DNA from: Allobosea caraganae
Lineage (GTDB): Bacteria; Pseudomonadota; Alphaproteobacteria; Rhizobiales; Beijerinckiaceae
DNA: 64,000 bases
Reading direction: 5' to 3'
NCBI RefSeq assembly: GCF_003351345.1
Contig: NZ_QQTO01000001.1
Coordinates: forward strand, 310,001 to 374,000
Below are positions 1 through 64,000 of the stretch, piece after piece. Each line of letters starts with the position of its first letter. Position 1 is the first letter of the stretch. Below the pieces are notes generated by a model, which had not been told where the DNA came from, did no database searches, and saw only the letters and a list, made by a program, of their open reading frames with translations. The translations under genes were made by a program, and so were the position numbers.

Positions 1-18
1 CGCCGATCGAGGAGCCCC

Positions 19-600
19 ATGATGACTGAGCGCAAGGACGATCTCGGCCTCACCCCGTCGCAGACGATCGGCCCGTTCTTCGCCTATGCGCTGACGCCGC
101 GGGCTTATGGCGGCGTCGAGCTTGCCAACGAGCAGGTCGCGACCGAGGCCGTCGCCGGCGAGCGCATCAGCATCCGCGGCCATGTCTATGATGGCGACGG
201 TGTGCCGGTCGGCGATGCGATGATCGAGATCTGGCAGGCCGATGCCGACGGGCGCTTCCACGCCCAGGGCAATGCCGGCTTCACCGGCTTTGGCCGCGCC
301 GAGACCACGGCTGAGGGCGGCTACCATTTCGACACGATCCGGCCGGGCGCCTTACCGGGGCCGAATGGAGCGCAACAGGCACCCCACCTGACGGTCTCGC
401 TCTTCGCCCGGGGCGTGCTGACCCGGCTGGCGACGCGGATCTACTTCTCGGATGAGACGGGGAATGAGACCGATCCGGTCCTGGCCCTGGTTCCGGCGGA
501 AAGGCGGGGGACCTTGATCGCCAAGCGCGGCACTGACGGCGTCTTTCGCTTCGACATCCGCCTGCAAGGCGAGGGCGAGACAGTCTTCTTCGACATGTGA
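19..600 (+). CDS. pcaG: Protocatechuate 3,4-dioxygenase alpha subunit
   Basis: Alpha chain of the intradiol dioxygenase that cleaves protocatechuate to beta-carboxy-cis,cis-muconate in the cytoplasmic beta-ketoadipate pathway. The 193-aa product opens with the family's LTPSQTIGPFFAYAL segment and has the intradiol beta-sandwich repeats GHVYDGDGVPVGDAMIEIWQ and ADGRFH, then a typical HLTVSLFARGVLTRLATRIYF stretch. Length matches PcaG (about 190-205 aa). In this family the catalytic Fe(III) ligands lie in the beta chain PcaH, which is expected just left of the window (inference). Two tandem ATGs (19 and 22) follow a GAGGAG ribosome site at about 9-14, so the start may be one codon later. No pcaB, pcaC or pcaD follows on the right, so this is the end of its operon. 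Confidence 0.93.
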   Translation: MMTERKDDLGLTPSQTIGPFFAYALTPRAYGGVELANEQVATEAVAGERISIRGHVYDGDGVPVGDAMIEIWQADADGRFHAQGNAGFTGFGRAETTAEGGYHFDTIRPGALPGPNGAQQAPHLTVSLFARGVLTRLATRIYFSDETGNETDPVLALVPAERRGTLIAKRGTDGVFRFDIRLQGEGETVFFDM

Positions 601-662
601 GGGCGGGTCTCCTGCGCCCATGATCGCTGGCCTTGCGTCATTCAGCGCGGCGATGCCGATGG

Positions 663-791
663 GCGTTCTCTGGTGTCGCCGCCGCGCTGGTGCTCGACCC
701 CAAGGCCGGGCGCGCCCACACGGTGCACGGCGACATCTTCGCCCGGACCGGCCGCGAGTCCGAGGCGGTGCCGATTTCGGGGAAGCGTTGA
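663..791 (+). pseudogene. Possible gene remnant between pcaG and dgoK
   Basis: A short in-frame stretch ending at the TGA at 789-791 reads ...AAALVLDPKAGRAHTVHGD..., followed by FARTGRESEAVPISGKR. Almost every codon ends in G or C, as in real genes of this DNA, yet there is no convincing start codon or ribosome site, and a stop lies upstream at 621-623 in the same frame. This looks like the 3' end of a decayed gene. I cannot name the parent family. It could also be chance coding-like composition in high-GC intergenic DNA. Confidence 0.25.
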
Positions 792-885
792 AGCGGCTCG
801 GCGTTGAGCCTTGAAGCTGGGCGAGATCGCGCTATTCACATGCTGAGTGGCCGCCCGTCCGGCAGCCACCTTGCCGGAGCCTGCC

Positions 886-1782
886 ATGCCTAGACCCGTG
901 ATCGCGCTCGACTGGGGCACGACCCGCGCCCGCGCCTTCCTGATCGGCGAAGATGGCGCCGTGCTCGACCGGAAGATCGCCGACCAGGGCATCCAGTCGG
1001 TGCCATCCGGCGGCTTTCCGGCGGCTTTCGAAGCGATTGCCGGCGATTTCCGCCGCGCCAGGCCTGATGCCGCGATCGTGCTCGCCGGCATGGTCGGCAG
1101 CCGCAACGGCTGGGTCGAGGCGCCCTATGTCGCCTGCCCGGCCTCGGTCGAGCAGATTGCCTCGGCCGGCATCACCGTCGCGCTGGGGGAGGGCACCACG
1201 GTGACGATCCTGCCCGGCCTGTCCTCGGACGAGGGCGCCTTCGACGTCATGCGCGGCGAGGAAACCCTGATCGTCGGCCTCGGCCTGGACGACGGCATCG
1301 CCTGCCTGCCCGGCACCCATTCGAAATGGGCCAGGCTCGAAGGTGGCCGCATCACCGGCTTCGCCAGCTTCATGACCGGCGAGATCTATGGCCTGCTGCG
1401 CCAGCATTCGATTCTTGCGCGCCTCGCCGAGGAGCCGGGCGAGGGCGATGCCACTGAGGGCGCCAGGCGCGGCTTTGCCGGCGCTGCCAGGCCGGGCGGT
1501 CTGCTCAGCGCCGCCTTCGCGGCGCGCACCGAGGTTCTGGCCGGCCGCATGAGCGGCGGCGCGGTCGGGCCCTATCTCTCGGCGTTGCTGGTCGGGCAGG
1601 AGATCGCCGGGGCACGGGCGCTCTATGGCGAGCCCGGCACCGTCCATCTCGTCGCCGACGGCGCTCTCGCGGAAAGCTATGGCCAGGCCTTTGACGCGAC
1701 GGGGCTGTCCTACACGTTGACCACGCCCGAAGCAGCCTTCATCGCCGGCATCAAGCGGCTCGCGGGAGGGCTTGCGGCGTGA
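886..1782 (+). CDS. dgoK: 2-dehydro-3-deoxygalactonokinase (DgoK family)
   Basis: Predicted to phosphorylate 2-dehydro-3-deoxy-galactonate (KDGal), a cytoplasmic step in De Ley-Doudoroff-type galactonate breakdown. The 298-aa protein starts MPRPVIALDWGTTRARAFL, the ASKHA-fold phosphate-1 motif (DWGTT.R), and contains PGTHSKWARLEGGRITGFASF and MTGEIYGLLRQHS, both hallmarks of DgoK. The ATG at 886 is preferred over an upstream in-frame GTG at 847 because the conserved N-terminus begins there. It overlaps the next kinase by 4 bases (GTGA), so the two are translationally coupled. The usual aldolase partner DgoA is not in the window, so the exact sugar acid is not certain. Confidence 0.88.
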   Translation: MPRPVIALDWGTTRARAFLIGEDGAVLDRKIADQGIQSVPSGGFPAAFEAIAGDFRRARPDAAIVLAGMVGSRNGWVEAPYVACPASVEQIASAGITVALGEGTTVTILPGLSSDEGAFDVMRGEETLIVGLGLDDGIACLPGTHSKWARLEGGRITGFASFMTGEIYGLLRQHSILARLAEEPGEGDATEGARRGFAGAARPGGLLSAAFAARTEVLAGRMSGGAVGPYLSALLVGQEIAGARALYGEPGTVHLVADGALAESYGQAFDATGLSYTLTTPEAAFIAGIKRLAGGLAA

Positions 1783-2687
1783 TCGTGGTCTTCGGTTCGC
1801 TGAACGTCGATCTGGTCACCATCGTCGAGCACCTGCCTGAGCCCGGCGAGACCGTGATGGGCCCGGACTATCAGCTGCATCCGGGCGGCAAGGGCGGCAA
1901 CCAGGCGCTTGCGGCGCGTCGGGCCGGAGCGCAAGTCGTCCTCGTCGGTGCGGTCGGGCGCGATGCCTTCGCCGGCACCGCGCTCTCGCTGCTCGCCTGG
2001 GATGGCGTCGACACCTCCAACGTCGCGCAGGTCGCGGCCCCGACCGGCGCCGCCTTCATCGCGGTCGATGCGTCCGGCGCCAACCACATCGTCGTGGCCG
2101 CCGGCGCCAATGCCTATGCCAGCGCCCACGCCCTGCACGACCTGACGCTTGGCGAGCGCGACATCTTGTTGTTGCAGCGCGAAGTGCCGGAAGCCGAGTG
2201 CATCATCGCCGCCCAGCTGATGAAGCGGGCCGGCGGGCGGGTCATTCTCAACCTCGCGCCGGCGCGCGCTCCGGCGCCCGAGCTGCTCGCCGCCGTCGAC
2301 GTCCTGATCGTCAACGAGCACGAGGCGCAGGTGCTTGGCCGGGCACTCGGCTGGCCGGTCCTGAAGCCCGACGCTTTCGCTCGGCGTCTCGATGCCGAGC
2401 GCCGCATCGCCTGCATCGTCACGCTCGGCGCCGATGGCGTCGTTGGCTGGCAGGGCGGGGTGCGCCGCAGGCTGCAGGCGCCGAAGGTCGAGGTCGTCGA
2501 TACGGTCGCGGCCGGCGACAGCTTCGTCGGCGCCTTCGCGGCCGCGCTCGCCGGCGGCTACGGCTTTTCGAGCGCGCTTCAGCGCGGCATCGCCGCCGGC
2601 TCGCTGGCCTGCATGGTGGCCGGGGCACAGCCGAGCGTGCCGCGCCTGGAGCAGATCGAGGCGCTGGTCGGCAGCACGTTCCTCTGA
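1779..2687 (+). CDS. rbsK: PfkB-family sugar kinase, ribokinase type
   Basis: Cytoplasmic carbohydrate kinase, most like ribokinase. The N-terminus reads VVFGSLNVDLV and is followed by the PfkB signature 1 region HPGGKGGNQALAARRAGA near residues 35-50; signature 2, DTVAAGDSFVGAFAAAL, is near residue 240 and holds the catalytic Asp of the GAGD-like (AAGD) motif. Length 302 aa is normal for RbsK. The GTG start overlaps the dgoK stop, giving a two-kinase operon. Pairing with a KDGal kinase means the true substrate may be another aldose or sugar acid rather than ribose. Confidence 0.85.
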   Translation: MIVVFGSLNVDLVTIVEHLPEPGETVMGPDYQLHPGGKGGNQALAARRAGAQVVLVGAVGRDAFAGTALSLLAWDGVDTSNVAQVAAPTGAAFIAVDASGANHIVVAAGANAYASAHALHDLTLGERDILLLQREVPEAECIIAAQLMKRAGGRVILNLAPARAPAPELLAAVDVLIVNEHEAQVLGRALGWPVLKPDAFARRLDAERRIACIVTLGADGVVGWQGGVRRRLQAPKVEVVDTVAAGDSFVGAFAAALAGGYGFSSALQRGIAAGSLACMVAGAQPSVPRLEQIEALVGSTFL

Positions 2688-2831
2688 AAACCCGATGGTC
2701 GCGGTGACCATGGGTTAAGCTTGTTCCGCTTCAGGTTCCTCGGCGGCCGTGAAACCCGCGAATCGACAAGGCGTTTTCACGCTTCCGCAGGCTCTTCCCG
2801 GCACGCTCCCCTCAATAAAAGGGGGGAGCGG

Positions 2832-3374
2832 ATGGCGCAGCGGCCGATCGTCTGGGCAGTGGGAGTGGCCTTTGCCGTCGGCTATGCGGCGATGAGCTCC
2901 AGCGCGCGGCTGGCTGACTTGTTCGCGGGCGAGACCTCCGAGGCCCCCGCCATGCAGGTTGCCGAGGCCGCGCCCGCCGGCCAGCCGCAGCAGCCGCCCG
3001 CCCGTCCCACCTTGACCGTCGCCGCCGACTATCGCGGCCATTTCGTGGTGCACCCCACGATCGAGAATTATCGCGTCAAGATGCTGGTCGATACCGGCGC
3101 CAGCGTCGTCGCTTTGACCGAGGATGATGCCCGCGCGCTCGGCATCCGCCCGGCCGCGTCCGAGTATAACATGAGCCTGCGCACGGCCAATGGCGTGGTG
3201 CGCGGCGCCCGGGTCAACCTGCGCGAGGTCAGGCTGGGCTCGATCCTGGTGCGCAATGTCGAGGCGGTCGTGCTGCCGGCCGGCGCGCTCTCGATGAGCT
3301 TGCTCGGCACTTCCTTTCTCGCCAAGCTGCAGGGCTATGAGGTCCAGACCGGCCGGATGATCCTGCGCGGCTGA
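2832..3374 (+). CDS. Membrane-anchored retropepsin-like aspartic protease (TIGR02281 type)
   Basis: A 180-aa single-domain aspartic protease of clan AA. The start ATG at 2832 follows a GGGGGGAGCG ribosome site; an in-frame ATG at 2721 is less likely because its N-terminus is not family-like. Residues about 5-25 form one membrane-anchor or signal segment, followed by a Pro/Ala/Gln-rich linker. The catalytic motif is LVDTGASVVALT with Asp at about residue 87, then the flap region MSLRTANGVVRGA and the C-terminal LLGTSFLAKLQGYEV typical of TIGR02281. Retropepsins act as homodimers, so one DTGA per chain is expected. The natural substrate is unknown. It stands alone between ribokinase and phosphohexomutase. 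Confidence 0.85.
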   Translation: MAQRPIVWAVGVAFAVGYAAMSSSARLADLFAGETSEAPAMQVAEAAPAGQPQQPPARPTLTVAADYRGHFVVHPTIENYRVKMLVDTGASVVALTEDDARALGIRPAASEYNMSLRTANGVVRGARVNLREVRLGSILVRNVEAVVLPAGALSMSLLGTSFLAKLQGYEVQTGRMILRG

Positions 3375-3506
3375 GCGCGGCCGTCCTTCCGGCGACGTTT
3401 CCATTCCCCCGCCGATCGGTTATGTGCGGAGCGGCGTCGCGGATGCGCCGCGGTCACGCCGTATTCGTTCAGGCTGTGCCTCGTCTGCTTCACGCTCTTT
3501 CTTGCG

Positions 3507-5018
3507 ATGGATGTCCTGATGTTCCCCAAGCCCCTGCCTGAGCTCTTCCCGAACACCTTCGACTACGAGTCGTTGCCGATGGTGAAGCCGACCGGCTTCC
3601 GCGAATACGATGCGCGCTGGTTCTTCGGCAAAGAGCTCAACCTGATGGGCGTCCAGGCGGTCGGCATGGGGCTGGGCACGCTGATCCGGCGCATGGGCGT
3701 GAAGCCCGAGATCGTCACCGGCCATGATTTCCGCGGTTATTCAGCCTCGATCAAGATGGCGCTGGTCACCGGCCTGATGGCGGCGGGCTGCAAGGTCCAC
3801 GATATCGGGCTCGCCATGTCGCCCATGGCCTATTTCGCCCAGTTCGCGCTCGACGTGCCCTGCGTCGCCATGGTCACCGCCTCGCATAACGACAATGGCT
3901 GGACCGGCGTGAAGATGGGCTGCGACCGTCCCGTCACCTTCGGCCCCGAGGAGATGGGCCAGCTCCGCGACATCGTGCTCGCCGCGGATTTCGATCTCGT
4001 GGGCGGCGGCTCCTATCAGTTCGTCCCGGATTTCCCGGCCCGCTACATCGCCGACCTGACGAGCCGCCCCAAGATCAGGCGCAAGCTCAAGGTCATCGCC
4101 GCCTGCGGCAACGGCACCGCCGGCGCCTTCGCGCCGAAGATCCTGGAGATGCTCGGCTGCGAGGTCGTCCCGATGGATGCCGAGCTCGACCACACTTTCC
4201 CGCACTACAACCCGAACCCCGAAGACATGAAGATGCTCCACGCCATGGCCGACGCCGTGAAGGAGCATGGCGCCGACGTGGCGCTCGGCTTCGACGGCGA
4301 CGGCGACCGCTGCGGCGTCGTCGACAACCATGGCGAGGAGATCTTTGCCGACAAGATCGGCGTCATGCTGGCGCGCGACCTCGGCAAGCTGCATCCCGGC
4401 GCGCAGTTCGTCGTCGACGTCAAGTCGACCGGCCTGTTCGTCACCGACCCGGAATTGCAGAAGTTGGGCGTCAAGACCGACTACTGGAAGACCGGCCACT
4501 CCTACATCAAGCGCCGCGTGCGCGATCTCAACGCGCTCGCCGGCTTCGAGAAATCGGGCCATTTCTTCTTCAATGCGCCTGTGGGCCGCGGCTACGATGA
4601 CGGCGTCGTCACCGCGATCGCCGTGCTCGACATGCTCGACCGCAATCCGGATAAGTCGATGGCGGAGCTCTACGCCGCCGTGCCGAAGACCTGGGGCACG
4701 CCGACCATGGCGGCGAAATGCGCCGATGAGATCAAGTACCAGGTCAGCGAGCGCGTCACCAAGCGCATCGAGGCGATGCGCGACAAGGGCGAAAAGATCG
4801 CCGGCCAGGCGATCCGCGACATCGTCACCGTCAACGGCGTGCGCGTCGTCAACGAGGACGGCACCTGGGGCCTGGTCCGGGCGTCCTCGAACAAGCCCGA
4901 GCTAGTCGTGGTCTGCGAAAGCCCGGCCTCGGAGGCGCGCATGCGCGAGATGTTTGCCGCGATCGACGGCATCATGCGCGAGAACCCGGAAGTCGGGGCC
5001 TATAACCAGACTATTTGA
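3507..5018 (+). CDS. Phosphomannomutase/phosphoglucomutase
   Basis: Interconverts hexose 6- and 1-phosphates to feed nucleotide sugars for envelope polysaccharide synthesis (family knowledge). The 503-aa alpha-D-phosphohexomutase shows the phosphoserine loop TASHNDNGWTGVK (Ser at about residue 126), the metal loop GFDGDGDRCGVVD (about 261-273), the sugar-binding loop GFEKSGHFFF and the C-terminal phosphate loop RASSNKPELVV. This is the AlgC/ManB-like branch, distinct from the glucose-specific Pgm at 33428-35083. The first ATG is at 3507; MFPKPLP at 3519 is an alternative. It is a single gene, followed by two palindromic repeats. Whether mannose or glucose phosphate is preferred cannot be told from sequence alone. 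Confidence 0.9.
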   Translation: MDVLMFPKPLPELFPNTFDYESLPMVKPTGFREYDARWFFGKELNLMGVQAVGMGLGTLIRRMGVKPEIVTGHDFRGYSASIKMALVTGLMAAGCKVHDIGLAMSPMAYFAQFALDVPCVAMVTASHNDNGWTGVKMGCDRPVTFGPEEMGQLRDIVLAADFDLVGGGSYQFVPDFPARYIADLTSRPKIRRKLKVIAACGNGTAGAFAPKILEMLGCEVVPMDAELDHTFPHYNPNPEDMKMLHAMADAVKEHGADVALGFDGDGDRCGVVDNHGEEIFADKIGVMLARDLGKLHPGAQFVVDVKSTGLFVTDPELQKLGVKTDYWKTGHSYIKRRVRDLNALAGFEKSGHFFFNAPVGRGYDDGVVTAIAVLDMLDRNPDKSMAELYAAVPKTWGTPTMAAKCADEIKYQVSERVTKRIEAMRDKGEKIAGQAIRDIVTVNGVRVVNEDGTWGLVRASSNKPELVVVCESPASEARMREMFAAIDGIMRENPEVGAYNQTI

Positions 5019-5053
5019 GCGAGCCGGGCGCCGGCTGACGGCTTGGGCCGCCT

Positions 5054-5120
5054 AGAGTATCGGATCGAAAGTGGAATCCGGTTTTCGGACAATCCGATGC
5101 TAGATCAAAGAGCTAGATTG
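5054..5120. repeat. Dispersed palindromic repeat, copy 1
   Basis: The terminal inverted repeat ATCGGAT (5059-5065) and ATCCGAT (5092-5098) encloses GAAAGTGGAATCCGGTTTTCG. The core AAAGTGG-A-CCGG-TTTTCG recurs at 5169-5219, 18293-18337 and 57447-57495. Short dispersed palindromes with this core are common in intergenic regions of Rhizobiales genomes (general recollection). Confidence 0.7.
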
Positions 5121-5168
5121 CCGCTTTGCGTCCGATAGGATGCATGGCGATCTGGCCGGCTGCTTCCC

Positions 5169-5219
5169 GGAGCATGGCGCGAAAAAGTGGGAACCGGTTT
5201 TTCGCGTAGGCCATGCTCC
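5169..5219. repeat. Dispersed palindromic repeat, copy 2
   Basis: Perfect 10-bp ends GGAGCATGGC (5169-5178) and GCCATGCTCC (5210-5219) flank the core AAAAAGTGGGAACCGGTTTTT. It lies between the convergent 3' ends of the phosphohexomutase and the TadE-like gene, where its hairpin could also serve as transcript end protection. It has no T tract and is not a classical terminator. Confidence 0.7.
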
Positions 5220-5226
5220 AACTGAT

Positions 5227-5886
5227 CTAGCCCGAGCACACCGTGGTCGTGGTGGTGTTGCCCGAGCCCTTCTTGACGCGCGCGACCTGCTCGATGCCCC
5301 CGCTGATCTGGCCGATGCGCGGGCGCATGAAGACCGGCGCATTGCCGATCGAGATCGTCGTCATGGTCTTGTTGAGCGGATTCTTGAAGACCACGTCGTA
5401 CTCGTAGCTCGCGCTGGCCACGATGACCGAGGTGTTGGCGATGCGCAGCCCCTCCGGCAGACCGGGAAAAGATTTGCCGGCATCGTAGCTTCTGCCGCCA
5501 TTGCGCGATTCGCTCCAGCACACCGTGACCCTGCGGTTGGCATCGATCACGACGCTGGTGATCGACATGGCCGGGTCCGGGTTCGTGTAGGGCGCCATCA
5601 CCGTTTGGGCGGCGTTGAAGATATTGGTCATCTCGGTGTCGGGGATGGAGCCGGCCTGCGAGGTCAGGTCGGCCAAGCTTCTCGTGAGCTGGGTGACCTT
5701 GCGGTCGATCATGACACCCGATGCGACTTGACTCACCCCGAAATAGACCGCGACCATCGGCAATGCGAGGAAGCTGAACTCGATGGCGGCGACCCCTTTG
5801 GGTTCGCGCCGCAGGCGCCGGCACAATCGGCGCAGGGCGGCCCGGTTGCGACGCGGGGACAACATCGCCTTCATCCCATGCCTCAT
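5227..5886 (-). CDS. TadE-like pilus assembly protein (minor pseudopilin), second gene
   Basis: A 219-aa single-TM protein likely involved in assembly of Flp pili. After a basic, Arg-rich N-terminus comes the TadE-type motif GVAAIEFSFLALPMVAVYFGVSQV, in which the Gly-x-x-x-(V/I)-E-F arrangement resembles a prepilin cleavage and membrane segment; the rest is an extracytoplasmic domain. The ATG at 5886 overlaps the stop of the upstream TadE-like gene (ATGA), so they are coupled; MKAML at 5874 is an alternative start. The C-terminus has a run of Thr before CSG. It runs leftward, away from the main cpa genes. TadF/TadG is an alternative name for such paralogues. Confidence 0.8.
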   Translation of the reverse strand: MRHGMKAMLSPRRNRAALRRLCRRLRREPKGVAAIEFSFLALPMVAVYFGVSQVASGVMIDRKVTQLTRSLADLTSQAGSIPDTEMTNIFNAAQTVMAPYTNPDPAMSITSVVIDANRRVTVCWSESRNGGRSYDAGKSFPGLPEGLRIANTSVIVASASYEYDVVFKNPLNKTMTTISIGNAPVFMRPRIGQISGGIEQVARVKKGSGNTTTTTVCSG

Positions 5887-6491
5887 TGGAAGGGCTCCGT
5901 GCGGAACGCCGTCGACGCGGTCAGCGCGCGCTCGCTGGTGCCGTTGATGTTGGCGAGAACGTTGCTCCAGCCGGCGAATATCACCGGATAGGCCAGCACG
6001 GCCCGTACGACGACGATCTGGCCGCCTGTCGGCTGGGTGAAGCCGAAGCCCTCGGTATTCAGGGTGCCACCCTGCAGCGGGCTGCTCCCTGCCGTTCCTG
6101 TGTCCGCATTGGCGAAGGACCCATAGGTCCGGACGTCGATCGTCAGTTTTGCGCAATCCACCAGCAGGGACGCCGCTCCGCAGATGTCCTGTTTGAATTT
6201 GTCGGTGTTCTTCTTCGGATCCGGGCTGGTGTAGCGCTGCCTGGCTTCGCCCGTCAGCAGCCGGCGCGATACTTGCGAAACGGCCGTCTCAAGCTCCTGG
6301 CCCGTCCAGAACATCAGCGCCAGCTCGATGATGGCGAAGATCAGCGCGAAAAAGGGGATGGCGACCAGCGTGAACTCGACCGCCGTCGCACCGCCCTGGT
6401 CGCGGGGGAACTGGACGAGCCGGCGCCAGCGACGGCGCGTGCCGCACTGCAGTATCGCCTCATCCTGCCCGTCATATGGGTGAACTGCCAT
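5883..6491 (-). CDS. TadE-like pilus assembly protein, first gene
   Basis: A 202-aa minor pseudopilin-like protein. The N-terminal basic region is followed by GGATAVEFTLVAIPFFALIFAIIELALMF, the TadE family hallmark: a Gly/Ala cleavage context, an invariant Glu, and one hydrophobic helix at about residues 36-62. The remaining 140 residues would be periplasmic and include cysteines in DICGAASLLVDCAK that could form a disulfide. The ATG at 6491 is the first good start. It is coupled to the second TadE-like gene by a 4-base overlap and lies 167 bases after the secretin N-domain gene on the same strand. Confidence 0.82.
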   Translation of the reverse strand: MAVHPYDGQDEAILQCGTRRRWRRLVQFPRDQGGATAVEFTLVAIPFFALIFAIIELALMFWTGQELETAVSQVSRRLLTGEARQRYTSPDPKKNTDKFKQDICGAASLLVDCAKLTIDVRTYGSFANADTGTAGSSPLQGGTLNTEGFGFTQPTGGQIVVVRAVLAYPVIFAGWSNVLANINGTSERALTASTAFRTEPFQ

Positions 6492-6571
6492 GGTCCGACA
6501 TGCCCGATAGCGCTTGCCGGCGAGAAACGTCCCCGCGGCAACGACAAACTTAGCCGCAAAGCATTTCCATT

Positions 6572-6590
6572 CCGTTAGGTGATCTAACGG
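6572..6590. repeat. Short inverted repeat upstream of the TadE-like pair
   Basis: CCGTTAG (6572-6578) and CTAACGG (6584-6590) with a 5-base spacer, located about 80 bases upstream of the TadE-like start at 6491 and directly followed by GGAGAGGAAA. It could be an operator or an mRNA hairpin; it lacks a T tract on either strand. Confidence 0.4.
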
Positions 6591-6626
6591 AGAGGAAATA
6601 TCGGCATTAGCAGGGTGTTCACCTTT

Positions 6627-6644
6627 TCTCGCCGCCCGGCGAGA
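6627..6644. repeat. Compact hairpin after the secretin N-domain gene
   Basis: TCTCGCCG and CGGCGAGA almost abut (2-base centre) about 15 bases beyond the stop of the minus-strand gene ending at 6659. Flanking bases are A/T-rich only on the plus-strand 5' side, so it is not a standard intrinsic terminator for the minus strand. It may stabilise the upstream transcript's 3' end. Confidence 0.35.
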
Positions 6645-6658
6645 GTTGGGCGCTCGCG

Positions 6659-7159
6659 CTATTTGGATTCGCCGCCGGTCGCCAGCGCGTTGCGGCGCGT
6701 CATCTGCCCGCCGATATCGCCGAAATAGCTGTTGGCGTCGCCGATCTGCGCAGTCGGCTGGCAGGTCGGGGTGCAGGAATAGCTTTCGCGGTCCAGGCCG
6801 CGCTGCACGGTCAGGATGGAGTCCGTGGCCGCGCGCACGCGCACGAGTGACTCAGCCAGCAATCCCCCGCGCGCGTCGAGCGCGATCAGGTTGGTGACGC
6901 CGAAGCTCTTGCCAGTCACTACCATGACGCCGCTCTTCTGGACCGAAACATCGGCGATGCCGGGATTGCCGACGATCACGGTCTGCGCCTTCTCAGGCAG
7001 CTTGATGACCTTGGCCTGATCGACGGTGATCAGCACCGTCTCGGTCTTGCCCGGCTCGGGCGCCGGCTGGGCCGTGGCTGGGGGAGACAACAGGGTGAGC
7101 GCCGACAGCGCTGCCGCCAGCGCCCCACGAAACAAGGCTCCAGGCGAGACAGTCAACAT
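6659..7159 (-). CDS. Secreted pilus-assembly/secretin N-terminal domain protein
   Basis: A 166-aa exported protein consisting of one copy of the domain found at the N-terminus of CpaC/RcpA secretins. Residues 1-30 are a signal peptide ending in ATAQPA. The core VDQAKVIKLPEKAQTVIVGN, then IADVSVQKSGVMVVTGKSFG, parallels the segment of CpaC in this window reading RSVIVELPRDAKEVFVANPK. The tail holds a CTPTC pair about 40 residues from the C-terminus, which could bind metal or form a disulfide. There is no secretin channel domain. Divergent from the flp pilin gene across a 415-base spacer. It probably acts with the Tad machinery in the periplasm; a precise role is unknown. Confidence 0.78.
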   Translation of the reverse strand: MLTVSPGALFRGALAAALSALTLLSPPATAQPAPEPGKTETVLITVDQAKVIKLPEKAQTVIVGNPGIADVSVQKSGVMVVTGKSFGVTNLIALDARGGLLAESLVRVRAATDSILTVQRGLDRESYSCTPTCQPTAQIGDANSYFGDIGGQMTRRNALATGGESK

Positions 7160-7574
7160 TGCAGGACCCCAAGATTTTCATCACGAGAAGCAAAGCCGAA
7201 AATGATGAATCAATCCCTAAGATCGAGCCGGCGAAGCGTCGGATCGCTACGTTATGCCTGAGCGGAAGGAAGCGCATACGGTCGAACTCGATACGATTTC
7301 CCCAATTTTGAGCGAGGAGACAAGCCGCAATCTTGATAGCAATCATGTATTATTTCTCTAGAGCGGAGTTGTTGCTTTCAAGATCGGAGCGGAACGATTC
7401 AAGTATTCCATAAAGTTGGAGTTAACCATCGAATCGATGCCCCCAAAATCGATCGAATTCTTCGTTTCGTTTAACCGATCGGCAAGACGCTGACGCTAAT
7501 GTCCGTCTTGTCGCTGACCGAAGCCGTTCCAGAGCAAGGCAGCCGTCAAACCGTGGTATAAAAGGAGTTCTCCC
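7160..7574. promoter_or_regulatory. Divergent control region between secretin N-domain gene and flp pilin
   Basis: A 415-base non-coding stretch clearly richer in A/T than its surroundings (for example around 7190-7220 and 7340-7440). No convincing ORF is present; the frames that cross it lack normal codon bias. It must hold promoters for the pilin gene at 7575 and the leftward pilus genes. I cannot point to a reliable -35/-10 pair, and long spacing suggests additional regulator sites or a long pilin leader. Confidence 0.5.
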
Positions 7575-7745
7575 ATGACCAATCTGTTCGCTCGCTTTGC
7601 CAAGGACGAATCCGGCGCGACCGCCATCGAGTACGGCCTGATCGCAGCCCTGATCGCCGTTGTCATCATCGGCGCTGTCACGCTGCTCGGCACCAACCTC
7701 GACGCTCTCTTCCGCCGCATCGCCGGCGCTCTGCCCACCGCTTGA
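7575..7745 (+). CDS. flp: Flp family type IVb pilin
   Basis: The major Flp/Tad pilus subunit, only 56 aa. The sequence MTNLFARFAKDESGATAIEYG has the prepilin pattern: a short basic leader, cleavage after Gly at DESG/ATAIEYGL with Glu at +5 and Tyr at +6, then one hydrophobic helix (LIAALIAVVIIGAV). The prepilin peptidase encoded next door (CpaA) would process it. A strong ribosome site AAAGGAG (7561-7567) lies 7 bases before the ATG, and a strong terminator follows the stop, consistent with a very highly expressed monocistronic pilin mRNA. Confidence 0.95.
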   Translation: MTNLFARFAKDESGATAIEYGLIAALIAVVIIGAVTLLGTNLDALFRRIAGALPTA

Positions 7746-7772
7746 TCGGGGGCGGGCAACCGCGCTTCAGCG

Positions 7773-7806
7773 AACGCCCCGGCTGGTCCGGGGCGTTTTG
7801 CTTTTC
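7773..7806 (+). terminator. Rho-independent terminator after flp
   Basis: A 10-bp stem (AACGCCCCGG, 7773-7782, pairing with CCGGGGCGTT, 7788-7797) with a 5-base loop, followed by TTGCTTTT. It separates the pilin transcript from the cpa operon downstream. Confidence 0.9.
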
Positions 7807-7902
7807 GCGGTTGGTGGTTCGGAAGATTCAGTCCCCTTCCGTAAGGTTTTAGTGACCGGGTACGGTCATAACGATTGCATTGCGCTTTACCGGACCGGAT
7901 CG

Positions 7903-8415
7903 ATGTCGCTTTCCCTGATCATCCTGCTCGTCGTCTTTCCCGCCGCGATGGCCTATGCCGCCGCAAGCGATCTCGTCTCGATGACGATTTCGAACTGGCT
8001 CTGCCTGGCCCTGGTCGCGGTCTTTGCGCTTTGCGCTGTTTTGCTCGGCCTGTCCTGGAGCGAGATCGGCGGGCATTTTGCGGCGGGCGGCCTGGTACTG
8101 CTGATTTGCTTCGGCTTCTTCGCAGCCGGCTGGATCGGCGGTGGCGACGCCAAATTTGCAGCAGCGACCGCGCTCTGGTTCGGCTTCGGTCAGTTGATGC
8201 CTTACCTGCTGGTTGCCTCGGCCTTCGGCGGCGTTTTGACGGTGCTGATCCTGAGGCTGCGCGCGTATCCTTTGCCGGCCATTGTCGAGAGCTGGCCCTG
8301 GGCCCGGCGCCTGCATTCGGTGAAGGAAGGCGTGCCCTACGGCATTGCGCTGGCCCTCTCGGCGCTCTTCATCCTGCCGGAGACCGCGATCTGGCGCGCG
8401 GCGATCGGCATCTGA
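7903..8415 (+). CDS. cpaA: Prepilin peptidase CpaA/TadV (A24 aspartic protease)
   Basis: Inner-membrane enzyme that cleaves the Flp prepilin leader. The 170-aa protein has four to six hydrophobic segments and no methylase domain, as usual for the short CpaA/TadV form. The two catalytic Asp of the A24A/B families appear in AYAAASDLVSMTISNW (first Asp) and AAGWIGGGDAKFAAA (GxGDxK-like motif, second Asp). The ATG at 7903 is chosen because the first TM helix begins immediately; the in-frame stretch upstream overlaps the pilin gene and terminator. It opens the main cpa/tad cluster. Confidence 0.92.
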   Translation: MSLSLIILLVVFPAAMAYAAASDLVSMTISNWLCLALVAVFALCAVLLGLSWSEIGGHFAAGGLVLLICFGFFAAGWIGGGDAKFAAATALWFGFGQLMPYLLVASAFGGVLTVLILRLRAYPLPAIVESWPWARRLHSVKEGVPYGIALALSALFILPETAIWRAAIGI

Positions 8416-8533
8416 GCTCGCCGCCACACAGGCGATAGCAGCAAAAAGATACGTCCGATTAACCATAAGTTGACGATTCGGAAGGCACGGTCATTCCCAT
8501 GGGTCAGCTTGCGCTGGCCGAGGATCGGCCGTC

Positions 8534-9313
8534 ATGAGTCCCGCCCGCATCATCATCCTGGTTGTAGCGCTTGTCGCCGGCCTCGGCGCAGCCCTGCTTA
8601 TCCAGCGGCCCTCGCGGCCGGCGGCCCCGGCCGTCACCCGCTACGAGCCGGCCCCGACAGTCCCAGTCCTGGTCGCCGCCGCCGATATTCCGCTCGGCAA
8701 CACGGTGGCGGCCAATGACCTGCGCTGGGTCGATTGGCCCGCGTCGAGCGTCCCGGCCGGCGTGCTGCGCAAGGACGAGACGCCCGGCGCCGAGGCGGAG
8801 GTCATCGGACAGCTTGCCCGTGTCGCCCTCCAAGCCTCCGACCCGATCCGGCGCGAGAAGCTGATCAAGACCGATGGGAGCGGCTTTCTCTCGGCGGTGC
8901 TGCCCTCGGGCAAGCGCGCCACCGCCATTTCGACCGACAGCCGCGGTGCCAACACGGCCGGCGGCTTCATCCTGCCGAACGACCGCGCCGACGTGATCCG
9001 GACCTTCAAGGAAGATACCGGCAACACCAATAGCGAAAACTACACCAGCGAGACCATCCTGACCAATGTGAGGGTGCTGGCGATCGGCCAGAACATCCAG
9101 GAGCGCAATGGCGAGAAGGTTGTGGTCGGCGAGACGGCGACGCTCGAGCTCGATCCGCGCCAGGTCGAGATCGTCGCGCAGGCGCAGAAGAGCGGCACGC
9201 TCTCCCTCGCCTTGCGCAGCCTCAAGGATGCCAACGATGCCGGCCGGCCCTCCGAGGAGGGCGGCATGACCCTCGTGCGCTACGGCGTCACCAGCAGAAA
9301 TGTGAAGCAATGA
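8534..9313 (+). CDS. cpaB: Flp pilus assembly protein CpaB/RcpC
   Basis: Periplasmic component of the Tad pilus, thought to interact with the secretin. The 259-aa protein has one N-terminal membrane anchor (IIILVVALVAGLGAALLI) and then an SAF domain beginning VPVLVAAADIPLGNTVAANDLRW, typical of CpaB, followed by LSAVLPSGKRATAIS and a C-terminal RcpC-type region (TILTNVRVLAIGQNIQ). The stop overlaps the next gene's ATG by 4 bases (ATGA at 9310), showing translational coupling with cpaC. Confidence 0.93.
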   Translation: MSPARIIILVVALVAGLGAALLIQRPSRPAAPAVTRYEPAPTVPVLVAAADIPLGNTVAANDLRWVDWPASSVPAGVLRKDETPGAEAEVIGQLARVALQASDPIRREKLIKTDGSGFLSAVLPSGKRATAISTDSRGANTAGGFILPNDRADVIRTFKEDTGNTNSENYTSETILTNVRVLAIGQNIQERNGEKVVVGETATLELDPRQVEIVAQAQKSGTLSLALRSLKDANDAGRPSEEGGMTLVRYGVTSRNVKQ

Positions 9314-10758
9314 CCGCCGGACGCATCCTCTCCACCGCTTTGCCGGCTCTGGCGCTGCTGCTCGGCGGCCCGGCCGTCGCCCAGTCGACCGTGCCGGCCC
9401 CTGTCCTGAACGTCAGTTCGAGCGAGCACGCCATCGCCCGCAAGCTCGACCTCTCGATCGGACGCTCGGTGATCGTGGAGTTGCCGCGAGATGCGAAGGA
9501 GGTCTTCGTCGCCAATCCGAAGGTCGCCAACGCCGTCGTCCGCTCGGCCCGCAAGCTCTTCGTCATCGGCATCGCCGATGGCCAGACCTCGATGTTCGTG
9601 ATGGACGCCGAAGGCCGCCAGATCTCGGCGCTGGAGATCGAGGTCGGGCGCGACCTCAACGTCCTCCGCCAGACCTTGCGTGCGGCGATGCCGAACGCGA
9701 GGATCGAGATCAAGCCGGCGGGCAATTCGATCCTGCTGATCGGCAACGTCGCCAATGCCTCGGAAGCCACCCAGGCCGTCGACATCGCCAATGCCTTCGT
9801 CGGTACGACGGCCGGCCTGCTTTCTTCCTCCAAGGGCGCGGTGATCAACTCGCTGACGATCCGCGATCGCGATCAGGTCATGGTCAAGGTCGTGGTCTCC
9901 GAGGTCTCGCGCAAGGCGATCAAGCAGCTTGGCATCAATTCGAGCGGTGAATGGAAGCTTGGGAACTTCTCGCTCGCGCCGAGCATATCCAATCCCTTTC
10001 CGTTGCAGCCGCAGCAGCTGGCCGAGACCGCGGTCACTGCCGGCATAGGCAACTCGAGCAACTTCACGCTTCGCGCCCTTGAGCGGGCCGGGCTTGCGCG
10101 TGTTCTGGCCGAGCCGACCGTGACCGCCATCTCGGGCGAGAGCGCAAAATTTACCGCCGGCGGCGAAGTTCCGATTCCCAAGGGCTATAACTGCGACACG
10201 ACCTCCAACCGATGCACGTTGCAGATCGAGTACAAGCCCGTCGGCGTTGCGCTGAATTTCACGCCGATTGTCATGTCCGACAACAAGATCAGCATGCGGA
10301 TCGCGACCGAGGTCACCGAGCTCGATTTCGAGAATTCGATCCGGCTTGAGGGGCTTGGCCAGGCTCAAGCCCCCGTCAACGCGCCCGCCTTCCGCGTCCG
10401 CAAATCCGACACCACGGTCGAGCTGCCCTCCGGCGGCACGCTGGCGACGGCCGGCCTGATCCAGCGCGTCTCGAAGCAGTCGATCAACGGCTTCCCTGGC
10501 CTGATGAACATCCCGATCATCGGCACGCTGTTCCGCTCCCGGGACTACCAGCGTGAGGAGACCGAGCTGATGATCACGGCGACCCCCTACATTGCCAAGC
10601 CGATCGAGCCGAACCAGGTCCAGCGTCCCGACGATGGCTTCGTCGATGCGCACGATGCTCAAACGGTGCTGCTCGGCCGCCTGAACAAGATCTACGGCAC
10701 CAGCAGCGGCCCGCTGCCGCAGGCCTACAAGGGCCGCGTCGGCTTCATTGCGGACTAA
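9310..10758 (+). CDS. cpaC: Tad secretin CpaC/RcpA
   Basis: Outer-membrane channel subunit for Flp pilus export. The 482-aa product has a signal peptide (residues 1-25, ...GGPAVAQS), a pilus-secretin N-domain (LDLSIGRSVIVELPRDAKEV), a BON-like segment (KPAGNSILLIGNVANASEA), and the secretin domain with the conserved LARVLAEPTVTAISGESAKF and GGEVPIPKG and the terminal motif IPIIGTLFRSRDYQREETEL. A short insert with two Cys (NCDTTSNRCTL) lies in the secretin core. Coupled to cpaB upstream and close to cpaD downstream. Confidence 0.95.
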   Translation: MTAGRILSTALPALALLLGGPAVAQSTVPAPVLNVSSSEHAIARKLDLSIGRSVIVELPRDAKEVFVANPKVANAVVRSARKLFVIGIADGQTSMFVMDAEGRQISALEIEVGRDLNVLRQTLRAAMPNARIEIKPAGNSILLIGNVANASEATQAVDIANAFVGTTAGLLSSSKGAVINSLTIRDRDQVMVKVVVSEVSRKAIKQLGINSSGEWKLGNFSLAPSISNPFPLQPQQLAETAVTAGIGNSSNFTLRALERAGLARVLAEPTVTAISGESAKFTAGGEVPIPKGYNCDTTSNRCTLQIEYKPVGVALNFTPIVMSDNKISMRIATEVTELDFENSIRLEGLGQAQAPVNAPAFRVRKSDTTVELPSGGTLATAGLIQRVSKQSINGFPGLMNIPIIGTLFRSRDYQREETELMITATPYIAKPIEPNQVQRPDDGFVDAHDAQTVLLGRLNKIYGTSSGPLPQAYKGRVGFIAD

Positions 10759-10789
10759 TGATGTCGATATGCGAAGGGATGGCGGGACC

Positions 10790-11521
10790 ATGATGGTTCG
10801 ATCACAGGACAGGCTCCGTTTCGGCCTCCCGGCCGTGCTGGCAATGGCGCTCATGCTCGGCGCCTGCGCCAGCAAGGCCGATATCACCGGCTCGATCGCG
10901 CCGAGCGACGTGCGCGAGCGCCATCCGATCGTGCTGCGCGATGCGCCGCGCTCGCTCGACGTCTTCATCGGGCGCGCCGGCGGCGATCTCGACAGCCGCC
11001 AGGCGGAAGACGTCGCGGCCTTTGCAGGCGAGTACCGGCGCAGCGGCCGGGGCGGCCTCGTCGCCCAGGTTCCCACCGGAACGCAGCGCGAAATGGCGGC
11101 GCACGATACGCTGGACGGCATCCGCAAGGCGTTGGCGCGCGGCGGCGTCTCGCCCGGCGCGCTCACGGTACAGACCTACCCGGTCCGGGACCCGGGTCTC
11201 GCTTCGACGATCCGGCTCACCTTCGCCTCGCTCCAGGCGAGCGTCCCGCATGGTTGCGCGCAATGGTCGCAGGATGCCGGCGTCTCCGATTGGAAGCACG
11301 ACGCGTCCAACGAGTCGCTCTGGAACTTCGGCTGCTCGAACCAGGCGCTGCTCGCCGCCCAGGTCGCCGATCCGATTGATCTCGTCCGCAGCCGGACGGA
11401 GGGCCGCGTCGACATCGTCAAGCGCATGAACGCGATCACCAAGCTGCGCGAGGGCAAGGACCCCTCGACGCAGTACCGCCAGGAGACGCCGCAGATCAAC
11501 TCTGCCGTCGGAGGCCGTTGA
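10790..11521 (+). CDS. cpaD: Pilus assembly lipoprotein CpaD
   Basis: Outer-membrane lipoprotein of the Tad apparatus, assumed to act as secretin pilotin. The 243-aa chain begins MMVRSQDRLRFGLPAVL and has a type II signal peptide ending in the lipobox LMLGAC. The CpaD family segment ESLWNFGCSNQALLAAQVAD is near residues 175-195, preceded by GCAQWSQDAG. ATG 10790 (or 10793) follows an AGG-containing stretch; an in-frame TTG at 10748 overlapping cpaC is unlikely. The DITGSI motif after the lipobox recurs in the TPR lipoprotein at 18837-19670, as often seen in Tad lipoproteins of this group. The stop shares one base with the cpaE ATG. Confidence 0.9.
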   Translation: MMVRSQDRLRFGLPAVLAMALMLGACASKADITGSIAPSDVRERHPIVLRDAPRSLDVFIGRAGGDLDSRQAEDVAAFAGEYRRSGRGGLVAQVPTGTQREMAAHDTLDGIRKALARGGVSPGALTVQTYPVRDPGLASTIRLTFASLQASVPHGCAQWSQDAGVSDWKHDASNESLWNFGCSNQALLAAQVADPIDLVRSRTEGRVDIVKRMNAITKLREGKDPSTQYRQETPQINSAVGGR

Positions 11522-12783
11522 TGGACCCGGCGGACGCCTTCGAAACCCAGGCCAGCGTCGGCGGCGAGGACATCATCGCGCCGCTGCCCCGCATCACGCT
11601 CCAGGCCTTCTGCGAGACGCCGGCGATCTCCGCTGCGATGCAGACGGCCGTCTCCGACCGGCGCATGGACAAGGCGCATACCCGCGTCCAGATGGGGGGG
11701 CCGGCCGCGGCGGTCGAGGCCTTCCGCTCGGCGCCGACGCCGAACGTCATCGTCCTCGAAACGGTCTCGGACTCCGCCGCCCTGGTCGCCAGCCTCGAGG
11801 TCCTGGCCGAGGCTTGCGATGCCGGCACCAAGGTCATCGTCATCGGCCATGTCAACGACGTCCAGCTCTACCGCGACCTGATCCGCCGCGGCATCAGCGA
11901 CTACCTCATCGCGCCGCTGGGCCCGCTCGACATCCTGCGCTCGCTCTCCGAGCTCTATGTCGCGCCGGAAGCCCGCAATCTCGGCCGCACCATCGCGGTC
12001 ATGGGCGCCAAGGGCGGCGTCGGCGCCTCGACGCTGGCGCATAACGTCGCCTGGGCGATCGCGCGCAACCTCGACGCCTCCACGGTGATCGTCGATCTCG
12101 ACATCGCCTTCGGAACCGCTGGGCTCGATTTCAACCAGGACCCGCCGCAGGGCATCTCCGAGGCCGTGTTCGCGCCGGATCGACTCGACGCCAACATGCT
12201 CGACCGGCTGCTGTCGCGCTGCAGCGACAATCTCGCCCTTCTCGCCGCGCCCGCGGTCCTGGACCGTACCTGCGACCTCTCCGAGGACGCGTTCGACCAG
12301 GTCTTCGAGCTGCTGCGCGCCAGCGTGCCCTATGTCGTGCTCGACGTGCCGCATGTCTGGAGCGCCTGGGTCAAGCGCGCGCTGATCGGCGCCGACGAGG
12401 TGGTGATCGTCGCCGGACCGGAGCTTGCCTCCCTGCGCAACGCCAAGAACTTGATCGACCTCGCCCGCGCCAGCCGGCCGAATGATTCGATGCCCCGGCT
12501 CGTGCTCAACCAGGTCGGCCTGCCGAAGCGGCCGGAGATCGATGCCAGCGAATTCGCCAAGGCGCTCGGCGTCGAGGTGCTGACCTCGATCCCGTTCGAG
12601 GCGCAGATCTTCGGCACCGCCGCCAATAACGGCCAGATGATCGCCGAGGTCCAGGCCGGCGGCAAGATCAACGAGGCTTTCGTCCAGATCGCAAGCGCGG
12701 TCACCGGCCGCGGCGAGGCCAAGCGCGGCAAGCGCAGCCTGTTCGAGCCGCTGGTCGCCAAGCTGAAGCGCCGGCGGGCCTGA
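11521..12783 (+). CDS. cpaE: Tad pilus localisation ATPase CpaE/TadZ
   Basis: A MinD/ParA-superfamily ATPase that positions the Tad complex at the cell pole. The 420-aa protein has an N-terminal receiver-like domain (about 25-145; VIVLETVSDSAALVASLEVL, KVIVIGHVNDVQLY) and a C-terminal ATPase domain starting TIAVMGAKGGVGASTLAHNV, where the deviant Walker A is KGGVGAS rather than KGGVGKS, so the P-loop Lys is replaced by Ala, as in many CpaE/TadZ proteins. The switch I and Walker B-like region reads IVDLDIAFGTAGLDF. ATG 11521 is preferred over TTG 11518. Followed by an intercistronic hairpin before cpaF. Confidence 0.93.
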   Translation: MDPADAFETQASVGGEDIIAPLPRITLQAFCETPAISAAMQTAVSDRRMDKAHTRVQMGGPAAAVEAFRSAPTPNVIVLETVSDSAALVASLEVLAEACDAGTKVIVIGHVNDVQLYRDLIRRGISDYLIAPLGPLDILRSLSELYVAPEARNLGRTIAVMGAKGGVGASTLAHNVAWAIARNLDASTVIVDLDIAFGTAGLDFNQDPPQGISEAVFAPDRLDANMLDRLLSRCSDNLALLAAPAVLDRTCDLSEDAFDQVFELLRASVPYVVLDVPHVWSAWVKRALIGADEVVIVAGPELASLRNAKNLIDLARASRPNDSMPRLVLNQVGLPKRPEIDASEFAKALGVEVLTSIPFEAQIFGTAANNGQMIAEVQAGGKINEAFVQIASAVTGRGEAKRGKRSLFEPLVAKLKRRRA

Positions 12784-12796
12784 ACGACGCGGTTCG

Positions 12797-12818
12797 CGCG
12801 CCGGCCCCCGCCGGCGCG
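12797..12818 (+). other. Intercistronic hairpin between cpaE and cpaF
   Basis: CGCGCCGG (12797-12804) pairs perfectly with CCGGCGCG (12811-12818) over a 6-base C-rich loop. It lies just after the cpaE stop and ends a few bases before the AGAGGA ribosome site of cpaF. There is no T tract, so read-through is expected; it may tune cpaF translation or protect a processed mRNA end. Confidence 0.45.
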
Positions 12819-12831
12819 GAAGAGGAATGAG

Positions 12832-14286
12832 ATGTTCGGAAAGCGATCCACGGGCGCGGGCGCAGCACCGGCCCTGAACCTGAATGCTTCCCCGGCCGCG
12901 CTCGCCCGCCAGCCGGAGCAGCGCCTGTCCGCGTCCGAAGCGCGGCGGCCGGCCCAGCCGGTGCCGATCGTGCCGGTCGAGACGCCGAAATCCGACGAAT
13001 ACTACCAGATGAAGAGCATGATCTTCGGCGCTCTCATCGAGGCGATCGATCTCTCCCAGCTGGCCAAGCTCGACGGCGAATCGGCACGGGAGGAAATCCG
13101 CGACATCATCAACGAGATCATCTCGCTGAAGAACGTCGTGCTCTCGATCGCCGAGCAGGAGGAGCTGCTCGACGACATCTGCAACGACGTGCTCGGCTAC
13201 GGCCCGCTCGAGCCGCTGCTGGCGCGCGACGACATCGCCGACATCATGGTCAACGGCGCTGGCCGGACCTTCATCGAAGTCGGCGGCAAGATCCAGCTCA
13301 CCAACGTGCGCTTCCGCGACAATGCGCAGCTGATGAACATCTGCCAGCGCATCGTCAGCCAGGTCGGCAGGCGCGTCGACGAATCCTCGCCGATCTGCGA
13401 CGCGCGCCTGGCCGACGGCTCGCGCGTCAACGTCATCGCTCCGCCGCTCGCGATCGACGGCCCGGCGCTGACCATCCGTAAGTTCAAGAAGGACAAGCTG
13501 ACGCTCGACCAGCTCGTGCGCTTCGGCGCTATCTCGCCGCCCGGCGCCGAGATCCTCAAGATCATCGGCAAGGTGCGCTGCAACCTCGTCATCTCCGGCG
13601 GCACTGGCTCCGGCAAGACGACGCTGCTCAACTGCCTGACCAACTATATCGAGCTCGACGAGCGCGTGATCACCTGCGAGGACGCGGCCGAATTGCAGCT
13701 CCAACAGCCGCATGTCGTGCGCCTAGAGACGCGCCCGCCCAATCTCGAGGGTACCGGGGCGGTCACCATGCGCGACCTCGTCAAGAACTGCCTGCGCATG
13801 CGGCCCGAGCGCATCATCGTCGGCGAGGTCCGCGGCCCGGAGGCCTTCGACCTGCTGCAGGCGATGAACACCGGCCATGACGGCTCGATGGGCACGCTGC
13901 ACGCCAACAGCCCGCGCGAGTGCCTGAGCCGCATCGAGTCCATGATCACCATGGGCGGCTTCACGTTGCCCTCGAAGACCCTGCGCGAGATGATCTGCTC
14001 CTCGATCGACGTGATCGTCCAGGCCCAGCGCCTGCGCGACGGCTCGCGCCGCATCACCCACATCACCGAGGTGATGGGCATGGAAGGCGAGGTCATCATC
14101 ACCCAGGATCTGATGACCTATGAGGTGCTGGGGGAGGACGCTGCCGGCAAGCTGATCGGCCGGCACCGCTCGACCGGCATCGGCCGGCCGCGCCTGTGGG
14201 AGCGGGCGCGCTATTTCGGCGAGGAGCAGCGCCTCGCCGCCGCGCTCGACCTGCTCGAGTCCCAGGACAACGTCAATGCAGCCTGA
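12832..14286 (+). CDS. cpaF: Tad secretion ATPase CpaF/TadA
   Basis: A hexameric VirB11/GspE-type ATPase that powers Flp pilus extension and probably retraction at the cytoplasmic face. The 484-aa chain shows a disordered Ala/Pro-rich N-terminus, a helical N-domain ([21 protein letters not shown]), then [21 protein letters not shown], Walker [16 protein letters not shown] (about residues 255-269), the Asp box [11 protein letters not shown], Walker B-type [21 protein letters not shown] and His box [14 protein letters not shown]. Length and motif order match CpaF fully. It is followed by tadB after 26 bases. Confidence 0.97.
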
Positions 14287-14312
14287 CCGGGCAGGCTGAG
14301 CGGGGCGACGTC

Positions 14313-15290
14313 ATGGATCTCAGTCTCATCGCCGTGGTAGCGCTCTCCACCCTTGCGGCCGGCGGAACGGCCTATGCGCTGTTCTACCCGCTGCTCAGCG
14401 GCCAGACTCGCGCCGAGAAGCGCCGCAAGGAATTCGCCGCACCCGTCTCCGCCCGCATCGTCGATCGCGAGGCGCAGGCCAGGCAGAAGCGCGGCCAGAT
14501 CGTGCAGAGCCTGAAGGAGATCGAGAACCGCGAGAAAACGCGCCACAAGCTCACGCTCGAAGCCCGCCTGCTTCAGGGCGGGCTGAGCTGGAGCCGGCGC
14601 AAGTTCTACGTGGTCAGCGCGATCATGAGCCTGGTCACCGGTGTCCTGCTCTTGATCGTGACGGCCAACCTGGTCTTCTTTGGGCTCGGCTTGTTCATCG
14701 GGGGGTTCGGCGTGCCGCGCTGGTACGTTTCGCGCGCCAGGACGCGGCGGCTGAAGAAGTTCGGCAACGACTTCCCCGATGCGATCGACGTCATCGTGCG
14801 CGGCATCAAGTCCGGCCTGCCGCTCAACGATTGCCTGCGCATCGTCGCCAACGAGGCCACCGATCCGGTCGGGACCGAGTTCCGGCTGATCATCGAGAGC
14901 CAGGCGCTCGGCCTGCCCCTCACCGAGGCCGCGGCCAAGCTGTTCGAGCGCACGCCCTGCGCCGAAGCCAATTTCTTCGGCATCGTGCTGGCGATCCAGC
15001 AGAAGACCGGCGGCAACCTCTCCGAGACCCTGGGCAACCTCTCGCGCGTCATCCGCGAGCGCCGCAAGATGCGCGACAAGATCCAGGCCGTGTCGATGGA
15101 GGCGAAGGCGTCGGCCTGGATCATCGGCTCGCTGCCGGTCGTGGTGACGCTCCTGGTCTATCTCAGCACCCCGAAATACATCGAGCTGCTCTGGCTCACC
15201 CAGGCCGGCAAGGTCGGCCTCGTGATCAGCGGCTTCTGGATGCTGATCGGCGTGCTGGTCATGCGCAAGATGATCAACTTCGATATCTGA
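14313..15290 (+). CDS. tadB: Tad inner-membrane platform protein TadB
   Basis: GspF-like polytopic membrane protein that forms the assembly platform with TadC. The 325-aa product has a TM segment at the N-terminus (LIAVVALSTLAAGGTAYALF), a cytoplasmic linker rich in Lys/Arg/Glu, a TM pair at about 110-150, the T2SSF domain with FPDAIDVIVRGIKSGLPLNDCL and the second-half motif GGNLSETLGNLSRVIRERRK, and two C-terminal helices. The start at 14313 follows GCGGGGCGACGTC; longer in-frame versions overlap cpaF out of frame. Eleven bases separate its stop from tadC. Confidence 0.94.
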   Translation: MDLSLIAVVALSTLAAGGTAYALFYPLLSGQTRAEKRRKEFAAPVSARIVDREAQARQKRGQIVQSLKEIENREKTRHKLTLEARLLQGGLSWSRRKFYVVSAIMSLVTGVLLLIVTANLVFFGLGLFIGGFGVPRWYVSRARTRRLKKFGNDFPDAIDVIVRGIKSGLPLNDCLRIVANEATDPVGTEFRLIIESQALGLPLTEAAAKLFERTPCAEANFFGIVLAIQQKTGGNLSETLGNLSRVIRERRKMRDKIQAVSMEAKASAWIIGSLPVVVTLLVYLSTPKYIELLWLTQAGKVGLVISGFWMLIGVLVMRKMINFDI

Positions 15291-15301
15291 GGCGGCCTCT
15301 C

Positions 15302-16279
15302 ATGCTCGATCTCATCACCACCAGGCTCGTCGACAGCCAGTTCATGCTGATGCTGCTCGTTGCCGTTGCCGCGGCCGCGACGGTGCTCTCGCTGGCGATG
15401 CCGCTGCTCGAAGGCAACATGCTCGGCAAGCGGATGAAGAACGTCGCCACCGAGCGCGAGAAGCTGCGCGCCCGCGAGCGCGATCGGCTCAACCGGCAAA
15501 AGGACAAGGCGTCGCTGCGCCCGGAGCCGAAGGAGTACATGCGGCGCATCGTCGACCGGTTCAAGCTGGGCGACTGGCTCGGCACCGAGACTGCCAAGAA
15601 GCAGCTCTCCATGGCCGGTTACCGCGGGCAGCAGGCGGAGATCGGCTTCCTGTTCTTCCGGCTGGTGACGCCGATCGGTCTGTTTCTCTTCACGCTGTTC
15701 TACGTCTTCGTCGTCAAGGATTTCGGCCAGCCGGTGATCGTTCGGATCGGCATCGTCATCGCCGCCGCCTATATCGGCATCAAGGCGCCGGAAATCTTCC
15801 TCTCCAACCAAATAGCGAAACGCCAGGCCTCGATGCGGCAGGCCTTTCCCGACGCGCTCGACCTGCTGCTGATCTGCGTCGAATCCGGCATGTCGATCGA
15901 GCTCGCCTTCCGCAAGGTCTCGACCGAGATCGGCGGTCAGTCGGTTGCGTTGGCGGAGGAGTTCGCGCTCTGCACGGCGGAGCTCTCTTACTTGACCGAG
16001 CGGCGCCAGGCCTATGAGAACCTGGCGCGGCGCACCGGGCTGGAAGGGGTCAAGTCGGTCTCGACGGCGCTGATCCAGGCCGAGCGCTACGGCACGCCGC
16101 TCGGCAGCGCGCTGCGGACGCTCGCCCAGGAGAGCCGCGACCAGCGCATGAACGCGGCCGAGAAGAAGGCTGCGGCGCTGCCGCCGAAGCTGACCGTGCC
16201 GATGATCCTGTTCTTCCTGCCGGTGCTCTTCGTGGTCATTCTGACGCCGGCGCTGGTCCAGGTCTTCAAGTGGAAGTGA
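15302..16279 (+). CDS. tadC: Tad inner-membrane platform protein TadC
   Basis: Second GspF-like platform protein, 325 aa. It has an N-terminal TM segment (LMLLVAVAAAATVLSLAMPLL), a charged linker, a TM pair (FFRLVTPIGLFLFTLFYVFVV and IGIVIAAAYIGIKAPEIFL), the T2SSF domain FPDALDLLLICVESGMSIELAF and YGTPLGSALRTLAQESRDQRM, and a final helix (MILFFLPVLFVVILTPALVQV). It is the last gene of the rightward Tad operon; the other expected member, TadD, is about 2.5 kb away on the opposite strand. No TadG with a von Willebrand domain was found in the window. Confidence 0.94.
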   Translation: MLDLITTRLVDSQFMLMLLVAVAAAATVLSLAMPLLEGNMLGKRMKNVATEREKLRARERDRLNRQKDKASLRPEPKEYMRRIVDRFKLGDWLGTETAKKQLSMAGYRGQQAEIGFLFFRLVTPIGLFLFTLFYVFVVKDFGQPVIVRIGIVIAAAYIGIKAPEIFLSNQIAKRQASMRQAFPDALDLLLICVESGMSIELAFRKVSTEIGGQSVALAEEFALCTAELSYLTERRQAYENLARRTGLEGVKSVSTALIQAERYGTPLGSALRTLAQESRDQRMNAAEKKAAALPPKLTVPMILFFLPVLFVVILTPALVQVFKWK

Positions 16280-16478
16280 CTATGCTTGCGGCGGCCGCCT
16301 GACGCCTGCGCAGGATCTTACTTGGAGCCTTGACGAACGGGTCCGGCCGCATTTGCGCGCCATCGTATGAGTGGCGAGCGCCGGCACGAATTCCGGATGC
16401 GGCCTTCTCCTGACGCCTGGAGCCCTTGACGACGAACCCGCTGGCTGGACATCTGTTTCATTCCAGGGGGGAATGACG

Positions 16479-17375
16479 ATGAACCGACTGGCCGCCATGG
16501 ATGCGTTCGTCCGGGTCGTGGACACCGGCTCGTTCACCGGTGCCGCCCGCCAGCTACGCATCGGCCAGCCGGCGGTGTCCAAGATCATCGCGCAGCTGGA
16601 GGAGAGCGTCGGCGTCAAGCTCCTCTTGCGCACCACGCAGGGGCTGGCGGCAACGGAGGCGGGCGAGAATTTCTACGAGCACGCCAGACGCTCGATCGAG
16701 GAAGCCGATGAGGCAGTGCTCAAGGCGCGGGGCGTCGGGGCGGCGCTGACGGGACGCCTGCGGATCGGCGGAGCGGTGACCTTCAGCCGGCTGCACGTCG
16801 TTCCGTGCCTGCCCAAGTTTCTGGCGATGCACCCCGGCCTCGACATCGAGGTGTTTCTCGACGACCGCAATCTCGACCTGGTGGAAGCGGGGATCGACGT
16901 CGCGCTGCGGATGGGCGATTTGCAGGATTCCTCGCTCACGGCGCGCAAGATCGGGCAAGGCCCCCGCGTGGTGGTCGGCACTCCCAGCTACTTCGAGACC
17001 GCCGGCGAGCCCGCAACCCCAGCAGACCTCGCCGCGCACCAGACGGTGATCTACGACCAGCGCGGCGGCGGCGCGGTCTGGAATTTTACGCGAGGCGCCG
17101 CGGAAAGCACCGTGACGATCAGGGGCCGCATCCGGCTCACGGCGGCGGAGGGCGTGCGCGAGGCGGTCTTCGCGGGCATGGGCCTTGCGATCACATCCGA
17201 GTGGATGTTCGCGCCGGAGCTGGCTTCGGGCCGGGTCAGGCGCGTGCTCCAGGATTGGCAACTGCCCCCGATCGACCTCTGGGCGGTGTTCCCGACGGGC
17301 CGGAATACGAGCATGAAAGCCCGGGCCTTCGCCAGCTTCATCGAGCAGGAGCTGGGGCCCTTCCCGATCAGGTAG
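16479..17375 (+). CDS. LysR-family transcriptional regulator
   Basis: A 298-aa LTTR with a winged helix-turn-helix at residues 1-60 (MNRLAAMDAFVRVVDTGSFT, GAARQLRIGQPAVSKIIAQLE) and a periplasmic-binding-like effector domain. The ATG at 16479 sits about 8 bases after AGGGGGG; ATG 16473 would be too close. It precedes an SDR dehydrogenase on the same strand by 155 bases. LysR next to an SDR gene is a common control pair in proteobacteria, but LTTRs usually face their target, so control of the SDR is inference. Effector unknown. Confidence 0.85.
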   Translation: MNRLAAMDAFVRVVDTGSFTGAARQLRIGQPAVSKIIAQLEESVGVKLLLRTTQGLAATEAGENFYEHARRSIEEADEAVLKARGVGAALTGRLRIGGAVTFSRLHVVPCLPKFLAMHPGLDIEVFLDDRNLDLVEAGIDVALRMGDLQDSSLTARKIGQGPRVVVGTPSYFETAGEPATPADLAAHQTVIYDQRGGGAVWNFTRGAAESTVTIRGRIRLTAAEGVREAVFAGMGLAITSEWMFAPELASGRVRRVLQDWQLPPIDLWAVFPTGRNTSMKARAFASFIEQELGPFPIR

Positions 17376-17530
17376 AATCGCCGCGAGGGGCGCCCGCCAC
17401 CGCGTCGAGTCTTCCCCATGCCGATCTGGAATGAACTTCATTCCCGCTGGCCAGCTTACCGCGCCCTGCCCACCGCGCCATCTGTCGGCTCGAACGCCGT
17501 CATCGTGGTGGCGGACCGGTGGAGCACAAC

Positions 17531-18280
17531 ATGTCCAACCTGAACGGAAAAGTCGCCGTGATCACCGGCGGATCGAGCGGCATTGGCCTCGCCACGGCCA
17601 AGCGCTTCGTCGCCGAAGGCGCTCACGTCTTCATCACCGGCCGGCGCCAGGCCGAGCTCGACAAGGCGAAGGCCGAGATCGGCGGGAACGTCACCGCGGT
17701 CCAGGGCGATGTGGCTGATCTGGCGGACCTGGACAGGCTCTACGCCCAGGTGAAAGCGGAGAAGGGCGTGGTCGATATCGTCTTCGCCAGCGCCGGGTTC
17801 ATCGAGCACGCGCAGATCTTCGACTTGTCCGAAGCGCACTATGACAAGACCTTGGACATTAATCTCAAGGGCGTCGTCTTCACGGTCCAGAAGGCGTTGC
17901 CGTTGATGACCCGCGGCGGCTCGATCATCGTCGTCTCCTCCATCATCAACGTGAAGGGCATTCCTGCCCACGGACTATACGGCGCTGCCAAGGCCGGCGT
18001 CCGGTCGCTGGCGCGCACCTGGGCCCAGGAGCTCAAGGGCCGCGGCATCCGCGTGAACACGCTCAGCCCCGGCGCCACGGAAACGCCGATCATTCGCGGC
18101 CAGTTCGACAATGACGAAGCCTCCGACGCCGCCAAGGCCATGTTCGCCTCCATGACCCCGCTCGGCCGCATCGGCCGGCCGGAGGAGCTCGCCGCCGCCG
18201 CCTTCTTCCTGGCCTCCGACGAGTCGAGCTACGTCACCGGCATCGACCTGCCCGTCGATGGCGGCCTGGCGCAGGTCTGA
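17531..18280 (+). CDS. SDR-family NAD(P)-dependent oxidoreductase
   Basis: A classical short-chain dehydrogenase of 249 aa. It has the coenzyme motif VITGGSSGIGLATAKRF (about residues 9-25), the structural motif FASAGF (normally NNAG), catalytic Ser in VSSIINVKG, and the active-site YGAAKAGVRSL (Tyr-x3-Lys near residue 155), then PGATETPI. The start at 17531 is supported by GGAG 6 bases upstream; an in-frame GTG at 17519 lies inside that site. Substrate cannot be deduced. It may be controlled by the preceding LysR regulator. Confidence 0.88.
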   Translation: MSNLNGKVAVITGGSSGIGLATAKRFVAEGAHVFITGRRQAELDKAKAEIGGNVTAVQGDVADLADLDRLYAQVKAEKGVVDIVFASAGFIEHAQIFDLSEAHYDKTLDINLKGVVFTVQKALPLMTRGGSIIVVSSIINVKGIPAHGLYGAAKAGVRSLARTWAQELKGRGIRVNTLSPGATETPIIRGQFDNDEASDAAKAMFASMTPLGRIGRPEELAAAAFFLASDESSYVTGIDLPVDGGLAQV

Positions 18281-18292
18281 GCTGGATCGAGG

Positions 18293-18337
18293 GCATCGGA
18301 CCGAAAAGTGGAATCCGGCTTCCGAAAAATCCGATGC
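18293..18337. repeat. Dispersed palindromic repeat, copy 3
   Basis: The ends GCATCGGA (18293-18300) and TCCGATGC (18330-18337) enclose the core AAAAGTGGAATCCGGCTTCCG. The trailing AACAAAGGCCTAGATCGCCGC resembles the sequence after copy 1 (CAAAGAGCTAGATTGCCGC at 5106-5124), so the repeat unit probably extends about 20 bases beyond the palindrome. Confidence 0.7.
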
Positions 18338-18404
18338 AATAACAAAGGCCTAGATCGCCGCTGCGAATGTGCGGCCTCGCTTCATCATCGAAAGGGAAGT
18401 CTGC

Positions 18405-18692
18405 ATGCCCGTCTATTTTGTCATGATCCGCGAAGAGACCGTCGATGCCGAGGCGCTTGCGCAATACGGGCCGAAGGCCGCCGCCGCCGGCCAGGGCCAT
18501 CCTCTCAAGCCACTCGCGGTCTACGGCGCGATCGACCATCTCGAAGGGAAGCCGGCCGAAGGGGCGGTGATCATCGAGTTCCCTGACATGACCGCGGCTC
18601 GCGCGTGGTATGACAGCCCAGCCTACCAGGCCGCCGTGAAGCATCGCCATGCCGGATCGAGGTCGAAGGCCTTCTTCATCGAAGGCGTGTGA
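18405..18692 (+). CDS. DUF1330 domain protein
   Basis: A 95-aa dimeric alpha-beta barrel (ferredoxin-like) protein of the DUF1330 family: MPVYFVMIREETVDAEALAQ at the start, AVYGAIDHLEGKPAEGAVII in the middle, and EFPDMTAARAWYDSPAYQAA, the family signature, near residues 58-77. The ATG at 18405 follows AAAGGGAAG. Biochemical role unknown. It stands alone between a repeat element and a convergent terminator. Confidence 0.88.
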   Translation: MPVYFVMIREETVDAEALAQYGPKAAAAGQGHPLKPLAVYGAIDHLEGKPAEGAVIIEFPDMTAARAWYDSPAYQAAVKHRHAGSRSKAFFIEGV

Positions 18693-18762
18693 GCAGAGCG
18701 CCGCACGCATGTGCCGAAGCAGCATGCTCCAAGCCGTTCAGAACCCCATTGGCTCGCCAAGG

Positions 18763-18795
18763 AAAAAGGCCGGAGCTCTGCCCCGGCCTTTCCTT
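18763..18795. terminator. Bidirectional intrinsic terminator
   Basis: A 9-bp stem AAAGGCCGG (18765-18773) with CCGGCCTTT (18783-18791), loop AGCTCTGCC, flanked by AAAAA on the left and TTTCCTT on the right. It can end transcripts of both the DUF1330 gene and the convergent TPR lipoprotein gene. Confidence 0.85.
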
Positions 18796-18836
18796 CTGGG
18801 CTGCGTGGACCTGCAATCTTGGGGGCTCCAGGGAAC

Positions 18837-19670
18837 TCAGCCCTGTGGCGCGCCCTGCGGGGCCGGGGCAGCTTGCCTCGATGCCGCCGGCTTGCTTCCC
18901 CCGCCTGTTTTCAGCAGGTCCCAGCTGTTCTGCTGGCTGACGCTGCGCTTGAGGTAGGCGACGGTCTGGGCGGCCTCGGCCGGGCTCTGGTCCTGCCGCG
19001 CCAGCGCCTCGGCCTCGCCGAACCGGCCCTGCAGGCCGAGCACCAGCACGAGGTTCTGCCGGACCCGTGCATCGCTCTTGTTTGACGTCGCAGCTTCCCG
19101 CAGCACGCGCTCGGCCTCGGGCAGGTTCTTGGTCAGGGCCAGCGACAGGCCGAGATTGGACAGGATGGTCGGCTCGCCCGGCGCGAGCTTCAGCGCGGTC
19201 TCGTAGAGCTGCTGGGCGCGCGGATGCTCGCCGAGCTGGTCGGCGACGGTGCCCTGCGCCGAGAGGATGCGCCAGTCCGGGCGCTCCGGCGAATGTGCCC
19301 GGCCCAGCACCTCGTCGGCCTCCCTCAGGCGACCGTTATCGGCAAGCGAGCGGCCATAGGCGCCGAGCATTTCCCGGTCGTTGCTGTGGGTCAGTACGGC
19401 GCCTTGCAGGATCGCCAGCGCCTGGGCGTGCTGTCCGAGCGCGCGTAGCGCGCGAGCGTAGTAGAAGGCGGCGTTGCGGTCCTTCTGGTTCGCGTCGTAG
19501 CGCTGGCTCCACTTGTCGGCCTCCGCCTGCCATTCGGCCGGGCTGCCCGGCTGCGTCCGCGCCGGGCTGATCGAGCCCGTGATGTCGCCGAGCCCGCCGC
19601 GGCTCTGGCAGCCGGCGAGCGCCAGCGTCGTCAGGCAGATGGCGGCGAACAGGCTGTGGCGGCTCGACAT
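18837..19670 (-). CDS. tadD: TPR lipoprotein, TadD-like
   Basis: Outer-membrane tetratricopeptide lipoprotein, probably the TadD pilotin-like factor of the Flp pilus system. The 277-aa form begins MSSRHSLFAAICLTTLALAGC, a type II signal peptide with lipobox LAGC; a longer start at 19706 is possible. After the DITGSISPA motif (shared with CpaD in this window) come several TPR units (AAFYYARALRALGQHAQALA, EMLGAYGRSLADNGRLREAD, PTILSNLGLSLALTKNLPEA). The C-terminus is Ala/Pro/Gln-rich. It is separated from the main Tad operon by three unrelated genes; assignment to Tad is by family resemblance and lipobox context. Confidence 0.78.
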   Translation of the reverse strand: MSSRHSLFAAICLTTLALAGCQSRGGLGDITGSISPARTQPGSPAEWQAEADKWSQRYDANQKDRNAAFYYARALRALGQHAQALAILQGAVLTHSNDREMLGAYGRSLADNGRLREADEVLGRAHSPERPDWRILSAQGTVADQLGEHPRAQQLYETALKLAPGEPTILSNLGLSLALTKNLPEAERVLREAATSNKSDARVRQNLVLVLGLQGRFGEAEALARQDQSPAEAAQTVAYLKRSVSQQNSWDLLKTGGGSKPAASRQAAPAPQGAPQG

Positions 19671-19822
19671 GGTCCGGCGGGCGGGCTGGGATAGGCTGGG
19701 GGACATGGGCTCGTTCGCCTCGCCGCATTGGAAGCTCTGGTCGCTCCGGTGATAAAACGTTAACCCTAATGCTTCCTTAACCGGTCCCGCCGACCGGCCT
19801 CCTCAACCTGGTTCCTAACGCC

Positions 19823-21208
<1,386 letters not shown>

Positions 21209-21288
21209 GCCTGTTTTCCGGGAAAGATTGCGCCCCAGCGGCAACCCGATAATGATACGGATCCGAAACGATCAGAGCCGCTTCAGTC

Positions 21289-21642
21289 ATGGCGTTGGAG
21301 ATCAGGCCCTCGCAGGCGCTCAGGCTCTGGCGGCAGGTGCATCTCGACCTGGTGCAGGATGGCGATGCCGATCTCTCGGCCCGCCAGACCGCGATCCTGC
21401 TGACGATCTATCTCGAATTGCCGCCGCATACGGTGCGCGGCCTGGCTCAACAGCTCGGCGTCACCAAGCCGGTCATCACCCGCGCGCTCGACACCATGGG
21501 CAAGCTCGGCCTCGTCAGCCGCAAGCGCGACGATTTCGACAGGCGCAACGTCATCATCCAGCGCACGGTCGCTGGTGCGCTCGCCGTGGAGCGGCTGGCC
21601 GACCTGATCGTCCAGCGCTCGCGGGAGTTAGGGGCAGGCTGA
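21289..21642 (+). CDS. Short MarR-type winged-helix regulator
   Basis: A 117-aa DNA-binding protein with a winged helix: LSARQTAILLTIYLELPPHT (helix 1-2), VRGLAQQLGVTKPVITRALD (recognition helix) and the wing LGLVSRKRDDFDRRNVIIQR with the usual basic/acidic DR pair. It is shorter than a full MarR (about 140 aa), with reduced dimerisation helices. A 41-base gap separates it from the downstream NlpC/P60 gene, suggesting one transcript and a possible role in controlling that wall hydrolase (inference). Confidence 0.82.
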   Translation: MALEIRPSQALRLWRQVHLDLVQDGDADLSARQTAILLTIYLELPPHTVRGLAQQLGVTKPVITRALDTMGKLGLVSRKRDDFDRRNVIIQRTVAGALAVERLADLIVQRSRELGAG

Positions 21643-21683
21643 GCGGGCTTCGCGCGTTAACCGCTTGGAGCTAGATTGCCGCG

Positions 21684-22541
21684 ATGAACTCGATTCTCGA
21701 CCGCCGCCTGACCCCCGCCCGCCCCGACCTCGCCGCCCGCCACCTGGCCGGGCAGGTCGAAGCCCGCGCCTTCGCCGACTCGGTGATGCTGCGCGTCGTC
21801 GCGCCCATCGCGCCCTTGCGCCGCGAGCCGCGCCCGGATGCGCCGCTCGACACCGAGGCGCTCGCCGGCGAGGTCGTCGCGATCTACGAGCAATACGAGG
21901 GCTGGGCCTGGGGCCAGCTCGGCAGCGACGGCTATGTCGGCTACCTGCCCGACGACGCGCTGCGCTCGGACGCACCTGAACCCACACACCGCGTTTCGGC
22001 GCTGCTGAGCCATGTCTATCCCGGCCCCTCCATCAAGCTGCCGCCGCTCGCTCTGCTGCCCTTGGGCGCCACCGTCGCAGTGAGCGGTGAGTCCGGCGAT
22101 TTCCTTGTCCTTGCCGATGGCGGCTATCTCTGGCGCGGGCATCTTCAGCCGCCTGGCGCTGTCGAGTCGGATTTCGTCGCAGTCGCCGAGCGCTTCGAGC
22201 ATTTGCCCTATCTCTGGGGCGGCAAGACGGCCCAGGGCCTCGATTGCTCCGGCCTGACGCAAGTTTCGCTCGCCGCGGCCGGCATCGCCGCCCCGCGCGA
22301 CACCGACATGCAGGAGCAGGCGCTCGGTACGGCGCTCGCCTTCGACGACAGCCTGTCGGGGCTGAAGCGCGGCGACATCGTCTTCTGGAAGGGCCATGTC
22401 GGCCTTATGACCGATGCCGAGACCCTGCTGCACGCGACGGCCTATACGATGAACGTCTACCGCGAGCCGCTGCGTACGGCGCGCGATCGGATTTCGAAGA
22501 ACAGCTTTGGGGCGATCACGAGCATTCGACGGCTGGGCTGA
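21684..22541 (+). CDS. NlpC/P60 (C40) cysteine peptidase with bacterial SH3 domains
   Basis: A 285-aa predicted cell-wall endopeptidase. N-terminal SH3-like modules (MLRVVAPIAPLRREPRPDAP, YEGWAWGQLGSDGYVGYLPD) precede the catalytic domain with HLPYLWGGKTAQGLDCSGLT (active Cys in LDCSG, about residue 190), GHVGLM (His) and HATAYT as the third polar residue position. There is no obvious signal peptide, so the enzyme may be cytoplasmic (as in dipeptide-processing NlpC proteins) or use another export route. It ends 3 bases before the convergent mutS stop. Confidence 0.87.
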   Translation: MNSILDRRLTPARPDLAARHLAGQVEARAFADSVMLRVVAPIAPLRREPRPDAPLDTEALAGEVVAIYEQYEGWAWGQLGSDGYVGYLPDDALRSDAPEPTHRVSALLSHVYPGPSIKLPPLALLPLGATVAVSGESGDFLVLADGGYLWRGHLQPPGAVESDFVAVAERFEHLPYLWGGKTAQGLDCSGLTQVSLAAAGIAAPRDTDMQEQALGTALAFDDSLSGLKRGDIVFWKGHVGLMTDAETLLHATAYTMNVYREPLRTARDRISKNSFGAITSIRRLG

Positions 22542-22544
22542 GAC

Positions 22545-25319
22545 TCACCCCAGCCCTTTGAGCTTATAAAGCGCCTCCAACGCTTGGCGCGGCGTCATCT
22601 CGTCAAGGTCGAGTTCGGCCAGCGCTTCGCGCAGCGTGTCATTAGCCGGCACAGTCTCCACCACCGGAGCCGCCCGCCTGACCGGCGCGGCAAACAGCGG
22701 CAAATCGTCGACCAGCGAGGCGACCGGCTTCTCGCGCTCGGTCTTCTCAAGTTCGCTGAGGATGGCGCGGGCCCGCTCGACCACGGCCGGCGGCAGGCCG
22801 GCGAGCTTGGCGACCTGGATGCCGTAGGAGCGATCGGCAGCGCCCGGCACGACCTCGTGCAGGAAGACGACCTCGCCATTCCATTCGGTGACGCGCACGG
22901 TCGCGTTGGTGACGCGGTCGAGCCGGTCTCCGAGCGCCGTCAGCTCGTGATAATGCGTCGCGAACAGCGCGCGGCAGCGGTTGATCTCGTGCAGGTGCTC
23001 GATCGCGGCCCAGGCGATCGAGAGGCCGTCGAAGGTCGCGGTGCCCCGGCCGATCTCGTCGAGGATGACGAGCGCGCGCGGGCCGGCCTGGTTGAGGATC
23101 GCGGCGGTCTCGACCATCTCGACCATGAAGGTCGAGCGCCCGCGCGCCAGGTCGTCGGCCGCGCCGACACGCGAGAACAGCCGGTCGACCACGCCGATAT
23201 GGGCATGCGCCGCGGGTACGAAGGCGCCCATCTGGGCCAGCACCGCGATCAGCGCGTTCTGGCGCAGGAAGGTCGATTTACCCGCCATGTTCGGGCCGGT
23301 GATCAGGCAGATGCGCCCGCCATTGGCCTTGGCCGATGGCGGCGAGAGCTCGCTGTCATTGGCGACGAAGGGCTTGCCGTCACGCTTCAGCGCCGCCTCG
23401 ACCACCGGATGCCGGCCGGCGCTGATCGCGAAGGCCGTGCCCTCGTCGACGAGCGGCCGGGTCCAGCCCTCGCTGGCGGCAAGCTCGGCCAGCGCGGCGG
23501 TGACGTCGATCTCGGCCAGCGCCAGCGCCGCCGCCTTGATCGGCTCGGCCTCGGCCAGAACCGTGGCAGTCAGATCGGCGAAGATCGTCAGTTCGAGCTT
23601 CAAGGCCCGGTCGGCGGCCGAGGCGATCTTCGATTCGAGCTCTCCGAGCTCGACCGAGGAGAAGCGCATCGCGTCCGACATGGTTTGGCGGTGCACGAAG
23701 GTGGCGCGCCAGGGCTCCTTCAGAAACTCCTCGCCGACGGCCTGCGACACCTCGACGAAATAGCCGAGCATCGAATTGTGCTTGATCCGCAGGGTCCGGT
23801 TGCCGGTCTCCGCGGCATAGCGCTGTTGGAGCTGGGCGATGACCTTGCGCGAATCGACCTGGAGCAGGCGCAGCTCGTCGAGCGCCGGGTCATGGCCGTC
23901 GCGGACGAAGCGCCCGTCGCGGCGGTTGAGCGGCAGCTCGTCGGCCAGCGTCTCCGTCAGCTTGAGCGGCAGCGACGCGTCGGTCTCGGCGAGCGCATCG
24001 GCCGCCTTCTGGAGGTCGTCAGGCAGTTCCCTTTGCTGGCCCAGCGCAAGGGCGAGGTCGCGCGCCGCGGTCAGGCCGGCGCCGAGCGCGGCGAGGTCGC
24101 GCGGGCCGCCGCGATCGAGCGAGAGCCGGGCGAGCGCGCGGGCAATATCGGGCACGCGCGCCAGGTCGCGCCGCAGATCCTCGCGCAGCGGCGCATCCGT
24201 CACCAGCGCCTCGACCGCGTCGTGCCGCGCCGCGATGGCGGTGGGTTCGGTCAGCGGTCCGGCCAGGCGCTCGGCGATGAGGCGCGCGCCGCCCGGCGTC
24301 ACCGTGCGGTCGATCGCGGCGAGCAGGCTGCCGGTGCGCTCGCCCGAGAGCGTGCGGGTCAGCTCCAGATTGGCGCGCGTCGCCGCGTCGATCAGCATGG
24401 TCGCGCCGCCGGTATCGCGCACCGGCGGCGAGAGCGGCGGGCGGGCGCCGAACTGCGTGCGCTCGACATAAGCCAAAGCCGCGCCGGCCGCCGCGATCTC
24501 GGCCCGGCTGAATGCGCCGAAGGCATCGAGCGTGGCGACGCCGAAAAACTCCTTCAGCCGGCGCTCGGCCGAGGCGGCGTCGAGCCCCTCGCGCGCCAGC
24601 GGCGTCACCGGCACGTTGAGCTCGCGCCAGAACTCCTTCAGCTCGGGATCGTCATGGATCGCCTCGGGGCAGACGATCTCGCGCGGCTCCAGCCGGGCGA
24701 ACTCCACCGCGAGCCGCTCCTGCGGCGTCTCCAGCACGGAAAAGCGCCCGGTCGAGATGTCGACGGCCGCCAGCCCGTAGAGCGCGCTCGAATCGGTCAG
24801 CTTCCGCCGCGCCACCGCGACCAGCAGGCTGGCGCGGCCGGGCTCGAGCAGGCGCTCTTCGGTGATCGTGCCCGGCGTGACCAGCCTGACCACGTCGCGC
24901 TGCACCACCGACTTGGCGCCGCGCTTCTTGGCCTCGGCCGGATCTTCCGTCTGCTCGCAGACCGCGACGCGGTGCCCGGCCGCGATCAGCCTTTGCAGGT
25001 AGTCGTCGGCGCGCTCGACCGGCACGCCGCACATTGCGATGTCCTCGCCGAGATGCTTGCCGCGCTTGGTCAGCACGATGCCGAGCGTGCGCGAGGCGAT
25101 CTCGGCGTCGCGGAAGAACAGCTCGTAGAAATCGCCCATCCGGTAGAACAGCAGGCTGTCCGGATTGGCGGCTTTGATCTCGACATATTGCGCCATCATC
25201 GGCGTGACGCGGCCGGGATCCGCCGGCGCCTTGGCGCTGGAGAGGTCGATGGCGGGCGGGATGGTGGGCTCGTCGCGGCGCATGGCGCGGACGCTATCAA
25301 AATGCGCGGCCAGCGCCAT
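22545..25319 (-). CDS. mutS: DNA mismatch repair protein MutS
   Basis: Recognises mismatches and starts methyl-independent or MutL-dependent repair. The 924-aa protein contains the N-terminal mismatch-binding domain ([33 protein letters not shown], the conserved Phe-x-Glu at FYEL), connector and lever domains, the ABC-type ATPase with Walker [16 protein letters not shown], Walker [21 protein letters not shown], and a short C-terminal helix region ending LYKLKGLG. The N-terminus has about 25 extra residues before the conserved block; ATG 25319 is the first start, 25283 an alternative. A 922-codon open frame on the opposite strand is a composition artefact. Confidence 0.96.
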
Positions 25320-25349
25320 CCGTTAGGACGGCTTTCAACAATTGAAAGC

Positions 25350-27218
25350 ATGGTTGGTGAAATCTTACCGGCTGAAAGCCCGCTGATGGCGCTGATTCTC
25401 GATCTGATCGAAAGCCTGTCCTTCGTCCTGCTGGCGGCGTTGGCGCTGGCGCTCGTCCTGCCGCGGATCGAGCATCGCCGGTGGCTGCATCAGCTCGTCG
25501 TCGGAATCGTGCTCGCGGCGGCGGGCTATTGCAGCATGGTCGAGCCCTTCATGCTCATGCCGGGGGTGGCGATCGACTCGCGCAACATCGTCGTGCTGCT
25601 GGCCGGCCCCCTCGGCGGCACGCTCTCGACGCTCCTCGTCGCCGCCCCGCTGGCGGCCTATCGCCATGCGAATGGCGGCGCCGGGATGGCGGCGGGCCTC
25701 GCCGGCATCGGGCTGAGCGCGATCTGCGGCCTCGCCATCCATTTCTACCTGAAGCGCCAGCGGCGCACGCTCGCCATCGGCGACATCTGGCTGCTCGGCC
25801 TGGCGGCCGGGTTCGTGCTCTTCCCGCCGCTGCTGCTGGTCGGCGACTGGGCCATCGTCGAGACGATGCTGCGCGAGGCGGCGCTGATGACGCTGGTCGT
25901 CAACGTCTCCGGCACGATGCTCGGCGGCATGATCCTGTTCGGCAACGCCGAGCGGCGCGAGACCGCCTATCGCCTGCGGGCGCTGATCGGCCGCGCGCCC
26001 GGCACGCTCTATCAGCGCGTGATGCACCCCGACGGGTCGCTGAGCTATCACTTCGCCTCGTTCAGCATCGACAAGCTGCTCGGCATCGCCAAGGAGGATG
26101 TCGAGCGCGATCCGGAGATCTGGCTCCGCAAGATGCTGCCCGAGGACCGGGCCCGCTTCGAGCGGGAGCGGCTCGATCCCTCGGGCCAGCGTGATTTCTG
26201 GCGCTTCGAGGCACGCTACCATTGCCCGGACGGCTCGATCGCCTGGCTGCGCAGCGAGGCGACGATGCGCCGGCTGCGGGACGGCACGATGGTCTGGGAC
26301 GGCATCCTGCTCGACGTCACCGGCGAGAAGTCGCTGGAGGCGCGCCGGCACGAGGTCGAGGACCAGCGCAAGGCGGCGCTCGGCGAGCTTGCGGCCGATC
26401 TCGAGGTCACGGTCGGGCAGGCGCTGCGCCAGGTCGGCGCCTCCGTCCGCGACATGCAGGAGGCCGCGAGCCAGATGGCGGAGAGCGCCAGCCAGACCGC
26501 GCTCCGCGCCGTCGACGTCACACGCCAGGCCGAGCATGCCTCCCAGCGCGTCGGCAGCGTCGCGATGGCCGCCGAGGAGATCGACGCCTCGATCCGCGAG
26601 CTGACCCGCCAGACCGCCCATGCCGACGACACCGCCCGCGACGCCGCAAGCTATGTCCGCGCGACCCGCCATGACGTCTCCGGCCTGAGCGCCGCTGCCG
26701 ACAAGGTCAGCGCGGTGCTCGACTTCATCGAGGACATCGCCTCGCGCACCAACCTGCTGGCGCTCAACGCCACCATCGAGGCGGCGCGCGCCGGCGCGGC
26801 CGGCCGCGGCTTCGCCGTCGTTGCGGGAGAGGTCAAGAACCTCGCCGAGCAGACCCAGAGGGCGACCCGCGACATCGGCGAGACGCTGCAGGATATCCGC
26901 GTCGCCGCCGCCAAGGCCTCCGACGCCATCGCCCATATCGAGGGCACGATGGGCGTGATCGAGCAGACCTCCGGCGCCATTGCCGAGGTCGTCAGCCGCC
27001 AGGCCGAGATCGCCTCCGGCATCGCGTCCGACGCCCAGCTCGTCGCTGGCAGCACCAATGCCGTCAGCGCCAGCGTCGGCAGCGTCGGCACTGAGGCGCG
27101 CGGCACCGGCGAGACCGCCGTGCGCGTCGTCGCGGCGGCCCGGCAGGTCAGCGACCAGACCGTCGCGCTCGACCGCTATGTCGGAGACTTCGTCCGCAGC
27201 GTCCGCGGCCGGCTCTGA
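25350..27218 (+). CDS. Chemoreceptor-like protein: multi-TM sensor, PAS and MCP signalling domains
   Basis: A 622-aa methyl-accepting chemotaxis-type transducer. Residues 10-200 hold about six hydrophobic segments resembling the 5TM receptor (LytS-type) module ([40 protein letters not shown]). A PAS domain follows at about 220-330 ([40 protein letters not shown]). The MCP coiled coil then extends to the end, with the hairpin tip [20 protein letters not shown] and [18 protein letters not shown] for CheW/CheA contact. No HAMP domain and no C-terminal CheR/CheB tether peptide are seen. ATG 25350 is used; 25386 is an alternative. No che genes are adjacent. Ligand unknown. Confidence 0.88.
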
Positions 27219-27362
27219 AGCCTTCAAGTCCGGCGCAAAAGCAGGCAGGCAAATTTCGCTGGACCGTCATGTCGCCTGATTGACAGACGCGCCTTGTAGA
27301 GCGGCCTAGCGCTGCCTTATGGTCCGCCGCCTCCAGGAAACGCTCACAAAAAGAACAATCGC

Positions 27363-29648
<2,286 letters not shown>

Positions 29649-29697
29649 GGCGAAGCGCTTCGGAACCCGGAGCTGCAGGCAGAACAAGACGAAGCGC

Positions 29698-29728
29698 GGG
29701 AGCCCTCTCCTTACAGGAGAGGGCTCCC
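29698..29728. terminator. Long perfect hairpin between convergent maeB and M32 peptidase genes
   Basis: GGGAGCCCTCTCC (29698-29710) pairs with GGAGAGGGCTCCC (29716-29728), 13 perfect base pairs with a 5-base loop TTACA. There is no T tract on the plus strand, so termination may rely on stem strength or the hairpin may block read-through from both sides. Confidence 0.65.
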
Positions 29729-29770
29729 GTGCCTTCCGGTTCGGGGGCAATCGTCAGCAGTCCGGCGCGC

Positions 29771-31264
29771 CTACTCGCCCATGTACCGCCGCTTCAGGTG
29801 CGCCTTGAACACGCCGGCATCGAGCGGCCGACCGGTGGCACGCGTCAGCAGCTCGTCGGTCTCGTAGAGCGAGCCCAATCCGTGGATGTTCGCCCTGAGC
29901 CAGCCAACCAGCGGCTTGAAGTCGCCGCGTCCGATCCCCGGCAGGATCTCCGGCTCGGCCCGGCAGGCGGCGTCGAAGATCTGCGCCGCCGTCATCGCTC
30001 CCAGCGTGTAGGTCGGGAAATAGCCCCAGCCGCCGCTCGGCCAGTGGATGTCCTGCAGGCAGCCGAGCCGGTCGTCCGGCGGGGTCACGCCGAGCAGTTC
30101 GCGCATCTGCGCGTTCCAGACGCCGGGCAGTTCCGAGAGGGGCATCTCGTCGGCGATCAGCGCCTTCTCGATGCGGTAGCGCAGGATGACATGGGCCGGG
30201 TAGGTCACCTCGTCGGCATCGACGCGGATCAGCCCGCGCTGAACTTGCGTGTAGCGGCGCCAGAGCACGTCGGCCTGCCAGGCCGGGCCCGAGCCGCCGA
30301 AGGCCTCCAGCATCTTCGGCGCGGCGAAGCCGATGAACTCGCGGCTGCGGCAAGCCTGCATCTCGACCAGCAGGGATTGGCTCTCATGCAGGCTCATGCC
30401 GCGGGCATGGCCGACGGGCTGGCTCAGCCAGGCCTGCGGCCGGCCCTGCTCGTAGAGCGCATGGCCGGTCTCGTGCAGCACGCCCATCAGTGCCCGCGAG
30501 AAGTCGGTCTCGTCATAGCGGGTGGTGATGCGCACATCGCTGTCGGCGCCGCCGCAGAACGGGTGGGTCGAGATGTCGAGCCGGCCGCGCTCGAAATCGT
30601 AGCCGAGCGCCGCCATCATCTGCAGGCCGAGCGCGCGCTGCGCCTCGACCGGGAAGGGGCCCTCCGGCGCAGGCGAGGCCGGCCGGCGCGCCTGCACCGC
30701 CAGGACCTCCTCGATGAACCCCGGCAGGAAGTCGGCGAGATCGTCGAACAGCGCGTCGATCTTGGCGGAGCGCCCGCCCGGCTCGTAGTCGTTCAGCAGC
30801 GCGTCATAGGCGGAGAGGCCGAGCTTCTCGCCCTTGGCCCGGCCGATCTCGCGCTGGAGCTTCAGCACCTCGGCGAGATAGGGCAGCAGCGCCTTGAAGT
30901 CGGCATCGGCCCGCGCCTGGCGCCACGCCATCTCGGAGGCCGAGATCGCCTTGCTGGAGGCCTCGACCAGATCGGCCGGCAGCGCGGTCTCGACCGTCCA
31001 GCTGCGCCGGATCTCGCGCAGGTTGGCGCGCTCCCAATCGCCGAGTCCGGTATCGCCGTCTGCTGTGTCGAGCCAGTCGCCGATGCGCGGATCGGTCACC
31101 ATGCCGTGGCGCAGCACGTGCAGCAGCGCCATGCTCTCGGCCCGCGTCTCGGCCGCGCCCTTCGGCATCATCACGTCGCTGTCCCATTGCAGGATGCCGA
31201 CCGCGTTGGAGAGCGCGGCAACCTTCCCGAAATGCGCAGCGAGCTGCGAATAGGCGGCAGTCAT
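29771..31264 (-). CDS. M32-family metallocarboxypeptidase
   Basis: A cytoplasmic zinc (or cobalt) carboxypeptidase of the Taq family, 497 aa. The HExxH zinc motif is in ALMGVLHETGHALYEQG (about residues 258-274), and the second conserved block GMSLHESQSLLVEMQ provides the downstream Glu ligand. Other family blocks are AVGILQWDSDVMMPKGAAET at the N-terminus and GYFPTYTLGAMTAAQIF near the C-terminus. The ATG at 31264 follows a GGAGGGATATCC ribosome site on the minus strand. It probably trims peptides from the C-terminus. It ends 42 bases from the shared hairpin with maeB. Confidence 0.92.
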   Translation of the reverse strand: MTAAYSQLAAHFGKVAALSNAVGILQWDSDVMMPKGAAETRAESMALLHVLRHGMVTDPRIGDWLDTADGDTGLGDWERANLREIRRSWTVETALPADLVEASSKAISASEMAWRQARADADFKALLPYLAEVLKLQREIGRAKGEKLGLSAYDALLNDYEPGGRSAKIDALFDDLADFLPGFIEEVLAVQARRPASPAPEGPFPVEAQRALGLQMMAALGYDFERGRLDISTHPFCGGADSDVRITTRYDETDFSRALMGVLHETGHALYEQGRPQAWLSQPVGHARGMSLHESQSLLVEMQACRSREFIGFAAPKMLEAFGGSGPAWQADVLWRRYTQVQRGLIRVDADEVTYPAHVILRYRIEKALIADEMPLSELPGVWNAQMRELLGVTPPDDRLGCLQDIHWPSGGWGYFPTYTLGAMTAAQIFDAACRAEPEILPGIGRGDFKPLVGWLRANIHGLGSLYETDELLTRATGRPLDAGVFKAHLKRRYMGE

Positions 31265-31300
31265 GGATATCCCTCCGTCCCGAAGCGGGTTGGAGTCTTC

Positions 31301-31516
31301 TTAGCCCGCTTGCAGCGCGGCGTCGAAGCTGTCCTGCAGCATGCGCCGGCAAGCCTCCGCCTGCTCGCGGATGCCGGTATGGAAGATATAGGGGATGATG
31401 TCGTCGAGATCGCGGATCGCGACATCGACCGCGGTCATGAGGTCGACCTGAAGCGGCTCGGACTCCGGCTCGGCGGGCTGCCGCTCCGGTACGCGAAACT
31501 GAAGAACCAGGCCCAT
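31301..31516 (-). CDS. Small hypothetical protein (71 aa)
   Basis: Starts MGLVLQFRVPERQPAEPESE and continues with an acidic helix-rich region, VDLMTAVDVAIRDLDDIIPY and REQAEACRRMLQDSFDAALQ. The ATG at 31516 has GGGTGG upstream; an earlier ATG at 31540 is possible. Third-position G/C bias and gene spacing (37 bases before the M32 gene on the same strand) support it being real. I do not recognise the family. No signal peptide, TM helix or Cys cluster is visible beyond one Cys. Confidence 0.55.
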   Translation of the reverse strand: MGLVLQFRVPERQPAEPESEPLQVDLMTAVDVAIRDLDDIIPYIFHTGIREQAEACRRMLQDSFDAALQAG

Positions 31517-31599
31517 GGCCACCCCACGCTGACGAATCACTAGCGCTATCCAACAGCGTCGGGCGTGTGAGGCTGGTTAACGCCGCGGCACCCGAATGG

Positions 31600-32745
31600 T
31601 TAACCGAGCAGATTGCGCAGCGTGCGCATGAAGATGCGGGCGCCCGGCGCGATGATGTCGTCCGGGAAGTCATAGTCGGGATTGTGCAGGTGCGGGCAGT
31701 CTTCGCCCGAGCCGAGCAGGAACATCGCCGCCTTCGCCTGCCGCCCGAACAGGCCGAAATCCTCCGAGCCGCGCATCGGCTCGGTTGGCCCATGCGCCAG
31801 CTTCTCGTCGTCGAGCGCCCGGCGCAGCAGCGCCACCGCCTCGGGGTGGTTCTCGCAATGGTGGAAGACGTCGTGGTAGCTGAGCTCGACGCCGAGCCCC
31901 GTCTCCTGCCCCGCATCTTGGACCAGTGCCTCGGCGCGCTCGCAAAGCGAGCCCATCTGCGCGTCGGTCAACGTTCGCAGCGTCGCCCAGATCTCGGCCC
32001 GGCCAGGCGCGATGCCGAAGGCCGGCTCGCCCATCGACGCATGCGTGACGGTGACGAGCGCGTATTCCTCGTCCAGCGCGCCGCCGGGGCCAAGCGCCGT
32101 CAGCGTCGGCATCAGCCAGGCCACCGCCGCCATCGGCGAAAGGCCGTGCTCCGGCGTCGAGGCATGCGAGGTATGGCCGGTCAGCACGATCCGCAGGCCG
32201 CGCGAGGCGCAGTTGGCGTAGCCCTCCGACAGCGCGACATGGCCGAGCGGCAGGCCGGGCTTGTTGTGCAGCGAGAAGGCGTAGTCGGGCGCGATCTCCC
32301 TGAATTTCGGATCGGCGATCACGGCGGCTGCGCCCGCGCCGGTCTCCTCCGCCGGCTGGAACAGCAGGATGGCGCGACCGCGCTGCGGGCGCTGGCGGCC
32401 AAGCCCGCGCGACAGCGCCGCGACCATGGTCATGTGCCCGTCATGGCCGCAGAGATGGCCCTTGCCCGGCACCTGCGAGCGATGCTCGCTGTCGGAGAGC
32501 TCCTCGATCGGCAGCGCGTCGAGCTCGCAGCGCACCAGGACCGTCGGCCCCGGCTCGGCGCCCTCGTAGATCGCGGCCACGCCATGGCCGCCGAGTCCGG
32601 TGATGATCCGCTCGGGTTTGCTGGGCATCAGGAACCTGACCACGGCTTGCGCCGTTTCCTGTTCCGCGCCCGAAATCTCGGGCGCGCGGTGCAGCTGGCG
32701 CCGGAACGCGACGAGTTCGACGAGATCGGAATTGCTGAGGAACAT
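31600..32745 (-). CDS. M20-family amidohydrolase (aminoacylase/hippurate hydrolase type)
   Basis: A dinuclear-metal cytoplasmic amidohydrolase of 381 aa that removes acyl groups from N-acyl amino acids or similar amides. Motifs are TVLVRCELDALPIEE, GKGHLCGHDGHMTMVAALSR (metal ligands), FQPAEETGAGAAAVI with the catalytic Glu pair, and the lid-domain segment VLTGHTSHASTPEHGLSPMA. The ATG at 32745 (MFLSNSDLVELVAFRRQLHR) matches family N-termini; the longer frame up to 32925 lacks bias. Its divergent neighbour is the small lipoprotein gene. Substrate not determinable. Confidence 0.9.
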   Translation of the reverse strand: MFLSNSDLVELVAFRRQLHRAPEISGAEQETAQAVVRFLMPSKPERIITGLGGHGVAAIYEGAEPGPTVLVRCELDALPIEELSDSEHRSQVPGKGHLCGHDGHMTMVAALSRGLGRQRPQRGRAILLFQPAEETGAGAAAVIADPKFREIAPDYAFSLHNKPGLPLGHVALSEGYANCASRGLRIVLTGHTSHASTPEHGLSPMAAVAWLMPTLTALGPGGALDEEYALVTVTHASMGEPAFGIAPGRAEIWATLRTLTDAQMGSLCERAEALVQDAGQETGLGVELSYHDVFHHCENHPEAVALLRRALDDEKLAHGPTEPMRGSEDFGLFGRQAKAAMFLLGSGEDCPHLHNPDYDFPDDIIAPGARIFMRTLRNLLG

Positions 32746-32968
32746 CCTGCGATCCTTCGTGACGGGCGAGCGCGTGGCCATGCCGGCCGCAGCTTCACCA
32801 ACCGGCCGCCGCCGGCAAGGGCCACCCTTGCACGGGAAGACAGCGCTTTCTCCGGGTTGCCGAAGCAGCCGCGATCGGCCAGCTTCCCCGAACTCATTCT
32901 GTCCAGGTTGCAGATTCGCCGCCATGGCGGGGCTGCAAGAAAACGAAATCGTACGGAGGAATCGAGAG

Positions 32969-33271
32969 ATGAGACATGCCGTTCACATCGCCGGCGTCGT
33001 TGCGCTCGCCGCCCTGGCCGCGGGCTGCGCCGGCTCCTCGCGCGTCGGGGTTCCCACCCAGGCGCCGACGGCGGCCGCGAGCAAGTACATCGCCAGTGAC
33101 GGGGCCGGCGGCCTCCTCCTGCCCGACGGGACGCGCGTCGCGGTCGACAGCACCGGCGGCTTCACGCTGCCGAACGGCGCCTATGTGAACCGGGATCGCG
33201 CGGGCGCGCTCAACCTGCCCAACGGCTCCCGCTGCGTGCCGGATGGCAGAGGCGGCTACAACTGCCCCTGA
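32969..33271 (+). CDS. Small lipoprotein with LPNG-type repeats
   Basis: A 100-aa exported protein. The signal peptide MRHAVHIAGVVALAALAAGC ends in the lipobox LAAGC. The mature part has a Thr/Ala linker and three repeats of about 18 residues: GGLLLPDGTRVAVDSTG, GGFTLPNGAYVNRDRAG and GALNLPNGSRCVPDGRG, ending GGYNCP. Two Cys in the last repeat may form a disulfide. The ribosome site GGAGGA (32955-32960) is strong. Short beta-hairpin repeats of this type could be a surface-exposed adhesive or carbohydrate-contacting module, but the function is not known to me. Confidence 0.75.
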   Translation: MRHAVHIAGVVALAALAAGCAGSSRVGVPTQAPTAAASKYIASDGAGGLLLPDGTRVAVDSTGGFTLPNGAYVNRDRAGALNLPNGSRCVPDGRGGYNCP

Positions 33272-33427
33272 GAGACCGCTTGTGAATTCTACTGGCGAGG
33301 CCGTCTGACGCGGCTGTCTGCGCTTCCGGTGCTCACGGACCAAAAGTCCGCTCCGCTCCGGTTCTCGACAGCCACGCCAGCCGGACTCACGCCAGCGAAT
33401 TCCCAAACGGTCTCTCGGCGCGAGGCT

Positions 33428-35083
33428 CTACCCCTTGGCCGCGGCAAAGGCTGTGTTGATGATCTCCTGCGCCTCGGCCTGGATCCGGCGCAGATGCGCC
33501 TCGTCGCGGAAGCTCTCGGCGTAGATCTTGTAGACCTCCTCGGTGCCGGAGGGGCGGGCGCAAAACCAGCCATCGTCGGTCACGACCTTCACGCCGCCGA
33601 TCGCGGCGCCGTTGCCGGGCGCCTCGTTCAGGATCGCCGTGATCGGCTGGCCGGCAAGCTGGTCCGTCTTGATCTGTTGCCGCGACAGGGTCTTCAGCAC
33701 GGCCTTCTGCTCGCGCGTCGCGGGGGCGTCGACGCGGGCGTAGAGCGGCTCGCCCAGCTCCGCCGTCAGCTTACCGTAGAGCACGCCCGGGTCCGCGCCG
33801 GTGCTGGCGGTGATCTCGGCTGCGAGCAGGCCGAGGATGAGCCCGTCCTTGTCGGTGGTCCAGCTGGTGCCGTCATGGCGCAGGAAGGAGGCGCCGGCGC
33901 TTTCCTCACCGCCGAAGCCGAAGCTGCCGTCGGAGAGGCCATCGACGAACCATTTGAAGCCGACGGGAACCTCGACGAGCCGGCGCCCGAGCTTGCCGGC
34001 GACGCGGTCGATGATGGCGCTGCTGACGGCCGTCTTGCCGATCGCGGCATCGCTGCGCCAGCCTGGCCGGTTGGTGAAGAGATAGGCGATGGCAGCCGCG
34101 AGGTAGTGGTTCGGGTTCATCAGCCCGCTGCTGCGGGTGACGATGCCGTGGCGGTCGGCGTCGGTGTCGTTGGCGAAGGCGACGTCGAAGCGCTCGCGCA
34201 TGCCGATCAGGCCGGTCATCGCGTAGGGCGACGAGCAATCCATCCGGATTTTGCCGTCCCAGTCGGCGCTCATGAAGCCGAAGGTCGGATCGAGGTTCTT
34301 CTCGACCACGGTCGCGTTGAGGCCGTAGCGCGCGATGATCGGGTCGTAATAGTCGAGCCCGGCGCCGCCGAGCGGGTCGATGCCGATGCTGACGCCGGAA
34401 TTGCGGATCTTCTCCATGTCGACCACGGCGGCGAGGTCGTCGACATAGGCCTTGGTATAGCCGTAGCGCCGGACGAGGTCCGAGCTCAGCGCCCGCTCAT
34501 AGGGCATCCGCCTGATGCCGGCGAGCTTGTCCGCGATCAGCGCGTTGGCGGCTTTCTCGATCCAGCCGGTCGCGTCGGTATCGGCCGGGCCGCCATGGGG
34601 CATGTTGTATTTGAAGCCGCCATCCGCCGGCGGGTTATGCGAGGGCGAGATCACCACGCCATCGGCGAGGCCTGAGCTGCGGCCGCGGTTATGCCCGATG
34701 ATGGCGTGGGAGATCACCGGGGTCGGCGTGAAGCGCAGGTGCTCGTCGACCATGGCGACGACGCCGTTCGCCGCGAACACCTCCAGCGCCGTCTCAAAAG
34801 CGGGGCGGGAGAGGGCGTGCGTGTCGATGCCGAGGAAGAGCGGCCCGTCGATGCCCTGCTGCTTGCGGTAGAGGCAGATCGCCTGGGCGATCGCCAGGAT
34901 ATGCGCCTCGTTGAACGAGAGCAGGAGGGACGAGCCGCGATGGCCGGAGGTGCCGAAGGCGACGCGCTGGCTGGCCTCGGCCGGGTCGGGACGGTCGAAA
35001 TAGGCCTGAAGCAGCTTGGCGACATCGACCAGTTGGCTGGGATCGAGCGGCTTCCCGGCGAGCGGGCTAACGGTGGATGTCAT
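33428..35083 (-). CDS. pgm: Alpha-D-glucose phosphoglucomutase
   Basis: Interconverts glucose 1-phosphate and glucose 6-phosphate in the cytoplasm. The 551-aa protein has the N-terminal RVAFGTSGHRGSSLLLSFNE, the catalytic phosphoserine loop DGVVISPSHNPPADGGFKYN, the metal loop ANDTDADRHGIV, sugar-binding GGEESAGASF and phosphate loop FCARPSGTEEVYKIYAESF, matching the single-polypeptide Pgm found in rhizobia and E. coli. ATG 35083 is chosen over a TTG one codon earlier. This is a second phosphohexomutase, specific for glucose, in addition to the gene at 3507-5018. Confidence 0.95.
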   Translation of the reverse strand: MTSTVSPLAGKPLDPSQLVDVAKLLQAYFDRPDPAEASQRVAFGTSGHRGSSLLLSFNEAHILAIAQAICLYRKQQGIDGPLFLGIDTHALSRPAFETALEVFAANGVVAMVDEHLRFTPTPVISHAIIGHNRGRSSGLADGVVISPSHNPPADGGFKYNMPHGGPADTDATGWIEKAANALIADKLAGIRRMPYERALSSDLVRRYGYTKAYVDDLAAVVDMEKIRNSGVSIGIDPLGGAGLDYYDPIIARYGLNATVVEKNLDPTFGFMSADWDGKIRMDCSSPYAMTGLIGMRERFDVAFANDTDADRHGIVTRSSGLMNPNHYLAAAIAYLFTNRPGWRSDAAIGKTAVSSAIIDRVAGKLGRRLVEVPVGFKWFVDGLSDGSFGFGGEESAGASFLRHDGTSWTTDKDGLILGLLAAEITASTGADPGVLYGKLTAELGEPLYARVDAPATREQKAVLKTLSRQQIKTDQLAGQPITAILNEAPGNGAAIGGVKVVTDDGWFCARPSGTEEVYKIYAESFRDEAHLRRIQAEAQEIINTAFAAAKG

Positions 35084-35204
35084 CAAATATCCTCGGCAGG
35101 GAATTGTCGCCTTGCAAGGCCGTCAGCCTACTCCGCGGAACCGCCCGGAGGAAACCTCATGGCGGCCGGAAGACTCAGCCCTCGCCGATCAGCTTCAGGC
35201 AGCC

Positions 35205-36377
35205 TTAATTGGTTGCTGCCAGAGCGAGGATCGCCTGCTCGTCGCGCTCCAGATGGATGATCGGCAGTGCGACGGCGGCGTCCCCGGCCAGCCCGAGCGA
35301 CTGGGCGATCGTGTCGCGCCAGGCCGCAGCCTCTTGCGGGTCGCTGACGATCCAGACGGTGCGGCGCGGCTCGAAGCTGTCGATCCCGACGATCGTGAGC
35401 TGGTGGCGGACGATCTCGCGCAGCGCCGCCTGGTCGTCGGCCCGCTTGGTGACGGCCGCCTCGACATAGGGCTTGGTGTCGAAGGCCGGCAGCGGCGGCT
35501 CGACCAGCAGCGCATCGACGTCGTCGACGATCAGGAGCTCGACATCGCGCCAAGGCCAGAGGACGCGCCCGTCCTGCTCCTCCAGCTCGGGAAGGGGCTT
35601 CTCGGAGGCGGCCTTCGGCAGGCAGTCCGCGACCGACTCGAACAGCTTGGTGAGCGTGGTATAGCGCGCGATCCCCAGCCTGAAGGCGTATTCGGTGCCG
35701 ATGCCGCAGGCGAGGCAGGTCTTCCCGGAGCCGACGGCGCCGGTCACCACGACATGACGAATGCCGGGGAGCGACTTGCTGACGGACGCCGGTGTCGACA
35801 GCGCGACGACCGTCTCGCGGTGGCCGGCATCGGCGTCGCGGAACTTCGAGCACAGGTTGGTCAGGCGGAACAGGAAGGGCAGCCCGACCTGCTGGAAGGT
35901 CATCTTGCGGCGCACCCACCAGATCACCAGCCCCGCGGCGGGCACCAGCAGGATGAGCAGGGCGATGATCGCATGCCAGCCGCTCCAGCCCGCGGCTCCG
36001 GCGACGATGGCGCCGGCCCCGATGTAGAACAGCGCGGTCGCGACGTTCCACCAGAGCTCGCGGCTGTTGAGCGGGAAGAGCGGCCCCTGCCGCTTGCGCT
36101 CGCGCACGATGTCGAGCACCTCCTTCACGATCCATAGCGCGAGGTTGAGCACCGCCGCGATGACCGCCGTCTTCCAGCTCGGCATCGCCGGAAATATCCA
36201 CGCCAGAAGCCACCCGACGAGATAGGTGATCTGGAAGCCCAGGCCGAAATGCCCGAATTGATCGGCCGTCCAGACGTAGCTGACGGTCGGCGTCTGCTGG
36301 ACGTCCTTGCCGAACCAGTCATAGCGAAGCTGCTTCACGACGTCCTTCAGGGACGGCGGCCTAAGCTTGCCTGTCAT
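35205..36377 (-). CDS. Membrane-anchored P-loop ATPase of unknown role
   Basis: A 390-aa protein with two parts. Residues about 45-155 contain four hydrophobic segments (QITYLVGWLLAWIFPAMP, AVIAAVLNLALWIVKEVL, VATALFYIGAGAIVAGAA, AIIALLILLVPAAGLVIWW). After a short linker comes an AAA-like ATPase: Walker A VVVTGAVGSGKTCLACG (213-220) and Walker B DVELLIVDDVDALLVE (about 279-290), reminiscent of DnaC/DnaA/IstB ATP-binding proteins or STAND-type NTPases. No helix-turn-helix or helicase-loader motif follows. It stands alone, 121 bases from pgm on the same strand. I do not know the family; function is not assigned. Confidence 0.72.
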   Translation of the reverse strand: MTGKLRPPSLKDVVKQLRYDWFGKDVQQTPTVSYVWTADQFGHFGLGFQITYLVGWLLAWIFPAMPSWKTAVIAAVLNLALWIVKEVLDIVRERKRQGPLFPLNSRELWWNVATALFYIGAGAIVAGAAGWSGWHAIIALLILLVPAAGLVIWWVRRKMTFQQVGLPFLFRLTNLCSKFRDADAGHRETVVALSTPASVSKSLPGIRHVVVTGAVGSGKTCLACGIGTEYAFRLGIARYTTLTKLFESVADCLPKAASEKPLPELEEQDGRVLWPWRDVELLIVDDVDALLVEPPLPAFDTKPYVEAAVTKRADDQAALREIVRHQLTIVGIDSFEPRRTVWIVSDPQEAAAWRDTIAQSLGLAGDAAVALPIIHLERDEQAILALAATN

Positions 36378-36553
36378 CGGCTCGCACCTCGCCTCTTGAC
36401 CGTCGAATGCCTGACGTAGCAGCGCTGCTGGTGTGGAGGCGCCGATTCTTCTTCAGTCGACGCTATTCAGGCGTGTTTTGCAAGTGTTTCCCAAATGATA
36501 TGCTGCATAAAATCGTTCAGGCAGAGGTCTAATCTGAGTTTGAACTGCTTGTT

Positions 36554-36573
36554 GCCGGCTTGGCCTTGCCGGC
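36554..36573 (-). other. Hairpin after the cysteine synthase-like gene
   Basis: Two GCCGGC blocks separated by 8 bases directly follow the minus-strand stop at 36574. They can fold into a stem, but the following bases lack a T tract. The rest of the 196-base gap up to 36377 is A/T-richer and presumably includes the promoter of the membrane ATPase gene. Confidence 0.35.
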
Positions 36574-37689
36574 TCAGGCCTCGTCGAGGCGGCAGTCGAG
36601 ATCGCCGCCAGCCAGCAGGGTCTCGATCTTCGCCTCGTAGGGCGCGGGGTCGAGGCCTTTCGAGGCGACCCATTCCGGCTCGTAATAGGTCTTGAGGTAA
36701 CGCTCGCCGGAATCGCAGATCAGCGTGACCAGCGAGCCTTGCGTGCCGGCCGCCTTCATCTCGTTGGCGAGCCAGCACAGCGCGAAGAAATTCGTGCCCG
36801 TCGAGCCGCCGACGCGGCGGCCGAGCCGGCGCGACAGCACGTTCATCGCCGCGATCGAGGCGGCGTCGGGGATCTTGACCATGCGGTCGACGACGCCGGG
36901 GATGAAGGAGGGCTCGACGCGCGGGCGCCCGACGCCCTCGATCAGCGAGGGACGCTCGCAAAGGCAGGTGGCGTCGCGCGTGCGATAGCCGTCGAAGAAG
37001 GCGGAATGCTCGACATCGGCGACGCAGAGCCTCGCGGCATGGCGCTTGTAGCGCAGGTAGCGTCCCAGCGTCGCCGAGGTGCCGCCGGTTCCGGCGCTCA
37101 TCACCACCCAGGTCGGAACCGGGTGGCGCTCGCGCTGCATCTGCTGGAAGATCGATTCGGCGATGTTGTTGTTGCCGCGCCAGTCCGTCGCCCGTTCGGC
37201 GAAGGTGAACTGGTCCATGTAGTGGCCGCCGAGCCTGGCTGCGAGCGCCGCCGCCTCCTGGTAGAGCGTCCTGCCATCGTCGATGAAATGGCAGGTGCCG
37301 CCGTAATGCTCGATCGCGGCGACCTTCTCGCATGAGGTCGAGCGCGGCATCACCGCGTAGAACGGCACGCCGATCATCTCGGCGAAATAGGCCTCCGAGA
37401 CCGCCGTCGAGCCCGAGGACGCCTCGACCACCGGCGTGTTCTCGCGGACATGCCCGTTGCAGAGCGCGTAGAGGAACAGCGAGCGCGCCAGCCGGTGCTT
37501 CAGGCTGCCGGTCGGATGGGTCGATTCGTCCTTCAGGTAGATGTCGATGCCACTCAGCCCGGCGCAGGCGAGCTTGAAGAGATGGGTGTCGGCCGAGCGG
37601 TGCTGGTCCGCTTCAAGCACCGCGATGGCGTCGCCGACCCAGCCGCGCGAGCCGCGATCCGAACTGCGGGAGGGTGTGGTGGCGTGCAT
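36574..37689 (-). CDS. PLP-dependent cysteine synthase-like enzyme (possible cysteine desulfhydrase, Cds1 type)
   Basis: A fold-type II PLP enzyme of 371 aa. The PLP lysine is in [16 protein letters not shown] (Lys about residue 64), the substrate loop is [15 protein letters not shown] (compare SGNTG in CysK; here SGSTA), and the phosphate-binding Gly loop is [15 protein letters not shown]. The SGSTAV variant and length fit the Cds1-like group, which releases sulfide from cysteine, better than CysK (about 310 aa), but activity is inferred only. The start at 37689 ([10 protein letters not shown]) is tentative; ATGs at 37725/37731 would add about 12 residues. Divergent from the B12 riboswitch. 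Confidence 0.8.
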
Positions 37690-37825
37690 GCTGGCGAAGT
37701 CCCGTGAATCTCTGCCTGTTACCATGCGCATCGCGCCTGGAGAAATGCGCGCCATGGCGATCGTTGTCGAAGCGGGGCCAACGCCCAGTTGACGCCCGCC
37801 GCAATTCCGCCCTACTTCTGAACGC

Positions 37826-37997
37826 GACGGTTCCCTCACGGGATCAAAAGGGAACGCAGTGAAAGGTGATCGCTCACCCCATGCTGCGGCTGCCCCCGCA
37901 ACTGTAAGCGGCGAGCCTTTCGCCATACGCCACTGGGACCTCGGCCCTGGGAAGGCGGCGTGAAGGCAGCGACCCGCGAGCCAGGAGACCTGCCGTC
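37826..37997 (+). promoter_or_regulatory. Cobalamin riboswitch
   Basis: Contains the conserved B12-aptamer elements in order: a P1 arm GACGG (37826-37830), GGGAACGCAGTGAAA (37850-37864), CTGCGGCTGCCCCCGCAACT near 37884-37903 followed by GTAAGCGG, GCCACTGGGACC, then CTGGGAAGGCGGC, and the B12 box AGCCAGGAGACCTGCC (37979-37994) closing with CCGTC that pairs with the first arm. It lies 137 bases before btuB and should repress the uptake genes when adenosylcobalamin is abundant. The following leader to 38133 has no clear terminator, suggesting translational control. Confidence 0.95.
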
Positions 37998-38133
37998 AGC
38001 CGTGGTCACACGCGAGCACATTGGCCGGGGTGCGCTGATGGGTGGTTGAACCAGGCGCGCCCGTTCTTCGGGAGTGGGTGGGGACATCTCGTTCGCGGTG
38101 ACGTGCCACTGACGTTACCGCCGAGGTTCCATT

Positions 38134-40074
38134 GTGATCCGCTTCCCCAAGGCCGCAAGACGCGGCCGCCTGTCGTTCGTCCTGTCCTCCCTCGCCATCT
38201 CCGCCGCGCTTTCGCCAAGTGCGAGGGCGCAATCCTCCAGCCAGCCGATGGCACTCGACGAGGTCGTCGTCAGCGCGACCGGCCTGCCGACGCCGGCAAA
38301 GGAGATCGCCAGCTCCGTCACCGTCGTCACCGCGCAGGAGATCGAGCAGCAGCAGCGCCGCACGCTGCCGCAGGCGCTCGCCTCGGTGCCCGGCCTCAAC
38401 ATCGTGCAGATCGGCGGGCCGGGCGGGCAGACCTCGGTCTTCATGCGCGGCACCAACTCCAACCACGTCAAGGTGCTGATCGATGGCATCGAGGTGAACG
38501 ACCCCTCGACGCCGAACCGCTCCTTCGATTTCGGCCAGATGCTGACCGGCGACATCGAGCGCATCGAGGTGCTGCGCGGCCCGCAAAGCGGCCTCTACGG
38601 CGCCAATGCGCTGGGCGGCGTCATCTCGATCACGACCAAGCGCGGCGAGGGCCCGCCCAAGGTGACGGGCTCGGTCGAGGCCGGCTCCTACGGCACCTTC
38701 AACCAGACGCTCAGTGTGAGCGGCGGCGCCGACCGCTTCGACTATGCCTTCGGCATTGCCCATTTCAAGGCCGATTCGACCCCGGTGACGCCGCCGAACC
38801 TCGTCCCGCCCGGAAGGCGCATCAACCCGAATTCCTACGACAATTGGAGCTATTCGGCCCGGCTCGGCTTCAAGCTCACGGACACGATCAGCCTCAACTG
38901 GGTCGGCCGCTACAGCGACGGCTACCTGCTCTCGACCGGCGATTCCGGCTTCCCGAGCCTGCCCAACGCCTATCGCTCGGCTCAGGACTACAAGCAGGCC
39001 TTCACCCGCGGCGAGATACTCTGGGACCCGCTCGACGGCCGCTTCGTCAACCGGCTCAGTGTCTCCTACACCAACCAGGATCGCTCGAACCGCGCGCCCA
39101 ACGCGATCGGCATCCTCGGCCTGCCCACAAACAATCTCGGCGAGCGCACCAAGTTCGACTGGCGCGGCGACCTCAAGCTGACCCAGGGTCAGACCCTGGT
39201 CATGGGCCTGCAATACGAGAACGAGCGGCTGGAAACGGCGAGCCTGACCGCCTCGAACGGCAATACCGGCGCCTTCGTCGAATTGCAGTCGAACTGGAGC
39301 GACCGCTTCTTCACCGCCGCGAATATCCGCTACGACGATGACGAGAGCTTCGGTGGCCACACCACCTATCGTTTCGCGCCGGTCTACATCGTGCCGGGCA
39401 GCGAGACCAAGCTGAAGGCGAGCTACGGCACCGGCTTCAAGGCGCCGACGCTGAGCGAGCGCTTCAGCGATTCCCGTCCGGCCTTCAACTTCTACGGCAA
39501 CCCCGACCTCAAGCCGGAGGAGAGCCGCGGCTGGGATGCCGGCTTCGAGCAGCCTTTGTTGAACGGCCGTGTGAATTTCGGCGCGACCTATTTTCACAAC
39601 GACATCGACAACCTGATCCTGACCAACGCCGCGCGCACCTCCTACACCAATATCGGCCGGGCCAAGACCAGCGGCGTCGAGAGCTTCGCCGCGCTGGAGC
39701 TGACCCCGCAGTTCAAGGTCAGGGCCGACTACACCTTCACGCTCGCCAAGGACGAAACGGCCCATCAGGAGTTGCTGCGCCGGCCGCGTCACAAGGCCAG
39801 CGTCACCGCGACCTGGATGCCGATCGACAAGCTCACCCTCTCGGCGACGCTGATCTATCTCGGCGAGCGCATGGACGGGAACCGCGACTTCTCGATCTCG
39901 CGCCTGCGGGCGCCGGGCGCGGCCATCGTCAACCTCGCCGCCGACTACAAGCTCAGCGACAAGCTCACCCTGTTCGGCCGGGTCGATAATCTGTTCGACA
40001 AGCGCTACGAGAACCCGGTCGGCTATCTCGTACCCGGCCTGAGCGCGTTCGGCGGCCTGCGGTTCGCCCTGTGA
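38134..40074 (+). CDS. btuB: TonB-dependent vitamin B12 receptor BtuB
   Basis: Outer-membrane active transporter for cobalamin or related corrinoids, 646 aa. A signal peptide (residues 1-32, ...SPSARAQ) is followed by the TonB box region MALDEVVVSATGLPTPAKE, the plug domain (TLPQALASVPGLNIVQIGGP, ERIEVLRGPQSGLYGANALG, GGVISITTKRG) and a 22-strand barrel with the TonB-receptor C-terminal region. It starts at a GTG (38134) after a CGAGG site. The riboswitch directly upstream and the btuFCD genes downstream fix the substrate class. The stop overlaps the next ATG. Confidence 0.94.
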   Translation: MIRFPKAARRGRLSFVLSSLAISAALSPSARAQSSSQPMALDEVVVSATGLPTPAKEIASSVTVVTAQEIEQQQRRTLPQALASVPGLNIVQIGGPGGQTSVFMRGTNSNHVKVLIDGIEVNDPSTPNRSFDFGQMLTGDIERIEVLRGPQSGLYGANALGGVISITTKRGEGPPKVTGSVEAGSYGTFNQTLSVSGGADRFDYAFGIAHFKADSTPVTPPNLVPPGRRINPNSYDNWSYSARLGFKLTDTISLNWVGRYSDGYLLSTGDSGFPSLPNAYRSAQDYKQAFTRGEILWDPLDGRFVNRLSVSYTNQDRSNRAPNAIGILGLPTNNLGERTKFDWRGDLKLTQGQTLVMGLQYENERLETASLTASNGNTGAFVELQSNWSDRFFTAANIRYDDDESFGGHTTYRFAPVYIVPGSETKLKASYGTGFKAPTLSERFSDSRPAFNFYGNPDLKPEESRGWDAGFEQPLLNGRVNFGATYFHNDIDNLILTNAARTSYTNIGRAKTSGVESFAALELTPQFKVRADYTFTLAKDETAHQELLRRPRHKASVTATWMPIDKLTLSATLIYLGERMDGNRDFSISRLRAPGAAIVNLAADYKLSDKLTLFGRVDNLFDKRYENPVGYLVPGLSAFGGLRFAL

Positions 40075-40925
40075 TGAAGCGGGCCGCCCTTTTGCTCGGC
40101 TTGAGCCTGGCCGCGATCGGCGGCCCGGCCCGATCCCTCGACGCGCCGGTCAAACCGGCGCGCATCGTCTCGCTCAACATGTGCACGGACGAGCTGGTGC
40201 TGCGGCTGGCGGAACCCGGAGCGATCGCCTCCGTGACCTGGCTATCGCAGGACCCGCGCAACGCCAACATGGCGAAGCTCGCCCGCACCATCCCGGCCAA
40301 TCACGGGCTGGTCGAGGAGGTTCTGGCGCTGAAGCCCGATCTCGTCGTCGCCGGCGCCTACACCACCCGCAGCACCGTCGCGCTGCTGAAGCGTGTCGGC
40401 GTGCCGGTGCGGGAGTTCGGCGTGCCGCGCAACCTTGCCGAGATGCGCGCCCAAATAGCCGAGATGGCCGCGTTGCTCGGCCAGCCCGGGCGCGGGCAGG
40501 CGCTGATCGCCGAGATCGACGGACGCCTCGCGGCGCTGGCGGCGCGGCGCGGTCCCGATCATCCCAAGGCGATCGTGCTGCGCCCGAACGGCTTCACCAC
40601 CGGGCGCGGCTCGCTGGTCGACGAGATCCTCACGGCGGCCGGCTTCAGCAACCTCGCCGCCGAGCTCGGCATCGACAATTACGGCCAGATCGCGCTGGAG
40701 ACGGTCGCGTTGGGCGGCGCCGACATCCTGATCCTCAACACCACGCCGGGCGGGCCGCCCTCGCTCGCCCATGAGATCCTGAACCATCCCGTCCTCGCCC
40801 GGCTGAGCGACAGGCTGAAGCTTGTGGCGCTGCCCTCGAAGCTCTGGACCTGCGCCGGCCCGGCCGTGGTCGATGCCATCGAATTGCTGATCGACGCGAC
40901 CAGCGCGGATCGGAGAGGTTCATGA
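40074..40925 (+). CDS. btuF: Cobalamin ABC transporter periplasmic binding protein
   Basis: A 283-aa class III substrate-binding protein. The signal peptide MKRAALLLGLSLAAIGGPAR is followed by the BtuF/FhuD-type fold: RIVSLNMCTDELVLRLAEPG, then ASVTWLSQDPRN and VLALKPDLVVAGAYTTRSTV. No lipobox is seen, so it is soluble in the periplasm. ATG 40074 overlaps the btuB stop by one base (an in-frame GTG three bases earlier is possible). The stop overlaps btuC by 4 bases. Confidence 0.9.
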   Translation: MKRAALLLGLSLAAIGGPARSLDAPVKPARIVSLNMCTDELVLRLAEPGAIASVTWLSQDPRNANMAKLARTIPANHGLVEEVLALKPDLVVAGAYTTRSTVALLKRVGVPVREFGVPRNLAEMRAQIAEMAALLGQPGRGQALIAEIDGRLAALAARRGPDHPKAIVLRPNGFTTGRGSLVDEILTAAGFSNLAAELGIDNYGQIALETVALGGADILILNTTPGGPPSLAHEILNHPVLARLSDRLKLVALPSKLWTCAGPAVVDAIELLIDATSADRRGS

Positions 40926-41947
40926 GCGCCGCCCTCGATACCCCGGCGGCGCTGGCCCCGATCGCCTATTGGCGGCTGGTTCTGTTGCTCGCGCTCGCCA
41001 CCTTGGCCATGGCGGCGGTCTCGCTCGCGATCGGCTATGCCCGCCTCGACCTTTGGGCGGCGCTCGCCGATTGGCTGGCCGGCCGACAGACGCTGCCCGC
41101 TCTCGTCCTGGCCGAGCTCCGGCTGCCGCGCGCGGTGCTTGGCGCGCTGGTCGGCTTCAGCCTCGGCATGGCCGGGGCGGCGATGCAGGGCCTGCTGCGC
41201 AACCCGCTGGCCGAGCCCGGCATCCTCGGCATTTCCAGCGCAGCCGCTTTCGGCGCGGTCGTGGTGTTCTATTCCGGCTTCGCCGGCGCCTTCGCGCTCG
41301 CCCTGCCGCTTGGCGGCATCGCCGGGGCGATGCTTGCGGTGTTGCTGCTCTACGGCTTCATCGGGCGCGGCGCCGGCACGATGACGCTGATCCTTGCCGG
41401 CGTCGCGATCAACAGCTTTGCCGGCGCGATGACCTCGCTGGCGCTGAATCTCGCGCCCAATCCCTATGCCGCGCTCGAGATCGTCTTCTGGCTGATGGGC
41501 TCGCTCGCCGATCGCAGCCTCGTGCATGTTTGGCTGGTGCTGCCTTTGATGCTGCTGGGCTGGGCCCTGCTGCTCTCCTGCGCACCGGCGCTCGATGGCC
41601 TCACGCTCGGCGAGGACACCGCCCGCAGCCTCGGCTTCGACCTGACCTGGCTGCGCGCCCGGCTGATCGGCGGTGCGGCGCTCAGCGTCGGCAGCGCGGT
41701 CGCGGTCACTGGCGCGATCGGCTTCGTCGGCCTCGTCGTGCCGCACCTGCTGCGCCCGCTCATTGGCCATCGGCCGGGCCGGCTGCTGCTGGTCAGCGGC
41801 TTCGGCGGCGCCATCCTGACGCTCGCGGCCGACACTGCGCTCCGCCTGCTGCCGATCCGCCCGGAGCTGAAGCTCGGCGTCGTCACCGCCCTGATCGGCG
41901 CCCCCTTCCTGTTCAGCCTGATCCATCGCCTCAGGCAGGAGGCGTGA
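40922..41947 (+). CDS. btuC: Cobalamin ABC transporter permease (FecCD family)
   Basis: Inner-membrane permease of 341 aa with about ten TM helices. FecCD-family landmarks are ELRLPRAVLGALVGFSLGMA, GAAMQGLLRNPLAEPGILGI and the coupling region GFVGLVVPHLLRPLIGHRPG. ATGA overlaps join it to btuF before it and btuD after it (41947). The substrate is assigned from the operon and riboswitch. Confidence 0.93.
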   Translation: MSAALDTPAALAPIAYWRLVLLLALATLAMAAVSLAIGYARLDLWAALADWLAGRQTLPALVLAELRLPRAVLGALVGFSLGMAGAAMQGLLRNPLAEPGILGISSAAAFGAVVVFYSGFAGAFALALPLGGIAGAMLAVLLLYGFIGRGAGTMTLILAGVAINSFAGAMTSLALNLAPNPYAALEIVFWLMGSLADRSLVHVWLVLPLMLLGWALLLSCAPALDGLTLGEDTARSLGFDLTWLRARLIGGAALSVGSAVAVTGAIGFVGLVVPHLLRPLIGHRPGRLLLVSGFGGAILTLAADTALRLLPIRPELKLGVVTALIGAPFLFSLIHRLRQEA

Positions 41948-42735
41948 TGCTGATCGAGGCCAAGGACATCGCCGTCGCGCTCGGCGGCAAGCCGGTCCTG
42001 CGCGGCATCGACCTCACGCTCCGCACCGGTGAACTCGTCGGGCTGATCGGCCCCAACGGCGCCGGCAAGACCACCTTGCTGCGCGTCATCGCCAACCTGC
42101 TGCCGCATGCGGGCGCCGTGCTCTATGACCGCGAGCCGGCCAAGGCCATTGGCCACAAAGCCCTGGCCCGTCGCATCGCCTTCCTGGCGCAGGGCGGCGC
42201 CGTGCACTGGCAGATGCGGGCCGAGGCCGTCGTCGCGCTCGGCCGCCTGCCGCATCGCCGGCCCCTCGGCGAAATGACGGCGGCGGACCAGGATGCGATC
42301 GCCCGGGCCATGTTGGCTACTGACGCGGCCTCCTTCCGCGACCGCACGCTCGACAGCCTCTCCGGTGGCGAGCGCATGCGCGTCCTGCTCGCCCGCGCGC
42401 TCGCGGTGGAAGCCGAGATGCTGCTGGCCGACGAGCCGCTGGCCGGGCTCGACCCGCGCCATCAGCTCGAGGCGATGACGCTGCTCCGGCGCGTCGCGGC
42501 CTCCGGAGCCGGCGTCGTCGTCGTGCTGCACGATCTCACCTTGGCCGGCCGCTTCTGCGACCGGCTCGTCCTGCTCGACCAGGGCCGCATCCTCGCCGAC
42601 GGGCCGCCCGATGCGGTGCTCGGCGACGACCACCTCAGTCAGGCCTTCGGCATCAGCGTCGCGCGCGGCAGACGCGATGGCGAAGACTTCGTGCTGCCCT
42701 GGCACTCTCTCAACGACAAGGAAACCGCCCGATGA
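41947..42735 (+). CDS. btuD: Cobalamin ABC transporter ATPase
   Basis: A 262-aa ABC ATPase: Walker A GLIGPNGAGKTTLLRVI (about residues 31-47), a Q-loop in IAFLAQGG, signature LDSLSGGERMRVLLARALAV, Walker B EMLLADEPLAGLDPRHQLE, and H-loop VVVLHDLTLAGRFC. It completes the BtuCDF importer. Its stop overlaps the ATG of the unknown gene at 42732 by 4 bases, so all five genes after the riboswitch form one translationally coupled chain. Confidence 0.93.
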   Translation: MLIEAKDIAVALGGKPVLRGIDLTLRTGELVGLIGPNGAGKTTLLRVIANLLPHAGAVLYDREPAKAIGHKALARRIAFLAQGGAVHWQMRAEAVVALGRLPHRRPLGEMTAADQDAIARAMLATDAASFRDRTLDSLSGGERMRVLLARALAVEAEMLLADEPLAGLDPRHQLEAMTLLRRVAASGAGVVVVLHDLTLAGRFCDRLVLLDQGRILADGPPDAVLGDDHLSQAFGISVARGRRDGEDFVLPWHSLNDKETAR

Positions 42736-43748
42736 CGACGCCGGACATCGCCAGCCTGATCTGCGATCAGCTTCGCACCGACAGCACGCAATGGAATCTC
42801 GGCACCTTCGGCGCCATCGCCGAGTTCATGCGCGATCCGGGCGAGACCGTGGCCATCACGGACGAAGCCGGGCGGTTGGCCGCGGTGACGAGACGCGGCG
42901 GCATCGGCTTCGGCGATCTCTCGCAGGTCAGGCTCTTCGCCTCGGAGACGGCGGTCGGGCAGGGCTGGAGCCATCGCGTCGCGCTCTGCCTGCCCGTCGA
43001 CGCTTGCGCAATGAGCCGGCGAACCCTCCTGACCGAGCTTGGCCACGATGCCGAAGCGCTACGCCCCGAGGATCGCACCGGCATCCTCTTCGACATGGGG
43101 CTTGGCACCTTGCAGGTCGAGATCTGCATCCGCAGCGCCGATCCCGCGCTGATCGCGACCTTGCGCTCGGTGGCAGGCCGCTCGCTGTTCGAGCCCGGCA
43201 ACCCGGCCATGGGCGCCATCCTGACAGCCGGCCCGCACCGCGTCTTCCTTGCGCGGGCCGGGCGCTGCGAGGTCTACCAGCCCATCCCGCCGGCCGACGG
43301 CAAGAGTCCGGAGGGGCCGCACACCCATGTCTTGCCAAAACTGCTCGCCGCCGGCCGCACCCATGCTGCGACCGAGCCGGTGCCCGAGGGCTTCGTGCCC
43401 TTCGCCCATCTCGTGCCGGCGCACCCGCTCAAGGATGCGATGGGGCGGCCGAAGCCATGGGACGGCGCGGCTCACGCGCATTTCCAGGAACTGTTGGTAG
43501 CGTTCGGAGATGCGTCGCTCGTGGCGGTGAAGCAGCGCCTGGCGGCAGCGATCGACGCGCGGGAGAGCCCGGACGGCTTCCTGGAGCCCGCCGGTCGGTT
43601 CGAGCGCCATTCGTTACGCGTGGCGCTTCGGCAGCTGGCGGCAGCGCCGGCAAGGCCCGCAAACCTCGCCGCCTGGCTCGCGGTCTTCGACAAAGCCGAA
43701 ACGCCGGCCGAGGCGAATGACGCCGCCGACGCCTACGGCCACGGCTGA
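42732..43748 (+). CDS. Unknown conserved-type protein at the end of the B12 uptake operon
   Basis: A 338-aa protein with no signal peptide or TM helix, so presumably cytoplasmic. I do not recognise a named family with confidence. Visible features are an N-terminal region MTTPDIASLICDQLRTDSTQ, a central alpha/beta part (TGILFDMGLGTLQVEICIRS), and a His-rich stretch that includes GPHTHVLPKLL and PFAHLVPAHPLKDAMG, then DGAAHAHFQELLVAFG. Repeated His-x-His and Pro-His motifs suggest metal or tetrapyrrole binding (inference). Its ATG overlaps the btuD stop, so it should be co-regulated by the B12 riboswitch. Could act in corrinoid handling or in B12-dependent gene control. Confidence 0.7.
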   Translation: MTTPDIASLICDQLRTDSTQWNLGTFGAIAEFMRDPGETVAITDEAGRLAAVTRRGGIGFGDLSQVRLFASETAVGQGWSHRVALCLPVDACAMSRRTLLTELGHDAEALRPEDRTGILFDMGLGTLQVEICIRSADPALIATLRSVAGRSLFEPGNPAMGAILTAGPHRVFLARAGRCEVYQPIPPADGKSPEGPHTHVLPKLLAAGRTHAATEPVPEGFVPFAHLVPAHPLKDAMGRPKPWDGAAHAHFQELLVAFGDASLVAVKQRLAAAIDARESPDGFLEPAGRFERHSLRVALRQLAAAPARPANLAAWLAVFDKAETPAEANDAADAYGHG

Positions 43749-43751
43749 TCG

Positions 43752-44768
43752 TCAGATCGCGCCGGGCAGTTCGACCGAGCCGAAATGGTGCTTGGCGTGG
43801 TCGTAGAACACTGCGGGGGCGAAATGCAGGTTGACGCCGGCCCGCACCATCAGGCCGAAGCGGTTGGTCGGCAGGCCCTGGTCCTCCAGCGGCCGGAACA
43901 GCAGCGTCCCACTCTTGATCTCGTTTTGCACGCCGATCGGCGTCATCACCGAGGCGTAGCCGCCTATCAGCGCGAGCTCGACCAGCAGGCGGATCGAGTC
44001 GACTTCGACCAGAGGCGGCAGGATCAGCGCCGATTGCTGCAGGAAGGGCTCGATCACCTCGCGGATCGAGATCTCCGGCTTCGCCACCGCCATCGGATGG
44101 GCGATGCAGGCCGCGAGCGTCAGGTGCGGCACCGCGGCGAGTGGGTGGTCGGGCCGCATCACCACGCCGATGCGGACGTCGCGGCGCACCGCGACCTCGA
44201 CCAGCGATGACGGCTTGGCGACGAAGCCGAAGCCGACATCGGCGCGCTCGTCGGCCAGCCGGGCGATCACGTCGGAGGAGGCGACGACGGAAACGTCGAG
44301 ATGCAGGCGCGGATAGCGCCGGCCGAAATCGGCGATGAGCTGCGGCAGGACGGAGAGCCCGACGCTCTCGACCGTGGCGATGCGCACCGAACCGGTCTTC
44401 AGCCCGCGCAGCATGTCGAGCTCGGAGACCGCCGCCTCCAGCGGCAGGGTCAGGCGGCGGGCATGGCGATAGAGGATCTCGCCGGCCGGCGCGAGCGTGA
44501 GCCGCCGCCCGTCGCGCTGGAACAGCGCCATGCCGAGGGCGTCCTCGAGCTGGGCGATCTGCCGCGTCACCGCCGAGGAGGCGATGTTGAGCCGCCGCCC
44601 CGCTTCGCGGACGGAGAGGCACTCGGCGACCGCGTTGAAATAGATCAGCGACGGCTGATGGAAGACACGTGCCAGCAACGCTGGTGAAAGGGCGTGGTCG
44701 CGCGGACGAATTTGAGTATTCGGCTTGTTCGTTGACGTAACGTCATCGTCGGAATGGGTCTTTGCCAT
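43752..44768 (-). CDS. LysR-family regulator, probable regulator of purine catabolism
   Basis: A 338-aa LTTR. The HTH lies at about residues 40-95 (LIYFNAVAECLSVREAGRRL, NIASSAVTRQIAQLEDALGM) after a 35-residue polar N-terminal extension. ATG 44768 begins MAKTHSDDDVTSTNK; a longer start at 44837 would run into the candidate operator array. The effector domain contains GSVRIATVESVGLSVLPQLI. It is divergent from urate oxidase with 254 bases between, the classical arrangement for an LTTR activating the neighbouring operon. The inducer may be urate, xanthine or an intermediate (inference). Confidence 0.85.
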   Translation of the reverse strand: MAKTHSDDDVTSTNKPNTQIRPRDHALSPALLARVFHQPSLIYFNAVAECLSVREAGRRLNIASSAVTRQIAQLEDALGMALFQRDGRRLTLAPAGEILYRHARRLTLPLEAAVSELDMLRGLKTGSVRIATVESVGLSVLPQLIADFGRRYPRLHLDVSVVASSDVIARLADERADVGFGFVAKPSSLVEVAVRRDVRIGVVMRPDHPLAAVPHLTLAACIAHPMAVAKPEISIREVIEPFLQQSALILPPLVEVDSIRLLVELALIGGYASVMTPIGVQNEIKSGTLLFRPLEDQGLPTNRFGLMVRAGVNLHFAPAVFYDHAKHHFGSVELPGAI

Positions 44769-44784
44769 GAAGCGTCGCCCGGCC

Positions 44785-44826
44785 GGCAGTCGTGCTGCCG
44801 AATTGGCAGCGTAGCGCTCTGCAATT
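44785..44826. promoter_or_regulatory. Candidate operator array in the LysR-uricase intergenic region
   Basis: GGCAG (44785-44789), CTGCC (44795-44799), GGCAG (44805-44809) and CTGCA (44819-44823) alternate in direction; the first three are spaced exactly 10 bp, one helical turn. AATTGG...CTGCAATT at 44801-44826 forms an imperfect dyad of the LTTR T-N11-A kind. This fits binding of the LysR protein encoded 17 bases away. Confidence 0.5.
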
Positions 44827-45022
44827 GGAAATATCAAGAACTGAAACCATCCCTACAATCAGCTTAGCCGTCACGAGATCAAATCCCGGCTTCAGACCGG
44901 AACGGGGCGGTGTCCAAGGATCAGGCACGGGTTTCAAGGCTTCGCCGGCACGTCCGGCGATGGTGGCGAAGCTGTGCCTGCTCGAAGCCAAAGCCGGCCG
45001 AACTGCTGAAAAGGGGTCATCC

Positions 45023-45862
45023 ATGCCGCTCATCCGCAACAGCTATGGCAAGGGCCGGGTGCGCATCATGCGCGTCAAGCGCGAGACCGACCGGCACGAG
45101 GTGCGCGAGCTGACCGTCAAGGCGCTGCTCACAGGCGATTTCGCGGCGAACTACACCTCCGACGACAATTCGACGGCGATCGCGACCGACACGGTCAAGA
45201 ACATCGTCAACATCGTCGCCCGCGACAATGTCGGCGCCGAGAACGAGCCCTACGCCGCGGCTTTGGCCAAGTATTTCCTCGATCACTATCTGCAGGTCAG
45301 CCAGGTCGACGTCACCGCGAGCGAGACCAAGTGGGCGCGCCTCCTCGTCGACGGCGCGCCGCACCAGCACAGCTTCCTGCTCGACAGCAACGGCAAGCCT
45401 TTCGTCAAGCTCAGCGCCACGCGCGCGGGTTCGACTGTGACCTCGGGCATCGAGAACTTCACGTTCATGAAGACCACGGAATCCGGCTGGGTCGGCTATG
45501 TCATGGACGAGGTCACCACGATCAAGGAGACCGCCGACCGGATGTGCGCCACCGCGATGGACGCCTCCTGGCGCTGGTCCAAGGCTCCGTCCTCCTATCC
45601 CGAAGCGAATGCGAAGGTGCTGGCGACGGCGCTCAAGGTCTTCGCCACGACCTACAGCCCGAGCGTGCAGAACACGATGTACCTGATGGGCGAGGCCGTG
45701 CTCGCCGCCGTGCCGGAGATCGCCGAGATCTCGATGGCCTGCCCCAACAAGCACTACCTGCCGATCGACCTCAGCCTCTTCGGCCGCAACGGCGACAAGC
45801 AGGTCTTCACCCCGACGGACGAGCCGCACGGGCAGATCGAATGCACGGTCGGGCGGGCCTGA
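45023..45862 (+). CDS. Factor-independent urate hydroxylase (uricase)
   Basis: Oxidises urate to 5-hydroxyisourate with O2, without cofactor; 279 aa in one chain with two T-fold domains. The N-terminus has SYGKGRVRIMRVKRE with the catalytic Lys, TAIATDTVKNIVNIVARD with the catalytic Thr-Asp pair, and the second-domain motifs ENFTFMKTTESGWVGYVMDE and ACPNKHYLPIDLSLFG. The start at 45023 follows AAAAGGGGTC; longer in-frame versions run through the control region. No obvious C-terminal peroxisome-type signal (none expected). It opens the purine operon. Confidence 0.95.
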   Translation: MPLIRNSYGKGRVRIMRVKRETDRHEVRELTVKALLTGDFAANYTSDDNSTAIATDTVKNIVNIVARDNVGAENEPYAAALAKYFLDHYLQVSQVDVTASETKWARLLVDGAPHQHSFLLDSNGKPFVKLSATRAGSTVTSGIENFTFMKTTESGWVGYVMDEVTTIKETADRMCATAMDASWRWSKAPSSYPEANAKVLATALKVFATTYSPSVQNTMYLMGEAVLAAVPEIAEISMACPNKHYLPIDLSLFGRNGDKQVFTPTDEPHGQIECTVGRA

Positions 45863-45888
45863 GGCGCTGAGAAGCGGGGGCGGAGAGC

Positions 45889-46713
45889 ATGGATCTCAAC
45901 ACGATCAACGCCATCGCCCGCCCCCGGAGCCGCGGCGAGCTGGCGGATTTCGGCAGGGGCGATGCCTGGCTCGCCGGCGGCACCTGGCTGTTCTCCGAGC
46001 CGCAGCCGCACCTGACGCGGCTGATCGACCTGTCGCAGGCCGGCTGGGCGCCTCTGCTGGTCAGCGAAGCCGGGCTCTCGATCGCCGCGACCTGCACCGT
46101 CGCGACGCTCGACGCCCTCAAAGCGCCGGCGGACTGGATCGCGGCGCCGCTGATCGGCCTGTGCTGCCGCTCCTTCCTCGCCTCCTTCAAGATCTGGAAC
46201 ATGGCGACGGTCGGCGGCAATCTTTGCATGGCGCTGCCGGCCGGGCCGATGATCTCGCTCTGCGCGGCGCTGGACGGTGTCTGCACCATCTGGATGCCGG
46301 AAGGTGGCGAGCGCCGCGTCCCGGTCGCCGATTTCGTCGAGGGCCCGCTGCAGCCGGCGCTTCGCCCGGGCGAGGTGCTGAGGAGCATCGCGCTGCCGCG
46401 CGAGGCTCTCTCTCGCCGTTTCGCCTTCCGGCGCGCCTCGCTCTCGCAGCTCGGTCGCTCCGGCGTGCTCCTGATTGGAACTTTGCCGGCTACGGGAGAC
46501 TTCGTCCTGACCGTGACGGCCTCCACCCGCCGGCCCGTCCAGCTCGCCTTCGCCGATATGCCAGGCCCCAACGAGCTGGCGGCGCGGCTTGCCGAGGCGA
46601 TTCCCGACGCACTCTATTATGACGACGTCCATGGCCGGCCGGACTGGCGCCGGCACATGACCTTCGAATTCGCCGAGGAGATCAGGCGCGAGCTGGCGGA
46701 GCCGCGTCGATGA
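45889..46713 (+). CDS. Xanthine dehydrogenase FAD-binding subunit
   Basis: A 274-aa FAD subunit of the molybdenum hydroxylase. The FAD_binding_5 motif is AGGTWLFSEPQPHLTRLIDL (about residues 27-46), with KIWNMATVGGNLCMALPAGP as the second flavin-contacting block and a CO_deh_flav_C-type C-terminus. It passes electrons from the FeS clusters encoded by the next gene to NAD+ or another acceptor. It overlaps the next gene by 4 bases (ATGA at 46710). Confidence 0.9.
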   Translation: MDLNTINAIARPRSRGELADFGRGDAWLAGGTWLFSEPQPHLTRLIDLSQAGWAPLLVSEAGLSIAATCTVATLDALKAPADWIAAPLIGLCCRSFLASFKIWNMATVGGNLCMALPAGPMISLCAALDGVCTIWMPEGGERRVPVADFVEGPLQPALRPGEVLRSIALPREALSRRFAFRRASLSQLGRSGVLLIGTLPATGDFVLTVTASTRRPVQLAFADMPGPNELAARLAEAIPDALYYDDVHGRPDWRRHMTFEFAEEIRRELAEPRR

Positions 46714-49511
46714 GCTTCGTCGTCAACGGCATGCAGCACGATGCGACGCCGCAACCCGGCCAGTGCCTGCGCACCTTCCTGCGCGAGCTCGGCTGGTTCG
46801 GCGTCAAGAAGGGCTGCGACGCCGGCGATTGCGGCGCCTGCACCGTCCATCTCGACGGCAAGCCGGTGCATAGCTGCCTCGTCCCCGCCTTCCGGGCCGA
46901 GGGCCTGGAGGTGACGACGATCGAGGGGCTCGGCGTCGACGGGCTGCATCCGATGCAGCAGGCCTTCCTCGACGCGCAGGGCTTCCAATGCGGCTTCTGC
47001 ACCGCCGGCATGGTGATGACCGCAGCCTGCCTCGATCAGGCGCAGCGCCAGGACCTGCCAGCCGCGCTCAAGGGCAATCTCTGCCGCTGCACCGGCTACC
47101 GCGCCATCGCCGACGCCATTGCAGGCCACAAGCACGCGGACGGCGCCGGCTCCTCCGGCGGCCGCAACGTGCCGGCGCCAGCCGGGCCGGCCGTAGTCTC
47201 CGGCAAGGCGCGCTACACCATGGACGTCGCGCCGGACGGCCCGCTTCAGGGCCTGCTCCACATGAAGATCCTGCGCTCGCCGCACGCCTCGGCCCGCATC
47301 GTCGCGATCGACGCCAGCGCCGCGCTGGCGCTGCCCGGCGTGATCGCGGTGCTCACCCACGAGGACGCGCCGCAGAAGCATTTCTCCACCGCACGGCACG
47401 AGCACGTCACCGACGATGTCGACGACACGCTGGTGCTCGATCCGATCATCCGCTTCGCCGGCCAGCGCGTCGCCGCCATCGTCGCGGTCAGCGAGGCCGT
47501 GGCCGAGGCGGCGCGCGATCTCGTCGAGGTCAGCTACGAGCTGCTGCCGGCGGTGTTCGACCCGGAAGAGGCGATGCGGCCGGGCGCGCCCGTCATCCAT
47601 GACAAGCCGGTCTCCTCGCGCATCGCCAACGCCTCGCGCAACATCGTCGCCGAGCTGCATGGCGAGACCGGCGATGTCGAGGCCGGCTTTGCCGAGGCCG
47701 ACCTCGTCCATGAGGCCACCTACCAGTCGCAGCGCGTCCAGCACGCGCATCTGGAGACGCATGGCGCCATCGGCTGGCTCGGCGGCGATGGCCGGCTGCA
47801 TGTCCGCACCAGCTCGCAGACGCCGTTCCTGACGCGCGACGCGCTCTGCACCCTGTTCAACATGCCCAAGGACAAGGTGCGGGTGTTCAGCGAGCGCGTC
47901 GGCGGCGGCTTCGGCGGCAAGCAGGAGATGATCACCGAGGACATCGTCGCGCTCGCGGTGCTCACGACCGGCCGGCCGGTGAAGCTCGAATTCACCCGCA
48001 GCGAGCAGTTCTCCGCCTCGACCAGCCGCCACCCGATGCGCGTGACGGTGAAGCTCGGCGTGCGCCGCGACGGCACGCTGACCGCGCTCTCCATGCGCAT
48101 GGTCTCGAATACCGGCGCCTACGGCAATCACGGGCCGGGCGTGCTGTTCCATGCCGCGGGCGAGGCGATCGCGCTCTATCGCTGCGCGAACAAGAAGGTC
48201 GATGGCTACGCCGTCTACACCAACACGCTGCCGAGCGGCGCCTTCCGCGGCTACGGCCTGAGCCAGACGATCTTCGCGGTCGAATCCGCCATGGACGAGG
48301 CCGCGCACAAGCTCGGCATCGACCCCTTCGCCTTCCGCCGCCTCAATGTCGTCAGGGCCGAGGACCCGATCGTCGCCGCCGACCATGTGGCGCATGACCT
48401 TTCCTTCGGCAGCTACGGGCTTGACCAGTGCCTCGACCTGGTCGAGCGCGACCTCAACGGCGCGCCGAAGCCGAAACTTTCCGGCGACTGGCTGACTGGC
48501 CGCGGCATGGCCGTCGCCATGATCGCGACGATCCCGCCGCGCGGGCACCGCGCCGAGAGCCGGATACGGCTGACGACCGAGGGCACCTACGAACTGGCCG
48601 TCGGCACGGCCGAATTCGGCAACGGCACGACGACGGTGCATGCCCAGATCGCGGCGACCATGCTTGGCGCAACGCCAGCGCAGATCCGCATCCGCCAGTC
48701 CGATACCGACCATATCGCGCATGACACCGGCGCCTATGGCAGCACCGGCACGGTCGTCGCGGGAGCGGCGACTGGCCGGGCAGCCGAGGCGCTGGCCGAA
48801 GCGATCTGTACCTTCGCCGCCGCCCATTCGGGCGTGGATCGCGCGACTTGCCGGCTCGTGGACGGCGACGTCATGGCCGGCGAGCGCCGGATCAGCCTTG
48901 TCGAACTCGCGGAAGCCGCCATGGCAAAGGGCGTCGCGCTGTCTGGCATCGGCCATTCCGACGGCTCGTCGCGCTCGATCGCCTTCAACGTCCAGGGCTT
49001 CGAGGTCGCCGTGCACCGCCGCCAGGGCGAGATCCGCATCCTCCGCAGCATCCACGCCGCCGATGCCGGCTTCGTCATCAACCCGATGCAGTGCCGCGGG
49101 CAGGTCGAGGGCGGCGTCGCCCAGGCGCTGGGCGCGGCGCTCTACGAGCAGATGCTGATCGATGCCGAAGGCAAGGTCGCGAACCCGACCTTCCGCGGCT
49201 ACCACATCCCGAGCTTCGCCGACACGCCGGTGACCACCGTCCATTTCGCCGCGACCTCCGACAGCATCGGCCCTCTCGGCGCCAAGTCGATGAGCGAGAG
49301 CCCCTACAACCCCGTCGCCGCGGCGCTGGCCAACGCGATCTGCGCTGCGACCGGCGTGCGCCTACGCGAGACGCCTTTCACCGCCGACCGGCTCTACCGG
49401 CTGGTGCTCGACGAGGACGGCCGCAACGCCCTCCGGCGCAGCGAAGCCCGCGACGCGGTCGAGCCGCCCTTCCAAGCGCAGGAGCATGCCGTCGCCGTCC
49501 CGGGCGAGTAG
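46710..49511 (+). CDS. Xanthine dehydrogenase, fused [2Fe-2S] and molybdopterin subunits
   Basis: A 933-aa fusion. Residues 1-140 form the two [2Fe-2S] domains with Cys36, 41, 44 and 56 (CDAGDCGAC...C) and Cys94, 97, 125 and 127 (CGFC...CRC). The Moco domain follows from about 150, with VSGKARYTMDVAPDG, the GGGFGGKQEM pterin-contacting loop, SGAFRGYGLSQTIFAVESAM, and at the C-terminus GPLGAKSMSESPYNPVAAAL with the catalytic-position Glu. The cofactor-insertion chaperone XdhC was not seen nearby. Converts hypoxanthine/xanthine to urate. Domain order FeS-Moco with a separate FAD protein differs from the common three-gene or XdhA(FeS+FAD)/XdhB layouts. Confidence 0.93.
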   Translation: MSFVVNGMQHDATPQPGQCLRTFLRELGWFGVKKGCDAGDCGACTVHLDGKPVHSCLVPAFRAEGLEVTTIEGLGVDGLHPMQQAFLDAQGFQCGFCTAGMVMTAACLDQAQRQDLPAALKGNLCRCTGYRAIADAIAGHKHADGAGSSGGRNVPAPAGPAVVSGKARYTMDVAPDGPLQGLLHMKILRSPHASARIVAIDASAALALPGVIAVLTHEDAPQKHFSTARHEHVTDDVDDTLVLDPIIRFAGQRVAAIVAVSEAVAEAARDLVEVSYELLPAVFDPEEAMRPGAPVIHDKPVSSRIANASRNIVAELHGETGDVEAGFAEADLVHEATYQSQRVQHAHLETHGAIGWLGGDGRLHVRTSSQTPFLTRDALCTLFNMPKDKVRVFSERVGGGFGGKQEMITEDIVALAVLTTGRPVKLEFTRSEQFSASTSRHPMRVTVKLGVRRDGTLTALSMRMVSNTGAYGNHGPGVLFHAAGEAIALYRCANKKVDGYAVYTNTLPSGAFRGYGLSQTIFAVESAMDEAAHKLGIDPFAFRRLNVVRAEDPIVAADHVAHDLSFGSYGLDQCLDLVERDLNGAPKPKLSGDWLTGRGMAVAMIATIPPRGHRAESRIRLTTEGTYELAVGTAEFGNGTTTVHAQIAATMLGATPAQIRIRQSDTDHIAHDTGAYGSTGTVVAGAATGRAAEALAEAICTFAAAHSGVDRATCRLVDGDVMAGERRISLVELAEAAMAKGVALSGIGHSDGSSRSIAFNVQGFEVAVHRRQGEIRILRSIHAADAGFVINPMQCRGQVEGGVAQALGAALYEQMLIDAEGKVANPTFRGYHIPSFADTPVTTVHFAATSDSIGPLGAKSMSESPYNPVAAALANAICAATGVRLRETPFTADRLYRLVLDEDGRNALRRSEARDAVEPPFQAQEHAVAVPGE

Positions 49512-49597
49512 CGCCCGCAAGGCGGCGCCAGCCCGGTTCCAACCCTTTGAGACCAACACCCAAACGAAGCCCACCGGACCCACGACCTGAAGGAGAC

Positions 49598-51559
49598 ATG
49601 TCGATGACGATCTTGGCAGATGCGAACCCGGCACTCGGCTACGTGCCGCCGGCCCGGGCCGGGAAGGTCCACCCGGTGGACGAGGTGCTGCCGATCGGGC
49701 AGCTCGCCGCCTACGGCTTCCAGCACGTCCTGGCCTTCTACGCCGGCGCCGTGCTCGTGCCGATCATCATCGCCGGTGCCTTGAACCTCGATCAGCAGCA
49801 GCTGATCCACCTGATCAACGCCGATCTCTTCACTTGCGGCATCGCCTCGCTGCTTCAGGCCGTCGGCGTCTGGAAGATCGGCGTCAGGCTGCCGCTCCTG
49901 CAGGGCGTGACCTTCACGGCGGTCAGCCCGATGATCGCGATCGGCCTCACCGCGGGCGGCGGCACGCCCGGCCTTCTCGCCATCTACGGCTCGGTCCTCG
50001 TCGCCGGCGTCTTCACGTTCCTGGTCGCCGGCCATTTCGCCAAGCTGGTGCGCTTCTTCCCGCCGGTCGTCACCGGTTCGGTCATCCTGATCATCGGCAT
50101 CGCGCTGCTTCCCGTCGCGGCCAATGACATCGTGATGGGCAAGGGCCCGAACGCGATCCAGAACCCGGTCATGCTGAAGAACATCGCCTACGCGCTGGGC
50201 ACCCTGGCCCTGATCGTGGCGATCCAGCGGATCTCGACCGGCTTCATGGCCACAGTGGCGGTGCTCGCCGGCCTCGTCATCGGCACGCTCGTCGCGTGGA
50301 TACTCGGCGACGCCCATTTCGGCGAGGTCGCGAAGGCCGATTGGGTCGGCTACACCATGCCGTTCTATTTCGGCATGCCGACCTTCAGCATCACCGCCAT
50401 CCTGTCGATGATCATCGTCATGATCATCACGATGGTCGAGACGACCGGCGACGTCTACGCCACCGGCGAGATCGTCAAGAAGCGCATCCGCCAGGACGAT
50501 ATCGGCCGCGCCATCCGCGCCGACGGCCTGGCCACCTTCATCGGCGGCGTGTTCAACTCGTTTCCCTATACCTGCTTCGCCGAGAATGTCGGCCTCGTCC
50601 GCCTGACCCAGATCAAGAGCCGCTGGGTCGTCGCCGCCGCCGCCGTCATCATGATCATCCTCGGCTCGCTGCCGAAGGCGGCGGCGATCGTCGCCGGCAT
50701 TCCGCACCCGGTGCTGGGCGGCGCGGCGCTTGCCATGTTCGCCGCCGTGGCGGTCGTCGGCATCCAGACGCTGAGCAAGGTCGACTTCAACAACCACGCC
50801 AACATCGTCATCGTCAGCACCAGCGTCGGCCTGGGCATGCTGGTCACGGCGCAGCCCTTCGTCGCCGACGCCTTCCCGCCCTGGGCGCAGATCATGTTCG
50901 GCAGCGGCATCACGCTCGGCGCCGTGGCGGCGATAGGGCTCAACATCGTCTTCAACCATCTCGGCGCCGGTCACGCGACGGTCGTCGCCGGTAGGCCCGG
51001 CGATCACGCGGTCACGCTGGCCGACGTCAACGCCATGAGCAGCGCCGCGTTCAGCAAGACCTTCGGCGGGCTCGTCGAGAACACGCCCTGGGTCCTGGAG
51101 CGCGCCTACGCGATGAAGCCCTTCGCCGACACGATCGCGCTGCGGACGGCGTTCCACGACGCGCTGCTGACCGGCTCGGCCGAGGAGCAGCTGCAGCTGA
51201 TGAACTCCTTTGCCGATCTCGGCAGCGAGGGCGACGCCGACAACGCCTACAGGCTCGACCACGTCAACGCCGGCATCGACGGGCTCGATGCGGAAGATCA
51301 GGGCCATGTGCTGGAGCTCGCCCGCGCCTATCGCAAGCACTTCGCCTTCCCGCTGATCGTCTGCGCCCGCGAAGTCGAGCGCTATGAGCGGGTGCTGGCC
51401 AATGGCTGGTCGCGCATGGCCAATTCGCCGGGCGTGGAGCGGGCGGCCGGGCTGATCGAGATCGCCAAGATCGCCAACTACCGGTTCGACGACCTGGTGG
51501 CGAACGCGAACCCGATCGCGGCAGCCCATATCGAGCGCTTCGTCCAGCACCCTGCGTGA
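49598..51559 (+). CDS. NCS2 purine permease fused to a degenerate OHCU-decarboxylase-like domain
   Basis: A 653-aa two-part protein. Residues 1-465 are a nucleobase:cation symporter-2 of the UraA/PbuX type: YGFQHVLAFYAGAVLVPIII (QH motif), VETTGDVYATGEI and FNSFPYTCFAENVGLVRLT are NCS2 hallmarks, with about 12-14 TM helices. Residues 472-650 resemble OHCU decarboxylase (UraD): LADVNAMSSAAFSKTFGGLV, ENTPWVLERAY, ARAYRKHFAFPLIVCARE. The decarboxylase HPDL catalytic His motif is replaced by FADL (538-541), and the following SEQ block is missing. Start ATG 49598 after AAGGAG. The permease likely imports xanthine or urate; the tail may be a sensor or docking domain. Confidence 0.88.
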   Translation: MSMTILADANPALGYVPPARAGKVHPVDEVLPIGQLAAYGFQHVLAFYAGAVLVPIIIAGALNLDQQQLIHLINADLFTCGIASLLQAVGVWKIGVRLPLLQGVTFTAVSPMIAIGLTAGGGTPGLLAIYGSVLVAGVFTFLVAGHFAKLVRFFPPVVTGSVILIIGIALLPVAANDIVMGKGPNAIQNPVMLKNIAYALGTLALIVAIQRISTGFMATVAVLAGLVIGTLVAWILGDAHFGEVAKADWVGYTMPFYFGMPTFSITAILSMIIVMIITMVETTGDVYATGEIVKKRIRQDDIGRAIRADGLATFIGGVFNSFPYTCFAENVGLVRLTQIKSRWVVAAAAVIMIILGSLPKAAAIVAGIPHPVLGGAALAMFAAVAVVGIQTLSKVDFNNHANIVIVSTSVGLGMLVTAQPFVADAFPPWAQIMFGSGITLGAVAAIGLNIVFNHLGAGHATVVAGRPGDHAVTLADVNAMSSAAFSKTFGGLVENTPWVLERAYAMKPFADTIALRTAFHDALLTGSAEEQLQLMNSFADLGSEGDADNAYRLDHVNAGIDGLDAEDQGHVLELARAYRKHFAFPLIVCAREVERYERVLANGWSRMANSPGVERAAGLIEIAKIANYRFDDLVANANPIAAAHIERFVQHPA

Positions 51560-51631
51560 GCACAGGGCGACGGCGAGCCCCGATGCTCGCCGTCGCCCGA
51601 CCACTTGAACCTGACCGGAGGAGATGGAGCG

Positions 51632-53014
51632 GTGACGACGACCAAGGCGCTGCGTGGCCGCGCCATCTCCTTCCGCGGCAATCCGTTCGAGCAGCCGGCC
51701 GAGACCTGCCTCGTCCACCACGACGATGCACTCGTGATCATCGAGGGCGGCGTCATCGAGGCCTGCGGCCCCTATGCCGAGCTGCGCCACACGCTGCCGG
51801 ACGGCGTCGTCCCCATCGAATATCCCGACGCGATCATCTGCGCGGGCTTCATCGACGCCCATGTGCACTACCCGCAGCTCCAGATGATCGGCGCCTATGG
51901 CTCGCAGCTGCTGGAATGGCTGGAGACCTACACCTTCGTCGCCGAGCAGCAATTCGCCGATGCCGCCCATGCCGGGCGGGTCGCGGGGCTGTTCATGCGC
52001 GAGCTGCTGCGCGCCGGCACGACCACGGCGATGGTCTACTGCACCGTGCATCCGCAATCGGTCGATGCCTTCTTTGCCGAGGCCGAGCGCTTCAATGCAA
52101 GGATGATCGCCGGCAAGGTCCTGATGGACCGCAATGCGCCCGATGCCCTGCTCGACAGCGCCCAGCGCGGCTATGACGAGAGCAAGGCGCTGATCGCGCG
52201 CTGGCACGGCAGGGGCCGCCAGCATTATTGCGTCACCCCGCGCTTCGCCCCGACCAGCACGGAAGCCCAGCTCGATGCCGCCGGCGCGCTGCTCAAGGAG
52301 CATGACGGGCTCTTCCTGCAGACGCATCTCTGCGAGAATCCGAGCGAGATCGCATGGGTGCGCGAGCTCTTTCCGGCGCGCGCGAGCTATCTCGACGTCT
52401 ACGCCCATGCCGGGCTCGTCGGGCGGCGCTCGATGTTCGGCCATGCCGTGCACATGCACGAGCAGGATTTCTGCACCTGCCACCAGGCCGGCGCGGCCTT
52501 GGCGCATTGCCCGACCTCGAACCTCTTCCTCGGCAGCGGCCTCTTCCGCCTGTTCGACGCGGTCGATCCGAAGCGGCCGGTCAAGGTCGCTCTCGGCACC
52601 GATGTCGGCGCCGGCACCAGCCTGTCGCAATTGCAGAGCCTGAACGAGGCCTACAAGGTCGCGGCGCTGACGGACCGGAAGCTCAACGCCACGCAAGCCT
52701 TCTACCTCGCCACGCTCGGCGGCGCCGAGGCACTCTACCTGGACGACAGGCTCGGCAAGCTCGAGCCCGGCTACGATGCCGATCTCTGCATCCTCGACAC
52801 CCGCGCGACGCCGCTGCTCGGCTTCCGCAGCGCTTATTGTGACAGCATCGAGGACCTCCTCTTCGTGCTGATGACGCTCGGCGACGACCGCGCGGTGCGC
52901 GCGACCTATGTCGCCGGCGAGTGCGTCTACGACCGCGACCGGGCCGGCGAGGCCTTCCGCTATCCGGCCGCGACATCCCCCCATCGAGAGGACCTGCCGT
53001 GCCCGATCGCCTGA
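51632..53014 (+). CDS. guaD: Guanine deaminase
   Basis: Zinc amidohydrolase converting guanine to xanthine, 460 aa. The metal-binding motifs are FIDAHVHYPQLQMIGAYGSQ, QTHLCENPSEI, SMFGHAVHM and GTDVGAGTSLSQLQSLNEAY, all characteristic of GuaD. It starts at a GTG (51632) with GGAG 9 bases upstream; a TTG at 51605 is less likely. The stop lies inside the next gene (16-base overlap), indicating coupling. It feeds the xanthine dehydrogenase encoded upstream. Confidence 0.95.
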   Translation: MTTTKALRGRAISFRGNPFEQPAETCLVHHDDALVIIEGGVIEACGPYAELRHTLPDGVVPIEYPDAIICAGFIDAHVHYPQLQMIGAYGSQLLEWLETYTFVAEQQFADAAHAGRVAGLFMRELLRAGTTTAMVYCTVHPQSVDAFFAEAERFNARMIAGKVLMDRNAPDALLDSAQRGYDESKALIARWHGRGRQHYCVTPRFAPTSTEAQLDAAGALLKEHDGLFLQTHLCENPSEIAWVRELFPARASYLDVYAHAGLVGRRSMFGHAVHMHEQDFCTCHQAGAALAHCPTSNLFLGSGLFRLFDAVDPKRPVKVALGTDVGAGTSLSQLQSLNEAYKVAALTDRKLNATQAFYLATLGGAEALYLDDRLGKLEPGYDADLCILDTRATPLLGFRSAYCDSIEDLLFVLMTLGDDRAVRATYVAGECVYDRDRAGEAFRYPAATSPHREDLPCPIA

Positions 53015-53886
53015 CCCTCGCCGCCCTGAACGACGCCGACCGCACGAGCTTCGTCGCGGCGCTGGACGGCATCTTCGAGCACGCCCCCTGGGTCGCCGAG
53101 GCCAGCTTCGCGGCGCGCCCCTTCGCGACGGTGGCGGCGCTGCACGAAGCGATGATGCAGGCGGTGCTGAGCCGGCCGATCGAGGAGCGGCTCGCCTTCG
53201 TGCGGCTCCACCCCGACCTCGCCGGCAAGGCGGCGCGGGCCGGCGAGATGGCCGCGGAATCGGTCAGCGAGCAGGCCGGGCTCGGGCTCGACCGGCTCTC
53301 CGACGCCGAATACGCCCGCTTCGAGCGGCTCAACGCCGAGTATGACGGGCGCTTCGGCATTCCTTTCGTGATCTGCGTGCGCCGGCAGACGCGCGATGCC
53401 GTGCTCGCCGCCTTCGAGAGGAGGTTGGGCCATGCCCCCGGTGCGGAGCTCGCCGCGGCGCTGGCCGAGATCGGCCATATCACCCGGCTCAGGCTGGTCG
53501 AGCGCGTCGACGGGCCCGGCGCGCCAGCGGTCGCCGGGCGCCTCACGACGCATGTGCTCGATACCCAGAGCGGCTGCCCGGCCGAGGGCGTCCGCGTCCA
53601 GCTCTACGAGATCGGGCACTCCGCCCGGGCGCTGCTGCTGGAAACCCGTACCAACGCCGACGGCCGCACCGACCAGCCCTTGCTCGGGGGCGGCCCGCTG
53701 CGCATCGGCACCTACGAGCTGGTCTTCCATGTCGGCCCCTATTTCGCGGCGAAGAGCCCTGCGCTGCCGGAGCGGCCCTTCCTCGACGAGGTGCCGCTGC
53801 GCTTCGGCATCGCCGAGCCGGAGGGCCATTATCACGTGCCGCTGATCGCGACGCCGTGGAGCTATGCAACCTACCGTGGCAGCTGA
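52999..53886 (+). CDS. Bifunctional OHCU decarboxylase / hydroxyisourate hydrolase (UraD-UraH)
   Basis: A 295-aa fusion completing urate to S-allantoin. UraD domain, residues 1-170: IFEHAPWVAEASFAARPF, catalytic RLHPDLAGKAAR (His71), SVSEQAGLGLDRLSDAEY, GRFGIPFVICVRRQT. UraH (transthyretin-like) domain, residues 180-295: RLTTHVLDTQSGCPAEGVRV, VGPYFAAK, FGIAEPEGHYHVPLI and the C-terminal YRGS tetrapeptide that defines HIU hydrolases. GTG 52999 is the start, within the guaD 3' end. Unlike the permease-fused paralogue, this UraD keeps its HPDL and SEQ motifs and is expected to be active. Confidence 0.94.
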   Translation: MPDRLTLAALNDADRTSFVAALDGIFEHAPWVAEASFAARPFATVAALHEAMMQAVLSRPIEERLAFVRLHPDLAGKAARAGEMAAESVSEQAGLGLDRLSDAEYARFERLNAEYDGRFGIPFVICVRRQTRDAVLAAFERRLGHAPGAELAAALAEIGHITRLRLVERVDGPGAPAVAGRLTTHVLDTQSGCPAEGVRVQLYEIGHSARALLLETRTNADGRTDQPLLGGGPLRIGTYELVFHVGPYFAAKSPALPERPFLDEVPLRFGIAEPEGHYHVPLIATPWSYATYRGS

Positions 53887-54050
53887 GCGCCCGGACGTGT
53901 CGACATCTCCAGTCAAACTGCAATTTTATTGTGCAATCGCCTCAGCAGGCGCCAATTCCTCGCCAAATCGGCCCGATGGCTCGCAGCGCAAGCCCCGCCA
54001 TCGCTTTGGCATGGCGCTTGTAAGGCATCCGCCTCAACCAGGAGGTGGGC

Positions 54051-55040
54051 GTGCGCGGTTCTGATCTCGAGCTCGTTCAGGTCACCAAGCGCTACGGCGT
54101 GACGGTCGCCGTCAACGCGATCAACCTGCGCGTCAAGGCGGGCACCTATTGCTGCCTGCTTGGACCTTCCGGCTGCGGCAAATCCTCGACGCTGCGGATG
54201 ATCGCCGGCCATGAGGCGGTCAGCGAAGGCGACATCATCCTGGGGCCGAGCAATGTGACCGACCTCGCCCCGGCTCAGCGCGGCACCGCCATGATGTTCC
54301 AGAGCTACGCGCTGTTCCCGCATCTCTCCTGCGTCGACAACGTCGCCTTCTCCCTGAAGATGCGCGGCGTCGCCAAGGCCGAGCGGCGCAAGGAGGCGAT
54401 GCGCCTGCTCGAACTCGTCGCCATGAGCAGCTACGCCGAGCGCCTGCCGGCGCAGCTCTCGGGCGGGCAGCAGCAGCGCGTCGCATTGGCCCGCGCGCTG
54501 ATCACCAAGCCGCAGATCCTGCTGCTCGACGAGCCGCTCTCGGCGCTCGACCCGTTCCTGCGCATCAAGATGCGCGCCGAGTTGAAAAAGCTGCAGAAGG
54601 AGCTCGGCATCACCTTCATCCACGTTACCCATGGCGAGGACGAGGCGATGGCGCTGGCCGACCTGATGGTGGTGATGAACCAGGGCCTGATCGAGCAGGC
54701 CGGCACGCCGCGCGAGATCTTCAACGCACCGGCGACCGCCTTCATCGCCCGCTTCATCGGCGGCCACAACATCGTCTCGGATGCCGCGGGCGCAATCGCG
54801 GTGCGCACCGACAAGCTGCGCCTGACCAAGGCCGTCAACGGCGCCGCCCGCACCGCGGTGGTCAGCGATGTCGAATACCAGGGCAGCTACGTCCAGGTCG
54901 GGCTCGCCGCGGATTTCGCCCCCGAACTCACCGCCAACCTGAGCGAGGCCGTCTTCGACGCCGAGCCCTTCAACCCCGGCGACACCGTCGCCGTGAGCTG
55001 GAACGAGGCCGACATCCACCGGCTGGGAACTGCCGCCTGA
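54051..55040 (+). CDS. ABC transporter ATPase, polyamine/spermidine (PotA) type
   Basis: A 329-aa ATPase: Walker A CLLGPSGCGKSSTLRMI (about 35-51), Q-loop MMFQSYALFPHLS, signature LPAQLSGGQQQRVALARALI, Walker B ILLLDEPLSALDP, H-loop HVTHGEDEA, and a C-terminal TOBE domain. GTG 54051 follows AGGAGG at 54040-54045; the GTG at 54045 lies inside that site. It is the first gene of a PotABCD-like set after the purine genes. In this position the transporter may move allantoin, ureides or a purine precursor rather than polyamines; sequence alone cannot decide. Confidence 0.9.
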   Translation: MRGSDLELVQVTKRYGVTVAVNAINLRVKAGTYCCLLGPSGCGKSSTLRMIAGHEAVSEGDIILGPSNVTDLAPAQRGTAMMFQSYALFPHLSCVDNVAFSLKMRGVAKAERRKEAMRLLELVAMSSYAERLPAQLSGGQQQRVALARALITKPQILLLDEPLSALDPFLRIKMRAELKKLQKELGITFIHVTHGEDEAMALADLMVVMNQGLIEQAGTPREIFNAPATAFIARFIGGHNIVSDAAGAIAVRTDKLRLTKAVNGAARTAVVSDVEYQGSYVQVGLAADFAPELTANLSEAVFDAEPFNPGDTVAVSWNEADIHRLGTAA

Positions 55041-55086
55041 CGACGAGCAAGATCAACGAGCGAGATCAATGAGGAGGGATCGAACG

Positions 55087-56379
55087 ATGACCAAAAGGAC
55101 GAAGGACACGACAGGCCTCTCGCGCCGCGCGGTGCTGAAGGGCGCCGGCGCCGCAGCCGGCCTCGCCGCGGGCTCGGGCGCGATCACCGGCTTTCCCGCG
55201 GTCTGGTCGCAGGAGCCGAAGGTGCTGCGCTATCTCGGCACGGCGGTGAACCAGTCCGACGACATCACCAAGAAGGTCAAGGCCGATACCGGCATCACCA
55301 TCGAGTACATCTCGGCCACGACCGACGACGTGACCAAGCGCGTCATCACCCAGCCGAACTCCTTCGACGTGCTCGACACCGAGTATTTCAGCCTGAAGAA
55401 GCTGGTGCCATCGGGCAACATCCTCGCCATGGACGCCACCAAGATCAAGCAGTTCGACAACATCACGCCGGTCTTCACCAAGGGCCAGCTGCCCAACGGC
55501 AAGGTCATTGGCGACCAGGGCACCGCGCCCAAGAAGGTGATGTTCGTCGAGGGCGCGAACTCGACCAAGTTCGCTTCGGGCGTGACGCAATGGGTGACGC
55601 TGATCCCGACCGTCTACAACGCCGACACGCTCGGCATCCGCCCCGACCTGATCAAGCGCCCGATCGAGAGTTGGAAGGAGCTGCTCAACCCCGAGTTCAA
55701 GGGCAAGGCCTCGATCCTCAACATCCCCTCGATCGGCATCATGGACGCCGCCATGGTGGTCGAGGCCTCCGGCCTCTACAAATATCCCGACAAGGGCAAC
55801 ATGACCCGCGCCGAGATCGACATGACCATGAAGGTCCTGACCGAGGCGAAGAAGAGCGGCCAGTTCCGCGCCTTCTGGAAGGACTTCAACGAGAGCGTCA
55901 ACCTGATGTCCTCGGGCGAGACGGTGATCCAGTCGATGTGGTCGCCGGCCGTCACCGCCGTGCGCACCAAGGGCATCGCCTGCACCTTCCAGCCGCTGAA
56001 GGAGGGCTACCGCTCCTGGGCCTCGGGATTCTGCCTGTCCAAGTCCGTCACCGGCCGCAAGGCCGAGCTCGCCTACGAGTTCGTCAACTGGTTCCTCTCC
56101 GGCTGGGCCGGCGCCTATCTCAACCGCCAGGGCTACTACTCGGCGGTGCTCCCCACCGCCAAGGCCAACATGGAGCCCTATGAATGGGCCTACTGGATGG
56201 AGGGCAAGCCGGCCGAGAAGGACATCAAGGCGCCCGATGGTTCCCTGCTGGAGAAGGCCGGCGCCAGCCGCGACGGCGGCTCCTACGACGACCGCATGGG
56301 CAACGTCGCCTGCTGGAACGCGGTGATGGACGAGAACGACTACATGGTCCGCAAGTGGAACGAGTTCATCGCGGCGTGA
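55087..56379 (+). CDS. ABC transporter substrate-binding protein (PotD-like, Tat-exported)
   Basis: A 430-aa periplasmic binding protein. The N-terminus MTKRTKDTTGLSRRAVLKGA carries a twin-arginine motif (SRRAVLK) and a hydrophobic segment ending GFPAVWSQ, so it is probably exported folded via Tat. The mature part is the extracellular solute-binding family 1/PotD fold (DVLDTEYFSLKKLVPSG, IESWKELLNPEFKGKASILN). ATG 55087 follows GAGGAGGG; an in-frame start at 55069 is less likely. It is separated from the permease genes by a 106-base nested palindrome. Confidence 0.9.
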   Translation: MTKRTKDTTGLSRRAVLKGAGAAAGLAAGSGAITGFPAVWSQEPKVLRYLGTAVNQSDDITKKVKADTGITIEYISATTDDVTKRVITQPNSFDVLDTEYFSLKKLVPSGNILAMDATKIKQFDNITPVFTKGQLPNGKVIGDQGTAPKKVMFVEGANSTKFASGVTQWVTLIPTVYNADTLGIRPDLIKRPIESWKELLNPEFKGKASILNIPSIGIMDAAMVVEASGLYKYPDKGNMTRAEIDMTMKVLTEAKKSGQFRAFWKDFNESVNLMSSGETVIQSMWSPAVTAVRTKGIACTFQPLKEGYRSWASGFCLSKSVTGRKAELAYEFVNWFLSGWAGAYLNRQGYYSAVLPTAKANMEPYEWAYWMEGKPAEKDIKAPDGSLLEKAGASRDGGSYDDRMGNVACWNAVMDENDYMVRKWNEFIAA

Positions 56380-56400
56380 ACCGCGTTTGACAGAACTCGA

Positions 56401-56506
56401 CGTCATCCCGGCCGCAGCGCAGCGGAGCGCCGGGATCCATCGTAAGGCTCAGAACTCTACGATGGATCCCGGGACTGCGCGGCTTCGCCGCTTGCCCGGG
56501 ATGACG
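56401..56506. repeat. Nested palindromic element inside the ABC operon
   Basis: Outer arms CGTCATCCCGG (56401-56411) and CCGGGATGACG (56496-56506) and inner arms GGGATCCATCGTA (56432-56444) and TACGATGGATCCC (56458-56470) form one long imperfect hairpin. It lies between the binding-protein stop and the permease start. Such intergenic elements can stabilise the upstream mRNA and lower expression of downstream membrane proteins. Confidence 0.8.
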
Positions 56507-56560
56507 ATGCGGGTGTGACGAAGCGATCCGCTTTCCGACCGAGACGAGAACCAAACCGAG

Positions 56561-57448
56561 ATGCCCGCGACGAAAACCGCCTACGCGCCGCCGGCCTGGC
56601 TGCAGGCCTTGCCCTTCGCCGGGGTCTTCGCGCTGTTCTTCGTCGTGCCGCTGCTCTTCGTCGTGATGGTCTCGTTCTGGGACTATAACGACTATTCGAT
56701 CATCCCCAGCTTCACGACGCGCAGCTACGTCGAGACTTTCGAGGGCTGCTACGACCAGCTGCCCGAGCTCTGCACCATCCTGAGGACCTATCTCTCGACG
56801 GTGAAGTTCTGCCTGATCGTCTGGGCGCTGACGCTCGTGATCGGCTTCACCATCGCCTATTTCCTGGCCTTCCACGTCCGCACCGTCACCATGCAGATGA
56901 CGCTGGCGCTGGTCTGCACCATCCCGTTCTGGACCTCGAACGTCATCCGGATGATCTCCTGGGTGCCGCTGCTCGGCCGCAACGGCCTCGTCAACAGCGC
57001 ACTCATCAATGTCGGCCTGATCAACGAGCCGATCGAATGGCTGCTCTTCTCGCAATTCTCGGTGGTGCTCGCCTTCGTGCACCTGTTCACCTTCTTCATG
57101 GTGATCCCGATCTTCAATTCGATGGCGCGCATCGACAAGCGCCTGCTCGAGGCGGCCTATGACGCTGGCGCCAGCGGCTGGCAGACCCTCTGGAACGTCG
57201 TCATCCCGCTGGCCAAGCCCGGCATCGTCATCGGCTCGATCTTCGTCGTCACCATCGTGATGGGCGATTTCATCACGGTCGGGGTCATGGGCGGCCAGCA
57301 GATCGCCTCGGCCGGCAAGATCATCGAAACCCGGCTGAACGCGCTGCAATTCCCGCCGGCCGCGGCCAATGCGGTGATCCTGCTGGCGATCACGCTGCTG
57401 ATCATCACGGCGCTCAACCGTTTCGTCGATATTCGGAAGGAGCTTTGA
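56561..57448 (+). CDS. ABC transporter permease, PotB type
   Basis: A 295-aa inner-membrane permease with about six TM helices. The BPD_transp_1 coupling (EAA) loop is LLEAAYDAGASGWQTLWNVV with IPLAKPGIVIGS downstream (about residues 195-230). The N-terminus is MPATKTAYAPPAWLQALPFA before the first TM helix. A dispersed repeat begins right at its stop codon and separates it by 64 bases from the second permease. Confidence 0.9.
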   Translation: MPATKTAYAPPAWLQALPFAGVFALFFVVPLLFVVMVSFWDYNDYSIIPSFTTRSYVETFEGCYDQLPELCTILRTYLSTVKFCLIVWALTLVIGFTIAYFLAFHVRTVTMQMTLALVCTIPFWTSNVIRMISWVPLLGRNGLVNSALINVGLINEPIEWLLFSQFSVVLAFVHLFTFFMVIPIFNSMARIDKRLLEAAYDAGASGWQTLWNVVIPLAKPGIVIGSIFVVTIVMGDFITVGVMGGQQIASAGKIIETRLNALQFPPAAANAVILLAITLLIITALNRFVDIRKEL

Positions 57449-57495
57449 GCATGATGCCCAAAAGTGGGAGCCGGTTTTCGGACGACATCATGCTC
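57447..57495. repeat. Dispersed palindromic repeat, copy 4
   Basis: Perfect 10-bp ends GAGCATGATG (57447-57456) and CATCATGCTC (57486-57495) around AAAAGTGGGAGCCGGTTTTCG. The left end overlaps the permease TGA stop. Same core as copies 1-3. Confidence 0.8.
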
Positions 57496-57512
57496 CAGAG
57501 GGGGCCTTAGCC

Positions 57513-58403
57513 ATGCGCGAGGGCCGTCCCGCCTCGTTCTACTGGCTCGCCGCCTTCTTCTGCCTGTTCCTGCTCTTCCTGTACGGGCCGATGATCGCGA
57601 TCTTCGCGCTCTCCTTCCAGGGGCCGACCGGCGGCATGACCTTCCCGATGAACGGGATTTCCTTGCACTGGTTCGGCCGGCTCTGGAGCGGCGGCGGCAT
57701 CGTCGACATCAAGTCGGCCTTCTGGCGCTCGCTCCAACTCGGCCTCACCGTGATGGTCATCACCATGGTCTTCTCGGTGCTGGCCGGCCTCGCCTTCCGC
57801 AAGCGCTTCATCGGCCAGAACCTGCTGTTCTATGTGACCATCGCCAGCCTGATCGTGCCCTCGATCGTGACCTCGCTCGGCATCGCCCTGCAGTTCCGGC
57901 TCTTCGACGAGGTGGTGAAGGCCTATGCGCCGGGCTTCATCGCCGACACCTACTCGACCGCGATGGGCATCTTCACCTCGGGCCTGGGCGCGCACCTGAC
58001 CTGGGCGCTGCCCTTCGGCCTGCTGATCATGTTCGCGATCTTCAACCGCTTCGACGGCAGGCTGGAGGAAGCCGCGCGCGACCAGGGCGCCACGCCCTGG
58101 CAGACCTTCTTCCACGTCATCCTGCCGGTGATCCTGCCCTCGCTGATCGGCGTCGGGCTCTTCGGCTTCACCCTGTCCTGGGACGAGATCGCCCGCTCCT
58201 CGCAAGCGATCGGCGAGAAGAACACGCTGCCGCTCGAATTGCAGGCCCTGACCTCGACCGTGACGACGCCAGAAATCTACGCGCTCGGCACCGTGACGAC
58301 CGGCGTCTCGTTCCTGGTGATCGGCCTGGCGCTGGCGGGGATCCTGTTCCTGCGCGCCCGGCAGGCGCGCCATGGCTCCGATGCCGGCAAGGGGCTGAGT
58401 TAG
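57513..58403 (+). CDS. ABC transporter permease, PotC type
   Basis: A 296-aa inner-membrane permease with about six TM helices. The EAA coupling loop is LEEAARDQGATPWQTFFHVI followed by LPVILPSLIGVG (about residues 180-215). The first TM segment is WLAAFFCLFLLFLYGPMIAI. Together with the ATPase, binding protein and PotB-type permease it completes an importer. The start ATG at 57513 follows AGGGGGCC. Confidence 0.9.
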   Translation: MREGRPASFYWLAAFFCLFLLFLYGPMIAIFALSFQGPTGGMTFPMNGISLHWFGRLWSGGGIVDIKSAFWRSLQLGLTVMVITMVFSVLAGLAFRKRFIGQNLLFYVTIASLIVPSIVTSLGIALQFRLFDEVVKAYAPGFIADTYSTAMGIFTSGLGAHLTWALPFGLLIMFAIFNRFDGRLEEAARDQGATPWQTFFHVILPVILPSLIGVGLFGFTLSWDEIARSSQAIGEKNTLPLELQALTSTVTTPEIYALGTVTTGVSFLVIGLALAGILFLRARQARHGSDAGKGLS

Positions 58404-58507
58404 CCTCCGATCATGCCCGCTTGATACCGGGACCATGTCTGCGCGGCACTATCGCATCGACTGCGGCTTCCTATAGTCGTCGCGATCGGGCGGGAGAGAG
58501 CACAGGC

Positions 58508-59485
58508 ATGCGCGTTGCAATCGTTGGGGCAGGGGCGGTCGGCGGGGTCGTCGCCTGGCACATGGCCCAGGCCGGGCAGAAGCCCGTCATCATCGCCCGG
58601 CCGCAGACAGCGGCGCTGCTTTCGGCCGAGGGCCTGACCCTGCAGGCGCCGTCCGTGGCCGCGCAGACGCTGGCCGTGCAGGCGACGGCCGATGCGGCCT
58701 CCGCCGGCATCCAGGACCTCGTCATCGTCGGCTTCAAGGCGCAGGACTGGGAAGGCGGGCTCGACCTCGTCAGGCCGCTCGTCGGGCCGTCCACCATCGT
58801 GCTGCCGATGCTGAACGGCATCCCCTGGTGGTATCTCGACGGGCTCGGTCCCCAGTTCGGCGACCGGACGCTTCAGGCGGTCGATGCGAACGGCGCGATC
58901 GACGCTGCCATCTCCGCCGGGCAGATCCTGGGCTGCGTCGTCTATATCGGCGCCAACCGGCCCGCGCCGAACGTCGTCACCTGGAACGGCAGGAAGCGCC
59001 TGATCATCGGCGAGCCTCTGGCGGCGCAGGGCGGCAGGCTCGCGGAGGTCGTGGCCTTCCTGAAGGCGGGCGGCATCGATGCCGAGCAGAGCGACGATAT
59101 CCGCCTGGAGGTCTGGCTGAAGCTGCTCGGGAACGCGGCCTATAACCCGATCTCGGCGGTGACCGGGGCGGCGATCGACAAGATCGCCGACGACCCCGCG
59201 ACCAGGGCGGTGGCCAAGGCGATCATGGCGGAGTGCGTCGCTGTCGCCGGTGCGCTCGGTGTCGCCGGCCTGCCGGACCTGGAAGTCCGCCTGCAGGTGC
59301 CCCCGACCCTGATCGGCGTGAAGACCTCGATGCTGCAGGACATGGAGGCGGGCCGGCCGCTCGAGCTCGGCGCGATCGTCGCGGCGGTGGCGGAGCTCGG
59401 TCGCCGGACCGGCGTGCCGACCCCGACGATCGAATGCGTCGGCGCGCTGGCCGCAAGCGCCTGGCGGCAGCGCTGGGGCGGGTGA
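58508..59485 (+). CDS. 2-dehydropantoate 2-reductase family protein (PanE/ApbA-like)
   Basis: A 325-aa NADPH-dependent reductase. The N-terminal Rossmann motif is MRVAIVGAGAVGGVVAWHMA; the C-terminal ketopantoate-reductase domain has EVWLKLLGNAAYNPISAVTG, with the catalytic Lys and Asn. Many bacteria have several PanE-like paralogues with other 2-oxo acid substrates, so involvement in pantothenate synthesis is not certain. ATG 58508 has GGGAGAG upstream. It is 105 bases after the ABC transporter and 194 bases before the Ssu-type operon; probably its own unit. Confidence 0.85.
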   Translation: MRVAIVGAGAVGGVVAWHMAQAGQKPVIIARPQTAALLSAEGLTLQAPSVAAQTLAVQATADAASAGIQDLVIVGFKAQDWEGGLDLVRPLVGPSTIVLPMLNGIPWWYLDGLGPQFGDRTLQAVDANGAIDAAISAGQILGCVVYIGANRPAPNVVTWNGRKRLIIGEPLAAQGGRLAEVVAFLKAGGIDAEQSDDIRLEVWLKLLGNAAYNPISAVTGAAIDKIADDPATRAVAKAIMAECVAVAGALGVAGLPDLEVRLQVPPTLIGVKTSMLQDMEAGRPLELGAIVAAVAELGRRTGVPTPTIECVGALAASAWRQRWGG

Positions 59486-59588
59486 CGCGCTGCCGCTGCC
59501 GCAGCGTCGCTCCATCCGTGCCCAAGCGCTCGGCGAGGAGATTCGTGCCCGGATCGTAGGAATCGCAAAGAATCCTTCCCTTCTACGT

Positions 59589-59606
59589 TGTTCTTTAAAA
59601 AGAACA
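59589..59606. promoter_or_regulatory. Palindromic operator candidate before the Ssu-type operon
   Basis: TGTTCTTT (59589-59596) and AAAGAACA (59599-59606) form a perfect 8-bp inverted repeat with a 2-base centre, in an A/T-rich patch that stands out from the high-GC surroundings. A TTGACA hexamer (59613-59618) lies just downstream and could be a -35 element. Start codon of ssuA-like gene is at 59680. Confidence 0.5.
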
Positions 59607-59679
59607 TTCTATTTGACATAGAGAACGATACGGGAGGAAGATTTCGGCTCGCATTGGGCGACGCAGCCGAGGCTCCGAC

Positions 59680-60729
59680 ATGCCATTCCTCCATTCCGGA
59701 CAGTTCAACAGGGCGCGCCGCAACGCGATGGGTTTGCTGGCGGCGACGCTTGCGCAGCTGTCCTTGCTCGGCCTGTCCGCTGGGCCAGGCCTTGCGCAGC
59801 CTGCCCTTCCGACCCAGGTCCCGAAGGGGACCAAGCTGGTCGCCGCCGATCAGAACGAGGCCTTGCAGACCTTGATGCGGGCCTCCGGCGCACAGGACAA
59901 GCTGTCCAGCACCGTCACCTATGCCAATTTCCTTGGCGGGCCCGCGATCCTCGAGGCTTTCCGCGCCGGCGCGCTCGATCTCGCCTCCGTCGGCAATACG
60001 CCGCCGATCCAGGCTCATGCCGCCGGCGAGCGCGTCCTCATCGTCGCCGCGCGCGTCTCCTCGGAGACGGATTACTTCTTCGCCGCCCGTCCCGGCCTCA
60101 AGCTCGCGACGCTGGAGGATTTGCGCGGCAAGAGCATCACTTATGGCGAGGGCACCGGGCGCCAGCCCTTCGTCCTGAATGCGCTGAAACTCGCGGGCCT
60201 GACCAAGAAGGACGTCAAGCTCGTTCCGCTTCGCGCCGGCGACTTTCCCGATGCCGTCCGCACCGGGCAGGTCGATGTTGCCGCGCTGAACGAGCCCCAT
60301 TTCTCGCGCTACCTCGCCGATTTCGCCGATCGCGGCGCCAGCGCCCTGCCCAGCGAGCAGAACCGGCGCCTGCCGAAGAGCTTGAGCTATCTCTATGCCA
60401 GCCAGAAGGCGCTCGACGACCCGGCGAAGGCGGCCGCGATCCGCGAGTTCGTGGCGAACTGGATCGACGCCAACCGCTGGTCGCGCAGCAACGCCGATGC
60501 CTGGATCGACTCCTATTACGTCAAGCGCCAGAACCTGAAGCCGGCGGATGCGCGCAAGATCGTGGAATCCGAGGGCGACTTCTCCTTCCCCCTGCTGTCG
60601 AGCCTGATCCCGAAGCAGCAATCGCTGATCGATGTGATCTTCGAGGCCGGCGACCTGCCCAAGCGCCTGGACGCGCGTGAGGAATTCGATCTGCGCTTCG
60701 ACGACGTCATCGGCAGCAAGACCAACTGA
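59680..60729 (+). CDS. ssuA: ABC transporter binding protein, sulfonate/aliphatic-sulfur (SsuA) type
   Basis: A 349-aa periplasmic binding protein. The signal peptide (residues 1-40, ...LLGLSAGPGLAQPA) precedes an NMT1/SsuA fold: AILEAFRAGALDLASVGNTP and LEDLRGKSITYGEGTGRQPF, with AFPDAVRTGQVDVAALNEPH-like residues AGDFPDAVRTGQVDVAALNE. Start 59680 is the first ATG after the candidate operator; MGLLAATLAQ at 59728 is an alternative. It is followed 9 bases later by the permease gene. Substrate class (sulfonate, sulfate ester, taurine-like) is inferred from family and from the monooxygenase downstream. Confidence 0.86.
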   Translation: MPFLHSGQFNRARRNAMGLLAATLAQLSLLGLSAGPGLAQPALPTQVPKGTKLVAADQNEALQTLMRASGAQDKLSSTVTYANFLGGPAILEAFRAGALDLASVGNTPPIQAHAAGERVLIVAARVSSETDYFFAARPGLKLATLEDLRGKSITYGEGTGRQPFVLNALKLAGLTKKDVKLVPLRAGDFPDAVRTGQVDVAALNEPHFSRYLADFADRGASALPSEQNRRLPKSLSYLYASQKALDDPAKAAAIREFVANWIDANRWSRSNADAWIDSYYVKRQNLKPADARKIVESEGDFSFPLLSSLIPKQQSLIDVIFEAGDLPKRLDAREEFDLRFDDVIGSKTN

Positions 60730-60738
60730 GCTGCAGCC

Positions 60739-61620
60739 ATGACCGACACAGCCGGCAGCAACGTCTACTCGCCCTATCTTCCGCAGCGGGGTCATGAGAG
60801 TGAGCCGAGGCCCGGCGCGCCGGCTGGAGCGCTGGCGCGCAAGCCCTCGCGGCTCGCGTTCGGGCGGCTGCCGCGCGGCGGCATCCTGTTCGGGCCGGTG
60901 CTGCTGATCCTGGTCTGGGAATTCGCCTCGGCCATCGGCTGGCTCTCGCCAAAATTCCTCGCGGCGCCGTCGACGGCGCTCGTGACCGGCTACGACCTTC
61001 TGGTCTCCGGCACGCTTGCCGAACATTTCCTCGCCTCGGCCAAGCGGGCCTATCTCGGCCTCGGCATCGGCGTCGCCATCGGACTCGCGCTGGCGCTCGC
61101 AGCGGGGCTCAGCCGCATCGGCGAGGCCTCCATCGACGGGCTCGTCCAGATCAAGCGCGCGGTGCCGACGCTGGCCCTGATCCCCCTCGCGATCCTTTGG
61201 CTCGGCATCGGCGAGGTCATGAAGATCGCGCTGATCGCGTCGAGCGTGATGGTGCCGATCTACATCAACACCCACGCCGCCCTGCGCGGCATCGACCTGC
61301 GCCATGTCGAGCTTGCCCGCAGCGTCGGCATCACAAGGTCCGAGTTCCTGCGCGAGGTGGCGTCGCCGGGCGCCTTGCCGGGCTTCTTCACCGGCTTGCG
61401 GCTGGCCGTCACCACCTGCTGGACCGCGCTCGTCGTGCTGGAGCAGATCAACACCAGCGAAGGCATCGGCTACCTGATGAACCGGGCGCGCGACTACGGC
61501 CAGACCGACATCATCGTGGTGGGCCTCGCGATCTATGCCGCGCTCGGTCTCGGCTCCGATCTCGCCGTCCGCTTCTGGGAGCGCAGGGCGCTGGGCTACC
61601 GCAAGGCGCTCAACTCGTGA
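60739..61620 (+). CDS. ssuC: ABC transporter permease, SsuC type
   Basis: A 293-aa permease with about six TM helices. It has a polar N-terminal tail of about 45 residues, the first TM segment GILFGPVLLILVWEFASAIG, and the family coupling loop HVELARSVGITRSEFLREVA (about residues 190-209), with GFFTGLRLAVTTCWTALVVL after it. The stop overlaps the GTG start of the ATPase gene by 4 bases. Confidence 0.9.
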   Translation: MTDTAGSNVYSPYLPQRGHESEPRPGAPAGALARKPSRLAFGRLPRGGILFGPVLLILVWEFASAIGWLSPKFLAAPSTALVTGYDLLVSGTLAEHFLASAKRAYLGLGIGVAIGLALALAAGLSRIGEASIDGLVQIKRAVPTLALIPLAILWLGIGEVMKIALIASSVMVPIYINTHAALRGIDLRHVELARSVGITRSEFLREVASPGALPGFFTGLRLAVTTCWTALVVLEQINTSEGIGYLMNRARDYGQTDIIVVGLAIYAALGLGSDLAVRFWERRALGYRKALNS

Positions 61621-62366
61621 ACGCGCTCGCACAGCCCCTGAACCTGCCGCCGGAGCGCGCCGGCACCGAAGTCCGCCTGCGCGGCGTGACGCGCAGCTTC
61701 TCCGGCCGCACGGTCCTGCGCGACGTCACGCTCGACTTCGCGCCGGGCGAGTTCGTGGCGCTGATCGGCAAGAGCGGCTCGGGCAAGAGCACGCTGCTGC
61801 GCGCGATCGCCGGCCTCGACGACGGCGTCGATGGCTCCGGCACGATCGCGGTTCCCGACGACCGCTCCGTGCTGTTCCAGGATTCGCGCCTGCTGCCGTG
61901 GAAGACCGTGCTGCGCAACGTCGTCTTCGGTTTCCGCGCCCCCGATGCCGAGGCGCGCGGCCGGCGGGCGATTGCCGATGTCGGCCTTGCCGGGCGCGAG
62001 GATGCCTGGCCCAACGCACTTTCGGGCGGCGAGCAGCAGCGCGTCGCGCTGGCGCGCTCGCTCGTGCGCCAGCCCCGCCTGCTCCTCGCCGACGAACCGT
62101 TCGGCGCGCTCGATGCGTTGACGCGGATCAGGATGCACGGGCTGCTGTTCGATCTCATCCGCCAGCGCAGGCCGACCGTCCTGCTCGTCACCCATGATGT
62201 CGACGAGGCGATCAAGCTCGCCGACCGCGTGCTGGTCATGGATGACGGCCGCATCGTGCTCGACCGCCATGTCGGCCTGCCGCATCCGCGCCCGAAATCG
62301 GACGCCCGCTTCGAGGCGCTGCGGACCAGCCTCCTCGCCGCTCTCGGCGTCTCCGACGACGTCTGA
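61617..62366 (+). CDS. ssuB: ABC transporter ATPase, SsuB type
   Basis: A 249-aa ATPase: Walker A FVALIGKSGSGKSTLLRAI (about residues 43-61), Q-loop SVLFQDSRLLPWKTV, signature LSGGEQQRVALARSLVRQ, Walker B LLLADEPFGALDALT and H-loop LLVTHDVDEAIKLADRV, all of the nitrate/sulfonate/taurine family. GTG 61617 is used because it overlaps the permease stop and no ATG precedes the conserved region. Completes SsuABC. Confidence 0.9.
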   Translation: MNALAQPLNLPPERAGTEVRLRGVTRSFSGRTVLRDVTLDFAPGEFVALIGKSGSGKSTLLRAIAGLDDGVDGSGTIAVPDDRSVLFQDSRLLPWKTVLRNVVFGFRAPDAEARGRRAIADVGLAGREDAWPNALSGGEQQRVALARSLVRQPRLLLADEPFGALDALTRIRMHGLLFDLIRQRRPTVLLVTHDVDEAIKLADRVLVMDDGRIVLDRHVGLPHPRPKSDARFEALRTSLLAALGVSDDV

Positions 62367-62401
62367 AACCAGATCCGACCCCGCAGCCGAAGGCTCGTGC
62401 C

Positions 62402-63757
62402 ATGACCCGCGAACTGCATCTCAACCTGTTCATCTCCGGCCGCGGCCACCACGAGACCGCCTGGCGGCATGACGGCTCGGCCCGCCGCGCGCTGACCGAC
62501 ATCGCCCACTACCGCGATCTCGCGCTGGCGGCTGAGGCGGCGAAGTTCGACTCGGTCTTCTTCGCCGACCAGCTGGCGCTGGGAGACGAGGTCGAGCATG
62601 CGGCGAGGGGCGATCTGGAGCCGATCACGCTGCTTGCGGCGCTCGCCACGCTCACCGAGCGGATCGGGCTGATCGCGACGGCCTCGACGACCTATAGCGA
62701 GCCCTACAATCTGGCGCGCCAGTTCGCCTCGCTCGACCATATCAGCGGCGGCCGCATCGGCTGGAACATCGTCACCTCCTGGGTGCCGGCGGCCGCGGCC
62801 AATTTCAGCCTGGAGCGGCAGCACGAGCATGCGGAGCGCTATGCCCGCGCCTTCGAGTTCGTCGATGTCGTCTCGAAGCTCTGGGACAGCTGGGCGGCGG
62901 ACGCCATCGCCGACGACCGCGAGAGCGGGCGCTATGCCGACGCCGGCCGCGTCCGCAAGATCGGCCATCGCGGCGAGCATTTTCAGGTCGCGGGCGCGCT
63001 CAACGTGCCGCGCTCGCCGCAGGGCAGGCCCGTCTTCGTCCAGGCCGGGTCCTCGACGACGGGGCGCGGCTTTGCGGCGCGCTATGCCGAGGCGGTCTTC
63101 ACCGCCCATCTCCAGAAGGAATCGGCGATCGAGTTCTACTCCGACCTGAAGACCCAGACGCGTGCGCTGGGCCGGCGCGCCGACCAGATCGTCGTCCTGC
63201 CGGGGATCAGCGCCGCGATCGGCTCGACCGAGGCCGAGGCGGCCCGGGTATGGGAGGAGCTGAACGAACTCTCCCATCCCAGCGTCGGCCTCGCCCGCCT
63301 GAAAAGCCGCTTCGGCGGCCACGACTTCTCGCATCTCAAGCTCGATCAGGTGCTGTCGGTCGACGATTTTCCGGATCCGTCGCTGGTCCAGGCCTCGCAG
63401 AGCCGGGCGCAGGCCATCACTGCGCTGGTGGCGCGCGAGCGCCCGACATTGCGCGCCTTGCTTCACGGCCTGGCCGGCGCGCGCGGGCACTTCACGGCAA
63501 CCGGAACGCCCGAGCAGATCGCGGCCACGATCGAGGACTGGTTCGTCTCCGGCGCCGCCGACGGCTTCAACGTGATGCCGCCGATCCTGCCGACGCAATT
63601 CGCGATCTTCGCCGAGCATGTCGTGCCGATCCTGCGCAAGCGCGGCCTGTTCAGGAGCGAGTATGCCGACCAGACCCTGCGCGAGCGCTACGGGCTGGAT
63701 CCGGTCGCCAGCGCGTTCTTCGATGCGGACGAAACCTACCGCCAGCGTTCCGCCTGA
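62402..63757 (+). CDS. Flavin-dependent monooxygenase, NtaA/SnaA/DszA family
   Basis: A 451-aa luciferase-like (LLM) monooxygenase that uses FMNH2 supplied by a separate reductase. Features are HLNLFISGRGHHETAWRHDG at the N-terminus, KFDSVFFADQLAL, the family block TTYSEPYNLARQFASLDHIS followed by GGRIGWNIVTSW, and VFVQAGSSTTGRGFAARYAE. Members oxidise nitrilotriacetate, dibenzothiophene sulfone, alkanesulfonates or sulfones. The SsuABC transporter 35 bases upstream implies an organosulfur substrate. No flavin reductase is in the window. Confidence 0.92.
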   Translation: MTRELHLNLFISGRGHHETAWRHDGSARRALTDIAHYRDLALAAEAAKFDSVFFADQLALGDEVEHAARGDLEPITLLAALATLTERIGLIATASTTYSEPYNLARQFASLDHISGGRIGWNIVTSWVPAAAANFSLERQHEHAERYARAFEFVDVVSKLWDSWAADAIADDRESGRYADAGRVRKIGHRGEHFQVAGALNVPRSPQGRPVFVQAGSSTTGRGFAARYAEAVFTAHLQKESAIEFYSDLKTQTRALGRRADQIVVLPGISAAIGSTEAEAARVWEELNELSHPSVGLARLKSRFGGHDFSHLKLDQVLSVDDFPDPSLVQASQSRAQAITALVARERPTLRALLHGLAGARGHFTATGTPEQIAATIEDWFVSGAADGFNVMPPILPTQFAIFAEHVVPILRKRGLFRSEYADQTLRERYGLDPVASAFFDADETYRQRSA

Positions 63758-63838
63758 CGGGTGGGGGGCCCCTTGCGGGAGGCCAGTGCCTATCGGCGGA
63801 CGATCCGGCGGCTGCGTCGCATCTCCTGAAATCCTTGG

Positions 63839-63865
63839 CCGGCCAGTGTCCTGCGACCTGGCCGG
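63839..63865. repeat. Inverted repeat after the monooxygenase gene
   Basis: CCGGCCAG (63839-63846) and CTGGCCGG (63858-63865) form a perfect 8-bp stem with an 11-base loop in the 214-base gap before the tRNA. No T tract follows, so it is only a possible transcript end. Nothing else was recognised in this gap. Confidence 0.4.
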
Positions 63866-63971
63866 ATCGCCTGAGCGGCTGTCGGCACGCCAGGGCGACA
63901 GCCAGCTCGGATGTCGCCCAAATCCCTCGTTGCCCAAGCGCCGGCAATCAGCTATCCAGCGTGCACGGATT

Positions 63972-64000
63972 GCGCCCGTAGCTCAGCTGGATAGAGCGTT
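63972..64000 (+). tRNA. tRNA gene, 5' part only (probably tRNA-Arg)
   Basis: GCGCCCG (acceptor strand), TA, then the D arm GCTC-AGCTGGATA-GAGC and CGTT at the edge match a standard tRNA 5' half. The acceptor and D-arm sequence fit alphaproteobacterial tRNA-Arg as I recall them, but the anticodon is beyond the window edge, so the amino acid is not proven. Confidence 0.8.

Follow-up and report, generated by a model that had tools for sequence, protein, structure and literature searches.

Why should a purine permease end in a domain resembling the decarboxylase UraD, in which the presumed catalytic histidine has been replaced? The question is raised by an open reading frame (ORF) in the window, by which we mean the whole stretch of 64,000 nucleotides of Allobosea caraganae DNA analysed here, all positions being counted from its first letter. 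The gene product is laid out as follows:

49598..51559, plus strand: NCS2 purine permease plus UraD-like putative pseudoenzyme domain, 653 aa, with AAGGAG shortly 5' of the ATG
49598..50992, plus strand: permease part, residues 1-465, PbuX subfamily
51026..51499, plus strand: UraD-like domain, residues 477-634
51500..51556, plus strand: C-terminal tail with an A-N-P motif (residues 637-639), found in most fused members and absent from separate UraDs

A previous reading, made from the sequence only, had described a single ORF of 653 residues with the motifs F538-A539-D540-L541 and V493-E-N-T-P-W498, in which an NCS2 permease is joined to a UraD-like domain. The translation agrees, and both Pfam domains lie in that one ORF, Xan_ur_permease at residues 35-420 (E 3.3e-102) and OHCU_decarbox at residues 478-630 (E 5.8e-30). 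Both a chance reading frame and a misassembly of this genome could be dismissed, since both Pfam domains are present and the fusion recurs in many other genomes. The permease part resembles the NCS2/NAT permeases of the PbuX type: it exceeds the NCBIfam cut-off (TIGR03173; 506.6 versus 414.15 bits), and its predicted model superposes on UapA and UraA, in agreement with the NAT membrane fold. The C-terminal domain lies above the broader Pfam OHCU_decarbox cut-off (105.3 versus 24) and below the curated NCBIfam cut-off for UHCUDC (84.3 versus 96.25 bits), a model on which the UraD part of the downstream UraD-UraH gene scores 186.2. In the predicted model this domain takes a UraD-like fold. No usable interface could be read from the full-length predicted model (pTM 0.67).

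The fusion gene is surrounded by genes for purine breakdown:

43752..44837, minus strand: LysR-type regulator, divergent from the operon
45023..45862, plus strand: cofactor-free urate oxidase (TIGR03383, 291 bits on 45050-45859; possible ATG start)
45889..46713, plus strand: xanthine dehydrogenase-type FAD-binding subunit
46710..49511, plus strand: xanthine dehydrogenase-type chain with [2Fe-2S] and molybdenum domains (no NCBIfam equivalog cut-off passed)
51605..53014, plus strand: guanine deaminase (TIGR02967, 563.5 bits, above the cut-off)
52999..53886, plus strand: UraD-UraH enzyme with HPDL, EQ and Arg intact (ORF from 52921; probable GTG start at 52999)

On the same strand the order is urate oxidase, FAD subunit, iron-sulphur/molybdenum chain, fusion, guanine deaminase and UraD-UraH, and from this order and the spacing of the genes we infer a single operon. 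In the chain at 46710-49511 the iron-sulphur and molybdenum domains are united, the FAD subunit having a gene of its own. The bifunctional UraD-UraH protein, two genes downstream of the fusion and past the guanine deaminase, keeps HPDL, SEQ and the arginine and is apparently active, as had been proposed. The genome (6.17 Mb, 99.86% complete) contains three UraD domains. Besides those of the fusion and of UraD-UraH there is a third, with its motifs intact, which is linked to a polysaccharide-deacetylase-type domain. One further NCS2 permease is present as well.

Residues of the fused domain were assigned to UraD columns by numbering the aligned zebrafish chain, which places Phe538, Asp554 and Arg629 at His67, Glu87 and Arg161. 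The names are those which we take to be in use for zebrafish UraD, and they agree with the counting; His67 is presumably the catalytic histidine, and we likewise assume a catalytic role for Glu87 and Arg161.

51209..51211, plus strand: Phe538, at the column of the UraD catalytic histidine (zebrafish His67)
51257..51262, plus strand: Asp554-His555, at UraD Glu87-Gln88
51482..51484, plus strand: Arg629, at UraD Arg161, kept

The SEQ segment had been reported as missing, which is wrong: it aligns to L553-D554-H555, with aspartate for glutamate and histidine for glutamine. The loci and the window together gave 99 distinct UraD domains, 26 of 125 UraD matches having been dropped as duplicates by a 100-residue core, and only the 59 located in an ORF with a permease match were counted as fused. 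At the histidine column these 59 have tyrosine (48) or phenylalanine (11) and in no case histidine; at the Glu87 column there is aspartate in 58, as in the window, and glutamate in one, and arginine occupies the Arg161 column in all 59. The 40 non-fused domains show His in 39, Glu in 39, Gln in 39 and Arg in 40, one of them being a piece without the first three columns.

Similar results were obtained from two protein searches, with 263 and 588 matches, whose best 120 each were read; all but P0189, a piece, have both Pfam domains. Column 538 holds Phe in 108 and Tyr in 12 of the first 120, with Asp at 554 in 118, and in the second 120 it holds Tyr in 119, the remaining entry being P0189 with its two UraD domains, with Asp at 554 in 119. 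The two sets and the locus set overlap; thinning of the 299 rows left 138, in which column 538 is Tyr in 70 and Phe in 68, while Asp is found in 135 and Arg in all 137 readable members.

Several candidates for a histidine-bearing fusion were rejected. P0189 has two UraD stretches, of which, read by eye, the permease-linked one has YPDL/RDQ and the second HPEL/REQ; this one ORF comprises an apparent permease end, a UraD domain without the histidine and, in tandem, the start of an intact-looking UraD. In Rubrobacteraceae L054, the HPEL domain of an apparently active fusion lies in another frame than the preceding permease, and the second copies in L012, L031, L038, L111 and L113 are long open frames and not permease fusions. 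None of the fused homologues examined, among the matches listed and the loci, keeps the full His-Glu-Arg set. The description of the domain as catalytically dead is well supported at the level of sequence, because the predicted fold is UraD-like and no fused homologue examined has His-Glu-Arg; since the key histidine is absent from every fused relative examined, decarboxylase chemistry has likely been lost.

A separate search for the pseudo-domain gave 60 matches (38 Phe, 8 Tyr, 4 His from true separate UraDs, and 10 short of the column), and many of the 60 are on short contigs or annotated with a permease part. In the genomes of the Mycobacterium loci L009 and L014, a separate UraD-like protein (L131/L132) has Tyr-Pro in place of the catalytic His-Pro, so that loss of the histidine goes beyond the fusions. 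Its open frame spans 180 aa with no EQ segment aligned, and it may be a free-standing pseudo-UraD.

The changes in the pocket are ordered and do not look like decay, which would agree with a remodelled enzyme that has Tyr/Phe, Asp and Arg in its active site and a different substrate; His555 stands beside Asp554 in 119 of the 121 members of the window's own group. However, at this position, a possible stand-in for the catalytic histidine, 71 of the 138 thinned members have His and 57 have Gln, and the Phe found at position 538 in 68 of them can serve neither as acid nor as base. We consider such an enzyme improbable.

The fusion was found at 59 loci of named public genomes or metagenome-assembled genomes (MAGs), the best 80 of 180 relatives having been retained for the locus study. 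In the window's order, a fusion-type domain is present in 4 of 297 sampled genomes, the window's included, at 78-100% identity; the remaining matches shown there reach at most 36% identity, 188 of the 297 genomes gave no match, and the domain is absent from the 11 other listed genomes of the window's own family. Besides the window's own genome, other UraDs were sought in the genomes of 48 of the 59 fused loci (all but L006, L008, L015, L021, L026, L031, L034-L037 and L045), and family searches covered UraH in 47 of these 48 (the locus script only for L056), uricase in 19 and the xanthine dehydrogenase (XDH) domain in 6. Another UraD was present in 41 of the 48, each with one His-Glu-Arg copy read, and UraH in all 41. 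At the script's threshold of 12 kb, 15 of the 60 fused ORFs, the window's included, have a separate UraD nearby.

The fusion is the sole UraD found in six genomes, in which family searches found no UraH, uricase or XDH molybdenum domain (genome completeness is not given): Actinomyces L050, L051 and L059, Trueperella L052, Dermabacteraceae L053 and the Actinomycetaceae MAG L055. Around the fusion of Actinomyces L050, no purine gene was recognised by eye among the listed ORFs of at least 120 aa. The six form one clade in the permease tree and count as one event, and their fused domains are among the most diverged, with 33-35% identity to the window's. In the MAG L056, by contrast, uricase and UraH are present in the locus, yet the only UraD is the fused one; this MAG may be incomplete, or leftover decarboxylase activity of the fused domain may be conceived of there, because uricase and UraH occur with that UraD only. 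L056 apart, the pathway does not seem to use the fused domain as its enzyme, nor does the domain seem to need the pathway, because six genomes without pathway genes found keep the fusion and 41 of 48 have an intact UraD.

These data bear on two further explanations. That the domain is still an OHCU decarboxylase, aided by other residues, might be argued from its predicted fold, from the arginine and acidic residue kept and from L056; but the histidine is missing from all fused proteins examined, in 41 of the 42 fusion genomes that yielded a UraH an intact UraD is also present, the fusion persists in the six genomes just described and the domain scores below the curated cut-off, which makes this very improbable indeed. 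The sequence-only reading had suggested a sensor of a pathway intermediate or a dock for pathway enzymes, which hardly holds as a general role, because six genomes hold the fusion with no pathway genes found. A role in holding pathway enzymes to the membrane, for instance through a pairing with the operon's own active UraD-UraH, would agree with the location of both genes in the same operon, with the nearby UraDs in 15 of 60 ORFs and with the intact UraDs of 41 genomes. Apart from the six genomes, docking is opposed by the spread of the separate UraDs over distant groups (of HPDL/HPEL type and of HPRIG type), which makes one conserved contact unlikely, and we give this explanation a poor chance.

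Selection on the domain was estimated from pairwise NG86 values, dS being saturated in Actinomyces pairs and no value being available for L053/L055: values were obtained for 16 of 17 pairs, and in these the dN/dS of the domain was 0.05-0.31, far below 1, although in 13 of the 16 it exceeded that of the permease. These ratios show purifying selection on the domain and not decay. As in a pseudoenzyme, the presumed catalytic residue is gone from a whole clade while selection preserves the domain.

Trees were quick searches with SH-aLRT support only, and the domain tree was built without columns 538, 539, 554 and 555. In it the 59 fused domains form one clade (support 99). Two intact UraDs, one from Rubrobacteraceae L054 and one from Gluconobacter L057, join this clade with support of 95, both on long branches, and we are unsure of their placement. 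In L054 the intact UraD gene immediately follows a permease gene, and in L057 UraH sits between UraD and permease. The stretch L054:9944-14506 holds an NCS2-UraD fusion without the histidine, followed by a second permease gene and the separate intact UraD gene. A separate gene pair of permease and OHCU decarboxylase appears for Rubrobacter xylanophilus in a table of PMC4016543. The first-branching fused domains (L046, L047, L056 and L054) have Tyr and Asp, still with R-L and no A-N-P, and the remaining 55 group together (support 99), with R-F in all and A-N-P in most. On the tree the loss of the histidine is one evolutionary event, and its strength as evidence lies in its retention across Actinobacteria and Proteobacteria.

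The permease tree, also a quick one, has three changes between fused and unfused states, as could result if the tail had been gained once and lost twice. The window's protein groups there with those of Labrys, Variovorax and Pseudacidovorax, within a set that is mostly actinobacterial; this grouping, together with the presence in 4 of 297 genomes of the order, points to horizontal transfer of the window's fusion. The history may have been that a UraD gene near a permease gene was joined to it, after which His67 would have been lost and Glu87 shortened to Asp, with R-F for R-L and the A-N-P tail as later steps.

The explanation that we favour, tentatively and at a little under an even chance, is that the UraD-family domain, having lost its catalytic histidine, is a cytosolic ligand-binding module which regulates its own permease. 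It fits best because the pocket keeps an acid and an arginine, always has an aromatic residue for the histidine and is retained without the pathway. The old active-site pocket would bind a purine or purine-derived ring, and the ligand would be a purine base rather than OHCU, such a base being the likely cargo of the permease and the most economical ligand; UraD crystals bind guanine, a point outside the evidence used here. Binding would change uptake by the permease, in the simplest form as feedback once cytosolic purine is high. Possible as well, though we would sooner bet against it, is the broader proposal of a purine permease family with a built-in metabolite gate, in which a captured urate-pathway enzyme stripped of its histidine would serve as a purine-sensing lid, kept even where the pathway is missing.

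Several observations count against this explanation. Column 538 ranks 53rd of 163 in conservation and residue 555 72nd, whereas a strict ligand site predicts otherwise; in 13 of 16 pairs the domain has evolved more rapidly than the permease, and the loss of the histidine is a single event. Moreover, permeases of the same subfamily from Streptomyces, Actinomadura and Gluconobacter end soon after the last membrane helix, with no such domain. The strongest competitor, which accounts for the data nearly as well, is a structural role: the UraD fold, with no ligand, would dimerise or stabilise the permease or aid its delivery to the membrane. Besides the six genomes that keep the fusion, positions off the three catalytic columns would agree with it, N478, F485, F489, P508, R516, F582, E614, E621 and, counted where the tail is present, P639 being as conserved as Arg629 and more so than column 538. 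The transporters of the SLC26 family, which have the same membrane fold, contain a regulatory STAS domain (PMC6497670). Such a tail leaves unexplained that Asp554 and Arg629 are nearly invariant and that the histidine column is always Tyr or Phe, and it seems to us rather doubtful.

Both parts of the fusion belong to known families, and hundreds of the fusion proteins are already in protein databases, under the names xanthine permease, uric acid transporter, solute carrier family 23 protein or OHCU decarboxylase. The last label, carried by many fusions, is probably wrong across Actinobacteria and some Proteobacteria, because the residues argue against such a function. No description of an NCS2-UraD fusion was found among the open-licence papers listed. 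In comparison with UraD itself (PF09349; zebrafish 2o70, Klebsiella 3o7h, Agrobacterium 2o8i), the fused domain differs in Phe or Tyr for His67 and Asp for Glu87, in its score below the UHCUDC cut-off, in its linkage to a permease and in the C-terminal tail conserved in most members. Other UraD fusions, namely UraD-UraH of the window, a deacetylase-type-UraD protein (L081) and longer frames (L087, L090), keep the HP..EQ..R set, and allantoin synthase (5z5m) has AHPDL and EEQ in the alignment, unlike the permease-fused domains. The SLC26/SulP transporters are alike in their related membrane fold and folded cytosolic C-terminal domain, but this is STAS, a fold other than that of UraD, which is an all-helical enzyme fold with a pocket. 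Among the structure matches listed for the C-terminal domain there is no STAS chain, an absence that carries no weight either way.

We know of no regulatory domain of this kind in NCS2/NAT transporters, a family that includes animal and fungal carriers of purines and vitamin C. If the domain does bind a ligand and gate its transporter, it would be a clear example of how fusion can make a transporter regulator out of an enzyme. The early-branching proteins of Herbihabitans (L046) and Actinokineospora (L047) let the evolutionary steps be examined singly, because their His and Glu columns are already changed and the later features are absent.

Two further elements of the window were recorded. With Rfam at the gathering score, no family was detected in the purine operon, and the sole one in the window is a cobalamin riboswitch at 37813-38011 on the plus strand (126 bits). 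Directly downstream of the purine genes, at 54045-58403, lie an ABC transporter ATPase, a solute-binding protein and two permease-like ORFs, and this transporter possibly serves a purine or its breakdown product.
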